DNA from: Thermococcus stetteri
GTDB lineage: Archaea; Methanobacteriota_B; Thermococci; Thermococcales; Thermococcaceae
Length of the DNA: 64,000 bases
NCBI RefSeq assembly: GCF_017873335.1
Contig: NZ_JAGGKB010000002.1
Location: 62,001 to 126,000, forward strand
Reading direction: 5' to 3'
Positions 1 to 64,000 of the stretch are shown here, piece by piece. Both the position numbers and the translations under genes were made by a program. Under the pieces are notes generated by a model. It worked only from the letters and a program-made list of their open reading frames with translations, made no database searches and was not told the origin of the DNA. Position 1 is the stretch's first letter; each line of letters begins with the position of its first letter.

Positions 1-102
1 ATCGAGGTTGGTAGAAAGGTCATTAACGTTTACCAAATGCCAAGGCGCTTCTTTCCAGCTCTCTTTGTTGAGTTTGAAGGAGAGAAGATCAAACTGCTCT
101 AA
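1..102 (+). CDS. C-terminal end of an unidentified protein (partial)
   Basis: An open frame enters from the left edge and ends at a TAA at 100-102, giving 34 residues. The tail contains the stretches NVYQMPRRFFPALF and VEFEGEKIKLL. It overlaps the convergent homoserine dehydrogenase gene by 14 bp, a normal spacing in this compact genome. The piece is too short to assign to a family. It could be spurious, but the frame stays open to the edge and stops exactly where the neighbouring gene ends. Confidence 0.5.
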   Translation: MEVGRKVINVYQMPRRFFPALFVEFEGEKIKLL

Positions 103-1093
103 GTCCAGCCTTAATAATGTCGCTCACAACACCGCTGGCGGTCTCCTTGAGCCCCGCTCCCGCGCCCTTTATTACCAGCTCCCCCAGCAGGTCAGTCCTT
201 ATGACCGCCGCGTTCTCGTGGCTTTCCACCGCGAGCGGGCTTTCCCTCGGTATCTCTGCAGGTTCTACGGCAACTCTCCCCTTTTCCACTCTCGCTACCA
301 ATCTGATAGTCTTCCCCTTGGTCTTTGCCCTTTCAATCTCCCCCTCGGTGACCTCGGCAATGCCTCTGACCCTGATCTCATCGTACGTTATCGGATGGAA
401 GGCGAGGCAGTGAAGTATCGTGGCTTTGTATCCAGCGTCGATGCCGAGTACGTCCCCGCTCGGGTCCCTCTCGGCTATTCCGAGTTTCTGGGCCTTTGCC
501 AGCGCCTCCTCAAAGCTCAATCCCCTTTCCATCTGGGTCAGGATAAAGGTCGTTGTCGCGTTGAGGACTGCTTCGATACTCTGGACGTCATCACCCAGCA
601 GGTTCTCCCTCAGAAGGCCTACTATCGGCGTCCCGGCCATTACTGTTGCCTCGAAGAGGTATAGGACTCCCCTCTTTTCGGCCTCGCCTATAAGCTCCCT
701 GTAGTGGTACGCAAGGGGCGGCTTGTTGCTCGTTACAACGCTTTTTCCTTCTTTCAGGGCCGCCAGGTGCCACTTCCAGGCTTCTTTATCGTTGGTAACG
801 TCCACGACAACCTCAGCATCGACCTCCCTGACCACATCCCCTGGCGTTAGCTCGTAGACCTCGTAGTCGTTGGTCCACGCGGAGAGCTTACCGAAGGTCT
901 CCTTCACGAGGAGCGCTTCCATCAGGTCTATCCCCTCGGGGAGCCAAACCGTTCCACTGGTGTCTGAAATGCTGACGACGTTTATCTTTACCCCGTAGCG
1001 ATCCTCAAAAAACCTGCTCTTTTTGAGAAGAACGCTCGCCGTTGCCCTTCCAACGTTTCCAAAACCCACAAGCGAAACCCTAACTTCCTTCAA
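89..1093 (-). CDS. hom: Homoserine dehydrogenase
   Basis: About 334 residues, the compact size of homoserine dehydrogenases without an ACT domain. The enzyme reduces aspartate semialdehyde to homoserine with NAD(P)H, the branch point to threonine and methionine, in the cytoplasm. The N-terminus has the Rossmann motif LVGFGNVG. A VTSNKPPLA segment and the downstream ERDPSGDVLGIDAGYK segment match the family signature around the catalytic Asp and Lys. The longest frame starts with GTG at 1102. A TTG start at 1093 is preferred because GGTGGTG lies just before it and the protein then begins directly with the Rossmann strand. The gene stands alone, convergent with the partial gene at the left edge. 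Confidence 0.9.
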   Translation of the reverse strand: MKEVRVSLVGFGNVGRATASVLLKKSRFFEDRYGVKINVVSISDTSGTVWLPEGIDLMEALLVKETFGKLSAWTNDYEVYELTPGDVVREVDAEVVVDVTNDKEAWKWHLAALKEGKSVVTSNKPPLAYHYRELIGEAEKRGVLYLFEATVMAGTPIVGLLRENLLGDDVQSIEAVLNATTTFILTQMERGLSFEEALAKAQKLGIAERDPSGDVLGIDAGYKATILHCLAFHPITYDEIRVRGIAEVTEGEIERAKTKGKTIRLVARVEKGRVAVEPAEIPRESPLAVESHENAAVIRTDLLGELVIKGAGAGLKETASGVVSDIIKAGLRAV

Positions 1094-1135
1094 GAACACC
1101 ACCGGAGTAAAATAGGAAAAAAGCTTAAAGCCCTT

Positions 1136-1978
1136 TCACTTGTTCAGGATGACTCTAATGAGGTTCATATCCCTGACTATTCCAACGAGTTCGTCCTGGC
1201 CCCTTATGACGGGAAGCTGTTCTATCTCGTACTTGACCATCTTCTGGGCAACATCGTAGACGCTCATATGGGGTGTAGCCACGACGACGTGGGGGTTCAT
1301 TATCTCCTCAACTGGCTTCTTCGGGAGATGGAGTTCGGCCTTCTCGAAGAGGAGCGTTGGGTGGCTTTCTAGTATCCACTCCTCCTCACTGGAAGCGGCG
1401 AGCTCGGTGCTCTTCATGACCCTGACCACTTCGCTGTCCCTGAGGAGGTCGGTTTCATCGACCATGCCTATGAGGTTCCCGTCGTCGTCTATGACAGGTA
1501 TCGCCATTGCATTGCAGAGGAGGAGGGCCTTGAGCGCTGCCTTCAGAGGTGTTCCACGCCATACGACGCTGACGTTCCTCTGGTAGTACGGCTCTATCGT
1601 CACTTCCTTGAGCTTTTCATTCTTTGAGAGGTATCTCCTTATTATGTCGCCAACGGTCAGAATGCCAACGGGCCTGTTCTCCTCGTCAACCACGATAACG
1701 CGCCTGTAGTCCATTTCGAGCATTTTCTTAACGGCTTTCTTCAGGTCGTCGTTCGCCTTTACTGTTGGAACCTCCCTCTTGACGAGCATGGCCAGCTGGT
1801 CCTCGTCAGGGTGGAGGAGAACCCTCTTTATGCTGACTATTCCGACGAGCCTTCCGTCCTTTCCAACCACCGGGAACGAGCGAACGTTGTGCTTCCTGAA
1901 GAGCTCGATGGCGTACTCCCTCGTCGCGGGGAGCTGGATCACAACTGGGTCCTTTGTCATCAGTGTCTTTACCCTCAT
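1136..1978 (-). CDS. Protein of four CBS domains
   Basis: About 280 residues made of four CBS repeats in two Bateman pairs, with no other domain. Repeat starts are recognisable as VKTLMTKDPVVI, VPTVKANDDLKKA, a third unit around residue 135 and VEEIMNPHVVVATP. Such proteins bind adenine nucleotides or SAM and regulate partners; the target here is unknown. The start at 1978 is chosen over the GTG at 1987 because GGTGGTGAAG then acts as the ribosome-binding site. A CCTTAAAATAG TATA-like box lies upstream. A second, shorter CBS protein is encoded at 57788-58342. Confidence 0.85.
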   Translation of the reverse strand: MRVKTLMTKDPVVIQLPATREYAIELFRKHNVRSFPVVGKDGRLVGIVSIKRVLLHPDEDQLAMLVKREVPTVKANDDLKKAVKKMLEMDYRRVIVVDEENRPVGILTVGDIIRRYLSKNEKLKEVTIEPYYQRNVSVVWRGTPLKAALKALLLCNAMAIPVIDDDGNLIGMVDETDLLRDSEVVRVMKSTELAASSEEEWILESHPTLLFEKAELHLPKKPVEEIMNPHVVVATPHMSVYDVAQKMVKYEIEQLPVIRGQDELVGIVRDMNLIRVILNK

Positions 1979-2041
1979 CTTCACCACCGCTCTATCTAAA
2001 GCGGCTTCTTTCTATTTTAAGGTTTTGGGAAAAAAGAGGGA

Positions 2042-3235
2042 TCACCCGAGGAGGGCTAGGAAAACACCGGCAACGACTGCCGTTCCTATGACTCCAGCGA
2101 CGTTCGGCCCCATGGCGTGCATGAGGATGAAGTTTCCTGGGTCTTCTTCCCTCGCTATCCTCTGGACGACCCTGGCCGACATCGGAACGGCCGAAACTCC
2201 GGCGGCGCCTATCATTGGGTTTATCCTTCCGCCGCTGAGCTTCATCATGAGCTTGCCGAAGAGCACTCCCCCAGCGGTGGCGCTGGCGAAGGCAACGACA
2301 CCGAGGCCGAGGATCATGAGGGTCTGGGCCGTGAGGAAGCTCTCAGCCCTCATAGTTGAGCCGACGCCGAGGCCGAGGAAGATCGTGACGATGTTCATCA
2401 GCTCCTCCTGCGCCGCTTTGCTGAGCCTCTCGACGACGCCGCTCTCCCTGAAGAGGTTGCCTATCATGAGCATTCCTATCAGCGGCGCCGCGCTCGGGAC
2501 GAGCAGTCCAATGACTATCATGGTGATTACCGGGAAGAGTATCTTCTCCCTCTTCGATACTGGTCTCAGCTGCTCCATGCGTATCTTTCTCTCCTCTGGG
2601 CTGGTGAGGGCCTTGATGATCGGCGGCTGGATTAATGGAACGAGGCTCATATAGGAGTAAGCCGCAACAGCCGTCGCCGCGAGTATCTCCGGGGCGAGCT
2701 TGGTGGTTAGGTAGATAGTCGTCGGTCCGTCGGCACCGCCGATGATGCCTATGCTAGCCGACTGGTGGAGGTTGAAGCCGAGGGCCAGGGCTGTTAGCAT
2801 AGCCACGAAGACGCCTATCTGAGCGGCAGCTCCGAGGAGGGCAGTCTTCGGATCCGCTATCATCGGCCCGAAGTCAGTCATGGCTCCGAGGCCGAAGAAT
2901 ATGAGGAGTGGGACGACCTCTGTCTTGATGAGGAGGTAGTAGATGAGGTCGAACAACCCGGGTTCGCCGTAGTGCTCGCTCATGTAAGTTATCGTCTTGA
3001 AGATGCTGTCGCTGACGTTCTCGGGCAGGTTCACGGCCACCGGCCAGTTGGCCACGTGGGAGAGCGGTAGATTAACGAGGACCGCGGTTATTCCTATCGG
3101 GAGGAGCAGGAGGGGCTCCATTTCATACCTTATCGCCAGGTAGACGAGCGTTAAGCCGACTATGATCATCACGACGTTCCCTACCGTGAGGTGCAGTAAA
3201 CCGAGGGTGTTAATGAAGTCGATGAAGGTCGCCAT
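2042..3235 (-). CDS. mmdB: Methylmalonyl-CoA (or oxaloacetate) decarboxylase beta subunit, Na+ pump
   Basis: A 397-residue polytopic membrane protein and last gene of a four-gene operon. Beta subunits of biotin-dependent decarboxylases release CO2 from carboxybiotin and export Na+. The family motif [10 protein letters not shown] is present near residue 165, and further conserved Gly/Asn-rich helices lie near the C-terminus ([10 protein letters not shown]). GGTGAG just before the ATG and a 6-bp gap to the biotin-carrier gene support the start and translational coupling. The substrate is set by the alpha subunit; methylmalonyl-CoA is inferred from the carboxyltransferase encoded upstream. Confidence 0.92.
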
Positions 3236-3241
3236 GGCCGC

Positions 3242-3712
3242 TCACCCTATCTCTATTAACGCATCGCCGGTGTTCACGGTGTCTCCTTCTTTGACGAGGA
3301 TTCTCTTAACGACACCGTCTTTTGGCGCTGGTATTTCGTTCTCCATCTTCATTGCTTCTAAAATGAGCAGTCCCTGGCCTGTTTTGACCTGCTCGCCCTC
3401 CTTCACGAGTATTCTAAGGATTTTTCCAGGCATTGGGGCCGTAACGACTCCCTCACCAGCGGCAACAGGGGCAGGTGATGGGGCCGCTGGAGCTGGTGCA
3501 GGAGCGGGAACCGGAGACGGAGCTGGAGCACTTGGAGCAGAAACCGGAGCAGAGACCTGGGCACTTGCTAAAGCGCTCACGTCTATTCCAAGCCCTTTGG
3601 CCTCGACCTCGTAAGTCTTGTCCTCGAAGCTCACCCTGAACTTTCCTCCGGGCAGTTCCTCCACTTCAACCTCGTATTCAACACCCTCAACGATGACCTT
3701 AACCTTCGCCAT
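3242..3712 (-). CDS. mmdC: Biotin carboxyl carrier subunit of the Na+-pumping decarboxylase
   Basis: About 156 residues. An N-terminal beta-rich segment of about 40 residues is followed by a flexible Pro/Ala linker (about residues 55-86) and a biotinyl domain. The biotin attachment motif EAMKMEN is present with Lys122 as the attachment site. It shuttles the carboxyl group from the alpha subunit to the membrane beta subunit. The ATG at 3712 (MAKVKV) is preferred over GTG codons 6-9 bp upstream that overlap the end of the delta-subunit gene. Protein and gene order both match the decarboxylase operon, so acetyl-CoA carboxylase is unlikely. Confidence 0.92.
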   Translation of the reverse strand: MAKVKVIVEGVEYEVEVEELPGGKFRVSFEDKTYEVEAKGLGIDVSALASAQVSAPVSAPSAPAPSPVPAPAPAPAAPSPAPVAAGEGVVTAPMPGKILRILVKEGEQVKTGQGLLILEAMKMENEIPAPKDGVVKRILVKEGDTVNTGDALIEIG

Positions 3713-3714
3713 TC

Positions 3715-4095
3715 TCACCACTTCCCTATCTCGTAGTTGAAATCTTCACTATCTTCCATCTGGGTCTGGAGGCCGTATAGGCGCCAGGCATCCGAGATCT
3801 TCCTCCTAAACGGAAGGGGCCTGAGCTGGCTGGCCTTCTTGGCCGTGTAAGCGAGTATAGCCGCTGTGATAACGGCCAGATCTCTCGGGGGTATCTTCGG
3901 CTTCTCCTCTGGCTTGGCCTCCACCGGGGCAGGGGCGGGTGCTGGTGCAGCGGCTGGCTTTTCCCTCTCCACCAGCCTTCTCTCGAGCCAGCCCACGAAG
4001 TAAAGAACTAAAGCCAGGATTCCGAGGATTGTGAAGACAACTGTAACGCCGATTACGGTTATCCACCCGCCTTCCACGAGCTGGGTCATGTCCAT
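3715..4095 (-). CDS. mmdD: Small membrane anchor (delta/OadG-like) subunit of the decarboxylase
   Basis: 126 residues with one N-terminal transmembrane helix (about residues 13-36, VIGVTVVFTILGILALVLYF), a Pro/Ala-rich linker and a soluble tail. This is the layout of OadG/MmdD subunits, which hold the complex together at the membrane. The C-terminal part has conserved-looking basic residues (FRRKISDAWRLYG). The start follows a GAGGTGTGAAGG site. It lies 10 bp after the alpha-subunit gene and its stop overlaps the possible upstream starts of the biotin-carrier gene, so it is co-translated with them. Confidence 0.85.
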   Translation of the reverse strand: MDMTQLVEGGWITVIGVTVVFTILGILALVLYFVGWLERRLVEREKPAAAPAPAPAPVEAKPEEKPKIPPRDLAVITAAILAYTAKKASQLRPLPFRRKISDAWRLYGLQTQMEDSEDFNYEIGKW

Positions 4096-4105
4096 CCTTC
4101 ACACC

Positions 4106-5674
4106 TCACAGCGGTATGTTGCCGTGCTTCTTCGGCGGGAGCTTTACCCTCTTGCTCTCCAGGGCTTCGAGGGCCAGGATTACCTTCGCCCTGGTCTCGG
4201 CCGGATCAATCACGTCGTCGATATACCCACGAGCAGCTGCAACGTACGGGTTGGCGAACTTCTCGCGGTATTCCATTATCTTCTGCTGACGGACTTCCTC
4301 CGGGTTCTCGGCTTGGGCTATCTCCTTTCTGAAGATGATGTTGGCCGCTCCCTCTGGGCCCATAACTGCTATCTCCGCAGTCGGCCAGGCAAAGACGAAG
4401 TCGGCTCCGAGGTGCTTGCTTCCCATGGCTAAGTACGCTCCACCGTAGGCCTTCCTCAGGATGACGGTAACCATCGGGACGGTGGCTTCGGCGTAGGCGT
4501 AGAGGACTTTGGCTCCGTGTCTGATGATCCCGCGGTACTCCTGGTCGGTTCCAGGCAGGTAGCCAGGAACGTCAACGAGGGTGACTATCGGGATGTTGAA
4601 GGCGTCGCAGGTTCTAACGAAACGAGCTATCTTGTCCGAGCTGTCTATGTCGAGAACACCGGCGAAGTATATCGGGTTGTTGGCGACTATTCCAACGGTC
4701 TGGCCGTTCATCCTTCCAAAGCCGACAACGGCGTTCGGGGCGAAGTACGGGAGTATCTCGAGGAAGTCGGGGTTCCCGTTCTCGTCGCGGTCAACTATCT
4801 CGTATATGACCTGCCTCACGTCGTAGCCCTTGTTCGGGTCGTCCGGGACTATGTTGTAGAGGTTCTCGGTCTTCCTGAACGGGAGATCGCTCGTCTTAAC
4901 GCGCGGCGGCTTCTCCATGTTGTTCGATGGCAGGTAACTCATGAGCCTCCTTATTAAAGCAAGAACCTCCTCGTCGCTCTTCCCTATGAGGTGGGCCTGA
5001 CCGCTCTTCTGGGCGTGTATCATAGCGCCACCGAGCTGAACCGGAGTCACCTCAACGCCGGTGACGGCCTTAACCACCTGCGGCCCGGTGATGAACATGA
5101 AGCTCGCATCGCTGTCCACCATGAGGATGAAGTCTCCAATAGCTGGGCTGTAAACCGCTCCACCGGCGCAGGGACCCATGATCGCTGTTATCTGCGGGAC
5201 TACGCCGCTCAGAAGGGTGTTCATCTTGAATATCTCACCGTAGCCCTTAAGCGAGTCAACGCCCTCCTGAATCCTCGCTCCACCGGAGTCGTTGAGGCCT
5301 ATAACTGGAGCTCCAGCCTCAAGGGCCAGCTCCATGACGCGCTTTATCTTCGCCGCGTGCATCTCGCCGAGGGAACCGCCCATCACTGTAAAGTCCTGGG
5401 CGTAGACGAAGACGAGCCTTCCGTCGATGGTTCCGTAGCCGGTTATGACGCCGTCGGCAGGCAGTTCCTTCTTGTCGAGGCCGAACTCCGTTCCGCGGTG
5501 CTTGACGAACATTCCTATCTCGACGAAGCTTCCCGGGTCGAGGAGCTTTTCAATCCGCTCCCTGGCAGTTAGTTTGCCCTTTGCGTGCTGTTTTTCGATG
5601 GCCTTCTCGCCACCCATCTCCAGAATCTTCTTCTTCCTCTCATACAGCTCGTTGAGCTTCTCCTCCATGCTCAT
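4106..5674 (-). CDS. mmdA: Methylmalonyl-CoA decarboxylase alpha (carboxyltransferase) subunit
   Basis: About 522 residues, the normal length for the acyl-CoA carboxyltransferase family. It transfers the carboxyl group from an acyl-CoA (probably methylmalonyl-CoA) to biotin. Glycine-rich crotonase-fold motifs are visible: GGSLGEMHAAKIKR, NDSGGARIQEG, GPCAGGAVYSPA and, in the C-terminal half, KAYGGAYLAMGSK. The frame could begin at 5767, but ATG 5674 is chosen. It has a GGGGGA site, sits about 45 bp below the TATA box, and gives the family's usual N-terminus (MSMEEKLNELYERKKKI). It is the first gene of the decarboxylase operon. Confidence 0.93.
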   Translation of the reverse strand: MSMEEKLNELYERKKKILEMGGEKAIEKQHAKGKLTARERIEKLLDPGSFVEIGMFVKHRGTEFGLDKKELPADGVITGYGTIDGRLVFVYAQDFTVMGGSLGEMHAAKIKRVMELALEAGAPVIGLNDSGGARIQEGVDSLKGYGEIFKMNTLLSGVVPQITAIMGPCAGGAVYSPAIGDFILMVDSDASFMFITGPQVVKAVTGVEVTPVQLGGAMIHAQKSGQAHLIGKSDEEVLALIRRLMSYLPSNNMEKPPRVKTSDLPFRKTENLYNIVPDDPNKGYDVRQVIYEIVDRDENGNPDFLEILPYFAPNAVVGFGRMNGQTVGIVANNPIYFAGVLDIDSSDKIARFVRTCDAFNIPIVTLVDVPGYLPGTDQEYRGIIRHGAKVLYAYAEATVPMVTVILRKAYGGAYLAMGSKHLGADFVFAWPTAEIAVMGPEGAANIIFRKEIAQAENPEEVRQQKIMEYREKFANPYVAAARGYIDDVIDPAETRAKVILALEALESKRVKLPPKKHGNIPL

Positions 5675-5714
5675 GAGAAATCCCCCTGTTTTTGCTGAAC
5701 CTTGTAGTTTGTAA

Positions 5715-5724
5715 AGTTTAAAAG
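5715..5724 (-). promoter_or_regulatory. TATA box of the decarboxylase operon
   Basis: TTTTAAACTT on the minus strand, centred near 5719. A start of transcription about 25 nt downstream would fall near 5694, giving a leader of about 20 nt that holds the GGGGGA site before ATG 5674. No second candidate is seen between this box and the gene. Confidence 0.6.
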
Positions 5725-5796
5725 GGTTTTCAAATCCGTTAAGGGTGCCCAAAGAAAAAATGAACATTGCTGTGCAGAAAATTGGTGAAAAAGAGT

Positions 5797-6225
5797 TCAG
5801 AGGTGCTGGATCGGTGTTTCAGCACCACAGGCTTCACACTTGAGGAAGTGGAAGCGGCCCTTCTTGATTATCTTCGTGTCCGGGCTTCCGCAGACGGGAC
5901 AGATAACGAACTCCTTGAGGTACTTCTTCAGCTTGTTGGCTATGAGGTATGGAGTGAAGCGTCCCTGGAGGATGGCCCTTCTTCCTTCGAGGGTTCCAGC
6001 GGTAGCAACCTCCCTCAGGAGGAACTTGAGAAGGTGGTTCGGGTCGCGGTTCATGGCCTCCGCTATGTCCACGAAGTTCTCTATGATGGTCCTGTTTCCT
6101 GCTATAGTCACCTGCGCCGGCGGAACCTCGAAACGTGAGTGGTGGTGTTTGACGTTTTCAGGGAGTTCCTCGTAAGCCTTATCGAGGAGTCCTTCGAAAT
6201 CGTAAAAGTCTACCTTCTCGCTCAT
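5797..6225 (-). CDS. eif2b: Translation initiation factor aIF2 beta subunit
   Basis: 142 residues, full length for archaeal aIF2-beta, part of the heterotrimer that carries initiator tRNA to the small ribosomal subunit. The N-terminal helix ([14 protein letters not shown]), the central alpha-beta domain and a C-terminal zinc ribbon with C109, C112, C130 and C133 are all visible. The start follows AGGAGGTGAG. A separate TATA box precedes it, so it is probably transcribed apart from the MCM/GINS pair upstream. Confidence 0.96.
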
Positions 6226-6256
6226 TTTCTCACCTCCTACTTACCTCTTCACTTCG

Positions 6257-6266
6257 CTTTATAACC
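6257..6266 (-). promoter_or_regulatory. TATA box of the aIF2-beta gene
   Basis: GGTTATAAAGC on the minus strand in the 45-bp gap after the MCM gene. Transcription would start near 6235 and leave a leader of about 10 nt holding AGGAGGTGAG. Confidence 0.6.
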
Positions 6267-6270
6267 TTTG

Positions 6271-8319
6271 TTAGAGGACGCGGTAGAAGCCCGCCCTCGG
6301 TTCGTAGACCCTGCCGTCGCTCTTCAGCTCGTTGAGGAGCTTCTCGATGTCTGCCTTGGTTCCTATTCCTGCCTGTTTGGCGGCCTCTATAACCTTCTCC
6401 TCCGGCGCTCCAAACTCTCCCTCGCTCTCAAGCGACCTGATGATGTCAACGAGCTTCTCAATCTTGTTTATCTTCTTTGAACTCTTGCCGACTTCGAGGA
6501 TTGAGACGTCCAGGTTGCCCTCCTCATCAACGGCTATCGTCTTCATCATGGCCTCGATTATTTCTATCGCGGCTCTTGCGTCTTCCCTCGTCACCGTCTC
6601 GCTCAACCTCATCCTCGCGTGGGCCTCGCTGAGCCTGATGAGGGCCTCAAGCTGTCTTGCTGTTATCGGTATCGGTTGAACCCCATCTTCATCTCCTCTC
6701 CTCAGGCCCTTTCTCATTTTGACGTAGTAGCGCTTTATTTCCTCCATTGCCTCTCTGCTCAGAACAGGGTGAACGTTCTTCCTGGCGTAGGCTATGTACT
6801 TTTTGAGCAGGTCGTAGGGTATCTTAGGCGTCACCGCCTCAGCTTCGCCCCTTCTGACCTTGAGGATATGCTCCGCTATGCTGGCGTCTACTTTCTCGTC
6901 GGGCTCGTCGAGGAGCAGGAATATGAGGTCGAAACGGCTGAGAAGGGTCGGTGGGAGGTCGAGCTGCTCAGGGAGGCTCTTGTGTCTGTTGAACCTTCCG
7001 AACTTTGGATTGGCTGCCGCTATGACGGTCGTTCTTGAGTTTAGAGTTGCGGTAATTCCGGCCTTGGAAATGCTGATCGTTTGCTGCTCCAGCGCTTCAT
7101 GTATTGCGCTCCTGTCGCGGTCACTCATCTTGTCGAACTCGTCAATTAGCGCGAACCCGCCATCGGCTAATACCAGAACACCCGCTTCCAGCACCCAGGA
7201 GCCCGTGAACTCGTCTCTCACGGCGGCGGCCGTAAGGCCCGCCGCCGAACTACTCTTTCCACTCGTGTAGATTGCCCTTGGAGCTAGATTAGCGACGTAA
7301 CGGAGTAGTTGACTCTTGGCTACTCCAGGATCTCCAACCAGGAGAACGTGGCTCTCGCCCCTCAGCTTCGTCCCGTCTTGGAGAGTCCTCTGGACGCCGC
7401 CGAAGAGTGCCAGAGCTATCCCCTTCTTGACTATCCTGTGGCCCCATATGGCAGGAGCTATCGAATCAACGATGGCATCAACGATGTCCTTCCTTTTAGC
7501 GAGCTCCCTTATCTTCTGCTCGTCTTCCGGCGAGATTTCCAGCTCCTCTATCTCCTTGCTGAGCTGTTCAATGTGGTTTACCTCAAGAATCTTTTTGAAT
7601 ATCGGTCTCTTCTCCCTCTGTTCCAGGATAACTCTCAGAACGCCGGTAACGAGAACCCTGTCGCCGGGAAGGGCCGCATCCACGAGGTCATCAAGGAGTA
7701 TTGCATCAACGAAGCGCGGCATCTGGCCGCCCTTGAGGCTCTCCGGCCTGTCCTGAAGGCGGAAGCTCTGGAAGTTGACGAAGCGGCTCTTGTCAACGTC
7801 CAGCTCTATGTTCCTGCTTCCGCAGGCGTCGCACTTGGCTGGCTTAACAAGATTTTCATAGGGCCTCTGCAGTCTCACCATTTCGTTGCCGCAGTCGCGG
7901 CACACGAAAACGGCCTTCTCAACGAAGGGCTTAACCTCGCTCACACGCGTGATTATCCCCTCTACCTGGATGAGCTTGTTTATGTGCTCGCTCCCGAGTT
8001 CCTTAACGAGGAGCGTCTTCGGGAGGTTGTAAAAGCGGGCGTGAACCTTAAACTCCCTCTCCACGAGAAGAGGCGGCTCCCTAAGGACTATCTGGATCGC
8101 ATCCTCGGCGCTCGCTATGGCCTCCTCGGGATTGTTGAGGAGTTCCTCGGCGAGCTCCGGGTCGAAGGAGTTAAGGTGAGCCCAGTCTATTGCCAGCGAG
8201 CGCTTTGGTGTAACTGTGAGGAGGTCTTTGAGGCGGTTTATATAGACCTCGTTGCCCTCATCGTCAACGTACTCCCGCAGAAACTTGGCAAACCGAGATA
8301 TCCTTTCCTCCCTGTCCAT
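6271..8319 (-). CDS. mcm: MCM replicative DNA helicase
   Basis: 682 residues, intein-free. The N-terminal domain has a zinc motif (C140, C143, C163, C166). The AAA+ domain carries Walker A GDPGVAKS (329-336), a Walker B/lid region (ALIDEFDKM) and an arginine-finger segment (LLSRFDLIF). A C-terminal winged-helix extension follows. It unwinds DNA at archaeal forks as a hexamer together with GINS. Its ATG overlaps the TGA of the GINS gene (TGATG), so the two are translationally coupled. Some Thermococcales carry several MCM paralogues; linkage to GINS points to the replicative copy. Confidence 0.97.
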   Translation of the reverse strand: MDREERISRFAKFLREYVDDEGNEVYINRLKDLLTVTPKRSLAIDWAHLNSFDPELAEELLNNPEEAIASAEDAIQIVLREPPLLVEREFKVHARFYNLPKTLLVKELGSEHINKLIQVEGIITRVSEVKPFVEKAVFVCRDCGNEMVRLQRPYENLVKPAKCDACGSRNIELDVDKSRFVNFQSFRLQDRPESLKGGQMPRFVDAILLDDLVDAALPGDRVLVTGVLRVILEQREKRPIFKKILEVNHIEQLSKEIEELEISPEDEQKIRELAKRKDIVDAIVDSIAPAIWGHRIVKKGIALALFGGVQRTLQDGTKLRGESHVLLVGDPGVAKSQLLRYVANLAPRAIYTSGKSSSAAGLTAAAVRDEFTGSWVLEAGVLVLADGGFALIDEFDKMSDRDRSAIHEALEQQTISISKAGITATLNSRTTVIAAANPKFGRFNRHKSLPEQLDLPPTLLSRFDLIFLLLDEPDEKVDASIAEHILKVRRGEAEAVTPKIPYDLLKKYIAYARKNVHPVLSREAMEEIKRYYVKMRKGLRRGDEDGVQPIPITARQLEALIRLSEAHARMRLSETVTREDARAAIEIIEAMMKTIAVDEEGNLDVSILEVGKSSKKINKIEKLVDIIRSLESEGEFGAPEEKVIEAAKQAGIGTKADIEKLLNELKSDGRVYEPRAGFYRVL

Positions 8320-8813
8320 CAGACATCACCGAGCCACTCGTTCCTTATCTTCGACATCTGGAGGTATATCCTCCTCTCCTCGGGCGCGAGCCTCGACAGC
8401 AGTTCCAGGCTGTTCGGTCTCAGCATCACGGCCTTTAGTATCTTGTTGAACCTTATCAGCTTCAGATCCCTCAGCTTCTTCTTCAGGTTGGCCAACTTGG
8501 TGAGCTTAACGTTTATCGTGTCTACGCTCTCCCTTGGGTTCAATCTCACGTAGTTCTCGAGGTAATATGCGTAAAACTCGGCCCTCTCGTAAAGTCCCTC
8601 AGGAAGGAGAGTCAGCGGTTCGCTCTCCCGTTCCTCGGCTATGACCTTATCAATCTCGCCGATTACCTTGTCCGTCTCATCCACTACCTCAACTATTCCG
8701 GCTTCCCAAAGCTCTCTCGCCTTCCAGTCTTCCACGAGGACGATATCCCCACCCTTCCAGTCCCCGAAGGGCTTCATGACCTTGACGGCTATTAGGGCTT
8801 TACCCGTGAACAT
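8319..8813 (-). CDS. gins51: GINS complex subunit Gins51 (Gins15 type)
   Basis: About 164 residues. It is a component of the archaeal GINS complex that bridges MCM and the GAN/Cdc45-like nuclease. Identification rests on its position directly upstream of mcm and on the composition: an N-terminal beta domain (MFTGKALIAVKVMKPFG) followed by helical segments ending in YLQMSKIRNEWLGDV. That arrangement is inverted relative to Gins23 and fits the 51 class only loosely by eye. The longest frame starts at 8900. ATG 8813 is preferred because of GGAAAGGTG before it and a TATA-like TTTATTA at 8847-8853 lying inside the longer frame. Confidence 0.75.
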   Translation of the reverse strand: MFTGKALIAVKVMKPFGDWKGGDIVLVEDWKARELWEAGIVEVVDETDKVIGEIDKVIAEERESEPLTLLPEGLYERAEFYAYYLENYVRLNPRESVDTINVKLTKLANLKKKLRDLKLIRFNKILKAVMLRPNSLELLSRLAPEERRIYLQMSKIRNEWLGDV

Positions 8814-8893
8814 GATTTGCACCTTTCCGGGGATAGTCACCTCATCTAATAAACCTTCTCCGGATACATTTGGGCTTGAATGAGCAGGGCTGG

Positions 8894-8924
8894 TGATCAC
8901 TTTTGATCATACTGTCAGGACAGT
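8894..8924. promoter_or_regulatory. Candidate operators between gins51 and the phosphodiesterase gene
   Basis: The divergent intergenic region holds two TGATCA hexamers (8894-8899 and 8904-8909), one helical turn apart. A perfect palindrome follows, ACTGTC-AG-GACAGT (8911-8924). The palindrome lies about 10 bp before the CCCTATAAGC TATA-like element (near 8934-8942) of the plus-strand gene and about 60 bp behind the minus-strand TATA. This suggests a protein-binding site; the regulator is unknown. Confidence 0.45.
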
Positions 8925-8975
8925 TCACGATAACCCTATAAGCTTTCTCCCTAAATTACTCTAGGTGAGCCAGAG

Positions 8976-9488
8976 ATGTTGATCGGGATTATGAGCGACA
9001 CACACGACAACCTACCGGCCATAAGGAAGGCGGTTGAATTTTTCAACGAGAGAAACGTTGACTTGGTTATCCACGCGGGCGACTACGTTGCTCCCTTCGT
9101 TGCTAGGGAGCTTAAGAAGCTTAAGGCGCCGCTCAAGGGCGTCTTTGGGAACAACGACGGCGAGAGGAAGGGTCTCTACGAGGCCTTGGGAATTTACGAC
9201 GAGCTGATAGAGCTTGAGGCGGATGGGATGAAGATAGCCGTAACACACGGTACAAACGAAGTCCTCGTCAAGGCCCTCGCCCACAGCAGGCTTTACGATG
9301 TTGTTGTCGTTGGCCACACCCACCGCTACGAGATACAGGAGGTTGGGAGGACCGTCCTCGTGAACCCCGGGGAGGTCTGCGGCTACGTTACGGGCGTGAA
9401 GAGCGTCGCCCTCCTCGGCACCAGAAAGAGGGAAGTCCAGATACTAAACCTCGACAGCGGGGAGCTTCTTGGAGCCATGAGCCTCTGA
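8976..9488 (+). CDS. YfcE/MJ0936-type metallophosphodiesterase
   Basis: 170 residues with all signature motifs of the small calcineurin-like phosphodiesterases: SDTHDN, HAGDYV, GNNDGE, THGTN and VGHTHR. These bind two metal ions and hydrolyse phosphodiesters. The natural substrate of the archaeal members is not settled. AGGTGAG precedes the ATG. It is probably transcribed with the next gene, 30 bp downstream. Confidence 0.92.
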   Translation: MLIGIMSDTHDNLPAIRKAVEFFNERNVDLVIHAGDYVAPFVARELKKLKAPLKGVFGNNDGERKGLYEALGIYDELIELEADGMKIAVTHGTNEVLVKALAHSRLYDVVVVGHTHRYEIQEVGRTVLVNPGEVCGYVTGVKSVALLGTRKREVQILNLDSGELLGAMSL

Positions 9489-9518
9489 TCCTTCCAATTT
9501 TTCATAAAGGCGGTGGAA

Positions 9519-10370
9519 ATGGAAGACATACTCCTTCCAAAGGAGCGGCGGGATGCAGTAGTCCTTATAGGTGTGGACGAGAGGGACAACGTTGAGTTCG
9601 TTAGGGTCTATGCCGTCAGCGAGGAGAGGGCCAAGCAGGTTCTTGAGGAATTCTTCAACGCGAGGGGCCTCTTTCCCACCGACTACCGGCTGGTGAGCAG
9701 GGGGACTGAACCCGTCGGCGACAGGAAGGCCATAACGACTAGGAGCGAGACAACCCTAAGCTCTGCACTCGCGAGACTCGGCCTGAGGCTCCTCTCCAAC
9801 GGTGTTCTCTACCTGGAGGGCGTTGAGACGCTCTATCAGATAACCCTTGTCAGTGAGAGCCTGTACTCCGCCATCGTTGGGAAACGCGTTGAAAAACCTC
9901 CGCAAAAAGAGGAAGTAAGTGAAAACCTTCCCGAACCTAAGGAAGTCCTCTCTCTAGGGGTTGATGCACTCGTGGAGAACCTTTCTGCCAGGGACATCTC
10001 GGAGTTCCTTCCTGAGAACGCCCTCCTTCTTAGAGAGCCTCCAGTTGAGAAAGTGGCGGGACTTCTCGCGGAGGAAAGGGACTATCCAGTTGTGGTCGAG
10101 ACCAAGAACGCTCAAAGATACGCCTCCCTCGACTTTGCTGTTGTTTTGAGATTGCCGCCGCTGACCGTTGAAGAGTTCGCAGCGGAGGTTTCCTCGAGGC
10201 TGGGAGTTGATGTCGATCCCTCACTGTTCTCCTCCTATCCTCCCGAAAAGCTCAACCTCAGGAATGTGAGAGCGCTTGTGAGCCTCGTTGAGGCAATAGT
10301 CGAGAAGTGGGGGCTGGATAGGGAGAAGGCCCTTAAGATTGCAGTTAAACTCAACCTCGAAGGGCTTTGA
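9519..10370 (+). CDS. Conserved-looking protein of unknown function
   Basis: About 283 residues, soluble, acidic, rich in Leu, Glu and Val. No catalytic motif or family is recognised. The N-terminal half looks alpha-beta (AVVLIGVDERDNVEFVRVY). The C-terminal half is helical and ends in EKWGLDREKALKIAVKLNLEGL. ATG 9519 is chosen over GTG 9513, because the GGTGG in which the GTG lies then serves as ribosome-binding site. It follows the phosphodiesterase gene in a likely two-gene operon and overlaps the convergent gene by 20 bp. Confidence 0.75.
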   Translation: MEDILLPKERRDAVVLIGVDERDNVEFVRVYAVSEERAKQVLEEFFNARGLFPTDYRLVSRGTEPVGDRKAITTRSETTLSSALARLGLRLLSNGVLYLEGVETLYQITLVSESLYSAIVGKRVEKPPQKEEVSENLPEPKEVLSLGVDALVENLSARDISEFLPENALLLREPPVEKVAGLLAEERDYPVVVETKNAQRYASLDFAVVLRLPPLTVEEFAAEVSSRLGVDVDPSLFSSYPPEKLNLRNVRALVSLVEAIVEKWGLDREKALKIAVKLNLEGL

Positions 10371-10941
10371 AGTACCTCTTCGCCATCTCCCTGTACTCCG
10401 GGCTGTGCTTCCCGAGTGCCGAGTTTATCAGCTCCCTTTCCTTCTCGCTCTCTGCTAAATAACCCAAAAGAAGCCCCTCATCTACGGTCAGTTCTTTCAA
10501 GAATGAGGACTTTTCAAGGTATTCCTCTCTGCTTTTGCTTTCCCGCAGTATTTCTCTCAGTTGCTTGAAGTACGGTTCAACTTTCTCCTTCCTCCTCTGG
10601 AACTCGAGCCAGTCGAGGGAGAGCCGTTCGAGTGGGGACACGAAAAGGCCAGGATTTTCAAAGTAGGGCTTTAAGGCCTCCCTAAGCTTTGATGAGAGGA
10701 GCTTCTTTTTAAAGGCCTCCAGTCTGTCGTAGTCCTCAGCTAGTCTCTTCTTGTCAACCAATTCGAGCGAATCGAAGAGTGCAAGGCCAGTTAAGTAGCA
10801 GAGCGCGGCAAACGGGACTTTCGGGAGGGTAATGGCTTTGCTCGAGACTCTCACGGCATCTCCAGTTTTGAGCTCCTTCCCTTCGAGGAGCATGCCGAGG
10901 GGATAGCTTATGCTCTTCAGGCAGAACTCAAGCTCGTCCAT
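10351..10941 (-). CDS. Helical protein of unknown function
   Basis: 196 residues, predominantly charged helices in the C-terminal two thirds (for example KEKVEPYFKQLREILRESK). A short N-terminal segment GKELKTGDAVRVSSKAITL could be a small beta domain. No signal peptide, membrane helix or known motif is seen. GGTGGGAGA before the ATG supports the start. The gene is divergent from rtcA and convergent with the preceding gene. Confidence 0.7.
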   Translation of the reverse strand: MDELEFCLKSISYPLGMLLEGKELKTGDAVRVSSKAITLPKVPFAALCYLTGLALFDSLELVDKKRLAEDYDRLEAFKKKLLSSKLREALKPYFENPGLFVSPLERLSLDWLEFQRRKEKVEPYFKQLREILRESKSREEYLEKSSFLKELTVDEGLLLGYLAESEKERELINSALGKHSPEYREMAKRYFKALRG

Positions 10942-10975
10942 TCTCCCACCAGTAAAGGGTCGAACCTTCCACTGA

Positions 10976-12061
<1,086 letters not shown>

Positions 12062-12088
12062 TCCTCAGGGGTAATTCCGTTTGAAATC

Positions 12089-12111
12089 GGGGCTCTCCCC
12101 TGTTCTTTTCT
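12089..12111 (+). terminator. Hairpin plus T-rich tract after rtcA
   Basis: GGGG-CTCT-CCCC (12089-12100) followed directly by TGTTCTTTTCT. The pyrimidine run is the likely archaeal termination signal and the hairpin may help. Confidence 0.4.
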
Positions 12112-12178
12112 ATGGCTCAGGAAAGATTTTCAACGTGATTTAGAATAGTGAGCTCATTACTCATCACAGGGGGTATAG

Positions 12179-14689
12179 ATGAGGAGATACCTCGCATCGT
12201 TGATGATTCCCCTGCTCTCGCTCTTTCTTCTCGCCTCAGCGTCGAGTTATTCCCCACTACCTCCTGTGATTGAAAAAGCTGTCTCTGGAGGAGTTTCCAA
12301 GATGAGTCTTCCCCAGATCTCGAACTCCTCTGGGGTTTACTTTCTGGTTTCTCCTGGTGGGGAGATCTACCTTCGTCTGGCCGTTTTTGACACCCTGGGG
12401 GAGAACTGCCTCTGGGAGACTTCTGAGGTTATGAACTCAAGCAGAAGCTCTCTCCCGAATGATCAGCACTGGAAATCACCTGTAAAATCACTCAGAAGCA
12501 TTGATGTATACTATCCTACCAATTTAAGCTTGATCCTGGCCCCACTTTACCCCCGGGACTTTTCAGTGCCCGTGGAATACAACCCCCTCCTTGACCTTTA
12601 CATACCAAAAGAACCCCTTTCAAACTACTCCGTGGAATACTGGGAGATTGAGAGGCCTCCTTCGGGAAAGTACCTTCCCGCCTCTGAGGGTTTCTTTAGG
12701 TCGTATCGGGGCGCTCCTTCTGACCTGAGATCCCTTGCTCTGACCTTTGGGGCTGATGATGACCCTACATATGAAAGCTTACTTGCCCTTGAGAGATTCT
12801 TCAGGGAGAACTTCATCCTGGCCGGTTCTCCGGAAGTTGAATGCGATGACCTCCGTGATGCCGTCTTCAGAACCCGGAGGCTCGGCCCCTATGGTATGGC
12901 CTCTGCTTTCACCATTGTTGCCAGGATGATGGGCTTTCCCGCCAGGCTGGTTGCCGGCTACCGGGTTCCGCCCTCCACGGACTACCGAGTCGTTTCGTTT
13001 GCCAACGTGACTTACTGGCCCGAGGTGAAATTCAAAGGTCTTGGCTGGATTCGGTTCGATCCGTTCCCCTCCACTCCCCTGGTTCTCACCGAGACGTCCG
13101 ATGACGGAAACTTAAAAATCGAGGGATTTTGGGGGAAGGTCTACTGGAACGGGTCTTTAATGGAACCTCCGTTTGAAGTCACCCTTGATAAGAAGACTGT
13201 GGTTTACCTGCCGGTCTTGGAGGATTCCTTCCGCTATCTTCGTCTTGTCTCCGGTGATGTGGGGATAGATATCGCCAGTCTTCCACCCCTCCTGTCCCCA
13301 GGTGAGAACGCCACGGTAAGGGTCTTGCTCGTTCGTGGTTCGGACTTCGTAGTTTCCTCTGATGTGCCGGTTTACAGGAACGGATACGAACTCTCAATCA
13401 CACCTCCCAACCGCCCTGGAGTTTACTGGGTGGAATTGAAGTCGGGGCTTTACTCCGTTAGATTTCCCGTTGTTGTGACGGACAACGTTACCGTGACAGT
13501 TGATGGCTATCCCGGTGAGGTAAAGGCCGGTTCAAATCTCACAGTTTTTGGAAGGGTTTTATGGCATGGAAAGCCCCTCAATGGAGGAGTTGTTAGGGCA
13601 GTCCTGGGGCTCAGGAAGGGGGAGGAAAAGTATGTGGTGGGGAGTGCTGAAGTCAAAAACGGGAAGTACGCTATCCACGCCTCCGTTCCCGGGGACATAG
13701 CTCAGGGAGACTACTGGCTCGTTGTTAAGTACACCAACTTCCCGTACCTGGGTCAGAGCGACTCCGTTGTGAGGATTGTACCCGCGGAGGGGATAGTAAT
13801 AGGCTCTGGTGGAACCGTTCCGGCGGGTGGTTTTAACCTCACCGGAACGGCCCCCGAGGATGTCCCCATAGATGTGCTCCTTGATGGACAGAAAGTGGCC
13901 TCAGTTGTACCCCGTAACGGTTCCTTTTCAGTGCCCCTCAACCTGTCTCCTGGGAGCCACGAGCTCAAATTGGTTCCACGGTCTGGTGGAATGACTCCCG
14001 TAAAAACTGAGATCACAGCGGTTGAAGTGAAATTGGACCTAAAGCCATACTCCTCGGCTGATGGGGACTATCTAAGGCTACTTGGCACGGTTGAAGGCAT
14101 GGAGAACGGCAAACTGGAGATTCAGACTCCCTCCGGAAAGATCCCTGTGGATGTCAACAACGGCAGGTTCGAGGTTTCCCTGCCCGTTGAATTCCCTGGG
14201 GAAGGTTCGGATAGCGTTAATCTTTTGCCGTTGAAGTTCCTGGCGGATGGGCGACCCATAGACGAGAGGAAGGTCGCTCTGAGTTCCGGGAAGATACTTT
14301 CCGACGTTCCAACGGTTGTGAAGACGGGCAACGGATTCTTCACTTTCGCTCCTGAGGGCTCATCCGGTGAGAATCGGAAATTCGGCATTGGGGCCTTTGA
14401 CTTCTATGGAAGGCCTCTCTCCGGAAAACTTGGACTCGACCTCGGGGGAAGAAAAGTAGATCTGTCGCTTAAAGATGGAACTGGGCACCTGGAGCTCCCA
14501 AAGATTGACTTAAAAGGTCCCAAGGTGAACCTGCCTTCGGTAGGAGGACACATCCCATCCGCACCTTCTCCAGATTTGGAGATTTCCGGGTTCAGCCCAT
14601 CTTTTGGCGGCAACTTTCCTCTGTTGCTCGTACTTCCCTTCGTCCTTCTGGGCGCGGTTCTTCTCGTTAGGGCCGGTGTTTCAGGTTGA
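12179..14689 (+). CDS. Exported transglutaminase-fold protein, apparently catalytically dead
   Basis: 836 residues: an N-terminal signal segment (LASLMIPLLSLFLLASA), an extracellular region, a transglutaminase-like core at about 190-300, several beta-sandwich-like repeats, and one C-terminal membrane helix (LLLVLPFVLLGAVLLV). The core keeps the fold signature (ASAFTIVARMMGFPARLVAGY ending the first half, GWIRFDPFP the second). By alignment to the usual Gly-x-Cys and His-Ala-Trp motifs, the catalytic Cys is replaced (LGPYGMAS, about Pro237) and the His lies in VTYWPEV (about Thr278); Asp294 remains. It heads an operon with a DUF4129-like gene and moxR, the usual company of membrane-anchored transglutaminase-like proteins. 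Confidence 0.8.
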   Translation: MRRYLASLMIPLLSLFLLASASSYSPLPPVIEKAVSGGVSKMSLPQISNSSGVYFLVSPGGEIYLRLAVFDTLGENCLWETSEVMNSSRSSLPNDQHWKSPVKSLRSIDVYYPTNLSLILAPLYPRDFSVPVEYNPLLDLYIPKEPLSNYSVEYWEIERPPSGKYLPASEGFFRSYRGAPSDLRSLALTFGADDDPTYESLLALERFFRENFILAGSPEVECDDLRDAVFRTRRLGPYGMASAFTIVARMMGFPARLVAGYRVPPSTDYRVVSFANVTYWPEVKFKGLGWIRFDPFPSTPLVLTETSDDGNLKIEGFWGKVYWNGSLMEPPFEVTLDKKTVVYLPVLEDSFRYLRLVSGDVGIDIASLPPLLSPGENATVRVLLVRGSDFVVSSDVPVYRNGYELSITPPNRPGVYWVELKSGLYSVRFPVVVTDNVTVTVDGYPGEVKAGSNLTVFGRVLWHGKPLNGGVVRAVLGLRKGEEKYVVGSAEVKNGKYAIHASVPGDIAQGDYWLVVKYTNFPYLGQSDSVVRIVPAEGIVIGSGGTVPAGGFNLTGTAPEDVPIDVLLDGQKVASVVPRNGSFSVPLNLSPGSHELKLVPRSGGMTPVKTEITAVEVKLDLKPYSSADGDYLRLLGTVEGMENGKLEIQTPSGKIPVDVNNGRFEVSLPVEFPGEGSDSVNLLPLKFLADGRPIDERKVALSSGKILSDVPTVVKTGNGFFTFAPEGSSGENRKFGIGAFDFYGRPLSGKLGLDLGGRKVDLSLKDGTGHLELPKIDLKGPKVNLPSVGGHIPSAPSPDLEISGFSPSFGGNFPLLLVLPFVLLGAVLLVRAGVSG

Positions 14690-14698
14690 ATCCCAGTC

Positions 14699-15166
14699 TT
14701 GGTTGACCGGCTTAAGTCCCTTGGTAGCCCCGAGATAGAGCTTGAAAGGGATGTCTACCTTCCGGGGGAGAGGGTTAAGGTCGTCCTTTCAAGGGAGTCT
14801 GACCTCTACGTCGATGGAGAGCGCATTGGTCATGGCAGGGAGTTCTCTCTCAATCTCCCAGAGGGGGTTCACACACTTAGGGCCGGCAGGAAGGAAAAGA
14901 AGGTTTACGTACTGCGGCCCCGGAAGGCGGTCATAAAACTGTACGAAGATTACTTTCTGCCTTTCGCTTTCTCCAAGGGGGTGCGCGTTATGGATTCCAC
15001 TCCGGAAGAGATAAAGTCCTCCCTTGTTTCCAAGGGTCTCCGGGAGGGACCTCTCTCTGACATCACCCGTATCTTTGAACTGGCCAAGTACGGCGACGTC
15101 GAACTCTCAGGGGACGAGTTCGAGGTATTCGTTGAGGCACTTAGGAGCGTGGAGGTGGTCAAATGA
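14699..15166 (+). CDS. DUF4129-like protein of the MoxR/transglutaminase cluster
   Basis: 155 residues. The N-terminal 70 residues form a beta-rich segment (YLPGERVKVVLS, LNLPEGVHTLRAG). The C-terminal part reads VMDSTPEEIKSSL, then ITRIFELAKYGDVELS. This pattern of a Pro/Glu helix followed by a Phe-Glu-x-Ala-x-Tyr-Gly motif resembles DUF4129 tails seen with transglutaminase/MoxR/DUF58 genes. The start is a TTG at 14699, with AGGTTGAA upstream; no ATG fits. It starts 9 bp after the preceding gene and overlaps the next by 4 bp (ATGA), so it belongs to the operon. Confidence 0.7.
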   Translation: MVDRLKSLGSPEIELERDVYLPGERVKVVLSRESDLYVDGERIGHGREFSLNLPEGVHTLRAGRKEKKVYVLRPRKAVIKLYEDYFLPFAFSKGVRVMDSTPEEIKSSLVSKGLREGPLSDITRIFELAKYGDVELSGDEFEVFVEALRSVEVVK

Positions 15167-15351
15167 AGTTCCGGTTCACAACCGGTCTTGTGATTTTTCC
15201 GGTGCTGACGGCGGTTTCACTGTTTGCCTTTTCACAACCTCCGATTGATGCCTACTCCGATCTTCAGACGTCTCTCCTTTACCTTTTTGGCGTGCTCTCG
15301 TTTGCAAGTCTTGCAGGAGCCTTTAACCTCCCTGTTCTCCCGGGGTTTTGA
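15163..15351 (+). CDS. Small two-helix membrane protein
   Basis: 62 residues with two hydrophobic segments (LVIFPVLTAVSLFAF and LLYLFGVLSFASLAGAF). The ATG overlaps the TGA of the preceding gene, and its own stop overlaps the TTG start of the next reading frame, so it is translated as part of the operon. No family is recognised. It could be part of a larger membrane protein together with the next, frameshifted gene, as all three lie on one transcript. Confidence 0.6.
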   Translation: MKFRFTTGLVIFPVLTAVSLFAFSQPPIDAYSDLQTSLLYLFGVLSFASLAGAFNLPVLPGF

Positions 15352-16179
15352 GGGGACTTGCCGTTTCCCTTTTCGTTTACTTCTACCCCCCATATCCCCC
15401 TTACAACCCTTCAGGGCTCCAGTTCCAGACCGGCCTTGCGCTGCTGATCTTTGGGGCGACTTTAACAAGGATGGCATCATCAACGCCAAGAAAGTTTGAC
15501 CTTCTTATCCGGGGTCTGGGTCTCTTCGTGGTCTTTTTCGGGCTCTCCCGGCTTTTGAGGGATGTTGGGCAACCGGTTTGGTTTTCAAGTGTCCTTTTTT
15601 TACCTTGGTTTTGCCCCCCTTATAGTCTACTCCCTCGGATTTGGGGAGGCGCTGCTCGGTGGAGAATACATCGAGAAGAGGGTCAGAGGGCTCGTAGTGG
15701 TCTTCATGATGATAGCGCTCTATGTGTGGGGCAGGGACTACCTGAGGGAGCTGTTCCCGCAGATCGCTTTTCTCGTAGATCTGGCCCTTTTCGTTGTCGT
15801 TTCACTTATCGTGGTCCTCGTTGTGGGGAGGTACTTCATGGGCGGTGACCTGGAGCCGTTCCTCATTGGGGAGTGGGAGCGACACGAGGCGAGGGAGAGG
15901 ATAATGAAGGATGATGTTTTCAAGGAAGCGGGAGAGATAATTCATGAGTTCGTGATAAGAAGGAACAAGCTTCCCCTCCTGGCGTACCTCTCCTACTACG
16001 GTTCTAAAGTCTACGGAAGCCCGGATGAACTCATGAGGATTATTGAACCCTTGGTTAAGTACGAAGACACGTCTCACTCCTTCCTCACTCCGGGGTGGCT
16101 GGTTAAGAAATATGAGAGGCAGGACATGGAACGGAGAATAAAAGTGGTCGAAGAAATAATCGGGAGGTTGAGGGGATGA
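15348..16179 (+). pseudogene. Membrane protein gene with a frameshift in a T7 run
   Basis: The frame from TTG 15348 encodes hydrophobic protein (GLALLIFGATLTRM, LLIRGLGLFVVFFGLSRLL) up to about 15600. It then continues in the +1 frame as FYLGFAPLIVYSLGFGEALLG and on through several more membrane helices to a charged tail ending EIIGRLRG at 16179. The switch point is a run of seven T at 15595-15601; one T fewer would give a single protein of about 277 residues. An internal ATG at 15562 exists, but its first residues (GNRFGFQVS) fit a membrane helix poorly. The gene's stop overlaps the moxR start. Either a true mutation or a sequencing slip is possible. Confidence 0.6.
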
Positions 16180-16592
16180 GTCAGGTTGCCTTTCCGGAAA
16201 ACGCTGAACGTGTTGAGACATATTCCCGGATGGCAGATACGGTGGTTAAGGAGATCTCCAGGGTTTACATTGGAAACGAATCTGTTGTGAAAAAGGCCCT
16301 CGCAGCTTCGCTGGTTAACGGCAACGTACTCTTTGAAGACCATCCTGGCCTGGGAAAGACCCTCCTGGCCAAGGCCTTTGGAAAGGCTCTGGGCCTCGAA
16401 TACCGCCGCGTTCAGTTCACGCCCGACCTACTCCCCACCGATATACTCGGGACTAAAGTCTGGCGACAGAACATCGGAAAGTTCGAGCTGGTCAAGGGGC
16501 CGGTGTTCACTAACGTCCTTCTGGCCGACGAGATAAACCGTGCTCCACCTAAAACTCAGGCGGCCCTGCTTGAGGCAATGGAAGAGAGGCAG
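16176..16592 (+). pseudogene. moxR: moxR AAA+ ATPase, N-terminal fragment
   Basis: The first 139 codons of a MoxR-type AAA+ ATPase. Walker A is HPGLGKT (about residues 55-61) and Walker B/sensor is VLLADEINRAPPKTQ. The reading ends at EAMEERQ, where the sequence enters an IS605-like relic and stops after a few codons. MoxR proteins act as chaperone-like partners of von Willebrand or DUF58 proteins encoded nearby. The start ATG overlaps the end of the preceding frame, so this was the fifth gene of the operon. The fragment lacks sensor 2 and the lid, so no activity is expected. Confidence 0.85.
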
Positions 16593-16995
16593 CTGACCTC
16601 CTCCCCGCCCTGAAGGGCGAGGGTTCCGACAAGTTAACCCCTCGCCAGCGGGCGGTTCGGTTTACGGGCACCCATTCCCTACTCCCGTTGCCGGTTTCGG
16701 TTCAGCCCGAGGGCACGGTCTTGTGCCCGTTACCCCTACCGGCCAAAGCCAGATTGGGGTTATCGCTTAGAGACCGAACTCCAGTTCTTGACTGCCCAAA
16801 CGGGCAGTATTTCGAAGGACGCCTGCCAGCCCGCAGGAGGACATGATGAAACCCCTCATCTCATCGGGTTGTTTTGAGTGGTCTCTTCGAGACCCTTACT
16901 AAACTCCAAAGTTTAAAGGGGTTTTGACTGTTGAAAGGCTGTTGGGCGGTTTACTGTATCCCCGCCCTAAAGGGCGAGGCTTTCGGAAGAAAAAA
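16593..16995 (-). mobile_element. tnpB-less IS200/IS605-type relic inside moxR
   Basis: 403 bp without a credible gene. Its ends match those of the TnpB element at 37792-39271. Here the right end reads inward as CTGACCTCCTCCCCGCC, followed by TGAAGGGCGAGGGTTCC and later GTTAACCCCTCGCCA and TTACCCCTACC. The left end has GGGCGAGGCTTTCGG and then an A-rich tip at 16989-16995. It lies in the opposite orientation to moxR. On the minus strand the left end follows CATTAC, similar to TTTGAC at the other element. No target duplication is seen, as expected for this family. About 15 codons of moxR are missing at the insertion site. Confidence 0.75.
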
Positions 16996-18063
16996 GTAAT
17001 GGCCACGCAGAATCCGATAGAGTACGAGGGGACTTACCTCCTCCCCGAGGCTCAGCTCGACCGTTTTGCTCTTAGAATGAGCGTTGGTTATCCAAAGACT
17101 CTTGACGATGAGATAGCGATACTCGAAGCGAGGTTGAGATGGGCCAAAGACGACCCGACCGTTGATATGGAGCCGGTAATAAACAGGATCACTTTCTTGG
17201 CCATGCAGGACTTCGTGGAGAACAGTATCTTCATCCACCGGGAGATCCTCAGGTACATAGCGGAGATAGTCAGGGCTGCCAGGGCCGACGGGAGAGTTGA
17301 GGCCGGTCCGTGGAAGACAGCTCCCGTCAAAACGGTCTGCAACGGGTGCTCCTTTGCGTGCGAGATGAACATAGAGGTCTACGATGGCATGCTCGTGAGG
17401 GCTTCGCGTGCTGAGGGAAGCTGGAACGGCCACCTCTGCGACGTCTGCCGCTTCATGAGGCCGTGGGCCGAGGATTTGGCCGGACCGCTCCTCAACGGGG
17501 AGCCCGTGAGCTGGGAGGAGGTGAAGATGTTCATGGTGGAGAGAGAATACGCGCTCGTCCTCACTCCGGAGCTCACCAACGAGGAGATAGCCTTCCTCCG
17601 GGAGTTCGCCGAAAAACACGGGGTTCCCATAGGCTCAACCGTCTCGGGAGGGCCTTCAACTGCAACTCTTGAAGACATAAGAAAGGCGAAGCGCGTCCTC
17701 CTTAAGGCCGACCCCGGGAAGTGCCCGCTCCTCAAGCTCCTGCTGAAGGACAAGGAGATAGTGGAGGAAGACTATGAAGTTGCCATCCTTGAGGGGCCGG
17801 CAGAGCCGCTTGAGGTTCCAACGCTCATCCTCCACGGAGGAGTGAACGCAGAAGGGCTCATAAGGGCAGGTCTAACGGGAATCCCGGAAAGCAAAGCCTA
17901 CGTCGTGGTCGGAAGGCCCGGAGTGAAGCTGAATGGGGACGTGCTTGTATTACCTGCCGGCATCTGGGCCGAAAAGAGCGGCACCGTCACGAACTCCTTC
18001 GGTATGGAGCTTAAGTTGGGGAAGGCGAGGGAGGGTTACTCGCCTTTGGAGCTCTTTTCCTGA
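16996..18063 (+). pseudogene. Chimera: moxR middle segment fused to a NuoG/formate-dehydrogenase-like Fe-S fragment
   Basis: An open frame runs from inside the relic (16924) to 18063. From 16996 it resumes MoxR at [14 protein letters not shown] and continues through [18 protein letters not shown] to [10 protein letters not shown] (about 17310). There a MoxR would go on with a Ser-Pro-Arg-Gly motif. Instead the frame passes into [19 protein letters not shown] and resembles the C-terminal portion of molybdopterin oxidoreductase or NuoG proteins. Cys pattern CxxCxxxC is followed 26 residues later by CxxC, then [12 protein letters not shown]. The join suggests a deletion that removed the end of moxR and the front of another operon. 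The Fe-S part alone, about 250 residues, might still be made; no start was found for it. Confidence 0.7.
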
Positions 18064-18066
18064 TTT

Positions 18067-18912
18067 TTATTCTTTCAGCTCGATTCCGTAAACCTTCTCC
18101 GGGTTCTCCACGTGGATCCTGTAGACGTCATCCTCCGTGAATATCCCCTGCTGGAGGAAGGCTTTCGTTCTCTTTGGAACCGTCTTCGGCCCCAAAACCG
18201 CCCCTGGCCTTCTCTTATCGTCTATGTAGTCAGTCTCCATCATGAACCTGCTTCCCTGCTTTATCGCCTCGAGGATGTTCTTCTTGCTCGCTATGATGCT
18301 CGGGAAGACACCAACTTCTTCCGCCACTTTCACGAGGGGCGGCGAGAAGTGCTTGACGACCTTATAGGGCTTTATCCCGACTTCCTTCACATACTCCCCA
18401 AGCTCCCTGAACTTCTCCTCGTCGAAGCTCTCCGTATGGAGCTGGACGGCGCAGTCGGCCTCCTTTGCCAGGCTCATCCCGTACTTCATCAGCTCTATGC
18501 TTGCTTCCCATATTTCCTCCGGAACCTCGTAGTGGGGCCTTCCAATCTCCCCTATCCCTATCGCCTTCCCCTCGAGGCAGAGCTTCTGAGCGTATTCTAG
18601 AGCCTTCATAACCTCATTTCTGGCGTACTCAAGTCCCCTCTGCCTCGCGAGGTAGTCGAACTCAGCTGGGTGGACCCCAACAACGGCGTAGACCTTAACC
18701 GGCGTCTCCCTGTTTATCCTCTCGACGAGTTCAATGTGGAAGTCCATCGCCTTGATGAAGTCCTCCGCCTTAAGTCCCGGAAAGCCGTAGTCGTGGGCGC
18801 TCTTGTAGACAACGACAAGGTGCGTTCCCCCAGCCCTGTGGAACTGCTTCACAGCTTCCAGAAAGAGGCCGTGGTATGGGTCAACGTGGAAGTGGTCGTC
18901 CCAGATTACCAT
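18067..18912 (-). CDS. TatD-related metal-dependent hydrolase
   Basis: About 281 residues of an amidohydrolase/TIM-barrel hydrolase. Metal-ligand segments are DDHFHVDP at the N-terminus, GIGEIGRPH in the middle, a later QLHTESFDE and the C-terminal METDYIDD. TatD relatives are deoxyribonucleases, while archaeal members in this subgroup are uncharacterised. ATG 18912 is preferred over 18942, since GGTGG precedes it and the longer form would overlap the upstream gene. It lies 10 bp after the small beta-barrel gene, so both are probably on one transcript with the DUF257 genes. Confidence 0.85.
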   Translation of the reverse strand: MVIWDDHFHVDPYHGLFLEAVKQFHRAGGTHLVVVYKSAHDYGFPGLKAEDFIKAMDFHIELVERINRETPVKVYAVVGVHPAEFDYLARQRGLEYARNEVMKALEYAQKLCLEGKAIGIGEIGRPHYEVPEEIWEASIELMKYGMSLAKEADCAVQLHTESFDEEKFRELGEYVKEVGIKPYKVVKHFSPPLVKVAEEVGVFPSIIASKKNILEAIKQGSRFMMETDYIDDKRRPGAVLGPKTVPKRTKAFLQQGIFTEDDVYRIHVENPEKVYGIELKE

Positions 18913-18922
18913 CTCCACCACC

Positions 18923-19237
18923 TCAGGACTGATAAACTTCAAGGATTTGGCCTTTTTCGGCTTTTGTCGAGGTTTCCATTATTAGGGCAACCCTGTCTCC
19001 GGCGACGGCAAAGTCGGCCTTTTTGCGGTCCTTTTCAATTGCTCGAACGACTCCAACACTCGGTCCTTTGAGCTTGTAGCCTGGGTAGATTATCCCTTCA
19101 AGGACTTCGCCTATTAGGGTTTCTCTGGATGCCACTTTTAGAACTCTCTCAACCCTGAACTTCCCAACGGGCTGTCTAGAGGCTATCATCTCACTCGTTC
19201 CTTTTGTGTGGTCACCCCGTCTGAATATCCTTACCAT
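18923..19237 (-). CDS. Small EF-Tu-domain-2-like beta-barrel protein (possibly tRNA-binding Pbp11 type)
   Basis: 104 residues. The core (IGEVLEGIIYPGYKLKG, then VGVVRAIEKDRKKADFAVAGDRVAL) follows the pattern of domain 2 of translational GTPases, without any GTPase domain. Small stand-alone proteins with this fold occur in Thermococcales, and one has been described as a tRNA-binding protein (Pbp11). The assignment here is by resemblance only. It overlaps the end of the DUF257 gene before it. Confidence 0.6.
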   Translation of the reverse strand: MVRIFRRGDHTKGTSEMIASRQPVGKFRVERVLKVASRETLIGEVLEGIIYPGYKLKGPSVGVVRAIEKDRKKADFAVAGDRVALIMETSTKAEKGQILEVYQS

Positions 19238-19937
19238 CCTTGAGCACCTCGAGGATCTCTCCTATGCCAATCTTCAGCACCCCAACTTTGCTGAGACTGG
19301 GGGAGATTGCCTTTTTTGGGTGTACGACTATTGCGTCTCCATCGGTGTAGAATTCAACAACTGAAGATGCTACACTTTCAAGGAGTGGCAGTGGGTTTGG
19401 TTTTTTGTTCTTCAGCACAGGGGTCTCTATTATTGCTATGGTCATTCTCTTCGGGGAGTTTAGGTTGTTCCTGAAGTACCTTACTATTGGGTACAGGTCA
19501 CGCAGGTCGTGCTGGAATACGAGTAGCCTCTCAAGCCCCAGTGTGAGGAGTACATGTTGTTTTTCTTCGGTGATTTCGGATATTACCTGCTCTTTTTTTG
19601 CTATGTAGAGGTTTGGATCGGCTTCAAAAGATAGCTTTTCCACGACGTTGCCAACGTTCTCGATTCCACCGACTTTAATTACGTTTGGTTCGTCCTGGGG
19701 AACGTAGAACCCCATCAGTTCCAGGTGCTTTTTGTAGACCGGAAGAACGTCAAATATGTCCTCTACGATTAGAGACATCCCCCTTGTTTTGGCCATTTCC
19801 ATAAGTGCATAGAAGGTCAGTTCGGCGCCTATAGAGAGATTGTTCTCGATTAGGACTATATTCCCCGGCCTCAAGGCATCTCCTTGGAGGATGTTTGGGC
19901 CCGGGAACTTCCCATAAAGATCATCCCCCTGGCTCAT
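19212..19937 (-). CDS. DUF257 family protein (second of a tandem pair)
   Basis: About 241 residues. Shared features with its neighbour: a Gly/Asn-rich N-terminal loop followed by VLIENNLSIGAELTFYALMEMA, then the ED(I/F)FDVL, HLELMGFYVPQ and VIKVGGIENVGNV blocks. The family is largely confined to Thermococcales and has no known function. The alpha-beta pattern recalls P-loop-like ATPases without a clear Walker A. ATG 19937 follows GGAGGGAG and overlaps the end of the upstream paralogue, indicating coupled translation. Confidence 0.8.
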   Translation of the reverse strand: MSQGDDLYGKFPGPNILQGDALRPGNIVLIENNLSIGAELTFYALMEMAKTRGMSLIVEDIFDVLPVYKKHLELMGFYVPQDEPNVIKVGGIENVGNVVEKLSFEADPNLYIAKKEQVISEITEEKQHVLLTLGLERLLVFQHDLRDLYPIVRYFRNNLNSPKRMTIAIIETPVLKNKKPNPLPLLESVASSVVEFYTDGDAIVVHPKKAISPSLSKVGVLKIGIGEILEVLKDGKDIQTG

Positions 19938-20625
19938 TGGGACTCCCTCCAAAGTCAACTCCTACCATCGTGCCCACTATAGCGGGGTTGATGCTCTCTT
20001 TGAACGTTAAAAGGGCGCCGGTATGGTATGAGCTTGCCTCAATGACGGTCGTTGCTATCCTTTCGAGCTCTGGGAGAAAGAAGTCCGGCATCATGCCCTC
20101 TATGACATCTTTGTTTATCAGGTAGAGCGCTTTTCTTCTCTTGTTCCCGATGTATTTTTGGAGGTTCAGCAGGAACCTGTAAAAGTCCCTTGTATCCTGG
20201 GTCAAGAGCATGGAGTTTTCAAGTCCGAGGACTAGGTTTATTGCGGGAGTATCCCAGTCTTTAAAGATTTCTCGGCTTGCTTCGATGTAATTCCTAAGGT
20301 AAACCCTTGGGTCAGGGTGAAACTCTACTTTTTTAACAGTCCCGCCGAGTTCGTGTGTTCCCCCTATTTTTATGACGTATGCGTGGCTGAGGTCAATCTC
20401 CATACCCATGAGCTTGAGGTGAAGTACCAGTGTGTGGAGCGTGTCAAAGTCATCATCTATGACGAGGGGGACATTGTTCCCTCTGGTGTAATCTGCCGCG
20501 AGTTTTAATATCAGCTCTGGAACATTGGAGGTTCCATACTCCACTAGAACCGTTTCCCCGGGATGAATGGCCTCGAGGACATCGGAAAAACTCACAAACT
20601 CAACGTTTGGTATTGCCGCTTTCAT
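19921..20625 (-). CDS. DUF257 family protein (first of a tandem pair)
   Basis: 234 residues. It aligns by eye with the following gene through VLVEYGTSNVPELILKLAA, DDFDTLHTLVLHLKLMGME, VIKIGGTHELGGTVKKVEFH and LVLGLENSMLLTQDTRDFYRF. The pair is probably a duplication. Function is unknown. AGCGGTGATTT precedes the ATG. It opens a likely operon that runs through the second DUF257, the beta-barrel protein and the TatD-like hydrolase. Confidence 0.8.
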   Translation of the reverse strand: MKAAIPNVEFVSFSDVLEAIHPGETVLVEYGTSNVPELILKLAADYTRGNNVPLVIDDDFDTLHTLVLHLKLMGMEIDLSHAYVIKIGGTHELGGTVKKVEFHPDPRVYLRNYIEASREIFKDWDTPAINLVLGLENSMLLTQDTRDFYRFLLNLQKYIGNKRRKALYLINKDVIEGMMPDFFLPELERIATTVIEASSYHTGALLTFKESINPAIVGTMVGVDFGGSPNEPGG

Positions 20626-20674
20626 GCTAAATCACCGCTGTTGATGCCCTTTAGTAGTTGGGGTTTATGACAGT

Positions 20675-21895
20675 TTAGGTTGTGAGTAATTCTTTAAGCA
20701 TGCTAATTCCAGTATCCAACATAACATCAGGTTCTGCGTCTACCTTCCCCCTCGCCAGGTTGTCGGTTCCACCACCCTTTCCACCCAGTTTGGACGCTAC
20801 CCTCTCAAAGAGCTCCCTCATCGAGACTCTAACGTTTTCATTTCTGGCGAAGAGGACGTAGTTCTTCCCCGCAACGAGTAGCACCGTTCCGGGGTTCTTC
20901 TCAACGAACTTTACTGCAAAACCCTGGACTTCCTTCATAGGCTCGTCTTCGATTATTGCCACAATTCTGACGTCCCCGACCTTTTCTGCTTTTTCTAAGA
21001 GGTACTTCCCCTTCCACTCCCAGAGGCCCTCCCTTAGTTTGTCTTTTTCAATCTCCAGCTCATCCATGGCTCCCTTAAGTTCCCTGACCCTCTCAACGAG
21101 TGGCGGGTTCTTGTTCGGCATCTCGTCAAGTGAATCCCAGTAATCGGAGAGAATTCCGTTGAGGGCCTTCAACGCCCTGTTACCCGCGACGAACTCTATC
21201 CTCCACAGCTTCCTGCTCTTCCTGTAAAAGCGCAGGATTTTCAGGAAGCCCACTTCCCTCGTGCTCTTCACGTGGGTTCCGCCGCAGGGAGTTACATCTA
21301 CAGTCCCAATTTTCACTATCCTTATCCTGTCGTGGACTTTGCTGACGTGCTTTCTGAGGATTCTCGCAACGTCATCTGGGAGGTACTGGTACTCCTCGAT
21401 TTCTACCGGCAGGTCTCCCCAGATGACTTCGTTGGTCTTTCTCTCTATCTCGCTTACCATCTCCCAGGTAAGCTCACCGGGATAGTCTATTTCAATCTTG
21501 TTGTAATCTCTAAAAATCTGGAAACCCGTTGTTTCTGCCCCGTACAGGCCCTTGATTATCGCCGAAAGGATGTGCTGGCCGGTGTGGTTCTTCATGTTCT
21601 CGTATCTCCACTCCCAGTCGAGGACTAATCTAACCTCCTCCCCGGCCTCTGGAATTCTCCCTTTAAGCTTCCCCTCGTGCCATATCTCCTCCTTTCCACT
21701 GACCTTTTCAACGAGGAGCCTGAATCCTTCCCCTTCAATAACTCCCCTGTCAGAGGGCTGGCCGCCTCCTTCGGGATAAAAGATCGTTCTGTCGAGAAGA
21801 ACCTTCACCTCATCCTTTCCAGTCTGCTCAATTTTTTCTACCTTGGCAGTGGCTTCGCGGAGGTACGGGTCTTTATAAAACAGCTTCTCAGTCAT
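20675..21895 (-). CDS. alaX: AlaX-type alanyl-tRNA editing protein (long form)
   Basis: 406 residues. AlaX proteins hydrolyse mischarged Ser-tRNA(Ala) or Gly-tRNA(Ala) in trans. The editing-site zinc ligands are visible as HTGQH and, about 100 residues later, TPCGGTH. An N-terminal beta-barrel ([14 protein letters not shown]) precedes them, and a coiled-coil plus C-terminal domain ([13 protein letters not shown]) follows as in AlaRS C-terminal regions. This matches the AlaX-L class. Its ATG overlaps the stop of the chemoreceptor fragment (ATGA), so it shares that transcript. The full AlaRS is encoded at 44638-47382. Confidence 0.93.
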
Positions 21896-22350
21896 TTAAA
21901 CCACTCTCCTTCGAGTATTCGCTCACCATAGCTCTAAGAAGGGATGCGAGCTCCTTGCTATACTTATCCTGCATCTCGAAGAACTTCTTGAGGGCTATGG
22001 CTATCCCGTTGAGTCTTTTTATGTCGTTTACAATCTCTTCCTGCTCCTTTGAAATATCACTGAGGACGGAACTTATCTTCACTATCGTGTCAATGTCCCT
22101 GCCGAGGATTTCAGTTCCCTCCTTTATCCTGTCCATGACGGCAAGTGCGTCCCTTAGGGTTTCGGGCTGGTTCATGACCTTCGCGTTGAAGTCCTTTATC
22201 TCCTTGGCCAGCTCCATCGTCTGGACTGCCATCTTCCTTATCTCCTCCGCCACGACGGCGAAACCCCTCCCGGCTTCACCTGCCCTCGCCGCCTCGATGG
22301 AAGCGTTCAGGGCGACGAGGTTAGTCTGCTTTGCAACGGTCGCTATCACC
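21888..22350 (-). pseudogene. Chemoreceptor (MCP) signalling-domain fragment, out of frame with the sensor gene
   Basis: The frame encodes the tip of an MCP signalling hairpin ([20 protein letters not shown], then [17 protein letters not shown]) and about 100 further helical residues to the stop at 21888. It has no proper start; the only codon is a TTG inside the upstream frame, and the first arm of the hairpin is missing. It follows the oxygen-sensor-like gene in a different frame. The simplest reading is one gene for a sensor-MCP fusion that suffered an internal deletion and lost frame. The hairpin stub could not pair antiparallel on its own. Confidence 0.7.
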
Positions 22351-23118
22351 TCAGCGGAGCAGGTCAACCCCGCACTTGAGGTTCTCAAGGAAGTCGTAGA
22401 ACCTCGGAATGTACCTCTTTGGGATTATTGCGCCGTGCTGTGGGAGGATCGCCTCGACTTCCAGATGTCTCACCCTGTTGAGCCAGGCCTTTACGGCCCT
22501 GTTGCTGGCCATGAGCCTCTCGTGTATGGGCCTCATTGCTTGTATGTGCCTCTCCATGTTTTTGACGACTATGTACGGCTCGTCAGGAATGGCTATACCT
22601 ATGTCTCCCGTGAAAAGGAACTTGCTCCTGCGGTCGTACACAGTGAAGTGTCCGGGACTGCGGAGAAAATGTGCCGGGATGAACTCCAGTGTGGTGGCTC
22701 CAAAGTTAAGGGTCTCACCTTCATCTGGAAGTTCATGAATACTTCCCCTCGAGTCCTCAAAGCCGAAGTGAGGCAAAAATCTCGTCCATAGCCAGTGGGT
22801 AACTATCTTGGCGTTGCTTATCTCCCTCCACAATGGCAGGCTTCCAGCAACATCCGGATCCTGGTGGCAGATGTAGACGTACTCTATGTTGCGGGGGTCA
22901 ATGTACTTAGAGGCATTTGCGAGAACCTTTGAGAATATCTTGTACCCTCCCGGATCAAAGAGGAAGCCCCTTTCTCTGCTGACTATCAGATAGCTGTTGA
23001 CATCAACGTCCTCGCCGCCCTCTTGGGTGCCGAGATAGACGACCATGTGTTCGCTGTCCCGGTAAAGAATATGGTCCTTTCGAGGGTCAAGGTCGGGCTC
23101 TATAAAGTACTCTCCCAT
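22351..23118 (-). CDS. Metallo-beta-lactamase-fold di-iron oxygen-sensor-like protein (ODP/FprA-like)
   Basis: About 255 residues. The di-metal ligands of the FprA/ODP family are visible: HQDPD (the His-x-Asp-x-Asp form), [17 protein letters not shown] and LPQHGAII. The domain ends at [12 protein letters not shown] proteins bind O2 at a di-iron site and feed chemotaxis systems; catalytic flavodoxin domains are absent here. GGAGGTGAT precedes ATG 23118. It lies 13 bp after a soluble chemoreceptor gene. Downstream the frame ends at once (TGA 22351) and an MCP fragment follows out of frame, so the sensor may be uncoupled. Confidence 0.75.
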
Positions 23119-23131
23119 AGATATCACCTCC

Positions 23132-24361
23132 TCAGCTCAGTATCTCTATAAGCTCCTTAACTCTCTTGTTCAGCTCTTCCAAGTGCGCCGATACCTCTTC
23201 GGCGGAGGCAGATATCTCCTCAGCTGAAGATGTTTCCTCCTCCATGGCTGCCATAGTGCTCTCAACGTTGTGGGATATCCTCTCAAGGACTCCCCGGAAG
23301 TCCTCTATGGACTTGGAAACCTCCTTGAGGTACTCGACGAACTCCGTTACCTCCTCTGAGTGGAGTGCCAGGCTCTTGCTTATGTTCTCAAAGGAACTGA
23401 CAACCTGTAAAATCTTGTCAATGTTCCTCTCAATAATCTCAACGGTTTCCCTTGTTATTCTCTGGGATGCCTCGACCATCTCCTTAATCTTCTCTGCCGA
23501 TTGCCTGCTGTCCTCAGCGAGCTTCCTTACTTCGTCAGCGACTATGGCAAAGCCTCTTCCAGATTCTCCGGCCCTTGCCGCTTCAATCGCAGCATTGAGG
23601 GCCAGTAAGTTGGTCTGCTTTGCGAGCTGGGATATAATCCCGACGTTCTTTGCGACCTCCTCGTTTGTAGAGGTCATCCTGTGGAGGTACCCCTTCAAGT
23701 TCTCAAGCTCCTCCTTTATTGCCCCAAGAGATTTGCTCTCCCCCTCGCTTTCTCTGGTAGTCTCGTGGAGGCCTCTTTTTATCTCCTCAGCCTGTGAAAC
23801 TATTTTCTCAACATTCCCCACTATCTCGTTCAGGTTGTCCCTTGATTCGCTGACAATATCTCCAATTTCCTGTGTTCTTATAGAAACGTCCTGAGATGCT
23901 TGGGAAATTTGGGAGATCGCCTCAACAACTTCTCTCATAGATGAGTCAATGTCTCCTATATGGGTACTCAGCTCATTGATTTTCTCAACGAGTGCCTCAA
24001 CCCACCCTTCTTCAAGGAGGGTGTTTCCCTCAACGAGCCTCTCCACAAACTCTACAATAAGCTCTGGCTTCTCGGCTTCCCTGAGGACGAGAGGTAGAAC
24101 CCTCTCAACTACCGGCCTATAGTGGACTTTCCCAAAGTGGGCAAAGTCAAACCCATAGTCAATTAGGTGTCCTTTTCCAGACTGTGTGAGAAACTCCTTA
24201 TCTATGTTCCCATGGAAGAGATTCCTCATGTAGTCCTTCATAGCCTGTGCGTGTTTTCTCTTGGCCTCCTCGGATATCGGAAGAGTTCTGTGGACGTCCT
24301 CTATTATCTGGTCTACCTCACGTTCGATTCTGCGGTAAACCTCTTCCAATGTTTTGGCCAT
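23132..24361 (-). CDS. Soluble methyl-accepting chemotaxis protein
   Basis: 409 residues with no membrane helix. The N-terminal 120 residues form a helical sensor domain ([20 protein letters not shown]) that may be globin-like or another ligand-binding bundle; it is not firmly identified. The rest is a long coiled-coil signalling domain with the conserved tip [20 protein letters not shown] and adjacent [18 protein letters not shown]. It probably passes a cytoplasmic signal to CheA. GGGGGAG precedes the ATG. It is the first gene of an operon with the ODP-like sensor and AlaX. Confidence 0.88.
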
Positions 24362-24375
24362 AAGACTCCCCCAGG

Positions 24376-24389
24376 ATGAACTTGTTCAT
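24376..24389. promoter_or_regulatory. Palindromic operator candidate before the chemoreceptor operon
   Basis: A perfect inverted repeat ATGAAC-TT-GTTCAT. The TATA-like TTAAAATGG at about 24397-24406 would start transcription near 24377, inside the palindrome, so a bound protein would block initiation. Confidence 0.45.
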
Positions 24390-24479
24390 TACTAATCCCA
24401 TTTTAACGAAAAAGAAATATTTAAGCGATTTGCCTACATAAGAACCTACACAAACCGAGATAAAAGAAGAGAAAAGTGC

Positions 24480-25124
24480 TCAAGAGCCGCTTCTGGCCTC
24501 GATAAGGGCCTTGACCCTCTTCAGCCTGAAGAAGTTCTCGCGCTCCATCTCGTCGAGCCTCTGCTTGATGAACTTAACCGTTGCCTCCATGCGCGGAATT
24601 ATGATGTACTCGAGGGCGTTGACGCGCCTCTTCGTTGTCTCTATCTCCTTTGCGAGCCTCTTGAGGGTCTCCTCAACCTCGGCCAGGCGGACGGCTAAGT
24701 CAAGAACCTCTTCAAACTTCTCCGCGGCCAGATCCACCCTTGCCGAGCTTGAGACGAAGGCGTATCCTCTTTCCCCGGCGCTTCTCTTGAAGGATTCGGC
24801 CTCGATGAGGGGCACCGGAACGCCCATCACGTTCCTGGTCTTTACCTCAACTTCATGGTTCGGCCTAACTGAGAGGCTTATCTCCTTCAGGCGGAGCGTA
24901 CCAACGTCCATCTCTGCTCGTTGAAGGGCCTGGAAGGCATCCATCATCTTCTCGTTCAGCTCCCTCCTGAGCTGGAGTGCCTCGTCGTAGATCGTGAAGA
25001 ACTCCATTATGAGGGCATCCTGCTTGTCCTTGAGGAGCTTGTGGCCCTTTTTGGCTAAGGTGATGCGCCTCTTGAGGTTCAGGAGCTCCATCCTGGTGGG
25101 CTTCACGTTGAGCAACTCTGCCAT
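24480..25124 (-). CDS. atpD: A-type ATP synthase subunit D
   Basis: About 214 residues. Subunit D is the central-stalk coiled coil. The N-terminal [15 protein letters not shown] and the long helical hairpin match the family, with the gene's place at the end of the operon. ATG 25124 is preferred because GGTGGTCGAG precedes it; GTG 25133 is the alternative. It lies 29 bp after subunit B. Confidence 0.95.
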
Positions 25125-25152
25125 CTCGACCACCTAAAGGGTTTTGAGGGCG

Positions 25153-26541
25153 TTAAGCCCTCTTCCTGTACTTCGGGTGGTACTTGAGGATGTACTCCTT
25201 CCTGACACGCTTGAGCTCGCTCTCCGGGAGCTCAGCGAGAAGCTCCCAGCCGAGGTCGAGGGTCTCGAAGATGCTCCTGTCCTCGTCGTACCTCTGAGCC
25301 ACGAACTCCCTCTCGAACCTGTCCGCGAACTTGAGGTACTTCCTGTCGGTCTCGCTGAGGGCTTCCTCACCGACGACTGCCACGAGGTCTCTGAGAGACC
25401 TTCCTTCGGCGTAGGCCGCGTAGAGCTGCTGGCTGAGCTGTGGGTGGTCTTCCCTGGTTCTTCCCTTTCCAATACCATCCTTCATCAGACGGCTGAGGGA
25501 TGGAAGGACATCAATGGGCGGGTAGATACCCTTCCTGTGGAGCTCCCTGCTGAGAACTATCTGCCCCTCGGTGATGTAGCCGGTCAAATCTGGAATCGGG
25601 TGGGTGATGTCGTCGTCAGGCATCGTGAGGATCGGCATCTGGGTTATGCTTCCCTTCTTGCCCCTCACACGACCGGCACGCTCGTAGATGGTTGCCAGAT
25701 CGGTGTACATGTAGCCCGGATAACCACGCCTTCCTGGGACCTCCTCACGGGCGGCTGATATTTCACGAAGGGCTTCGGCGTAGTTGGTCATGTCGGTGAG
25801 GATGACGAGAACCTGCATGTCGTAGTCGAAGGCGAGGTACTCGGCAACAGTGAGGGCCATACGCGGGGTGATGATGCGCTCGATGGCCGGGTCGTCTGCC
25901 AAGTTAAGGAACAGGACTGCCCTCTCTATTGCACCGGTCTCCTCGAAGCTCTTCTTGAAGAAGTTGGCCTCTTCATAGGTGATGCCCATGGCCGCGAAAA
26001 CTACCGCGAACTGCTCCTCCTCGCCGAGGACCTTCGCCTGCCTCGCTATCTGAGCCGCGAGCATGTTGTGCGGCAGACCTGAACCGCTGAATATCGGGAG
26101 CTTCTGGCCGCGGACGAGCGTGTTCATTCCGTCTATGGCCGAGATACCGGTCTGGATGAAGTCCCTCGGGTAGGCACGGGCGACGGGGTTGAGCGGCGCA
26201 CCGTGAACATCGCGCCTGTCCTCCGGGATGATCTCGGGCCCGCCGTCTATGGGCTTACCGATACTGTTGAATATCCTTCCGAGCATGTCCATTGAAACAG
26301 GAACCTTGAGGGTCTCGCCGGTGAAGCGAACCCTCGTAGTCTTGATATCGAGGTCTCTGGTTCCCTCGAAGACCTGAACGATGGCCATGTCCTCCCTTGC
26401 CTCGAGGACCTGTCCCTTCCTCTTCTCCCCGCTCTCGGTCTCAATCTCAACGACCTCGCCGTAGGCGACTCCCTTGACACCCTGGACGATCATCAGCGGC
26501 CCGTAAATCTTGCTAACGGTTGAGTACTCCATACCCGGCAT
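25153..26541 (-). CDS. atpB: A-type ATP synthase subunit B
   Basis: About 462 residues, the non-catalytic nucleotide-binding subunit of the A1 hexamer. It shows the family blocks [35 protein letters not shown]-like sequence near residue 145, and the C-terminal [14 protein letters not shown]. The degenerate P-loop (SGSGLPHN) is typical of subunit B. ATG 26541 or the overlapping ATG 26547 (TGATG with the subunit A stop) may be used; 26541 gives the family's usual MPGMEY start. Confidence 0.96.
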
Positions 26542-26546
26542 GATCA

Positions 26547-28304
26547 TCACGCCCCGTACTTCTTGAAGAGCTCTTCAAACTGCTGGTTTGTCTCATCGAT
26601 GAGCGCCCTAACCTTCTCAATCTCCGGCTCGAACTTCATACGGCCTATCTTCTCCCTGACCGGAAGCTTGGCTATCTCGTCAACAGGAATGCCCCTGTCA
26701 ACCGCCTGCATTGTCTTCTCGTAGAAGTTGAGGATGACGCGCATCATCGTTACCTGCTTCTTCGGCGGGCAGTAGGTGTCGACCTCGTCGAATGCATCCT
26801 GCTGGAGGTAGTCCTCACGGAGCATCCTGGTGACGATGAGTATCGCCTTCTCCCTGTCCGGCAGGGCATCCAGACCGACGATACGGACGATTTCCTGCAG
26901 TTCCGCCTCCTTCTGGAGGAGCGCCATTGCTGTATCGCGCATCTTCCTCCACTCTGGGTCAACGTTCTTGTGCCACCAGTCCTGGACGGCGTCTATGTAG
27001 AGCGAGTAGCTCCTCAGCCAGTTGATGGCCGGGAAGTGCCTCCTCCTCGCGAGGTCGGCATCCAGCGCCCAGAATACCTTGACGACACGGAGGGTGTTCT
27101 GGACGACGGGCTCGCTGAAGTCACCACCGGGCGGTGAGACTGCACCGATGACCGAGACGCTACCGATCCTCTCGTCGCTTCCGAGGGTGACCACCCTACC
27201 GGCTCTCTCGTAGAACTCGGCTATCTTGCTCGCGAGGTAAGCTGGGTAACCCTCCTCACCGGGCATCTCCTCGAGACGGCCTGAAATCTCACGGAGGGCT
27301 TCAGCCCATCTGCTCGTCGAGTCGGCCATAAGGGCAACGTCGTAGCCCTGGTCGCGGAAGTACTCCGCTATGGTGATTCCCGTGTAGATGGACGCCTCAC
27401 GGGCAGCGACGGGCATGTTTGAGGTGTTGGCTATGAGGACGGTCCTCTCCATGAGCGGCTTTCCGGTCTTCGGGTCTTTCAGCTTCGGGAACTCCTCAAG
27501 AACGTCGGTCATCTCGTTACCGCGCTCGCCGCAACCGATGTAGACGACGACCTGGGCGTCGCTCCACTTCGCGAGCTGGTGCTGGGTGACGGTCTTACCG
27601 GAACCAAACGGGCCCGGGATGGCAGCAGTTCCGCCCTTAGCCTGGCTGAAGAAGGTATCTATCGTCCTCTGACCGGTGATGAGCGGAACCTCCGGCGGGA
27701 GCTTCTGCTTGTAGGGCCTCTTGACACGGACCGGCCAGCGGTGGTACATCTTGAGCTCCTCGATGGTTCCGTCGGGCTTCTTGACCTTGGCGATGACTTC
27801 CTCGACGGTGTAGTCGCCCTCATCAACTACCTCGACTATCTCGCCCTCGACCCACGGAGGCACGAGGATCTTGTGCTCGATGATGCTGGTCTCGGGAACC
27901 ACACCGAGGATGTCTCCACCGACGACCTTGTCGCCGACCTTGACCTTTGGAGTGAAGTGCCACTTCTTGTCCCTCGGGAGAGCGGGAGCGGTGAGACCCC
28001 TCGCTATGAAGTCTCCGCTGAGCTGCCTGAGAACCTCGAGCGGCCTCTGAATACCGTCGTACATCGAGGTGAGCAGGCCGGGACCGAGCTCAACGCTCAG
28101 GGATGAACCCGTTCCCTCAACGGGCTCACCCGGCTTTATGCCGGCGGTTTCCTCGTAGACCTGTATGACTGCCTTGTCACCCTCAAGGCGGATGATTTCT
28201 CCTATGAGTCCCATCTCTCCGACGCGGACGACCTCGTACATCTTGGCCCCTTTCATGCCGTCCGCAACGACGAGTGGTCCTGTAACGCGTATTATCCTTC
28301 CCAT
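26547..28304 (-). CDS. atpA: A-type ATP synthase catalytic subunit A
   Basis: 585 residues. The P-loop GPFGSGKT is at 231-238, with the A-type insertion before it and [17 protein letters not shown] after it. The P-loop site is a known intein insertion site in some Thermococcales; it is uninterrupted here. The catalytic subunit couples ATP synthesis to ion flow. AGGTGAAGG precedes ATG 28304. It overlaps subunit B at TGATG and follows subunit F by 6 bp. Confidence 0.97.
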
Positions 28305-28310
28305 TTTCCT

Positions 28311-28619
28311 TCACCTCTTCAACTCGACACCGATGGCCCTCCTTACTATCTCCCTGAGGGCCTTTTCACCCAGTTTAGAGCCGGACTTGTCCGGCACCTG
28401 AAGGATGATAGGGAGCTTAACATCGGGAATTTCGACCTTCTCTGCCAGTCTCTCGGTTATCAGAATTATCCCAACGTCTCCCCTCTCAATAAGCTCCCTG
28501 AGCTTGTTCTTAAGCCTCTCTATATCCATCGGAGTTTCCTCGAAGACGTAGGCCTCGTGAACGCCAGCAAGCCTGAAGCCGAGTACGGTGTCGCTGTCCC
28601 CGAGCACGGCTATCCTCAT
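28311..28619 (-). CDS. atpF: A-type ATP synthase subunit F
   Basis: 102 residues, the small Rossmann-like central-stalk subunit. The N-terminus [18 protein letters not shown] and the [13 protein letters not shown] block match the family. GAGGTAGC precedes the start, which overlaps the stop of subunit C by 4 bp. Confidence 0.94.
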
Positions 28620-29710
28620 GCTACCTCACCCACAAATTCCTTGATCACTTCAGGTTCGAGGCCATCTCCTATTAGCTTTACCATGGCCCTGAGCTTCCTG
28701 ACTTCCCTCTCCTTCTTGAGTATGTACGCCAAGGGAGCCGCTATGCTGAGCGGGTAGAACCTGTCCAGCTCTGAAATCTTCCTGATGATGTAGTCCTCAA
28801 AGGCCCTCTCGATGACGCTGATGTCCTTCTCGGCATCTTCGCGAACTTCCCTGATTATCTCACCGTACCTGGTCGAGTCCAGCTCTGCCAGAGCCATGTC
28901 GAGGGAATCCACGTGCAGGAGGGAGTCAAGCTTGAGATAGCCGCCCTCGATGAGCATCGGCCTTATCTCCTCGGCCGAAAGTCCTGCCATCTTTGCCCTC
29001 AGTATCGTCATCACGTTCAGCTTGTCTATCCTGAGCTTGACGAACTCAGTAAGGATAGTCCTCTCGTCGTCCTTCCTTGAGAGGGCGTAGTTCAGGAGCT
29101 TTCCATAGTATATCCTGTAGAGCTCGGTTTCAAAGGTTCTTACGTCGATGTTGCCCATGATGAGTTTCTGGTAGGGTTCTTCGTAGGGCGTGCCCTCGAG
29201 GATCACGAGTATCTCTTCGAGGGTCTTGGCTTCCGCCATCGCCTTGACCTTGGGTAGCATCGGGCCGAGCTCGATGACGTAGTCCGAGGCCGGCTCGTTG
29301 ACCAGCTTCGCCTTCACGACGTTGGCTATGTTCCTGACGTCCCACTCCTCAAGCAGGAGCCTGAAGAAGTCCCTTGAGCGCTTGGGCAGTATCTTGAACA
29401 TTAGCTCGTAGGTCTTCGCTAGGGAAGCATCGAGAGCCCTCTCTATCTCCTCCACCGAATAGCTCGAGACGTTCGAGAGGGTCTCCTTGTAGTCCGTGTC
29501 CTCCAGGCTGGCAACGAAGTTCTGAAGGGTCCTGCTCTCGGCGAGCTCGTTAAAGCGCTGTTCCGTTAGGAGCTTTGCCTCCATTGCCCTAACCCTGGCG
29601 TTCGGGTAGGAGTAGGGCGTGTACTTCCAGAGTATCTTGTAGGTCTTCCACCCAACCCACGTGAACACGATGCCGAGCGTTGTGTTAAGGATTCCCTCGA
29701 TCGCGTTCAT
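28616..29710 (-). CDS. atpC: A-type ATP synthase subunit C
   Basis: About 364 residues, all helical, the funnel-shaped V-ATPase-d-like subunit joining stalk and rotor. Typical segments are [29 protein letters not shown] and the C-terminal [21 protein letters not shown] 29710 follows GGGTGAGGGTA; the frame reaches a GTG at 29719. The gene overlaps its neighbours by a few bases on both sides. Confidence 0.94.
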
Positions 29711-29715
29711 TACCC

Positions 29716-30327
29716 TCACCCAAAGAGAGCCTTGGCTATTCTGGCCCTTAGGTCTGCTTCGAGCCTCTCTATCCTGGCCTCAAAGGTGTTGTCCACCCTG
29801 ACGCTTCCGTCCGGGCTCTCAACGAGGACGCCGCCTATAGTGCTTATTGGCTCACCAACGGTTATCTCAACGCCCCTTCCGAGTTCTTCTCCGATCCTCT
29901 TCTTGAACTCGGGAAGCCTCTCAACGATGAGCTTGAGGGTTTCCTCGTTGGAGCGGACCACGGCTGATCCGATGCCCAGCTCCCTCAATGCCGCGGCGGT
30001 GAGCGTGACGAGGGTCTGGAAGTAGTCTTCGGTTGGGAGCGAGGCAAGCCTCTCCTTCAAAGCCGAGAGGACGGCCCTTATCATCTCCTCCTGAAGGGCG
30101 AGCCTCTTCTTCCTCACTTCGAGCCTGGCGCTTGCTATCGCCCTCTGCTTTTCCATCTCGGCCTGGGTTTTGGCCTTCCTCAGTATCCACTGGGCCTTGT
30201 CTTCGGCTCTCCTCCTGGCCTCTTCCTTGATCTTCTCGGCCTCTTCCTGGGCCTCCCTGAGTATGTACTGTATCTTCTGCTCCGCTTCCCTGTTTATCTC
30301 CTGAATGATCAGCTCTGCGCCTTCCAT
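29716..30327 (-). CDS. atpE: A-type ATP synthase subunit E
   Basis: 203 residues. The N-terminal half is a peripheral-stalk coiled coil (AEQKIQYILREAQEEAEKIK) that pairs with subunit H. The C-terminal half is globular and ends in VRVDNTFEARIERLEADLR. Gene order E-C follows the archaeal standard. GAGGATTGAAGA precedes the ATG. Confidence 0.95.
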   Translation of the reverse strand: MEGAELIIQEINREAEQKIQYILREAQEEAEKIKEEARRRAEDKAQWILRKAKTQAEMEKQRAIASARLEVRKKRLALQEEMIRAVLSALKERLASLPTEDYFQTLVTLTAAALRELGIGSAVVRSNEETLKLIVERLPEFKKRIGEELGRGVEITVGEPISTIGGVLVESPDGSVRVDNTFEARIERLEADLRARIAKALFG

Positions 30328-30364
30328 TCTTCAATCCTCCTCAAGTTGTAAAAAGGAGAGGGCT

Positions 30365-30853
<489 letters not shown>

Positions 30854-32857
30854 TCAAACACCTCCATCAGCTTTCAGTTCAAGCTTTGAAACTTCTCTTT
30901 TAGCCCTGAACGGGCTGAAGGGCTTTCCATCGCCCGAGTAAAACGTTCCAAAGAACTCAACATAGTGAAGACGTAATGAGTGGACGAAGGCTCCAAGGGC
31001 GTTTATGGCCGTTGAAAACAGCTGGCCGCCGAAGAATATTATCAGGCCTATTATCGGCCCGATGTAGAGGAACTTTATCGGCCAGACCATTCCAGCCAGG
31101 ACGTTGACGACCATCGCTATTCCGCTCGTTGCCAGCGCCAGTGCCATCAGCCTTGCGTAGCTCAGCCATGTTCCAACGAAGCCGAAGAAGTCCGAGATTA
31201 TCATCAGCGCCGCTAGACCGCCGTTGTTTATTACCTCGCCGATCGCAAAGAGTATTATGCCAACTCCGAAGATTGCCTCTGCTGGAAGCACCATGCTGGG
31301 TTTCTGGCTGGCGAAGAGGACGACGCTTATGATTATGAGGGCCCACGGGAGCTGTTCTAGGACTGCCCCCTTCTTGTCGCTGTTCTTCCAGCGCAGGTAG
31401 AACCCAATGGTGTAGCCGAGGAAGAGGTGGGCGAGTCCTATACCAAGGGCCGCCAGGAGCACCGGCAGAGGTTCCCTGAGCGGATCTACTATACGCCACG
31501 CGTGGGCCTCTGGGTTTCCTGTTACGTACTGCATGACAACGTCAACGGCGTTTCCAAAGTAGCTCCCGAAGAGTATTCCCATTATCATGGTGAAGAACGC
31601 GCTCCAGACAAGGGTGTAGGCGAACTTGTAAGTCCCGTCGTTGAACTTCTTGTGGCCTTTGACGAGGAGCGCTCCGACTATGCCGATTATCAGGCCGTAG
31701 AGGAAGTCGGTGAGCATGAAGCCGAAGAAGAACGAGTACGTGAAGGCTATTATCGGCGTCGGGTCTATCTCGTTGTACTTGGGAACTCCGTACATCTCGG
31801 TGAGCATCTCGAAGGGCCTGGCCCATCCCGGGTTCTTGAGCTTTATTGGTATCTCGTCGAGCTCTTCCTTAGTTGGCTCGCGGACGTTTATGTACGCCTT
31901 CCCTTCGGTTATCTGCTTGATCCCCTCGAGTATCTTCTGAACCTCGGGCCTCGGAACCCATCCGCTGAGCGCGAAGGTCATGTTGGTTCTCGCCAGCATC
32001 GGCAGTACGGTTGCCTTGTCGCGCTCGTTGTCCATAAGTTCCTTGTAGAAGAGGACGTCGTCGTAGTACTTTTCAGCGAGCTTTGAGGCTTCTTTCTTGG
32101 CATCTCCAAGCTCCCTCTCCTTTTCGGCGAGTTTCCTTGAGTACTCCTTGATGAGCTCCGCTGGAGTGCCCTCCCCCTCTGGAACTTCGAGCCTCTCCAC
32201 AGAGAACTTAGCCAGTACCGCGTTCACCCTGTCGTGATCTTTCGCTAGGTTTGCTACAATGAGGAGCACTTTATCGCCCGCGTCCTTTGTAACAATGGCA
32301 ACGCGGTTTTCGGTTTCCTTTTTGAGGGCCTCTAAAAGTCCGCTAAGCCTCACCCTCTCGACGAGGCCAACGCTGACCTCAACGAGGCCGCTGTGCCTCA
32401 GATACTTGGTGTCTATTTTCAGCGGCGAGAGTATTCTGAGGGTTTCTATCTGCTCGTTTATTCTCTCTATCTCTGCCCCTATTGAGCTTATTCTGTTTTC
32501 GGCTGCCTTTATTACAGGCTCTACCTTCACGATGAACTCTTCAACGTCCTTTATGAGCTTCTCTATGCCTTCGTACTTGTAGGTTCTCTTTGGTTTTTCC
32601 TTCGGGAAGAAGAATTCTTTGATGCCTCCTCCAGTGGCCTTTCTATAGTTCCCTAGGAACTCAACGAGCCTTGACATGCCTATGCTGTAGGATGCGGCCT
32701 TTCTGTGGTACTCGTTTGGAGTATCCTTCTGGGCGAGCTCGACTTCAACTTCTCTTACTTCGACTGCCCCAGCCTCGTGGAGGTACGTTAGGAGGGTGTC
32801 CTTATACCTGTTGAGAGTGATTACCTCGAGTTTTACCATCTCTTCGGGCCGGAACAC
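30854..32857 (-). CDS. atpI: A-type ATP synthase membrane subunit I (a)
   Basis: 667 residues. The cytoplasmic N-terminal half has coiled-coil arms (EEFIVKVEPVIKAAENRI) and the C-terminal half holds about eight membrane helices, including FFFGFMLTDFLYGLIIG and SYARLMALALATSGIAM. The latter contains the Arg thought to face the rotor ion site. Subunit I forms the ion half-channels. A GTG at 32857 gives the N-terminus MFRPEEMV, while ATG 32839 is possible. It follows subunit H with almost no gap. Confidence 0.95.
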   Translation of the reverse strand: MFRPEEMVKLEVITLNRYKDTLLTYLHEAGAVEVREVEVELAQKDTPNEYHRKAASYSIGMSRLVEFLGNYRKATGGGIKEFFFPKEKPKRTYKYEGIEKLIKDVEEFIVKVEPVIKAAENRISSIGAEIERINEQIETLRILSPLKIDTKYLRHSGLVEVSVGLVERVRLSGLLEALKKETENRVAIVTKDAGDKVLLIVANLAKDHDRVNAVLAKFSVERLEVPEGEGTPAELIKEYSRKLAEKERELGDAKKEASKLAEKYYDDVLFYKELMDNERDKATVLPMLARTNMTFALSGWVPRPEVQKILEGIKQITEGKAYINVREPTKEELDEIPIKLKNPGWARPFEMLTEMYGVPKYNEIDPTPIIAFTYSFFFGFMLTDFLYGLIIGIVGALLVKGHKKFNDGTYKFAYTLVWSAFFTMIMGILFGSYFGNAVDVVMQYVTGNPEAHAWRIVDPLREPLPVLLAALGIGLAHLFLGYTIGFYLRWKNSDKKGAVLEQLPWALIIISVVLFASQKPSMVLPAEAIFGVGIILFAIGEVINNGGLAALMIISDFFGFVGTWLSYARLMALALATSGIAMVVNVLAGMVWPIKFLYIGPIIGLIIFFGGQLFSTAINALGAFVHSLRLHYVEFFGTFYSGDGKPFSPFRAKREVSKLELKADGGV

Positions 32858-32858
32858 A

Positions 32859-33170
32859 TCAGGCCCCCCTGACGAGTTCTACGGCTTCCCTTATGGCAGT
32901 CTCAAAGTTTGCCTCTGCCTTCTCTCGTATTTTCGAAATCTCGTTTTCCCCTTCCTCAAGGATTTTTTTGGCCTCTTCCTCCCCTTCAATGCGGGCTTTC
33001 TCTATGAGGTTCTGAGACTCTTCCTCGGCCCTTTTGATGGTCTCTTCTTCAATTTTCTTAGCCTCTTCCTTTGCTTTTCTGATTATTTCCTTTGCTTCCT
33101 GCTTGGCCCTTTCAATGCGGCCCTCTGCCTCTTTTTCTGCTTCAACAATCCGTTTGATGACGTCTTCCAT
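32859..33170 (-). CDS. atpH: A-type ATP synthase subunit H
   Basis: 103 residues, one long heptad coiled coil (peripheral stalk, pairs with subunit E), dense in Glu, Lys and Ala. The longest frame starts at 33317, but ATG 33170 has a strong GGAGGGACGG and yields the family start MEDVIKRIVEAEKEAE. It opens the nine-gene operon. Confidence 0.93.
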   Translation of the reverse strand: MEDVIKRIVEAEKEAEGRIERAKQEAKEIIRKAKEEAKKIEEETIKRAEEESQNLIEKARIEGEEEAKKILEEGENEISKIREKAEANFETAIREAVELVRGA

Positions 33171-33230
33171 GAGCCGTCCCTCCGATGACAGTGAAAACAG
33201 TTCCTCTGACAGCTTTGGCTTTCCTAATTC

Positions 33231-33240
33231 CTTTAAATAG
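33231..33240 (-). promoter_or_regulatory. TATA box of the ATP synthase operon
   Basis: CTATTTAAAG on the minus strand. Transcription would start near 33211, a leader of about 40 nt. A weaker alternative, CTTTATAGAC, lies about 20 bp upstream. Confidence 0.5.
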
Positions 33241-33288
33241 TTTATGGTCGGTCTATAAAGTTTGGGAAAAAAGAGACAAAATCGGAAT

Positions 33289-33978
33289 TTATTCGGATTC
33301 CTCTTTCCTATCCTCAAACAGCTCTTTGACTTCTTTGAGGGCAGAGTTCTTTGCGAATATTATTATCTGGCCCTTCTCCGGTAGTTTAGTATCTCCCGAG
33401 GGTATTATCAGGTTGCCCTTGCTGTCGTAAATGGCCACTATCAGGGCGTCCCTGGGAAGATTGAGCTCTTTTACGAGCTTTCCTGCCACCTTGCTGTTCT
33501 CGTCTATGGTAAACCTGACTATTTCGGCACCCTCCTTCGGGAACAGAACCCTGTCAAAGCCGGGAGTAACGATGTTCCTGCTTATGTACTCCGCCGCTAT
33601 CTCCTCGGGAGATATAACGAAGTCAAAGTACTTTTTCAGGTCTTTAACCTCTTCGAATATCTTCCTGTTCTTTGGATTGCTGACCCTCAGCGATGTCTTG
33701 ATGTTTGGGTTGAGGCTTTTTGCCAGTATGCAGGCCAATAGGTTTGCGTCGTCCCTTCCGGTTAGCGCTGCGAAGGCGTCCGCCTGCTTTATGTTGGCTT
33801 CCTCCAATGTCTTCGGGTCCGTTGCGTCTCCCTCTATTACCAGGCCGTTGATCATGAGGGAGAGCTCCTTTGCCCTGTCCCTGTCCATCTCGATTACGGT
33901 TACATCGTGGCCGTCCTCTTCCAGCATCTTCGCAACGAGGTATCCGACCCTGCCCGCTCCCATTATTATGACGTACAT
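33289..33978 (-). CDS. trkA: TrkA-type K+ uptake regulatory protein
   Basis: About 229 residues. A Rossmann RCK domain (IIMGAGRVGYLVAKMLEEDGH, VIEMDRDRAKELS, then EGDATDPKTLEEA) is followed by a C-terminal TrkA_C domain (LVKELNLPRDALIVAIY). It binds NAD(H) or nucleotides and gates a K+ transporter not encoded nearby. The ATG overlaps the secD stop (TGATG), so it is translated with the Sec genes. Confidence 0.88.
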   Translation of the reverse strand: MYVIIMGAGRVGYLVAKMLEEDGHDVTVIEMDRDRAKELSLMINGLVIEGDATDPKTLEEANIKQADAFAALTGRDDANLLACILAKSLNPNIKTSLRVSNPKNRKIFEEVKDLKKYFDFVISPEEIAAEYISRNIVTPGFDRVLFPKEGAEIVRFTIDENSKVAGKLVKELNLPRDALIVAIYDSKGNLIIPSGDTKLPEKGQIIIFAKNSALKEVKELFEDRKEESE

Positions 33979-35498
33979 CACTCCTCACCGATGAGGTACT
34001 TGGCGACTTCCGCGTAGGCCGGTCTCGTTACGAATATTCCTATGAGGACGCCGATTATCGTTGTCACTGCAAAGCCCTTGAGCGTTCCGACGAAGTACAC
34101 GAGAAGGAAGCTCATTGCCGCTATGGTCGTTGCCGCTGAGGCGAATATGATGAAGAACGCCCTTCCAATCCTCTTAAGGGCTCCGGCGCGCCTGGTTATC
34201 TTCGCACTCCTCTCTCCACCGAGGAGCTCATCGGTTATAACTACCTGCTGGTCGACGCCCGTACCGATTGCCGCGATTATACCGGCTATGCTCGGCAGGT
34301 CAAGGTTCCACTTGATGAGCGCCGCTATTCCGAGAATTATGATGATCTCGAACAGGCTTGTGCTCGCGACGGGTATGGCTATCTTCCAGTTCCTGTAGTG
34401 GAAGTAAACGATGAGGAGAACCGCTATGAGTGCTGCGAGGCCGGCATAGAGAGCTTGGTTCTTGAAGTCCTGTCCGAGTTTTGGAGAGATGAACTCCATG
34501 CTGATGACCCTGAGCTTGACCGGGAGGGAACCGCTCTTGAGAACGGTGTACACCGTTTTGGCTTCTCTCTCAGCCTCAACCCTGTTGGCCGCGTGTCCGG
34601 TTATCTGAACGTCGGTCTGTGGAACACCGTTGGCCAGGCCTTCACCGAGTGAATACGGCCCGTAGAGTCCTAGTATTTCCTTGATGAAAGTTGTGGTGTC
34701 CGTACCGGCTTCGCTCTGGATGTACTTGACGCTCACGTTCATAGCCTTCAGCTGGTCGTAGAGAGCCCTCGGAACGCCAGCGAGGACGATGGTTCTGCCG
34801 TTCGCCATTTCCTTGAGTTCCTTGGCACTCTGGTTGGTATACATTACGGCCGTTATGTTAAGTGCTTTCTCTATCCTGACGGCCAGAGGTGGTGCATCAG
34901 GCGCACCCGCGTTAAAGCCAGTTCCGTTCATCGTCATGAAGACATCTTGCGGAACAACGAGGAGCGAGTTAATCGGCGGGTCGAGGAACATGTCAACGGG
35001 CCATCCGGCCTTCCCCTTGGCCAGCTCCGCAAACTTCTCGGCGGCGCTCTTGGATATCCTGAACGGGACCGCCCAGCTGTTGTCGGGTTTTATCTCATAG
35101 GGACCGACATAGGTAATATCCTTCCCGGTTCCGAAGATAACGCCATCAAATTCCATGAAGAAGACACCCTGGCTCTCAATGACCACTTTCAGCTGGTTTG
35201 CCTCTTCGGTGGAGGTTACGTTTGCAACTTTGACGACGATTATGCTGTTGCCCTGGCCCTCAACTGAGATGTCCCTCAGGCCGAAGGTGTTGAGCCTCTT
35301 CTGGAGTGAATCCACGACGAGCTCCATCGTCTTTGAATCAACGGGTTCTTCCGTCTGTGCAACGAGGGCGACACCACCTGAGATGTCTATTCCAAAGGTG
35401 AGGCCCCTCGCATAGAGAGAGCCGATTGAGCCTATGAGGAAGATGATGAGGAGAAGAACCTTCCAGTTCAGGAGTATCTTCTTGAGCTTCCTGTTCAT
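33978..35498 (-). CDS. secD: Protein-export membrane protein SecD
   Basis: 506 residues. A first membrane helix (LLLIIFLIGSIGSLYARGL) is followed by the GIDISGGVALV motif, a large outer domain and five C-terminal helices. SecDF uses ion flow to help pull substrates through SecYEG. GAGGGGGGTTGA precedes the ATG, which overlaps secF by 4 bp. Confidence 0.94.
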   Translation of the reverse strand: MNRKLKKILLNWKVLLLIIFLIGSIGSLYARGLTFGIDISGGVALVAQTEEPVDSKTMELVVDSLQKRLNTFGLRDISVEGQGNSIIVVKVANVTSTEEANQLKVVIESQGVFFMEFDGVIFGTGKDITYVGPYEIKPDNSWAVPFRISKSAAEKFAELAKGKAGWPVDMFLDPPINSLLVVPQDVFMTMNGTGFNAGAPDAPPLAVRIEKALNITAVMYTNQSAKELKEMANGRTIVLAGVPRALYDQLKAMNVSVKYIQSEAGTDTTTFIKEILGLYGPYSLGEGLANGVPQTDVQITGHAANRVEAEREAKTVYTVLKSGSLPVKLRVISMEFISPKLGQDFKNQALYAGLAALIAVLLIVYFHYRNWKIAIPVASTSLFEIIIILGIAALIKWNLDLPSIAGIIAAIGTGVDQQVVITDELLGGERSAKITRRAGALKRIGRAFFIIFASAATTIAAMSFLLVYFVGTLKGFAVTTIIGVLIGIFVTRPAYAEVAKYLIGEE

Positions 35499-36400
35499 AG
35501 TTCAACCCCCCTTGAGAGGTACCAGCGGAGAACGCCGGCGTTGAAAACCCATGTGTTCATGAAGTCCGCCAGCAGGCCGAAGATCAGGACTGCCGCTATG
35601 TTGTCCAGAACAGGTGAAGTTGAGATTATCCACAGCATGAGGAGTGCACCGAGGGTTGTCGTGCTCATTGTGAAGCCGGTTGAAACAGCGCTCAAGTAGG
35701 CCTCCTCGATCGTGTCCTCCTTCCTCTTGGTGAGCTTCGTGGTTAGGAGGATGTTGCTGTCCACGGTGTAACCTATGAGCATCAGGAGGGCCGCTATTGT
35801 AGCGGTTGTGAGCTGAATTCCAAAGATGCCCATGACGGCAACGGCTATGGTCATGTCGGAGAGCGCCGAGAATATTATCGCCAGGGACGACACTGGGTTC
35901 CTGAAGAAGAGGAACACAACGACGGCCATCGCAATGAACGCGAAGATAATCGCCCTTGTACCCTGCTTCTTTGCCATTTCACCGAAGGTCGGCTGAACCT
36001 CGCTGTGGGTAAAGTCCGCGTTTGGGTACTTCTCCTTGAGTATGTCTATTATCTTTTGTGGATCTGTTTCTGCTGGAGCGTACACCCTTATTCCCTTGGA
36101 TCCGCTGACGCTGGTGAAGCTCTCAACATGGACTTCGACGCCAAGCTTACTGCTCAGCTCTTTCTCCAGCTGGCCGGGATTTGCACTGATCCCCTCTCCG
36201 GTTACCACTACACCGCCCTTGAGGTCTATTCCAAGTGGAGGGAAGTGCACCGCCAGCAGGAGGAGTGCCGCTATGAAGACAACGAGCGGGTAGATTATCA
36301 TCTTCTTGGGCTCCATTTCAGCAAGAAATTTCAGCTTTTCTCTGCTTCTTGCCCGAACCTCGGCGGTTTGCCCGGGCTTTTTGGTTTTACTCTTGGCCAT
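35495..36400 (-). CDS. secF: Protein-export membrane protein SecF
   Basis: 301 residues with six membrane helices and the paired motif GIDLKGGVVVTGEG. Later blocks include GYTVDSNILLTTKLTKRKED, the SecF counterpart of the SecD C-terminal region. A basic N-terminal extension (KSKTKKPGQTAEVRARSRE) precedes the first helix. It is the first gene of the secF-secD-trkA operon. GGGGTGA precedes the ATG. Confidence 0.93.
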   Translation of the reverse strand: MAKSKTKKPGQTAEVRARSREKLKFLAEMEPKKMIIYPLVVFIAALLLLAVHFPPLGIDLKGGVVVTGEGISANPGQLEKELSSKLGVEVHVESFTSVSGSKGIRVYAPAETDPQKIIDILKEKYPNADFTHSEVQPTFGEMAKKQGTRAIIFAFIAMAVVVFLFFRNPVSSLAIIFSALSDMTIAVAVMGIFGIQLTTATIAALLMLIGYTVDSNILLTTKLTKRKEDTIEEAYLSAVSTGFTMSTTTLGALLMLWIISTSPVLDNIAAVLIFGLLADFMNTWVFNAGVLRWYLSRGVEL

Positions 36401-36592
36401 ACGTTCACCCCTGAAAGTTTTGATTTGGAAACTTGTTGGTTAATAAAAACATCGACGGTTTTAAAATTAGTGGTGTATCTCATGGATTCACTTTTCAGTA
36501 TTTGTTTTTCAGTCTCTGACAGTTCTGGTGGCCTTTATACCCAATTGGACAGAAAATTGCAGTTATAATCAAAAACACCCAGAAAAAGTCGG

Positions 36593-36600
36593 TTTAAATA
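36593..36600 (+). promoter_or_regulatory. Strong TATA box without an obvious gene, in the secF/speH gap
   Basis: GGTTTAAATAAG predicts a plus-strand start near 36621. No ORF or guide-RNA box pattern follows before speH. The 310-bp gap (36401-36711) otherwise holds secF and speH promoters only. It may make a longer speH leader or a small RNA. A minus-strand GGGTATAAAGG at about 36530-36540 is a second unused-looking box. Confidence 0.35.
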
Positions 36601-36670
36601 AGTAGAGAACGGGTCATGTCTGTTCAGGCTTGAAACGGCCCATTACTTTCCCTTCTATTTTGGGATTAAT

Positions 36671-36680
36671 TTTAAAAAGG
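36671..36680 (+). promoter_or_regulatory. TATA box of speH
   Basis: TTTAAAAAGG directly upstream. Transcription would start near 36700, and the leader would consist of little more than the AGGTGAG ribosome-binding site before ATG 36712. Confidence 0.55.
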
Positions 36681-36711
36681 GTGCCAACAACCAAAGGTTC
36701 AGGTGAGAGCC

Positions 36712-37143
36712 ATGGCCGAGATAGAGACGATAGGTTTTCACTACGTTGTTGAGGCCGCTGGGTGCGATCCTGAGGTTCTCGGTAACGCTGACAAGATAAG
36801 ACAGATATTCCTCGAGGCGGCTAAAGTGGGCAACATGGAGGTCAAGGCAAGCTACTTCTTCAAGTTCTCCCCTACGGGAGTCAGCGGCGTTGTCATCGTT
36901 GCCGAGAGCCACATCTCAGTCCACACATGGCCGGAGAAGGGCTATGCCGCCCTTGACGTCTACACCTGCGGCACCAAGGCCAACCCGGAGAAGGCCGTCG
37001 ACTACATCCTCGAGCAGTTCAAGGCCAAGTACGCTCACGTTTCAGAGATAAAGCGCGGCATCGAGGAGGACGACGAGACCTTCACCCACATGATAATGAC
37101 CTGGGAAGAAGCCCTGAGAAAGAACGGAAACGGAAGCAGCTAA
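36712..37143 (+). CDS. speH: S-adenosylmethionine decarboxylase proenzyme
   Basis: 143 residues. The chain self-cleaves to form a pyruvoyl cofactor and supplies decarboxylated SAM for aminopropylation of polyamines. The cleavage site lies in AESHISVHTWPE between E65 and S66. H71 and C86 match the T. maritima processing and catalytic residues (S63, H68, C83) with constant spacing. ATG 36712 is preferred to GTG 36703, which lies within the ribosome-binding site. Confidence 0.94.
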   Translation: MAEIETIGFHYVVEAAGCDPEVLGNADKIRQIFLEAAKVGNMEVKASYFFKFSPTGVSGVVIVAESHISVHTWPEKGYAALDVYTCGTKANPEKAVDYILEQFKAKYAHVSEIKRGIEEDDETFTHMIMTWEEALRKNGNGSS

Positions 37144-37148
37144 GAAGT

Positions 37149-37697
37149 TCAGAGTAGCTTTTCTATTTCCTTTACCCTCTTCAGAGCGTCGTTGAGAATC
37201 TCTCTGACGTTCTCAAGCTTCGCCTTGAGCTGGTGGTTCTCCTCCTCGAGGATTCTGGCCTTCTCCTCAAGCTCTTTGACCTTTGCCTCGAGCTCCTCCT
37301 TCTCCTTCTTGAGCTTCTCGTACTCCTCAACGGCAACGAGCTGGCCGCCCTTGGCGAGGACTTCAACGTTCCTCACGAGTTCGTCGAGCTTGCCCTGCTT
37401 GATAAGCTCGTAGGTTTCCCTGACAAGCTGGCCGGCCTTTGTCTCACCCTTTAGGTGCTTCCTTATGGTCTGCTCCGTCCTGCCAAGCTCTTCGGCAATT
37501 TCTGTAACGGTCATTCCAGCCTTCTCCCTGGCTATCGCTCCAGCAGCGACTGCAAGGCTGTCGACCCACGTGAGCCTCTCTGCCGGGTCCTTTATCAGCT
37601 CTATGACCTCGGGCCTGAAGAGGGTCGCGAACAGGAGTATACTCTCAAGCCTGTGGATTTCCTCCCTTCCCATTGGGTTCAGCGGAACCTCCACCAT
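37149..37697 (-). CDS. COG1318-type transcriptional regulator with HTH and coiled coil
   Basis: About 182 residues. An HTH at about residues 60-90 (MTVTEIAEELGRTEQTIRKHL) precedes a long heptad coiled coil (EEYEKLKKEKEELEAKVKE). These proteins are conserved in Thermococcales and often sit after KaiC-like ATPase genes, as here. GGAGGTGAAAGGA precedes ATG 37697. The gap to the end of the interrupted kaiC-like gene is 22 bp, so it was probably co-transcribed with it. The TnpB element now separates it from that promoter. Confidence 0.8.
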   Translation of the reverse strand: MVEVPLNPMGREEIHRLESILLFATLFRPEVIELIKDPAERLTWVDSLAVAAGAIAREKAGMTVTEIAEELGRTEQTIRKHLKGETKAGQLVRETYELIKQGKLDELVRNVEVLAKGGQLVAVEEYEKLKKEKEELEAKVKELEEKARILEEENHQLKAKLENVREILNDALKRVKEIEKLL

Positions 37698-37719
37698 TCC
37701 TTTCACCTCCCTTCAGTTT

Positions 37720-37791
37720 TCACTCAATCTCAATGACAGCCTTCCTCTTGAGGACTTTGTCAGGATAGACGATTATTCCCTTGTCGGTGAT
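37720..37791 (-). pseudogene. KaiC-like ATPase gene, last 24 codons (3' fragment)
   Basis: The frame encodes [19 protein letters not shown] and three more residues before the TGA at 37720-37722. It continues the protein cut at 39272 exactly in frame: the upstream piece ends HPFD and this piece begins ITDKG, the expected KaiC-type junction. The two pieces are separated only by the TnpB element. Confidence 0.9.
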
Positions 37792-37990
37792 CTGACCTCC
37801 TCCCCGCCGTGAAGGGCGAGGGTTCCAACGTTTTAACCCCTCGCCAATGACGGGAAGGTTTGAGGGGTTCCATTCAGACCCAAGTTAAAACGGGTCTTCG
37901 ACCCCTCTGGCCGGGTCTCCGGCCAATTACCCCTACCTCCCGCAAGAGCGGGAAGGCTCGGGGTTATGGTTTTTACAACCTTTCTCAAAA
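37792..37990 (-). ncRNA. Candidate omega/reRNA of the TnpB element
   Basis: TnpB proteins use a guide RNA made from the right end of their element, overlapping the 3' end of tnpB and running into flanking DNA. Here the region downstream of the zinc finger to the right end contains GC-rich inverted repeats. Two blocks, TTACCCCTACC and GGGGTTAT, are also kept in the tnpB-less relic at 16593, as expected if the RNA structure is selected. The guide would begin at 37791 (ATCACCGACAAGG...), the kaiC-like sequence. The exact 5' end is unknown. Confidence 0.5.
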
Positions 37991-39154
37991 TGTTAAAAGC
38001 ACCAACTAAATCCGCATTCATGACAACGCCCTCCCTGTGGCACTTAAACAAACCTCTAAAAATTCTTCCATTAAGGTGGCGTTGACCACAGAGAGGGCAG
38101 GTTTGAGAAGTGAAAGCCTCACCAACGACAACAACGGAAATACCATACTCCTCAGCAACCTCTGTTAAACGTTTAATAACGTAATTGAACCGCCAAACGT
38201 GGGAAAGAATGAAGTTTTGCTTTCTCCCCTTGTCAGAGTTCCTCGCAATTCCTTTAGGATAGCCAACAACAATCCTTGAAACACCCATCCTGTAGAGTTT
38301 TTCAACGGTCTGCCTGACAGCAGTGTTAATGTAGTGCTTAGCCTGAAGTTTGGCCTTCTCGTGCATTCTGGAGAGCTTTCTACTCTTCTTACAGCCAGAA
38401 TTATTGAGCTTAGACTGATACTCAGCTATTCTCTTTTGCCAGTAGAAGGCTATTGACTTCAAAGGCCTTCCATTGACGAGGAAGCTTTCTCCATTCTCGA
38501 CGTAAACGGCCATTAAATTGTTCACTCCCAAGTCAATTCCCGCTGAAAGGTTTCCTAAAGGTTTCCTAAAGGTTGCCTTGGAACCCTCATCCACTCTCCA
38601 CCGTAAAGTTTCTCCTCTACAGTGTAGCTTATGTGAGCATACCATTTTCGTTTAACAGGGTCGTAAGTTATTTCTAATCTTCCTTGCTTGCCTTTCAAGT
38701 GTATTCTGCCTTTGAATTGAATTCTAAGCCTGCCGAATTTTCCAAGTCTCCTCAACTCAATAATATTTTCCTCAATCCGGTACTGGTCGTTCCTGAGGGG
38801 GATTACGAAGAGTTTTCTGCTGTTCTCCTCTCTAACGAATTGAGGCGGTTTTGGTTTGAACCATTCGGGTAGTTCTCCAGACTTTTTCTTTTTGGTGAGG
38901 GAGAAGAATGATCGCCAGCTTTCGGCGTTCTTTCTGGCTAATTGCTGGACTGTTGAGCCGCCAATCCAGTTCTTGAACTCGTGATAAGCTTCTTTTTCAG
39001 TTGTTGAGAAATCTATTTTGCCAAATTCTTTGAATTGTTTGAGTCTCTGGTAGTTGAGTTTGTTCCAGATTATTGCTGTAGCGTGAGCTAACTCGAAGAG
39101 TGTTTTCTCCTGTTCCCTTGATGGTTGGAGTTTGACTGTTACTGCTCGCTTCAT
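37833..39154 (-). pseudogene. tnpB: tnpB RNA-guided nuclease gene, broken by an 11-bp duplication
   Basis: Two overlapping frames (38555-39154 and 37833-38645) form one TnpB of 436 residues if one copy of an 11-bp repeat is removed. The N-terminal half has the helical Rec-like region (SREQEKTLFELAHATAIIWN). The RuvC parts are AGIDLGVNN (first Asp), VVVVGEAF (Glu) and MNADLVGAFNIL (last Asp). The zinc-finger part has CPLCG and a later FKCHREG, where the fourth Cys is lost, as in some archaeal relatives. As it stands the first frame ends at PRQPLGNL. Slippage could make full-length protein at low level. Confidence 0.85.
38546..38567. repeat. 11-bp tandem duplication causing the tnpB frameshift
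   Basis: Two perfect copies of AAAGGTTTCCT followed by a partial third (AAAGGTT). Deleting one copy joins the frames as QPLGNLSAGID. Confidence 0.92.
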
Positions 39155-39271
39155 TCTAAAGTATGGTATGGTTTTTGGGCTTTAAAAAAAGATTGCTTTC
39201 CTCATTGAGCGTCAATCTACCAAGCACCGTACCTCGCACTGAAGGGCGAGGCTTGTTAAAAAAAAGAAAAA

Positions 39272-39946
39272 GTCAAACGGGTGCCTCCTCATGCTGTGGC
39301 TCGTCCCGCGCATCTTCCAGATGATGAGAGAGCGCTTCAGCTCTCCGTCTATCTCATCGAGGTCGAGCCTTATTATGCCGTCGACGCCGTGCTCGACACC
39401 TGGGCCACCGAAGCCCCTCTCACCGACGCTTATCTGGCTGACGAAGATGCTCGTGACTCCGAGGCCGGCTAAGACCCTCTTGAGCTGCATCACGATGCTC
39501 CTTGCCATAGCTGGCTTGTTGATGTAGAGGGTCGTAACTGAATCGACGACCAGCCTCTTTGCCCCTATGTCCTTAACGGCGCTCCTCACGACGTCTATGA
39601 ACTCCCTGAGGTCTGTAAGGTCGTGGACTATGTACTTCTCGTACTCCTTGCTCTTGCCGATTCCGGCTGTGAAGGCATCCACCATCGCGAACAATCCCTC
39701 TTCCTCGTACTTTCTGACGTCCCAGTCGAACTGGGCCATGTTCTGCCTGACCTGAACCGGGTGCTCTTCCAAAGCTACGTAGATTCCAGGCTCACCCATC
39801 TGGAGGCCGTTCCAGAGGAACTGCTGGCTGAAGATTGACTTACCCGTTCCGGGCCCGCCGCTAAGGAGGACTACGTTCCTCTCGGGTATTCCACCGTGGA
39901 GTATCTCGTCCATGCCCGGGATGCCGGTCTTCACCCTCCTGATCAT
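39272..39946 (-). pseudogene. KaiC/RadA-like single-domain ATPase gene, 5' fragment
   Basis: 225 codons of a KaiC-type ATPase. Walker A GGPGTGKS is at 30-37, Walker B in [13 protein letters not shown], and the C-terminal part reads [18 protein letters not shown]. Restored with the 3' piece at 37720-37791 it would have 248 residues. ATG 39946 follows GAGGTGGTC. As it stands the frame runs into the element and ends at 39212 with an unrelated tail. Such proteins are RecA-fold regulators of unknown role in Thermococcales, usually paired with the COG1318 gene that lies downstream. The N-terminal domain might still fold and hydrolyse ATP. Confidence 0.88.
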
Positions 39947-40030
39947 CGTGACCACCTCTTAAACTCACCTTTAGTTACCATTACCTCTGTGTGCGGAAGG
40001 TCTTAAAAAGATTACGTCTTGTAAGAAAAG

Positions 40031-40540
40031 TCAGCGCTTCCTCCTGAGGAACTCCCCGATGTCCGTGACGTTCAGGATGAACTTGTTCCTGCTCCCTGGA
40101 TTTATTCTGCCGATCCCAAGGATTATCCCGTTTTCATCGTAGATCACGAGCTTTTTGGTGCCCTGCCAGTTATAGGAGCGCACGCCGCTCTTCGGTACGT
40201 CCTTTCCGGTCGTGAAGAGGAAGCCCGCCTTAGGACTCAAAACTGCATAGTTCTTCTGGACGTCCACGAAGTAGAAGAACTCGACGTTTGGGTAGAACTT
40301 CTCGACGAGGTTCTTGTCAACCTTTATCGTACCGACGAAGGTTCCGTAGGCGTAAGGCCTCATCTTGAGCCCCTCAATCTCCTTCCACACCCTTTCGTTA
40401 ACTGCGTAAACGTCCCGGAACTTACCCTCGACAACGGCAAAGAAGTGGTGCCTAAGTTCGCCGTACTTTTCTGCCTCGCGGAGAATGAGGTCGTACTCCC
40501 ATGATGATGCACGCCGGTACCGGAGTTCTTTCTGGATCAT
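40031..40540 (-). CDS. Nip7 homologue, PUA-domain RNA-binding protein
   Basis: 169 residues. The C-terminal PUA domain is recognisable ([17 protein letters not shown], then [13 protein letters not shown] and DIGEFLRRK), matching eukaryotic Nip7 and its archaeal relatives. Nip7 takes part in ribosome biogenesis and binds U/A-rich RNA. It sits after Elp3 and a YkgJ-type gene, all on one strand. Confidence 0.85.
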
Positions 40541-40578
40541 CGAAGAAAATTAGGGAAGTAGTTTAAAAACGTGAGCGT

Positions 40579-41088
40579 TCACAGCCTCTCAAGAAGCTTA
40601 GCAAATCCGTCCATATCTGTCTCTTCCAGCTCCCGCTCAAATTCCAGCCCGAGCTCCGCTATCTCCTTCGGCGTTATTGTCGTCTCCGGATCTTCTGCGT
40701 TTACTCCAGGACAGCTCTCGTCATAGTAAAGCCAGAGCTTTTCGCCATTGTACTCAAACGGCTTCTCCCCTTCAACGCCGAGGGGTTTCCTCGACACCAT
40801 GAAGGGATAGATTCTGCAGATTAAGGGTCTGGCCTTGTGAATCGTGCATTTTCCGGTTTCAGGGTCGTGGAAGACACAGCCGAGGTCCCATTCCCTAACG
40901 GAGAGCACGAAGCGGATTTTCTCGCCTTCGATGGAGAAGGTCACGAAGTCCCGAGGGTCTTTTCCGGTCTCTGCTATTCTCTCGATGTCTTTCAGCGTCA
41001 GGTAAACGTGCCTCCCCCTGCAACAGTCGAGGCAGTAGAGACAGCGGAAGCCAACCGGCTCGGTGAAGGGTCTAGGTTTGAAGCGCAT
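40579..41088 (-). CDS. YkgJ-family cysteine-cluster protein
   Basis: 169 residues. The N-terminal cluster reads CLYCLDCC, and later Cys appear in DLGCVFHDPETGKCTIH and PLICRIYPF. This is the metal-binding (Zn or Fe-S) pattern of the YkgJ/UPF0153 family, of unknown function. GAGGTGG precedes the ATG, 10 bp after elp3. Confidence 0.85.
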   Translation of the reverse strand: MRFKPRPFTEPVGFRCLYCLDCCRGRHVYLTLKDIERIAETGKDPRDFVTFSIEGEKIRFVLSVREWDLGCVFHDPETGKCTIHKARPLICRIYPFMVSRKPLGVEGEKPFEYNGEKLWLYYDESCPGVNAEDPETTITPKEIAELGLEFERELEETDMDGFAKLLERL

Positions 41089-41097
41089 GCTACCACC

Positions 41098-42882
41098 TCA
41101 GGTGTTCAGGTGCGCATCGAACTCTCTGCTCTTTTTGTACTCAGCGTAGCCCTTGTCAAGCCTCTTTGCAACGTAGGGCCCATTCTTTCTGTAGCCGAAC
41201 TTCCTGTAGTATTCTCTCACACCAACGCCGCTGATGACGAGCATCTTCTTTACGTCGAACTCCTCGCGGGCAATCCTCTCTGCTTCTGCTAAGAGCTCCC
41301 TTCCGTAGCCCCTGTGCTGCCACTCGTACTTCGGCTTTCCACCGATGGGCACGAGCGGGCCGTAGACGTGGAGCTCCCTCACTATTGCAGACGGACAGCA
41401 GTTTATCTCCTTCCTGTGGGCTTTCTCGCTCGGGATTCTGAGGCGGATGAAGCCTATCAGGATGTCGTTTTTAACGTCTTCGAAGCTGAGGAATATTTCT
41501 CTGCCTCCAGCGGCGTCGTAGTCCTCGCGGAGGAGTTTTATGTGCTCGACCTCGGGCTGGACTCCGAACTTTTGCATCATGTGGCCGACTTCCCTAAAGC
41601 GTATCTCCCTCGGCCTTATTCCCCTCTTTATCAGCTCGTTGAACACGAGCTGGCCGAGGTTTGAGTGCGTGACTCCCGCGACGATGAGCTTCGCCGGAAT
41701 GTCCCTCTGTATCCTCATGACGCGAACCCACTTCGGGAAGAGCTTGTAGGCCTCAACGAGAAGCTCAACGGCCTCCTCCGTCGTGTAGGGCCTGTACTTC
41801 CCAGCCTTGTACCAGGCGTAGAGAGGAGCGTCGGCAGTAACGAGCGTTGGGTATATCTTCAGCATGTCCGGGCGGAAGCGAGCGTCCTCGAATATCTTCC
41901 TGAAGGTGTACAGATCCCTCTCGAAGTTGCTCCCCGGAAGGCCGGGCATTATGTGGTAGTTTATCTTCAATCCAGCGTCCCTCAAAAGCTGGGTGGCCTT
42001 GATTATTTCCTCGACGCCGTGGCCCCTCTTCGTCCTCTCGTGGATGAAGTTAAACACCGTCTGGACCCCAAGCTCAACCCTTGTAGTCCCCAGTTTGAGC
42101 ATCCTGTCTATCTGCCTCTCAAAGGCCCAGTCAGGGCGAGTCTCTATGGTTAAACCAACCATTCTCACCTTGGCCTTCTCGTTCTTACTCTGCTCGTCCT
42201 CGAGGTAGTAGTAGGGCTTCCTGTGGGTCAGCTCCCACGCTTTTTTGAACTCTGGGTCTTCTTCGAAAACAGACTTGTCTCCCTTAACTATGAGTCTCAC
42301 AAGCTTCTCCTCAAGGTTCTCTATGTCTTTGAAGTACGGAAAGTCGTTCATGGCCTTGAAGGCGCACTTTACGTACCACTCCTGGTAATCGAGGTCAACC
42401 GCTGGAAAGGTCCCGCCCTGGATTATGACCTCCACCTTGTCGACGTCGTGGCCGATGTCGGTGAGCTGCTTTAGCCTGCGCATCATGATGATGTAGGGAT
42501 GATAGGCGCTCTGGACTGCCCTAAGCGCCGAAGGTTCCTTTCCGGTGTAGCTCTGGGGTGAGCCAACAGAAGGCCCTCCCGGGCAGTAGATGCACCTGCC
42601 ATGTGGGCAGGGGAAGGGCTTGGTCATCATGGCCACGACGGCAACTCCGCTGATCGTTCTCGTCGGCTTCCTCTTGAGGAGGTCTCTGAAGCGGTCTCGC
42701 TCCTCCTCCGGGATCGCCTTCAGAATGTCCGAATTGCCCGGAATCTTCGAAAGGTGGTATTTCCGCGATACGATGATCTTGTATCGGTTAAGCTCGTCTC
42801 TATCCTTTATCTCGCCCGCCAACACGGCTCTCGCTATCTCCTCGACGGCTCTCCTGAAGTTCGCATCCTTGGTCTCGCCCAT
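41098..42882 (-). CDS. elp3: Elp3 tRNA uridine-34 modification enzyme
   Basis: About 594 residues. A radical-SAM domain with the cluster motif CPHGRCIYCPGG at about residues 95-107 is followed by a GNAT acetyltransferase domain (YGRELLAEAERIAREEFDV and VREYYRKFGYRKNGPYV). Elp3 makes carboxymethyl-type modifications at U34 of tRNA. Archaeal Elp3 acts without the Elongator subunits. ATG 42882 follows AGAGGTGTTGGT; the frame extends to 42900. Confidence 0.95.
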   Translation of the reverse strand: MGETKDANFRRAVEEIARAVLAGEIKDRDELNRYKIIVSRKYHLSKIPGNSDILKAIPEEERDRFRDLLKRKPTRTISGVAVVAMMTKPFPCPHGRCIYCPGGPSVGSPQSYTGKEPSALRAVQSAYHPYIIMMRRLKQLTDIGHDVDKVEVIIQGGTFPAVDLDYQEWYVKCAFKAMNDFPYFKDIENLEEKLVRLIVKGDKSVFEEDPEFKKAWELTHRKPYYYLEDEQSKNEKAKVRMVGLTIETRPDWAFERQIDRMLKLGTTRVELGVQTVFNFIHERTKRGHGVEEIIKATQLLRDAGLKINYHIMPGLPGSNFERDLYTFRKIFEDARFRPDMLKIYPTLVTADAPLYAWYKAGKYRPYTTEEAVELLVEAYKLFPKWVRVMRIQRDIPAKLIVAGVTHSNLGQLVFNELIKRGIRPREIRFREVGHMMQKFGVQPEVEHIKLLREDYDAAGGREIFLSFEDVKNDILIGFIRLRIPSEKAHRKEINCCPSAIVRELHVYGPLVPIGGKPKYEWQHRGYGRELLAEAERIAREEFDVKKMLVISGVGVREYYRKFGYRKNGPYVAKRLDKGYAEYKKSREFDAHLNT

Positions 42883-42974
42883 ACCAACACCTCTCGGCAC
42901 TACTTGAAGGGCGGTTTTAAAAGGGTTTGCTGGACATCCTTAGTTAGTGAATAATTCCATAGGATGGTGAAAAC

Positions 42975-43730
42975 ATGGCCAAGCGGGATGAACTAGTCTC
43001 TTTCCTCGATGAGTACCTAAATATATCAGCCTACCCCGACAAGTCGAGCAACGGCCTGCAGGTCGAGGGGAAGGAAGAGGTTGAGAGAATAGCTTTTACT
43101 GTTGACACAACGCTAAGAACCATAGAACGCGCCGCTAAAGCCGGAGCGGACATGATGATAGTCCACCACGGTATGATCTGGGGCGGAATAAACTATGTAA
43201 CCGGGTTGCACTACAAGCGCCTGAAGGCCATCATAGAGAACGGCCTGAACCTCTACGTCGCTCACCTTCCGCTCGATGCCCATCCTGAGGTTGGAAACAA
43301 CGTGGAACTGCTCAGACTTCTGGATTTGGAGCCAAAGGGGCCTTTTGGGGAGTACAAGGGGCTGACCATCGGTTTCTGGGGTGAGTTTGAAGAGCCGCAG
43401 CCGATAGAGAAAATCGCCCAGATTGTAGCTGAGAAGCTCGATACAACGGTTAGAACCTACGAGTTCGGGAAGAGGGAAATAAAGACTGTCGGAGCTATCA
43501 GCGGGGCCGGGGCATTCGCCCTTGAGGAAGCCTGGAGGAAGGGCATAGACCTTCTCATAACCGGCGAGTTCGGGCACGCGGACTATTTAACGGCCATCGA
43601 TTTACCGCAGAGCGTCCTCGTAGCGGGCCACTACAAGACCGAGACACTCGGCGTTAAAGCCCTGATGCCCGTAGTTAAAGAGAAGTTCGACGTTGATGTG
43701 TTCTTCATAGACGAGCCGACGGGGCTTTGA
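42975..43730 (+). CDS. Nif3-like dinuclear metal centre protein
   Basis: 251 residues. The metal-ligand blocks are MIVHHGMIWGG (His-His), VAHLPLDAHPEVGNN (His, Asp, His) and, near the C-terminus, VAGHYKTETLGVKAL (His, Glu). The family is ubiquitous (GTP cyclohydrolase-type misnomer), with unclear function. GGATGGTGA precedes the ATG. The gene is divergent from elp3. Confidence 0.9.
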   Translation: MAKRDELVSFLDEYLNISAYPDKSSNGLQVEGKEEVERIAFTVDTTLRTIERAAKAGADMMIVHHGMIWGGINYVTGLHYKRLKAIIENGLNLYVAHLPLDAHPEVGNNVELLRLLDLEPKGPFGEYKGLTIGFWGEFEEPQPIEKIAQIVAEKLDTTVRTYEFGKREIKTVGAISGAGAFALEEAWRKGIDLLITGEFGHADYLTAIDLPQSVLVAGHYKTETLGVKALMPVVKEKFDVDVFFIDEPTGL

Positions 43731-43812
43731 GTTTTCTTTATCCTCGTGCGTAACAACCTACACAAAAGAGTTAATAAGGGCGCAGAAATAACTTACTCGG
43801 AGGGAGTACATT

Positions 43813-44274
43813 ATGAACAAGGCGCTGGTCATCATGGCAATCATTACGATAGCACTCGTTGTTTATGCCTTTGAGACTGCTCAGCTTCCGCCTGCCAGTA
43901 TAGAGTACACTGAGGTCTTTTACGTGGACAATCAGAGTGTGACATTCATTACCCAGGACGGCTTTGGACTCTTCACTATGAAGATTAACCCCGACGTGGA
44001 TAATTTCGAGCTTAAGATTGAGTTCCCGGAGGGCACTACTTATCTCGTCCGCTACGGTTCGGAGCAGTTTAGGGGCGAGACCACATTCAAGATAAAAGTC
44101 CGCAAAGGAGATTCTCCTCAGGAAGTTTACGTCCACTTCCAGCTGCCGGAGGAGCTGACCAAGAAGGTGATCTACGAGGGAGCCACTCCTGAAATCAGGA
44201 TAATTGGCGAGAAAGCTCCCTTCTGGCACAGCGAAGATGTTATCTACATCAAATACCGCAAAGAAAAGAAATGA
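43813..44274 (+). CDS. Membrane-anchored exported protein of unknown function
   Basis: 153 residues. One N-terminal helix (VIMAIITIALVVYAF) is followed by an extracellular beta-rich region (KTFFVDN-like turn segments, PDVDNFELKIEFPEG, VYVHFQLPEEL). No Cys and no known motif. GGAGGGAG precedes the ATG and the mRNA seems monocistronic. Confidence 0.7.
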   Translation: MNKALVIMAIITIALVVYAFETAQLPPASIEYTEVFYVDNQSVTFITQDGFGLFTMKINPDVDNFELKIEFPEGTTYLVRYGSEQFRGETTFKIKVRKGDSPQEVYVHFQLPEELTKKVIYEGATPEIRIIGEKAPFWHSEDVIYIKYRKEKK

Positions 44275-44612
44275 AGGACTTCCTTCTCTTTTATCAATTT
44301 GAGCTTTATCCCGATCTCTTCTGCGTACACTTTAATCCAACCGGGCTTTTGGGGCATTGACGTCACTATCCACACCTCTGGAAAACCTGCCCTGTGGGCC
44401 TTGACAACGTCGTAGAGGAGCCTCTGAGGGAACCACTTGAAGGAAGCCTCAAGCTCGATGGCAAGAATTTTCTCCTCCCCGTTGAGTATCGCGATATCTA
44501 TCCTCGTGCCGTCTGGAGTTCTATACTCGGGAACGGCTTGAAAGCCAAGTTCTTCCGAAAGCTCGATGATTTGCCTAGTTAGGGTTTTGACTTTGATTCT
44601 ACCACTCTCCAA
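44244..44612 (-). CDS. Small PD-(D/E)xK-nuclease-like protein
   Basis: 122 residues. An acidic set, D39 in RTPDGTRIDIAIL and E53/E55 in ILAIELEAS, has the spacing of PD-(D/E)xK nucleases, although the usual Lys is replaced by Glu or Ser. A following helix with YDVVKAHRAGFPEV resembles the fold's second helix. No toxin or restriction partner lies nearby. It overlaps the convergent upstream gene by 31 bp. The assignment is tentative. Confidence 0.5.
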   Translation of the reverse strand: MESGRIKVKTLTRQIIELSEELGFQAVPEYRTPDGTRIDIAILNGEEKILAIELEASFKWFPQRLLYDVVKAHRAGFPEVWIVTSMPQKPGWIKVYAEEIGIKLKLIKEKEVLHFFSLRYLM

Positions 44613-44637
44613 ATTGTGGAGACGAAAAGGAAAGGCT

Positions 44638-47382
44638 TCAGCCGAGCATCTTCTTTACTTCCTCAATCGCTTCCTCAGCCTTGAGCGGGTTCTTTATCCT
44701 GCCCTGCGCTAACTCTTTCCTTCCGCCGCCACCGCCGCCGGCGACGCTCGTTACCACCTTCGCCAGGTCGCCGGCCTTGAGGTCGAGCTCATCGCCGACT
44801 GCAACCACGAAGTGGCCTTCCCTCGTTATCAGCACGATGACGCGGTCCCCCTTCCTGAGCCTGTTTGCCGCTTCCCTGAGGTCGTCTATTGTCCCCTCAA
44901 CAACAGCTCCAATGAACTCGACGTTGCCGACCTTCTCGACCTTCTCCTGGAGCTCGTAGACGAGCAGCTTGGCCAGCTCCTTCCTCAGCTTCTCGACTTC
45001 CTTCCTGGCCTCCTTCCATTCCCTGAAGAACCTCTCCGCGGTCTCTGGAACCTTCTCAGGCGGGACGCGGAAGACTTCCGCCGTCCTCTTGAGGAGCCTC
45101 TCGGTTTCCTGCATCCAGTTCACGGCCGCCTCCCCGGCCGCGAAGATTATCCTCTCAACGCCGTCCTGGATTCTCTCAGTCCTGAGGATCTTTATCGGGC
45201 CTATTAGACCAGTGTTCGGCAGGTGGGTTCCACCGCAGGCCTGGACGTCCCAGTCCTCTATCTTGAGAACCCTGATGACCCTTCCTGGAACGACACCGCC
45301 CTGGTACAGGCGGAAGCCGTACTTCATCTCGGCCTCAGTCCGCGGGAGCCACTCCCACGTAACCTTCCTGTTCTCCATTACGACCCTGTTCGCGAGCCTC
45401 TCTATCTCCCTGAGCTCCTCCTCGCTTATCCTCTTGTAGTGGCTGATGTCGAGCCTGGCCCAGTCGGTGCTGAGCTGTGAGCCGGCCTGCCAGACGTGCT
45501 TTCCGAGAACGCGAACGAGGGCCCCCATGAGGACGTGGGTTCCCGTGTGGTGGCGCATGTGCTGTATTCTCCTGTCCCAGTCGAGCCTTCCGTGGACTTC
45601 AGCTCCTTCCTTGAAGAGCTCCGGCCTCTCGACCTTGTGGAGTATGACCTTTCCAACCTTCTGGACGTTCGTGACCTTGACCTCTTGGCCTTCAACTTCC
45701 AGAACGCCGGTGTCGTAGGGCTGGCCGCCGCCCTCTGGATAGAAGGCCGTCTGGTCGAGGACGACCCAGTCGTCTATGACCTTAAGGACTTTCGCGTCGA
45801 ACTCCTTCATGAAGGGATCCTCGTAGTAGAGCGTCCTCGTGTCTGGTAAGTCCTTAACCAGTTCGAAGTCGACGACGTACTCCCCGGCCTCTTCCTTTCC
45901 GGCCTGCTTCTCGGCCTCCTTGGCGACGAGGGTGTAGAAGTTGTCCGGGATGTGGACCTTTATTCCCTCCTTCTCGGCTACCTCGGCGACTATCTCTGGG
46001 GTAAGACCGTGGCTTTCGTAGAAGAGGATGAGCTTCTCAAGCGGGAGCTCGTTGATGCCCTTCTTCTTGAGCTTGCTTATCTCGCGCTTGACGAGGTCGC
46101 TTCCGCGCTTCAGGGTCTCGGCGTAGCGCTTCTCCTCGACGTTGATTATGTCGAGGATGACGTCCTCCATCTCCTTGAACTCCAGGAAGGTCGGTGAGAG
46201 CTCCTTTATGTGCATGGCAACGATTTCAGAGAGCGGAACCTCGAGGCCGAGTTCCCTTAGGTGCCTTATGCTCTTCCTTATGAGGAGCCTCGCGAGGTAG
46301 CCGGCCTTCACGTTCGAGGGAATGACTCCGTCGGCGAGCATGAACGTTAACGCCTTTGTGTGGTCGGCTATGGCGTAGATGAGCTCGTACGGGCGGACGA
46401 GCCTCTCGAGCTCCTCGACGCTTATGCCGACGCGCTTCGCCACCTGCTCCCTCAGATAGCGCAGGTCTCCCATGTCCTCGATGTCGAACATTCCAGCCAG
46501 GCGGGAGTTCTCCATGAGTATTCTCTCGTCTATCTTTTCAACTCCGGCCATCTTCTTGAGCGGCTCGACGACGTAGCCGAGGACAGCGTCGTAGGCCGTT
46601 GGAGTGCCGTGGCTCATCCAGACGAGCCTCTCAAGGCCGTAGCCGGTATCGACTACCTTCGTCTCCATCGGGACGTAGAAGTCGCCCTTTATCTCGACCA
46701 CCTGGCTCGGGTCGGCGTTGGCGGGGGCCTTCTTGTACTGCATGAAGACGAGCGTTGCCACCTCAAGGCCGCGGTAGAGAACCTCGAATGCCGGTCCGGC
46801 GTTTCCACCGCCTGCCCAGGGGTTCTCCTTGAAGGTTATGTCCTCGGGCTTCATCTTCAGCTCCTTGGTGAAGAACTCGAAGGCCAGCTCCACCGTCTCG
46901 TCCATCCAGTATATCGGCTTGCCCGGATAGTTGAAGGCGTGGTGGGCCATCATCTCGAATATAGTGAAGTGCCTTCCGGTTATTCCGACGTTGTCTATGT
47001 CGGTGAAGCGGATCGAGGGCTGGCTTATCGTGAGCGGGTTCGCCGGCGGGTCGGCTTCGCCGCTTATGACCCAGGGCTGGAAGTCCATGATTGAAGCTCC
47101 GACGAGTAGCACATCGTCCCTCCAGCGGGGAAGGACCGGGTAGCGCTTGACCCTGCCGTGTCCCTTCTTCTCGAAGAAGCTCAGGAACTTCTCGCGCATT
47201 TCGTCGAGGGTGTACTTCTTCGGGATTCCAGGCTTTCCTATGAACTGGTACTCGTCGCACGGCGGGTCTCCGCAGGTCTCTCTGTCCGGATCAAGAGTCC
47301 AAAAGTACTTACCGCACTTCGGGCACTTTTTCCTTATCCAGCCCTCCTCTTTGAACATTCTCGTGGTCATATCCATGCTCAT
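44638..47382 (-). CDS. alaS: Alanyl-tRNA synthetase (archaeal type)
   Basis: About 914 residues. An archaeal N-terminal zinc segment ([13 protein letters not shown]) precedes the class II core with [19 protein letters not shown] and GYGLERLVW. The editing domain has HHTGTH and [12 protein letters not shown]. The C-terminal C-Ala domain ends in [15 protein letters not shown]. It attaches Ala to tRNA(Ala) and edits Ser/Gly errors. ATG 47382 follows GAGGTGAT. An upstream TATA-like CCTTAATTAAC is present. Confidence 0.97.
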
Positions 47383-47565
47383 AACAATCACCTCTTTAAG
47401 CTGAACCTAAAAAAGTAGGGAGAGTTAATTAAGGTTTCCGTTCCACTTACCTCAGTGACTGGTTACGTTGATTTCTTTTAAGAGCCCTCGGTTAACTGAA
47501 CAGCCTATATGCCCAAAACAATATAGCACGGAATCAATCCCATCTTTACACTAGGCGAATGGTAT

Positions 47566-47874
47566 GTGCTAAAAAGACTGACCTTTATGTACATGGCCCT
47601 CGTAGTAGTGGCCTTCATGGTCGGGCTGGGAATCATTGAAGCCTATGCCGCAACAGAGGGAAAACAGTATATACCCGGATGGCTTAGGTATGGGGATGGG
47701 TCGGGATTGTGACTGTGGCGGTTCTAGGACTTTATGCCTTCGTGAGCTGGAGCTCTCCGCTCTCTCCTGTACTCATAGTTGCTGTGGCGCTCTCCCTCCT
47801 AGCCATGAACAGCAGGCTGGAGAGAAGACTCGAGCTTAGAAGAAAGCGGCTTTATGTCAAAAATATCGGTGAAC
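47566..47874 (+). pseudogene. Decayed small membrane-protein gene
   Basis: In the roughly 490-bp gap between alaS and the next gene, one frame from GTG 47566 encodes LTFMYMALVVVAFMVGLGII then EAYAATEGKQYIPGWLRYG. It stops at 47710, while another frame continues as WVGIVTVAVLGLYAFVSW and SPVLIVAVALSLLAMNSRLE. A base is missing near the G run at 47692-47695 if they were once one protein. The tail reads on into the convergent gene. This looks like a truncated, frameshifted multi-helix membrane protein. Apart from TATA-like elements near 47513-47525, the rest of the gap shows nothing. Confidence 0.5.
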
Positions 47875-48153
47875 TCATTCAGAGACGTCTACGTCTTCGA
47901 ACTCCTCTTCGTCAACGAGAACGAAGGGGACACCGAACTTCTTGAGAAGTTCGAGGAGATACTTCTCCCTTTTCTTCATCAGATCGAGTTTGTGCTTCAG
48001 GCTGGTATTCTCTATTGCGAGGCTGTTTGCTTCGTCCACCTTGAGGCGGAGCTGCATCTTCAGTTCGTTTATCTGCTCCTCCAGCTCAACTATTGAGCGT
48101 TCGAGCCTCTCTATCTCTTCCAAGTACTCTCTGCAGAGTTTCCTTTTTATCAT
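47875..48153 (-). CDS. Small coiled-coil protein of unknown function
   Basis: 92 residues. One long heptad coiled coil (LEEIERLERSIVELEEQINE) is followed by KHKLDLMKKREKYLLELLKK and an acidic tail VDEEEFEDVDVSE. No other domain. The start has a GGGGAGAGGGTA site. The gene is convergent with the decayed membrane gene. Confidence 0.6.
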   Translation of the reverse strand: MIKRKLCREYLEEIERLERSIVELEEQINELKMQLRLKVDEANSLAIENTSLKHKLDLMKKREKYLLELLKKFGVPFVLVDEEEFEDVDVSE

Positions 48154-48331
48154 TACCCTCTCCCCGTGTGAGGTTTTACACTCTTATATTTGTGCTCCTG
48201 ATTTTAACATTTCCCGTTCATGAAGTTGGAGGCTCATGATACAACCTCGAAGTATAAAAATGTCTGTGAGTGAAATTGATTAAACTTGACACAAATGAGT
48301 GGAAAATGGCCTGGTTGGGTAATCTTTTTAA

Positions 48332-48360
48332 GCAGAAGGTCGCTAAAAAACGACATCTGC
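48332..48360. promoter_or_regulatory. Inverted repeat at the promoter of the secreted Tyr-rich protein gene
   Basis: GCAGAAGGTCG and CGACATCTGC form a near-perfect inverted repeat around CTAAAAAA. It begins at the end of the TATA box ATCTTTTTAAGC (48321-48332), and transcription would start near 48351. It is either an operator or a leader hairpin. Confidence 0.4.
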
Positions 48361-48382
48361 TCCAAATCGGGTGGTGTTTAAA

Positions 48383-48934
48383 ATGGGCCGCACCCTCAAA
48401 AAGCTCGAGGTTTTGGTCACTCTGGTTCTCTTTTTAACAGCCTTCTCAGCGAGCTTTCAGCAAGTAAGCGCCACCAGCCTGAGCACCGACTACTACCAGT
48501 TCAGGCACGCGGCCACCTACAACTTCGACGTCCGCTTTTACGGAAGGCCCGTCTACTTCCCCTACTGGGCTCAGGAGCACGTCTGGGACAGGCACGTCCT
48601 CGGCTACGATATGGATGACGTCTACGAGACCACGTTCTATCCCCTCGGCCAATATGTGAAGGGGAGACACCTCCCTGAGACCATGGATGGCTACGACGTC
48701 GTTTACCTCATTGAAGATGCCATAGAGTACGGCCGCGCCTACTTCTACGGCGACAGGGTGGTCATACTCTACTACCTCCCCTACTACCAGTACAGGAACT
48801 ACGGCATCAGCATGATGAAGGTCGTCCTCGAGAAGGAGTACTACTACGGTTACACATACTACAACGTCATAACCGCCTACCCGCTTTATGGTCCAGATGT
48901 TGCCGTTTACGAGGATCACCACTGGGCTAATTGA
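48383..48934 (+). CDS. Small secreted Tyr/His-rich protein of unknown function
   Basis: About 183 residues. A basic N-terminus and a hydrophobic segment (VLVTLVLFLTAFSASF) end in a likely cleavage site near SATS. The mature part is very rich in Tyr with several His (QEHVWDRHVLGYDMDD, KGRHLPETMDG, YEDHHWAN), and ends in a strand VITAYPLYGPDVAVY. The Val-Ile-Thr-Ala-Tyr-Pro strand and conserved-looking His-Arg-His recall the BECR ribonuclease fold, but no similarity can be proven by eye. No Cys. ATG 48383 follows GGTGGTG. It has its own promoter. Confidence 0.7.
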   Translation: MGRTLKKLEVLVTLVLFLTAFSASFQQVSATSLSTDYYQFRHAATYNFDVRFYGRPVYFPYWAQEHVWDRHVLGYDMDDVYETTFYPLGQYVKGRHLPETMDGYDVVYLIEDAIEYGRAYFYGDRVVILYYLPYYQYRNYGISMMKVVLEKEYYYGYTYYNVITAYPLYGPDVAVYEDHHWAN

Positions 48935-48980
48935 GATCAAGCTTTTCTCATTTTCTCCTTGAGCGCAAATCTGAATAAAA

Positions 48981-49038
48981 CGGTCAGCCCCGCGAAACCT
49001 CTTCACAGCTCAGGGGGCTCCAGACTCATCATCCCGCG
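48981..49038 (-). ncRNA. C/D box guide RNA
   Basis: On the minus strand, in order: box C ATGATGA (49032-49026), a 12-nt guide GTCTGGAGCCCC, box D' CTGA, a 3-nt spacer GCT, box C' GTGAAGA (one mismatch to RTGATGA), a second 12-nt guide GGTTTCGCGGGG and box D CTGA (48987-48984). Flanks CGGG and CCG can form a short terminal stem. A TATA box (ATTTAAAAG, 49066-49058) lies about 25 nt before box C. Archaeal C/D RNAs direct 2'-O-methylation five nucleotides upstream of box D or D'. By that rule the targets are a C in GGGGCUCCAGAC and a G in CCCCGCGAAACC. The rest of the 300-bp gap shows nothing. Confidence 0.88.
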
Positions 49039-49242
49039 TTTAGCACTATCCCCCGAGCTTTTAAATGTGTTGAGTTCAATGGTGCCAGGATGTTGAACTT
49101 TGTAAACACACAATCCTTAAAACCTAAATGTGCACAGTATTAACGTTAAATGTTCACCAAAGTCAGTAGGCGTGGTAGAGTGTTCATTGATGGCAGTGAT
49201 GGCACACTTAATACCTCTGGACACCTATTAGAGGTTATGCCT

Positions 49243-50793
49243 ATGGGTTGGTTGGTGGACTTCATAAACTGGCTCGATGGAGAAGTATGGGGCATCCCCA
49301 TGATAGTGCTGCTGCTGGGCACAGGTCTGCTACTGACAACAGTTTTAAAGGTCATACAGTTCCGGCGCCTTGGCTGGGCAATAAGGTTCACCCTCTTCGA
49401 GGGCAGAAAAAAGAGCGGTGAAGGTGACATTACACCATTCCAGGCACTTATGGCAACTATCTCTGGTACGGTCGGTATTGGCAACATAGCCGGTGTCGCG
49501 ACGGCAATCCACTTCGGTGGCCCGGGTGCACTGTTCTGGATGTGGGTAACTGCGCTCGTCGGTATGGCCACCAGGTATTCAGAGGGTCTCCTGGGTGTGG
49601 CTTTCAGGGACAAACTACCCGATGGGACAATGATAGGCGGAACCTTCAACTTCCTTGAGAAAGGCTTCGCTATGAAGGACATTCCGAAGACGGGCAAGTA
49701 CATCGCTTCGATATTCACCCTGCTCTTTGCGATCTTCGTGGGCTACGATGCAACGAAGCTCAGCGGAGCTACCCAGATAGGTGCAATAATAGTCGCGATA
49801 CTCTTTGCTGTCCTTGGATTCTTCTTGCTCAAGGACGACGCCTATCCAACCCTCGGAAAGGTTTTAGCAATACTCTTTGCGCTCTTTGCCTCAATAGCGG
49901 CCTTTGGAATAGGCAACATGACGCAGTCCAACTCCGTTGCAGACGCTATGAGGACGGCATTCAACATTCCAATGTGGGTCACAGGATTGGCTCTGGCAAT
50001 ACTGACGTTTATAGTTGTCATCGGGGGTATCAAGAGGATCGGTGAGGTTGCAGAGGCCCTGGTTCCGTTTATGGCAATAATATACTTCCTCTTCGCTATA
50101 GGCGTCTGGATAAAGTTCGCAGGGAAGCTCCCGGAGGCCTTTGCGATTATATTCAAGGACGCCTTTACTGGAAAGGCAGTAGCGGGCGGAGCAATCGGTC
50201 AGGTTATCCTCTGGGGTGTTAAGAGGGGTCTCTTCTCCAACGAGGCCGGTCTCGGTACTGCAACCCTCGCCCACGCAGCGGCTAAGACGGATCACCCCTC
50301 AAGGCAGGCCCACGTTGCGATGCTCGGGCCGTTCATCGACACCATCATAATATGCTCTCTCACCGGAGTTTCAATAGTCGTCACTCAGGCATACCTCAAT
50401 ACTGAGCTCAACGGTGCTCCTCTGACGCAGGCAGCCTTTGCGGCGGCCTTCGGGCACGTGGGAGAAATCATGGTTGCAATAGGCATAATCCTCTTCGCGT
50501 ACTCAACGATACTCGCTTGGTCGTTCTACGGCAGGCAGAACGTCATGTACCTCGCCAAGTGGCTTGAGAAGGACCCCGAAAAGTTCGCCAAGCTCTATCC
50601 AAGACTCCACCTCATCTACAACCTGCTCTTTGTGATCTTCATCTACATCGGTGCAGTCACCAAGCTCGAAACAGTCTGGAACTTCTCGGACATGATGAAC
50701 GGACTCATGGCAATACCCAACCTGATAGGCCTGCTCGTGCTCTCGTGGTTCGTGAAGGAGAAGACCGAGGAGTTCGTACGGGCGAACCCGTGA
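49243..50793 (+). CDS. Sodium:alanine symporter (AGCS family)
   Basis: About 516 residues with around eleven membrane helices. Family blocks include ISGTVGIGNIAGVATAIHFG, RYSEGLLGVAFRDK and NEAGLGTATLAHAAAKTDHP. It imports alanine or glycine with Na+. The frame reaches 49150, but ATG 49243 with GAGGTTATGCCT upstream starts the expected N-terminus (WLVDFINWLDGEVWG). It is probably co-transcribed with the aminotransferase gene 33 bp downstream. Confidence 0.93.
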   Translation: MGWLVDFINWLDGEVWGIPMIVLLLGTGLLLTTVLKVIQFRRLGWAIRFTLFEGRKKSGEGDITPFQALMATISGTVGIGNIAGVATAIHFGGPGALFWMWVTALVGMATRYSEGLLGVAFRDKLPDGTMIGGTFNFLEKGFAMKDIPKTGKYIASIFTLLFAIFVGYDATKLSGATQIGAIIVAILFAVLGFFLLKDDAYPTLGKVLAILFALFASIAAFGIGNMTQSNSVADAMRTAFNIPMWVTGLALAILTFIVVIGGIKRIGEVAEALVPFMAIIYFLFAIGVWIKFAGKLPEAFAIIFKDAFTGKAVAGGAIGQVILWGVKRGLFSNEAGLGTATLAHAAAKTDHPSRQAHVAMLGPFIDTIIICSLTGVSIVVTQAYLNTELNGAPLTQAAFAAAFGHVGEIMVAIGIILFAYSTILAWSFYGRQNVMYLAKWLEKDPEKFAKLYPRLHLIYNLLFVIFIYIGAVTKLETVWNFSDMMNGLMAIPNLIGLLVLSWFVKEKTEEFVRANP

Positions 50794-50826
50794 CCACTCT
50801 CTTTTCTTTTACAGCTTATCGAGGCG

Positions 50827-52212
50827 ATGGAGATGTCTTCTGAGTATCCGAGGATAGTTGTTACCCCTCCAGGCCCAAAGGCGAGGGAGCTCATAGAGAG
50901 GGAAAAGCGTTTCGTTTCTCCCGGTCTCGGAGTCAAGCTCTTTCCGGTTGTCCCAGAGAGAGGCTACGGAGCGCTGATAGAGGACGTCGATGGGAACGTG
51001 TTCATAGACTTCTTGGCCGGGGCCGAGGCCGCTTCCACTGGCTACGCCCACCCGAAGCTCGTGAAGGAAGTGCAGGAGCAGGTGGCCAAGATACAGCACT
51101 CGATGATAGGCTACACCTACAGCAAAAGGGCCATTGAAGTGGCCGAAATCCTGGCCGGAAAGGCCCCGGTCGAGAACCTCAAGGTGCTCTTCGGACTGAG
51201 CGGCAGCGATGCGATGGACCTAACGATGAAGGTCTCCCGGTTCGCCACGGGGAGGCCCTGGATAGTGGCCTTCATAGGGGCCTATCACGGCCAGACCTAC
51301 GGGGCAACATCAATAGCGGCCTTCCAGAGCTCCCAGAAGAGGGGCTTCTCACCGCTCGTCCCAAACGTCGTCTGGGTTCCCTATCCGAACCCGTACAGAA
51401 ACGTGTGGGGAATAAACGGCTATGAGGAACCTGACGAGCTGATAAACCGCTTCCTCGACTACCTAGAGCACTACGTTTTTGCCCACGTCCTCCCGCCGGA
51501 CGAGACGGCGGTTCTGATAGCCGAGCCGATTCAGGGCGATGCCGGGATAGTCGTCCCGCCCGAGAACTTCTTCAGGGAGCTTAAAAAGCTCCTCGACGAA
51601 TACGGCATACTTCTGGCTATGGACGAGGTTCAGACAGGGATCGGAAGGACTGGGAAGTGGTTTGCGAGCGAATGGTTCGGAATCAAGCCAGACCTTCTAG
51701 CCTTTGGAAAGGGTGTCGCGAGTGGCATGGGGCTCAGCGGGGTCATAGGCAGGGGTGAACTGATGGACATGACGAGCGGCTCTGCCCTGCTGACTCCCGC
51801 TGCAAACCCGGTAATCTCTGCCGCCGCGTACGCCACGCTCAGGATAATAGAGGAGGAAGACCTAATCGGCAACGCCCTTCGCGTCGGGAGCTTCATCCAG
51901 AAGCGGCTGAAGGAGATGCAGGAGAAATATGAGGTTATGGGGGACGTCCGCGGGAAGGGGCTGATGATAGGTGTGGAGATAGTGAAGCCGGACGGAAGGC
52001 CGGACCCGGAGCTGACCGGGAAGATCTGCTGGAGGGCCTTCGAGCTTGGCCTCATCCTGCCCAGCTACGGCATGTTCGGCAACGTGATAAGGATAACGCC
52101 TCCGCTGGTGATCACTGAGGAGCTCGCAGAGAAGGGACTGGAGATAATGGAGCAGGCCATCAAGGATGCCCTCGCTGGGAAAGTCACGCACAAGGTCGTG
52201 ACGTGGCACTGA
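50827..52212 (+). CDS. Class-III PLP aminotransferase or amino-acid racemase
   Basis: 461 residues. PLP-binding Lys lies in LAFGKGVASGMGLSG. The Asp motif is MDEVQTGIGRTGKW, and the phosphate-binding region is GLSGSDAMD. Thermococcales class-III enzymes of this group include ornithine aminotransferase and broad-specificity amino-acid racemases. Sequence alone does not decide, and linkage with an alanine symporter favours an alanine-related role. GAGGCG precedes the ATG; a second ATG lies 6 bp on. Confidence 0.85.
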   Translation: MEMSSEYPRIVVTPPGPKARELIEREKRFVSPGLGVKLFPVVPERGYGALIEDVDGNVFIDFLAGAEAASTGYAHPKLVKEVQEQVAKIQHSMIGYTYSKRAIEVAEILAGKAPVENLKVLFGLSGSDAMDLTMKVSRFATGRPWIVAFIGAYHGQTYGATSIAAFQSSQKRGFSPLVPNVVWVPYPNPYRNVWGINGYEEPDELINRFLDYLEHYVFAHVLPPDETAVLIAEPIQGDAGIVVPPENFFRELKKLLDEYGILLAMDEVQTGIGRTGKWFASEWFGIKPDLLAFGKGVASGMGLSGVIGRGELMDMTSGSALLTPAANPVISAAAYATLRIIEEEDLIGNALRVGSFIQKRLKEMQEKYEVMGDVRGKGLMIGVEIVKPDGRPDPELTGKICWRAFELGLILPSYGMFGNVIRITPPLVITEELAEKGLEIMEQAIKDALAGKVTHKVVTWH

Positions 52213-52263
52213 CTCCCAACAGAGTTTTAAGCGCTCTTTTCAATATTTTTGCTGGTGAGAGGG

Positions 52264-52380
52264 GTGGCTGGTGTTCTCAAGGAGCTTTACCGCAGATGGC
52301 GCTCGAAGTGTCCCTTTGTAAGGAAGTTGGAGAAGTGGAGGATGAAGCAGAAGGCACGGGAGTTTAAGGTGAAGCCTTAA
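52264..52380 (+). CDS. Small basic protein (38 residues)
   Basis: GTG 52264 to TAA 52380, 38 residues with 14 Arg or Lys and few acidic residues (GVLKELYRRWRSKCPFVRK, then EKWRMKQKAREFKVKP). GGTGA lies 5 nt before the start. A TTTTAAGCG box at about 52224-52232 would start transcription near 52253. Such short basic proteins may bind nucleic acid; no family is recognised. It is shorter than a usual ORF cut-off. Confidence 0.6.
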   Translation: MAGVLKELYRRWRSKCPFVRKLEKWRMKQKAREFKVKP

Positions 52381-52426
52381 CGGTGACAACAATGCTTTTA
52401 AACTTCTTTCCATGCAGTGATCTCTC

Positions 52427-53374
52427 ATGGGGAGAGTGATTCCAGTCTTGCTGGCCCTGGTTTTGGTAGTGGCGGGATGCTTAGGCAGTACTAGTTATGA
52501 TACCCATTCAAGCTCCGTTGGTTACTCATCATCTCAAACCACGGAAACAACGGCCACAACGGAGAAATGCAGCTGCAGTCCCTCCACCAACTTCAGCAAG
52601 GAGATTACCTACTTGGAGAGGAGGGTAGAGCTTTTAAACGCGAGCCTGGATGAGTGCCGCAACAACGCTACCTTGATAGGGTATTCCCTAAACGTCACCC
52701 AGAGCAGGTTGGCTACCCTGACTTCAGAATACAGTGAATGTCTGGCCAATCTCTCAACTTGCAATACAACCAGATTAAAACTCGAGGATTGCAGGAAGGA
52801 ACTTGAAAACACCCAATCGGAGCTTAACGAGTGTAAGGCTACCTCCAACCGGCTTTCCTCCGAGCTGGAAAAGTGCCGATTGAAACTCAATGAAACCTAC
52901 GATGCACTCAACAGGACTTACACTGAAGGGAGTGTCGAGCTTCTCATTGAACGCGATTACTATGTGGAGGCAATTGAGGCTATTGACGATGCTGCTGAGG
53001 AGATATACGTCATGATGTTCTCGATGCTCTATGATCCGGATGACTGGTCGGACGAAGCCAACGGCCTGATAAACGCACTGATCCGCGCTAGGCGCCGCGG
53101 TGTTGAAGTCCACGTCCTTTTGGAAAACAGCCTCGATACGAACAGGGAGGCCTATAGCTACCTCAGGTCCAATGGAGTGGACGTCTCCTACGACTCTCCC
53201 TCGACGACCCTTCACTCCAAGGTTGTTATCGTAGATGGCAGAATAGTCTTCATCGGGAGCCACAACTGGAGCGAATCTGCCCTCCACTGGAACCACGAGG
53301 TCAGCGTCAAAATAGTATCCCGGGAGCTTGCTAGAAGATTGATAGACTACTTCTGGAGCCTCAGGAACTCATGA
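52427..53374 (+). CDS. Lipoprotein-like phospholipase D family nuclease with coiled coil
   Basis: 315 residues. A signal segment (VLLALVLVVAGCLGS) has a lipobox-like Cys. A Ser/Thr-rich stretch and a Cys-spaced heptad coiled coil (RVELLNASLDECRNN, DCRKELENTQSELNEC) follow. The C-terminal PLD domain carries one HKD motif (H263, K265, D270 in LHSKVVIVDG) plus SHNWSESAL, so it must dimerise to act. Bacterial relatives cut DNA outside the cell. The ATG lies 25 nt after a GCTTTTAAAC box without a ribosome-binding site, so the mRNA is probably leaderless. Confidence 0.85.
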   Translation: MGRVIPVLLALVLVVAGCLGSTSYDTHSSSVGYSSSQTTETTATTEKCSCSPSTNFSKEITYLERRVELLNASLDECRNNATLIGYSLNVTQSRLATLTSEYSECLANLSTCNTTRLKLEDCRKELENTQSELNECKATSNRLSSELEKCRLKLNETYDALNRTYTEGSVELLIERDYYVEAIEAIDDAAEEIYVMMFSMLYDPDDWSDEANGLINALIRARRRGVEVHVLLENSLDTNREAYSYLRSNGVDVSYDSPSTTLHSKVVIVDGRIVFIGSHNWSESALHWNHEVSVKIVSRELARRLIDYFWSLRNS

Positions 53375-53403
53375 GGCCCTTTTAAATTTTGAAAGGAAAA
53401 AAG

Positions 53404-54714
53404 CTAAAGCCCGAGGATTTCTAGAATCTCCTCGACGGCCTTATCCTTCTCCAGACTCTTCTGCTCCCCGGTTTCCATGTCCCTCAGCGTGACCCTCCCC
53501 GCCTCAAGGTCCTTTCTGCCGACGAGGACAACGTACGGAACCCCGAGCCTTCCGGCGTAGTCGAGGGCCTTCCTGAGCTTCCTGCCCGTCAGCTCTATAT
53601 CGGCCTTCACCGTCGTCTCCCTTAGCCCCTGAACTATCTCTATTGCCGCCTTCTTAACTTCCCTCTCGCTCCCGATGGGTACGACGTAAACGTCCGGTCT
53701 CAGCTTGACCTCCGGGAGAAGGCCCTTCCACTCGAGTATCGGGATTAGCCTCTCTATCCCTATGGCGAAGCCCGTCGCTGGAGTCGGCTTCCCGCCGAAG
53801 ACCTCGATGAGGTTGTCGTAGCGGCCGCCGCCTCCTATCGAGCCTATTCCGAGGTCGTTGGGGGCTATGGCCTCGAAGACGACGCTGGTGTAGTAATCGA
53901 AACCGCGCGCTATTCCAAGGTCTATCCTTACCCACTTGGAGACACCGTAGGCATCGAGCAGGTCAACGAGCTCGTAGAGCCGTTTTATTTCAGCTTTAGC
54001 TTCCTCGCTCGTGAACAGCTCCTCTGCCTTCGGGAGAACCTCATCTGGCAGTCCCTTAATCTCGATGAGCGAGAGGACCTTCTCAACGCCCTCATCGTCC
54101 AGCCCGAACTCCTTGAGTACCCCTATGAACTCTTCCCTCTTCATCTTGTCCTTCTTGTCTATGAGCCTCATTAGGCCTATGTCATCTTCAACGCCCAGCA
54201 TCTTGGCGAACTCGTCGAGAAGAACCCTGTCGCCGATGTTCACGGTGAAGTCCTCGAGGCCGACTGCGAGGTAGCTCTGGGTGAAGAGGGCTATGACTTC
54301 TGCATCGGCCTCGACCTTATCGCTCCCTATCAGCTCCACTCCAGCCTGCCAGAACTCCCTATAGCGGCCGCTCTGCGGTTCTTCATAGCGGAACATGTTG
54401 GCTATGTAGTACCACTTTATCGGCTTCGGCGCGTTCTGGAACTGGCTGACGTATAAGCGGGCGACGCTCGAGGTCATGTCCGGCCTGAGCGAGAGGTCCC
54501 TTCCGCCCTTGTCGAGGAAGGCGTAGAGCTGTTTGACAACCTCCTCACCGCTCCTCAGCTTGAACAGCTCGGTGTATTCAAAAGTTGGAGTAAGAACCTC
54601 CTGGAAGCTGAAGCTCTCGAAAACTTCCCTTATTCTCTCGAAGACCCATCTTCTCTTCGCCATCTCCTCTGGAAGGAGATCTCTCGTTCCCTTTACCTTC
54701 TCAAGCCTCGCCAC
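53404..54714 (-). CDS. hisS: Histidyl-tRNA synthetase
   Basis: 436 residues, class II core. Motif 1 lies near RKEVLTPTFEY-like sequence (FQEVLTPTFEYTELF), motif 2 in ANMFRYEEPQSGRYREFWQ, the His-binding loop in ARGFDYYTSVVFEAI and motif 3 in GFAIGIERL. The C-terminal anticodon-binding domain follows (DVYVVPIGSEREVKKAA). The start is a GTG at 54714; GGTG lies 8-9 nt upstream. Confidence 0.96.
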   Translation of the reverse strand: MARLEKVKGTRDLLPEEMAKRRWVFERIREVFESFSFQEVLTPTFEYTELFKLRSGEEVVKQLYAFLDKGGRDLSLRPDMTSSVARLYVSQFQNAPKPIKWYYIANMFRYEEPQSGRYREFWQAGVELIGSDKVEADAEVIALFTQSYLAVGLEDFTVNIGDRVLLDEFAKMLGVEDDIGLMRLIDKKDKMKREEFIGVLKEFGLDDEGVEKVLSLIEIKGLPDEVLPKAEELFTSEEAKAEIKRLYELVDLLDAYGVSKWVRIDLGIARGFDYYTSVVFEAIAPNDLGIGSIGGGGRYDNLIEVFGGKPTPATGFAIGIERLIPILEWKGLLPEVKLRPDVYVVPIGSEREVKKAAIEIVQGLRETTVKADIELTGRKLRKALDYAGRLGVPYVVLVGRKDLEAGRVTLRDMETGEQKSLEKDKAVEEILEILGL

Positions 54715-54769
54715 CTTTCAACACCTGGCTTAGAATCCCTGGGACGGGTTAAAAGGGTTGCTGAAAAGA

Positions 54770-55381
54770 CTAACGGCCGGTCATCAGCAGGTATATCCCT
54801 ATGACTCCCTGCACCATCATCTGGGCCCCTATCGCCATTATGAACAGACCTATAATCCTGATGGTTATGCTGAGGAAGCTCTTGTTCACGGACTTCATCA
54901 TGTATAAGGCTATGAACATTGAGAGGGCAACGAGGATTATGGCTATGGCGGTGGCGGAGAGTGAGACGAAGTAGCCGTACTCGGCCGTTAGGGTTATAAC
55001 CGCGGTTATGGTGGCGGGACCGGCTATGAGCGGCATGGCCACCGGAACGGCCGCTAGGGCCAGTATGTCCTTCTCCCTCTTGAGAGTGAACATTCCACCG
55101 CCCTCTAGGGCCTCAAGGCCTATCTTGAAGAGGACAAAGCCACCTGCCACCTTGAGGGCGTTTATGTCGATGTGGAAAATCTCCTGAAGGATTATCTGGC
55201 CCGCTATGGCAAAGCTCGCGAGGAGGACGAAGCCTATAAGGTTTGCCCTGATTATGAGGGCCTTTATGTCCTCTATGTGGAAGTCCTCGCGGAGGAAGGT
55301 GACAAGGAGTATCTTATCGCTCGGGTCTATCATGATGAGCATAAGCAGAGCTGAACTCAGTATCGTCCCTATTTCGCTCAT
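54770..55381 (-). CDS. MarC-family membrane protein
   Basis: 203 residues, six membrane helices, with the family motif [18 protein letters not shown]. MarC proteins are of uncertain function (once linked to multiple antibiotic resistance). No ribosome-binding site lies before the ATG. The TATA box at 55401-55411 sits about 25 nt upstream, so the mRNA should be leaderless. Confidence 0.88.
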
Positions 55382-55400
55382 GTTTCCCGCTGGGCAAAGG

Positions 55401-55411
55401 AATTTAAAAAG
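55401..55411. promoter_or_regulatory. TATA box apparently shared by marC and a divergent guide RNA
   Basis: AATTTAAAAAG is nearly symmetrical and stands 25 nt from the marC ATG on one side and about 25 nt from box C of the C/D RNA on the other. Both transcripts fit it and no other TATA is close. Confidence 0.55.
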
Positions 55412-55429
55412 CTATGCCAACTCCCGCTG

Positions 55430-55484
55430 CGATGATGACACCGGCACTGGCTGAAAGGTGATGAGCACTCGGTTGTCTGAGCTA
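55430..55484 (+). ncRNA. C/D box guide RNA
   Basis: In order: box C ATGATGA (55432-55438), a 12-nt guide CACCGGCACTGG, box D' CTGA (55451-55454), spacer AAG, box C' GTGATGA (55458-55464), a 12-nt guide GCACTCGGTTGT, box D CTGA (55477-55480). All four boxes are perfect. The TATA box at 55401-55411 places the start near 55431. By the N+5 rule the targets are a U in CCAGUGCCGGUG and a C in ACAACCGAGUGC. The RNA fills the gap between marC and the antiporter gene, its 3' end touching the latter's stop. Confidence 0.93.
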
Positions 55485-56606
55485 CCTCGAGTAGAGCCAC
55501 TTGAGGAGAGGTGGCGTTATTATCGTCGTCGTGAAGACCATCAGAATGGCCACTGTTAGGGCGTCGCCACCGACCAAACCGCTCGCCATCGCAACGGAGA
55601 GCATGGCAAGCTCCACACCCATCCTCGGTATCATCCCAACCCCTATCCTCAGAGACGCCCCCCAGTCAAAGCCGCTCAGCCTGGCACCGAGGCCACAGCC
55701 GAGAATCTTGCTCAATATTGCCCCGATTGTGTAGATAACGGCGAAGAGGCCCGCATGGAGTATGTAGCTCAGCTCGACCCTCATGCCGACCTCGACGAAG
55801 AAGAGCGGTATGAAGAGGGAATAGCCGAGCGTGTTGACGTGCTCCACTATCTCCCTCTTCCTCGAGCTCTGACCGAGGGCGAGGCCCGTCAGGTAAGCCC
55901 CGAGGATCGAGGCAAGGTTCAGGTGCTCGGCGAGGGCCGCGAAAACTATCATGAAGATTATCGCGAAGGATGTGCTGGTTTCGGGCAGGTCTATCCTAGA
56001 GATTGCCCTGAAGGTTCTCTCGACGAACTTCGGGCCGAAGTAGAGGAAGACGAAGAGGAAAGCCGAGACCTCGATTATTATCTCGGCCAGCACGTCGTAC
56101 TCGACCCTTCCCTCAGCTAAGATGGATATTGCCACCGTGAGCACGAGGATTCCGAGGACGTCGTCCACAACCGCTGCCGCCAAAATCGTCGTCCCCTCCC
56201 GGGTGTTGAGCTTCCTGAGCTCCATGAGGACCTTCACCGTGATGCTCACGCTCGTCGGCGTCATCATAGCGCCGTAGAGGATCGCCTCGTGGGTTGGGAC
56301 GAAGGGAAAAGCGGCTATGAAGCCGAAGACGAAGGCCACGGCAACGCCAACACCCGCAACTACAACGCTGGGCCTTCCCACGCGCTTGAACTCCTCGAGC
56401 TCGCTCTCAAGGCCCGCTAAGAAGAGGAGCATCAGGACGCCTAGGTTCGAGAACTCCTGGATGACGGGCTCGGTCTCGAAGAATATGCCCATGATGAAGC
56501 CGCCTATCAGCTGTCCGAGGACGACTGGCTGTCCAAGCCTCTCGAAGATGTAGCCCATAATGTTGGCCGTTGCAAGCATGAGGGCTATGAGGAGGATTAT
56601 TTCCAT
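55482..56606 (-). CDS. Kef-type monovalent cation/H+ antiporter (second of a tandem pair)
   Basis: 374 residues, about twelve membrane helices of the CPA2 family. Conserved blocks are GQLIGGFIMG, FLAGLESELEEFKRVG, AVVDDVLGILVLTVAIS (paired acidic residues of the ion site) and GMIPRMGVELAMLS. It probably exchanges Na+ or K+ for H+. It shares its plan with the gene before it, so they arose by duplication. GAGGTGGTATA precedes the ATG. Confidence 0.9.
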   Translation of the reverse strand: MEIILLIALMLATANIMGYIFERLGQPVVLGQLIGGFIMGIFFETEPVIQEFSNLGVLMLLFLAGLESELEEFKRVGRPSVVVAGVGVAVAFVFGFIAAFPFVPTHEAILYGAMMTPTSVSITVKVLMELRKLNTREGTTILAAAVVDDVLGILVLTVAISILAEGRVEYDVLAEIIIEVSAFLFVFLYFGPKFVERTFRAISRIDLPETSTSFAIIFMIVFAALAEHLNLASILGAYLTGLALGQSSRKREIVEHVNTLGYSLFIPLFFVEVGMRVELSYILHAGLFAVIYTIGAILSKILGCGLGARLSGFDWGASLRIGVGMIPRMGVELAMLSVAMASGLVGGDALTVAILMVFTTTIITPPLLKWLYSR

Positions 56607-56616
56607 TATACCACCT

Positions 56617-57759
56617 CTACTCCCTCGAGAAGGCCCACTTGAGGAGGAATGGCGTCACTATCGTGGTTATCACGACCATCGTTACCGGGATGGAGAATAC
56701 CCCCCTATCGAAGACGCCCTCGTTGAGGGCCACGTTCGCCATGATCAGGGCAACTTCCATACGGGGTATCATTCCTATCCCAATCTGAAGGGCCTCGGCG
56801 GGCTTGAACTTGGAGACAAAGGCACCGAGTCCACAGCCGAGTATCTTGCCGACGATCGCGAGGAGGGCGTAGATGAGGGCAAAGGTTCCCGCATGGGCCA
56901 GAACCCGAACGTCGCTCTCTACCCCTATGCTGACGAGGAATATCGGGATGAATAGGGAGTAGCCTATCGTCATAGTCTTGTTGGTTATCTCTCTCGCCTC
57001 CTCGGTTCTCGCAACAAGGATACCGGCTAAATACGCTCCGGTTATCCCGGCTATCTGGAACTGCTCGGCCAGATACGCGAAGATCAGCATTATCGCTATG
57101 GCCATCGCCGTTACCGTCTCAGGAAGGCTTATCTTCTCAGAAGCTTTCAGGGCTTCCTTCACGGCTGGATGCCCTATGAGGAGGCCTAGGAGGAAGTAAA
57201 CCCCAACCTCACCGAGGATTATCATGAGGTCCTTGGCGTAGACGCTCCCGCGGGTGTTTATCCCAACGAGGATCGTCAGGACTATTATGCCCAGAACGTC
57301 GTCAACGACCGCGGCCGCCAGAATTGTCGTTCCCACTCTCGTGCGGAGCTTCTTCATCTCCATTAAAATGCTTGTCGTCAGGCCAACGCTCGTTGCCGTC
57401 AGAACACCGCCGAGAAAAAGGGCCTGTATGTTCGAGTATCCCCAGACGAGGGCCGCCAAATAGCCGAGAACGAAGGGAACGAAAACTCCCAGTGATGCCA
57501 CTATGAATGCCGGAACTCCAACGTGCTTGAACTCCTCAACATCGGTCTCAAGACCCGCTAAGAAGAGCAGCATGACGACGCCGAGCTCAGCCAGGAGCTT
57601 TACCCCCTCATCGTAACCCACAAGGCCGAGTATGGATGGGCCTATCAGAATCCCCCCAATGAGTTGGCCGAGGGCCGCTGGGAAGCCGAGTCGAACGGTT
57701 AGATAGCCGAACAGCTTCGCCACTATCAGTATCAGCGCGAGCTCTAGGAAGATGTCCAT
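56617..57759 (-). CDS. Kef-type monovalent cation/H+ antiporter (first of a tandem pair)
   Basis: About 380 residues with the same twelve-helix plan: GQLIGGILIGPSILG, FLAGLETDVEEFKHVG, AVVDDVLGIIVLTILVG and GMIPRMEVALIMANV. ATG 57759 follows GGGGATGAT. The two antiporters are 10 bp apart and follow a CBS protein gene that may regulate one of them; no RCK (TrkA-type) domain is attached to either. Confidence 0.9.
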   Translation of the reverse strand: MDIFLELALILIVAKLFGYLTVRLGFPAALGQLIGGILIGPSILGLVGYDEGVKLLAELGVVMLLFLAGLETDVEEFKHVGVPAFIVASLGVFVPFVLGYLAALVWGYSNIQALFLGGVLTATSVGLTTSILMEMKKLRTRVGTTILAAAVVDDVLGIIVLTILVGINTRGSVYAKDLMIILGEVGVYFLLGLLIGHPAVKEALKASEKISLPETVTAMAIAIMLIFAYLAEQFQIAGITGAYLAGILVARTEEAREITNKTMTIGYSLFIPIFLVSIGVESDVRVLAHAGTFALIYALLAIVGKILGCGLGAFVSKFKPAEALQIGIGMIPRMEVALIMANVALNEGVFDRGVFSIPVTMVVITTIVTPFLLKWAFSRE

Positions 57760-57787
57760 GATTATCATCCCCTGTCCTAATTTCAGG

Positions 57788-58342
57788 TCAAGTCGCGACG
57801 ATGCGTATCAGCCTTATGATGTCTTTAACCTCCAGGACGCCGTGGACCTTCCGCCTGTCGTCTACAACTGGAAGGTGGTGCTTTCCAGTCTCAAGCATTA
57901 CCCTAATGGCCCTTCCAAGGTCAGCGTCAACGCTTATAGTAACCGGGTTTCTAACCATCAAGTCCTCAACGCGGGAGTTTCTGTTGAGGGTGTACTTCTT
58001 GAGGAGGTTTACGCCTACTACCGTGTACCTCTTCGGAGGTTCAAAGAAGTGGAGGAGGTCCTTCATGGTGATAAACCCCAAAAGCCTACCCTCTTTGTCG
58101 ACGACAACGGCGGAGCTCTCCTCGCCTTTTAAGTTCTGAACGAGCTTTGAGAGTGGATCGGAAGGGTGCAAAACGAGGAAGTCCCTGTCCATCACGAGCC
58201 TTACCGGAACCTTGGAGATATAACGTATATTGTAGCTCAGGTCTTCCCTTCTTCTCATCTGGAGAAGTCTGCGCTTGCTGTGGATTACCATGAGCTTTCG
58301 GGGTTTTATGCTCTCAGAGTTCTCTTGGTTAGGTTCCTCCAT
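57788..58342 (-). CDS. Two-CBS-domain protein
   Basis: 184 residues with two CBS repeats (VRLVMDRDFLVLHPSDPLSK and VEDLMVRNPVTISVDADLG). An N-terminal basic segment (SIKPRKLMVIHSKRRL) is added. GAGGGAGAGGT precedes the ATG. It lies 28 bp before the first antiporter gene and may sense adenine nucleotides for it. Confidence 0.82.
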   Translation of the reverse strand: MEEPNQENSESIKPRKLMVIHSKRRLLQMRRREDLSYNIRYISKVPVRLVMDRDFLVLHPSDPLSKLVQNLKGEESSAVVVDKEGRLLGFITMKDLLHFFEPPKRYTVVGVNLLKKYTLNRNSRVEDLMVRNPVTISVDADLGRAIRVMLETGKHHLPVVDDRRKVHGVLEVKDIIRLIRIVAT

Positions 58343-58519
58343 ACCTCTCCCTCAATGTAAATACGTGCTGAACTTGTTTAAGCCTTTCGGATACTGGAAG
58401 GGAGCCTAGAAAATTTTTGACATTAAAATATCAAAATTAGTGGAAAATCTGCAGTGTATTGGCCAAAAATTTGCCAAAAACTTTTTAAGGTCGGGCCCAT
58501 AAACCAGAGCAAGGGAAAT

Positions 58520-59983
58520 ATGGTTTCTGCAAAGGGAGCTGGAAATACCTACGACGTCGTTATAATCGGCGCCGGGCCCGCGGGTCTCTTCGCGGCCTAC
58601 GAGCTGGCAGAAAAGAGCGATTTTAAGGTTCTCGTGATCGATGAAGGCGGCGACGTTGACCAGAGGAAGTGCCCGATGTACGAGCTGGGCCACTGCATCG
58701 GCTGCCAGCCCTGCCACATAATGAGCGGTGTAGGTGGAGCTGGTGGCCTGAGCGACGGAACCATAAACCTCCGCCCGGACATAGGAGGCGACCTGCGGGA
58801 ACTAACCGGTGATGAAAACTACGCCTGGCAGCTCGTCTGGGAGGTTGACCGGATTCTCCTGAGGCATAAAGCCCCGAGGAACCTCTTCAAGGGCGATCCC
58901 GAGCAGGTTCGCTACTGGGAGCAGAGGGCGGCTCAGGCTGGAGTGAAGTTCATCCCGATAATCCAGAGGCACATAGGCTCGGACAGGACGCCGGAAGTTA
59001 TAGGGGACATAAAAAGTCACCTCGAGGCAAAGGGGGTTAAGTTCCTTCTATGGACAAAGGCCCTCGAGTTCGGGAAGGGCTGGGTCAAGGTAAGAAGGGG
59101 GAAGGATATCTTCGAAATCAAAGCCCGCTACATTCTCGTGGCTCCCGGAAGGGGAGGGGCTGAGTGGTTCCACGACGTGGCCCAAAAGATAGGCCTGAGG
59201 GCGAGGCATGGGCCGATAGACGTTGGAGTTCGCGTTGAGGTTCCTGCGATAGTGATGGAGCCGATAACGAGCATAAACCACGACCCGAAGTTCCACATCT
59301 ACACCGACACCTACGACGACTTCGTGAGGACGTTCTGCACCAACCCGAACGGTTTCGTGGTTGAGGAGCGCTACGACGGCTACGTCGGTGTAAACGGCCA
59401 CTCCATGCACGAGAAGAAGAGCAACAACACGAACTTCGCCTTTCTCAGCAGGATAGAGCTGACCGAGCCGGTTGAGGACACAACCGCCTATGGGAGGAGT
59501 ATAGCCCAGCTCGCGACTACGATCGGCGGCGGAAAGCCCCTCATCCAGCGCCTCGGCGACCTGAGGCGCGGGAGGAGGAGCACCTGGGCCAGAATACGTA
59601 GAAGCGACGTCGAGCCGACCCTCAAGCACGTAACGCCGGGAGATATAGCGATGGCCCTGCCTCACCGCGTCGTGACCAACATCATAGAGGGCCTTGAGAA
59701 GCTCGACAGGGTTCTTCCGGGCGTTGCCAGCGACCACACCCTGCTCTACGCTCCAGAGATAAAGTACTACGCGATGAAGGTCGAGGTGAATGAGAACCTT
59801 GAGACGAGCATCGAGGGGATTTTCGCCGCCGGTGACGGGGCAGGCCTAAGCAGGGATATCGTAAACGCCGCCGCAACAGGAATTCTGGCGGCGAGGGGGA
59901 TACTCAAGAAGGAGGGATTATACACCGAGAAGGACTTCAGGAAACCGGGGAACTGGAGGCGGGTCATAGAGGACATGGAGTAG
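58520..59983 (+). CDS. COG2509-type FAD-dependent oxidoreductase
   Basis: About 487 residues. FAD-binding motif VVIIGAGPAGLFAAYELA is at the N-terminus and the second site is IEGIFAAGDGAGLSRDIVNA. A Cys-containing segment CIGCQPCHIMSGVGG plus GGLSDGTINLRPDIGG is typical of the COG2509 group of flavoproteins without known substrate. ATG 58520 is chosen over 58454: CTTTTTAAGG (58481-58490) lies between them as the likely TATA box, and AAGGGAAAT precedes it. Confidence 0.85.
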   Translation: MVSAKGAGNTYDVVIIGAGPAGLFAAYELAEKSDFKVLVIDEGGDVDQRKCPMYELGHCIGCQPCHIMSGVGGAGGLSDGTINLRPDIGGDLRELTGDENYAWQLVWEVDRILLRHKAPRNLFKGDPEQVRYWEQRAAQAGVKFIPIIQRHIGSDRTPEVIGDIKSHLEAKGVKFLLWTKALEFGKGWVKVRRGKDIFEIKARYILVAPGRGGAEWFHDVAQKIGLRARHGPIDVGVRVEVPAIVMEPITSINHDPKFHIYTDTYDDFVRTFCTNPNGFVVEERYDGYVGVNGHSMHEKKSNNTNFAFLSRIELTEPVEDTTAYGRSIAQLATTIGGGKPLIQRLGDLRRGRRSTWARIRRSDVEPTLKHVTPGDIAMALPHRVVTNIIEGLEKLDRVLPGVASDHTLLYAPEIKYYAMKVEVNENLETSIEGIFAAGDGAGLSRDIVNAAATGILAARGILKKEGLYTEKDFRKPGNWRRVIEDME

Positions 59984-60118
59984 CAGTTCCAACATATCCC
60001 AGTAAAGTTTCTAAACCTACGTTCATATTTATTTTCTGGGTGATTGTGTGGAAGCGCTCGCCATGGTGATAGGCTCGGCGGTTGCATATCTCTTTCTCTC
60101 GGGGAGGAAGGAAAAGGA

Positions 60119-60574
60119 ATGGGAGAGGAGCTTGAGCTCAGCAGGGGCCTCAACATCGTCAGAATGTTCAAGGACCCGGACTACAACATAACTCCCAAGA
60201 ACCGGCAGAATACCAAGGTCGCCGTTAAGCACGCCGTTAAAATAGACAAACGCGCCCTCCTGGAGGGCATGCCAAAGAGTGCGACGGTGATTATCGTGGA
60301 CAGTGCAGGAAGGGCCTACGCAGGCAAGTTCGGAGGAATTGAATATGAAAAGAGAGGCCTGATCCTCAAGAGAGACGTCCCAAAGGTCAAGATAAGAACC
60401 GCAAAACAGGGCCGGCCAGTTGTGAGGGAGTACGATGAAATCCGAGAGGTATACGTCAAGCTGATGAAGAGCACCGAGGGGATAATATACGAATGGCAGA
60501 GGGACAAGTTCTACTACGCTGCAATCGTGGCAAAAAAGAGGGGCACCTATCCTTTTAAAATAAAAAGAGGATAA
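60119..60574 (+). CDS. Protein of unknown function, possibly with a lost N-terminal membrane helix
   Basis: About 151 residues: helical start (GEELELSRGLNIVRMFKDPDYN), a Lys-rich middle and a beta-rich end (KFYYAAIVAKKRGTYPFKI). ATG 60119 has GGGGAGGAAGG before it. However, another frame from GTG 60048 encodes a membrane anchor (MEALAMVIGSAVAYLFLSGR) that runs into the same place and would join by a one-base shift near 60125. So the true protein may be anchored and the gene frameshifted. No family is recognised. Confidence 0.6.
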   Translation: MGEELELSRGLNIVRMFKDPDYNITPKNRQNTKVAVKHAVKIDKRALLEGMPKSATVIIVDSAGRAYAGKFGGIEYEKRGLILKRDVPKVKIRTAKQGRPVVREYDEIREVYVKLMKSTEGIIYEWQRDKFYYAAIVAKKRGTYPFKIKRG

Positions 60575-60616
60575 CGTTAAAAGCCCCCTTTCTCCAACCC
60601 ATTTCCGGTGGAAAAA

Positions 60617-61537
60617 ATGCCGATGAGATGCAAGTTCTGCGAGAGGCCGGCCTTCATCAAGCTCCACTACCCAAAAATGTACCTCTGTGAGGAGCACTTC
60701 ACCGAGTACTTTGAGAGAAAGGTGAAGAGGACGATAGAGCGCTACAAGATGCTGAAGCCAGACGAGAGGGTTCTGGTCGTCGTTTCCGGAGGCAAGGACT
60801 CGGCGGTTACCGCTTACGTCCTCAAGAAGCTCGGCTACAACATCGAGTGTCTCCACATAAACCTCGGCATCGGCGAGTACTCCGAGAAGGGAGAGCGCTA
60901 TGCGAAGACCCAGTGCGAGAAGATAGGCGCCCCTCTGCACATCGTCAGAATAAAAGAACTCCTCGGCCACGGAATTGGAGAGGTTAGGACGAGGAGGCCG
61001 ACGTGCTCCTACTGCGGCCTAACCAAGCGCTACATCTTCAACAAGTTCGCCTACGACAACGGCTTCGACGCGGTAGCTACTGGACACAACCTCGATGATG
61101 AAGCCAGCTTCATCTTCAACAACATAATGAACTGGAACACGCAGTATCTGGCGAAACAGGGCCCGGTAACACCATCCCAGTTCAACGGAAAGCTGGTGAA
61201 GAAGGTGAAGCCGCTCTACGAGCTCACCGAGAGGGAAGTTGTGGCCTACGCTTTAGCCAACGGCATAGAATACGAGATAGACGAGTGCCCCTACGCGAGG
61301 GGGGCAACGACCCTTGAATGGAAAGCCATCCTCAACGAGATGGAGGAGAAGAGGCCTGGGACGAAGATAAACTTCGTCAAGGGTTACCTGAGGAAGAAGC
61401 ACCTCTTCGAGGCCGAACTGAAGGAGACCGAGCTAAGGGAGTGTAAGGTCTGCGGCATGCCGTCGAGCGGGGAGGTATGCTCCTTCTGCAGGTTCTGGGG
61501 GCTTAAAGAGCCTATTGACTTCAGGGTGAAAAAATGA
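60617..61537 (+). CDS. ttuA: TtuA-type tRNA 2-thiolation enzyme
   Basis: 306 residues. The PP-loop SGGKDS is at 57-62. The N-terminal zinc motif is C5, C8, C24, H27, and the C-terminal one is CKVCGMPSSGEVCSFC. C130, C133 and C224 match the three Cys that hold the 4Fe-4S cluster in TtuA. It adds sulphur to U54 of tRNA, important for heat stability. ATG 60617 is preferred over GTG 60608, which overlaps the GGTGG site. Confidence 0.94.
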   Translation: MPMRCKFCERPAFIKLHYPKMYLCEEHFTEYFERKVKRTIERYKMLKPDERVLVVVSGGKDSAVTAYVLKKLGYNIECLHINLGIGEYSEKGERYAKTQCEKIGAPLHIVRIKELLGHGIGEVRTRRPTCSYCGLTKRYIFNKFAYDNGFDAVATGHNLDDEASFIFNNIMNWNTQYLAKQGPVTPSQFNGKLVKKVKPLYELTEREVVAYALANGIEYEIDECPYARGATTLEWKAILNEMEEKRPGTKINFVKGYLRKKHLFEAELKETELRECKVCGMPSSGEVCSFCRFWGLKEPIDFRVKK

Positions 61538-62031
61538 GGGTTGTAATAAGGTTCCCACGGGAAAGGGCTTTTGTCGTGGCTCTCCTAAAATTTTATACTT
61601 TTGCACTACTGGCGAGTGCGGTTCTCTCTGCCGTCGTTACGGGTGTCTGGGTTATGGAGGCAAGTCTTCCCCATGCCCTCGTCTACCTGGTGTCATCGAT
61701 GTTTTTCTTCACATCAGCCCTTATGTACCGTGAGGTGTACACGTCTCTGAAAAGGACCAGGTTTGTCAGCTACTTCCGGGCTCTTGAGGAGTATGCAAGC
61801 CCGCCTTTCGGTGCCTATGCCTCGGTTCATATCTTCGCCGCCGTAATCTTTTACACTGCCGACGTGCTCAGTGGTGGCTATGCCCTCGTCGCAACGTTAC
61901 TGCTCCTCAAGGGAGTTAGTGAATACATCCTGGGTCTTTTCAGGGATGACCTGAAAGTTGCCTCGGTGCTCTACGACTCGCTCATTAGCGGCGACTTTGA
62001 TAGGCTATCGATCAAGGATCCCTTTAAGTAA
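61534..62031 (+). CDS. Four-helix membrane protein of unknown function
   Basis: 165 residues: helices at about 15-40 (ALLASAVLSAVVTGVWVM), 45-65 (LVYLVSSMFFFTSALMY), 95-115 and 118-140, then a soluble tail ending LSIKDPFK. The ATG overlaps the ttuA stop, so it is co-translated. It overlaps the convergent glycosyltransferase gene by 8 bp. No family recognised. Confidence 0.65.
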   Translation: MRVVIRFPRERAFVVALLKFYTFALLASAVLSAVVTGVWVMEASLPHALVYLVSSMFFFTSALMYREVYTSLKRTRFVSYFRALEEYASPPFGAYASVHIFAAVIFYTADVLSGGYALVATLLLLKGVSEYILGLFRDDLKVASVLYDSLISGDFDRLSIKDPFK

Positions 62032-63367
62032 ACCGCCTCGTCTTTTCCCAGGTTAGCTTTCCTATCATGAGCTTCATAAGGCCTCTCATCGTGTATATAA
62101 CTCCCGCTAGAACGAAGACCATAAAGTACAAAGGATACGCCACGACGAAACTCCAAGGAACGTAGTAGTTGTGCCTTTTCATCTCAACCCAATTTGAATA
62201 CGCCACAGAGGCCCAGAACACTAAAAACGCGGTCACTGAAACTGCTAGGAAGAGCCTCGGTCTTGCCAGCATAAGGGGTATGCCACCCGAAAGGATAATG
62301 TAACCGTTCAAGACAACCGAAAGGAACCAGAACACCGGGACGAGATAGCTTATGAGGTAAAAGTGCTCTATAAAACCCTCTACGATCCCTGAGCAGCTTC
62401 TCAGGACGTTCCAGTAGTAATCGAGCATTACTTGGAAGTGACCCTGCGCCCATCTCGACCTCTGCTTTATGTAGTCCTTCATGGTCTCGACGGCTTCTTC
62501 CCACCCGATTATTCCATGATAGTACCAGAAACGGTAGCCTGAGACCATCGCTCTAGCCCATAGGTCCGTGTCCTCCGTGACGGACTCCTCCCTAAACATG
62601 CCGAGTCGGAGGAGGTGTGAAAACCTGAGGAGAGCAACGGTTCCACCGTATTTTCCGTTTTCGTTTAGCTTCATGTCCCCTTCTATGGCGACGTTGAAGC
62701 CTACTAATCGTTCAAGGGTTATGAATATCGTCACGAAGCTCCTGTTCCAGTTTCTTGGCCTCACGTTACCCTGGATCCCTATGACGTACTCAGGGGCCTT
62801 TTCCATTATCCCGACAAGAGTGCGAAGGGCGTTGGGCGGAATGATGTAGTCGGCATCAAGGATAAAGACGTAGTCCGGTTGCTCCCTTGACTGTCCTATC
62901 ATCTCCAAAGTATAATTTAAGGCCCTCGGCTTGCTCCTACCCCTCTCTGGTGGAACGTCAATCACAACAACTCTTTTTGGGTTTTCGGACATTATCTTTC
63001 CCATGATTTCCCTTGTCGAGTCCGTTGAGTTGTCGTTTATCAGGAACAGCTTGAAGTTGTGGTAGTCCTGATTGAGCACACTCCTGGCAGTTATCTCGAT
63101 GACGTTCTCCTCGTTATGAGCTGGTACCAAAATGTAGACCACCGGTTCAAAGAATGGTTTCCTCTCCTGAGCCTTGACTTCGAAGGGATAACTCCGTCTT
63201 GATGAGATTATCAGTAGGGAGTAGAATATAGTGCCCGAAAACACAAGCAAAAACAGGAGTATAAGCACTCCTTCAAGTGCGTAGGTAGGGGGGATTATAA
63301 TGGAGAGCCCCATAACTATCAAGAGGTACAGATAGAGGGCTGATTGGAACTTCAGCGCGGGCTTCAT
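62024..63367 (-). CDS. Membrane glycosyltransferase, family 2
   Basis: 447 residues. Two N-terminal helices are followed by a GT2 domain (VYILVPAHNEENVIEITARS, FILDADYIIPPNALR with the DxD, VTEDTDLWARAM, and QRSRWAQGHF, the QxxRW motif of processive synthases). Three to four C-terminal helices follow. It resembles beta-glycan or hyaluronan-type synthases and probably makes a surface polysaccharide. The ATG has a weak ribosome-binding site; ATTTTTAAGC at about 63389-63398 lies 25 nt upstream, so the mRNA may be leaderless. Confidence 0.88.
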   Translation of the reverse strand: MKPALKFQSALYLYLLIVMGLSIIIPPTYALEGVLILLFLLVFSGTIFYSLLIISSRRSYPFEVKAQERKPFFEPVVYILVPAHNEENVIEITARSVLNQDYHNFKLFLINDNSTDSTREIMGKIMSENPKRVVVIDVPPERGRSKPRALNYTLEMIGQSREQPDYVFILDADYIIPPNALRTLVGIMEKAPEYVIGIQGNVRPRNWNRSFVTIFITLERLVGFNVAIEGDMKLNENGKYGGTVALLRFSHLLRLGMFREESVTEDTDLWARAMVSGYRFWYYHGIIGWEEAVETMKDYIKQRSRWAQGHFQVMLDYYWNVLRSCSGIVEGFIEHFYLISYLVPVFWFLSVVLNGYIILSGGIPLMLARPRLFLAVSVTAFLVFWASVAYSNWVEMKRHNYYVPWSFVVAYPLYFMVFVLAGVIYTMRGLMKLMIGKLTWEKTRRFT

Positions 63368-63412
63368 GATAAAGGTTTTTATTAAGAAGCTTAAAAATGC
63401 CTACGGTTAAAA

Positions 63413-63850
63413 ATGGCAGTGGTGCAAATAAGGAACATTGCATACATCGTGAAATTCTTGGATAAGTTCATGGAAGAGAAAAGGGTTACTGCTTGGAGTG
63501 GTAGAGACAGGTATCTTGCCGAATACTCCGTTGAGGGCAGAAATGTTCGCCTTGTTGGTAACTACTCCGAGAACACAGTAACGGTATGGTTCGATCCCAG
63601 TCTGTTGAAATCAATCCTCAGTGAGGCACTTCTATATGATGAATACCTCCGAAAAGCCGTGTTCATCGGTAGCGTTGCCCTTCCAGTTAAGGGCAAGTCG
63701 AAGGGATTTATAAAGGCTTCTTGGGGGAGGGTGGAAGTTCTGAAAGTTACTAGGGGTCTCTGGCTCGGTAGCGATGGGTACTTAACGTTCTTTGCCTCGA
63801 ACCTGGAGGGGCTTGTCGAACTCGTTGAGCTCTTGGAGGGATCGTCTTGA
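63413..63850 (+). CDS. Protein of unknown function
   Basis: 145 residues, alpha-beta (YIVKFLDKFMEEKRVTAW, LVGNYSENTVTVWFDP, LTFFASNLEGLVELVELLE). No motif or membrane helix is seen. No ribosome-binding site precedes the ATG; TTTTTATTAAG near 63376-63386 suggests an almost leaderless mRNA. Its stop overlaps the next start, and it is divergent from the glycosyltransferase. Confidence 0.65.
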   Translation: MAVVQIRNIAYIVKFLDKFMEEKRVTAWSGRDRYLAEYSVEGRNVRLVGNYSENTVTVWFDPSLLKSILSEALLYDEYLRKAVFIGSVALPVKGKSKGFIKASWGRVEVLKVTRGLWLGSDGYLTFFASNLEGLVELVELLEGSS

Positions 63851-64000
63851 AGAGGGCTTACTTCGTCCTGCTGGCAGTCATAGCAGTGCTGATATACCTC
63901 CCCCTCTTTACGGCGCCCTCCCCACCAGCCCTGCCCACGGATGGCAATGGTCACCTGTTTAAGATACACAAGCTCATGAGCAGCGGATGGGAGCCGTGGA
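63847..64000 (+). CDS. Membrane protein, N-terminal part (runs off the window)
   Basis: A TTG at 63847 overlaps the stop of the preceding gene and opens a frame to the edge. It encodes a membrane anchor (YFVLLAVIAVLIYLPLFTA) and PTDGNGHLFKIHKLMSSGW. That post-helix segment resembles large multi-helix membrane glycosylation proteins, which would fit the glycosyltransferase next door. The family cannot be fixed from 51 residues. Confidence 0.6.
   Translation, partial: MKRAYFVLLAVIAVLIYLPLFTAPSPPALPTDGNGHLFKIHKLMSSGWEPW

Follow-up and report, generated by a model that had tools for sequence, protein, structure and literature searches.

Warman et al. (2021), as cited in PMC10268837, reportedly described divergent transcription at symmetrical promoters of bacteria and archaea. 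There, symmetry of the core element is the cause of two-way initiation, as it might be at the locus described below, and the phenomenon is a general one, not specific to this locus. In Pyrococcus furiosus, start-site data and in vitro transcription revealed that a single TATA box can direct initiation both ways, with starts separated by 49-50 bp, which was ascribed to a symmetrical TTTAAA core and the symmetry of TBP (PMC6640164). The BRE-TATA-BRE promoter of PF1918 from that study resembles our locus in having a single near-symmetrical TTTAAA box and opposite starts (predicted ones in our case) ~50 bp apart. However, the P. furiosus reverse product is thought to be a non-functional antisense RNA (PMC6640164), whereas the one described here, known from sequence alone, would be a functional guide RNA. 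Among archaeal C/D sRNA genes, one survey found a TATA-like motif at ~20% and an overlap with the 3' end of a gene at 25% (PMC7994747).

We analysed the gap between a marC-family gene and an exchanger gene in a 64,000-nucleotide stretch of Thermococcus stetteri DNA, hereafter the window. The features of the locus, in window coordinates, are as follows.

54770..55381, - strand: marC-family (NAAT) membrane protein gene, predicted leaderless (Pfam MarC, E 2.3e-30)
55395..55400, + strand: BRE side of the putative sRNA promoter, CAAAGG, either weak here or not in register
55401..55411, unstranded: near-symmetrical TATA element AATTTAAAAAG, centre 55405.5, scoring 12.8 bits towards marC and 6.7 bits towards the sRNA
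55412..55418, - strand: BRE side of the marC promoter, GGCATAG, which most Thermococcus-type genomes retain whether or not they carry the sRNA
55428..55483, + strand: C/D box sRNA, dual guide (RF00095), boxes and guides near-invariant in 55 genomes
55432..55438, + strand: C box ATGATGA, exact
55440..55450, + strand: D' guide ACCGGCACTGG, 11/11 pairs with 23S 1957-1967, predicted Um1961, conserved in orthologues
55451..55454, + strand: D' box CTGA, exact
55458..55464, + strand: C' box GTGATGA, exact
55466..55476, + strand: D guide CACTCGGTTGT, 11 nt with one G-U, pairing with 23S 1983-1993, predicted Cm1987
55477..55480, + strand: D box CTGA, exact
55482..56606, - strand: Na+/H+ exchanger (antiporter) gene (Pfam PF00999, E 4e-69)

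A preliminary description of this DNA had proposed a C/D RNA with four exact boxes that fills the intergenic gap, next to a leaderless marC, and a TATA box about 25 bp from both starts. These claims agree with our results. The Rfam family RF00095 (snoPyro_CD) matched window 55428-55483 on the + strand at 52.9 bits against a gathering threshold of 45 (E 3.2e-8), and the C (RUGAUGA), D (CUGA) and internal C' and D' boxes are all exact and in order. Promoter and sRNA together occupy the 100-bp gap between marC and the exchanger gene, and the 3' end of the sRNA overlaps the exchanger stop codon (55482-84) by 2 nt. The centre of the TTTAAA core (55405.5) lies 24.5 nt from the A of the marC ATG (55381), and its distance to the C box, taken at the first base, is 26.5 nt. 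This centre-to-ATG distance is 24.5-25.5 nt in nearly all Thermococcus-type (g1) genomes, with or without the sRNA, and its constancy supports a leaderless marC; no GGDGRD site was found between the TATA box and the marC ATG (55382-55400).

The RNA shares with the RF00095 sRNAs of Pyrococcus and Thermococcus the order of its boxes, the 3-nt spacer between D' and C' and the dual antisense elements, upstream of D and D', that pair with nearby sites in 23S rRNA. Nothing essential sets it apart from them; its host context, divergent from marC, is peculiar to some Thermococcaceae. Single-strand folding gave no signal (z = 0.86), which is expected because C/D RNAs are held by proteins. The sRNA is an ordinary archaeal guide RNA, and no part of the locus belongs to a kind new to archaea. 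As a housekeeping sRNA it would bind L7Ae, Nop5 and fibrillarin.

Both guide targets put forward in the preliminary description were found in 23S rRNA. The target of the D' guide, CCAGUGCCGGU, is present exactly over 11 nt and pairs entirely by Watson-Crick pairs, and that of the D guide, ACAACCGGGUG, forms 11 pairs including one G-U. The fifth-nucleotide rule predicts methylation at Um1961 and Cm1987 (in the numbering of this genome's own 23S), and the two sites are 26 nt apart. Shuffled guides matched the observed pairing scores in 1% and 2% of trials, values that leave the 26-nt proximity out of account. Among the 30 of 45 tRNA genes that were scanned, no target was as good as those in 23S. 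In a pairwise alignment to an E. coli 23S, Um1961 corresponds approximately to U1840, and Cm1987 falls at a gap near 1865-1883. We take the predicted target region to be helices 66-68 of domain IV. The sRNA would thus guide 2'-O-methylation at two positions of this domain; methylation is known to be concentrated in 23S helices 68-71 (PMC7994747). In 61 of the 94 genomes of the family, representing five of six genera, the two-site target stretch occurs exactly, and most of the others are fragmented drafts. Nucleotide 1 of the D guide did not covary with the variable 23S base opposite it (15/38 Watson-Crick; A versus C test, p = 1). Separately, we noted that NZ_AP027616.1, a 2.9-kb circular E. 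coli 'plasmid' record with a 23S rRNA gene as its sole annotation, has the appearance of an assembly artefact.

To compare the sRNA among relatives, 85 Thermococcaceae marC upstream regions were collected together with relocated copies from a Pyrococcus-like genus (g12), yielding 55 parsed sRNAs. Nearly all guide columns had an identity of 0.9-1.0 over these orthologues, compared to 0.25-0.44 for the 3-nt spacer and the flank. Near-invariant boxes and guides beside random spacer and flank indicate selection on the boxes and guides, and thus a real gene. Only 9 of the 55 have an exact sequence at every one of the four boxes. The sRNA is present in 38 of 58 g1 genomes and missing from the other 20. 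In g12 the same guide pair is relocated to a different protein gene, at its 3' end, and the TGA inside the C box is likely the stop codon of that gene. In g11 the sRNA lies upstream of marC and on the same strand as marC, inverted relative to the window. In one genome (G005), an insertion of ~1.4 kb interrupts the D' guide; it has a hairpin close to one of its ends and carries a 358-aa TnpB-related protein (TIGR01765, E 3e-23), which matches guided TnpB weakly. This genome is a natural knockout of the sRNA. Since the sRNA has been relocated, inverted or interrupted in relatives, it is dispensable and its coupling to marC has not been kept. Two further orthologues upstream of marC (G080 and G075) have ~33 extra bases between the C box and the D' guide as well as degenerate boxes, and are apparently decaying.

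The loss or breakage of the sRNA in about a third of the g1 genomes, once by insertion into the D' guide, together with the weak promoter score on the sRNA side, could mean that the copy in this genome is itself decaying or non-functional and that the box works for marC only. However, this copy retains both guides and all four boxes intact and in agreement with the consensus, and we give this explanation hardly any credence.

Promoter strength was scored with a BRE-TATA matrix built from 241 upstream regions of this genome, taken from 400 kb of stretches plus the window. The difference between 12.8 bits towards marC and 6.7 bits towards the sRNA arises because the BRE differs: its part amounts to 2.3 bits on the marC side and to -3.0 bits, or is out of register, on the sRNA side, and it is stronger in other genomes. 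The sRNA-direction score lies at the 39th percentile of the upstream regions, and shuffled sequences reach 6.3 bits in 10% of cases. No other + strand box of similar strength was found close upstream of the sRNA. In all 38 sRNA-bearing g1 genomes the best promoters on the + and - strands are the same box, and the C box lies 23.5-33.5 nt from its centre.

The preliminary description had argued from the near-symmetry of the box that one TBP site may serve two directions. Two-way use is plausible and the geometry for it holds, but near-symmetry lends it no support: when 108 strong promoters of this genome were scored in reverse at the same box, 33% reached 6.7 bits or more, and boxes of this kind also stand, at an unchanged distance from marC, in the 20 g1 genomes that lack the sRNA. 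Because near-symmetry is common among the promoters of this genome and is kept where the sRNA is missing, it is no evidence for sharing. Genomes with a TTTATAAA-type box scored 6.85 in the sRNA direction with the sRNA and 6.65 without it (p 0.42). For TTTAAA-type genomes the reverse scores were 7.8 and 5.8, respectively, with only four genomes lacking the sRNA (p 0.04, uncorrected for relatedness).

In g13 and g14, the marC box and the C box are separated by only 8.5-17.5 nt, which leaves too little room for a start at the former. An additional strong box, with a score of 9.4-13.5 bits to which the BRE contributes 5.6-7.2, was detected in all seven sRNA-bearing g13 genomes and in the g15 genome, 15-17 bp from the marC box and, in g13, ~28 nt before the C box; the two sRNA-bearing g14 genomes have no clear second box. 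In contrast, no second box was found in g1 genomes, and there the distance between the marC box and the C box never falls below 23.5 nt. The contrast between g1 and g13, which represents few evolutionary events, suggests sharing of the box as the best reading. In Thermococcus-type genomes, including this one, transcription of the sRNA would most likely start from the marC TATA box read in reverse. The orientation of TFB would choose between marC and the sRNA, and extra nucleotides would be trimmed around the protected C/D core.

Alternatively, the sRNA may have no start of its own at the box and may be cut from longer antisense transcripts begun inside marC. Many C/D sRNAs of archaea are processed from host transcripts and do without a separate promoter (PMC7994747), and a promoter-like box antisense in marC (window 54986-55003, + strand) scores 11.4 bits, more than the box near the sRNA. 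This box is not conserved, however, with scores of -5.4 to 9.4 at the same place in 29 relatives, and it was rejected as a general source of the sRNA. Moreover, among the seven other RF00095 sRNAs of this genome, four are preceded by strong boxes at a distance of 23-25 nt, so promoters of their own are common among them. Processing from antisense transcripts is therefore unlikely.

The preliminary description suggested that occupancy of the box in one direction might limit the other. A start at the shared box could also serve regulation, if opposed preinitiation complexes competed for the one TATA box and selection favoured setting marC against the supply of sRNA. The arrangement is kept in 38 of the 58 g1 genomes, and the g13 and g15 promoters, 15-17 bp apart, would interfere with each other too. 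Against this, neither the box nor its distance to marC has changed in the 20 g1 genomes that lack the sRNA, and in sister genera the sRNA is inverted, uses a separate box or occupies the 3' end of a gene. We know of no functional link between marC and the sRNA, and we regard selected coupling as very improbable. Sharing is probably an opportunistic use of a naturally symmetrical TATA box, not a regulatory link between marC and ribosome modification.

Collectively, these results make it fairly likely that the locus encodes a housekeeping 23S-guide sRNA initiated from the reversed marC TATA box, with TFB orientation choosing the product. The further proposal, that in ~38 Thermococcus-type species one TATA box gives two functional products, a leaderless marC mRNA and a guide RNA, partitioned by TFB orientation, seems to us evenly balanced. 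The locus combines elements of known kinds, and novelty would lie solely in proof that one box yields two functional products. The guide RNA by itself is routine. If the proposal is true, the locus would exemplify, in conserved form, a two-way archaeal promoter with a reverse transcript that is a useful gene product and not noise. If start sites confirm it, the locus would offer a compact natural system for studying how the orientation of archaeal TBP and TFB is chosen when both products matter, in which species that have lost one product could serve as controls. Confirmation would likewise point to an ability of non-coding RNA genes to occupy the unused side of a TATA box that is symmetrical.

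The window contains a second C/D sRNA at 48982-49034 on the - strand, which matches Rfam sR23 (RF01138) at 74.9 bits and has a strong promoter-like box of 11.8 bits 25 nt upstream.
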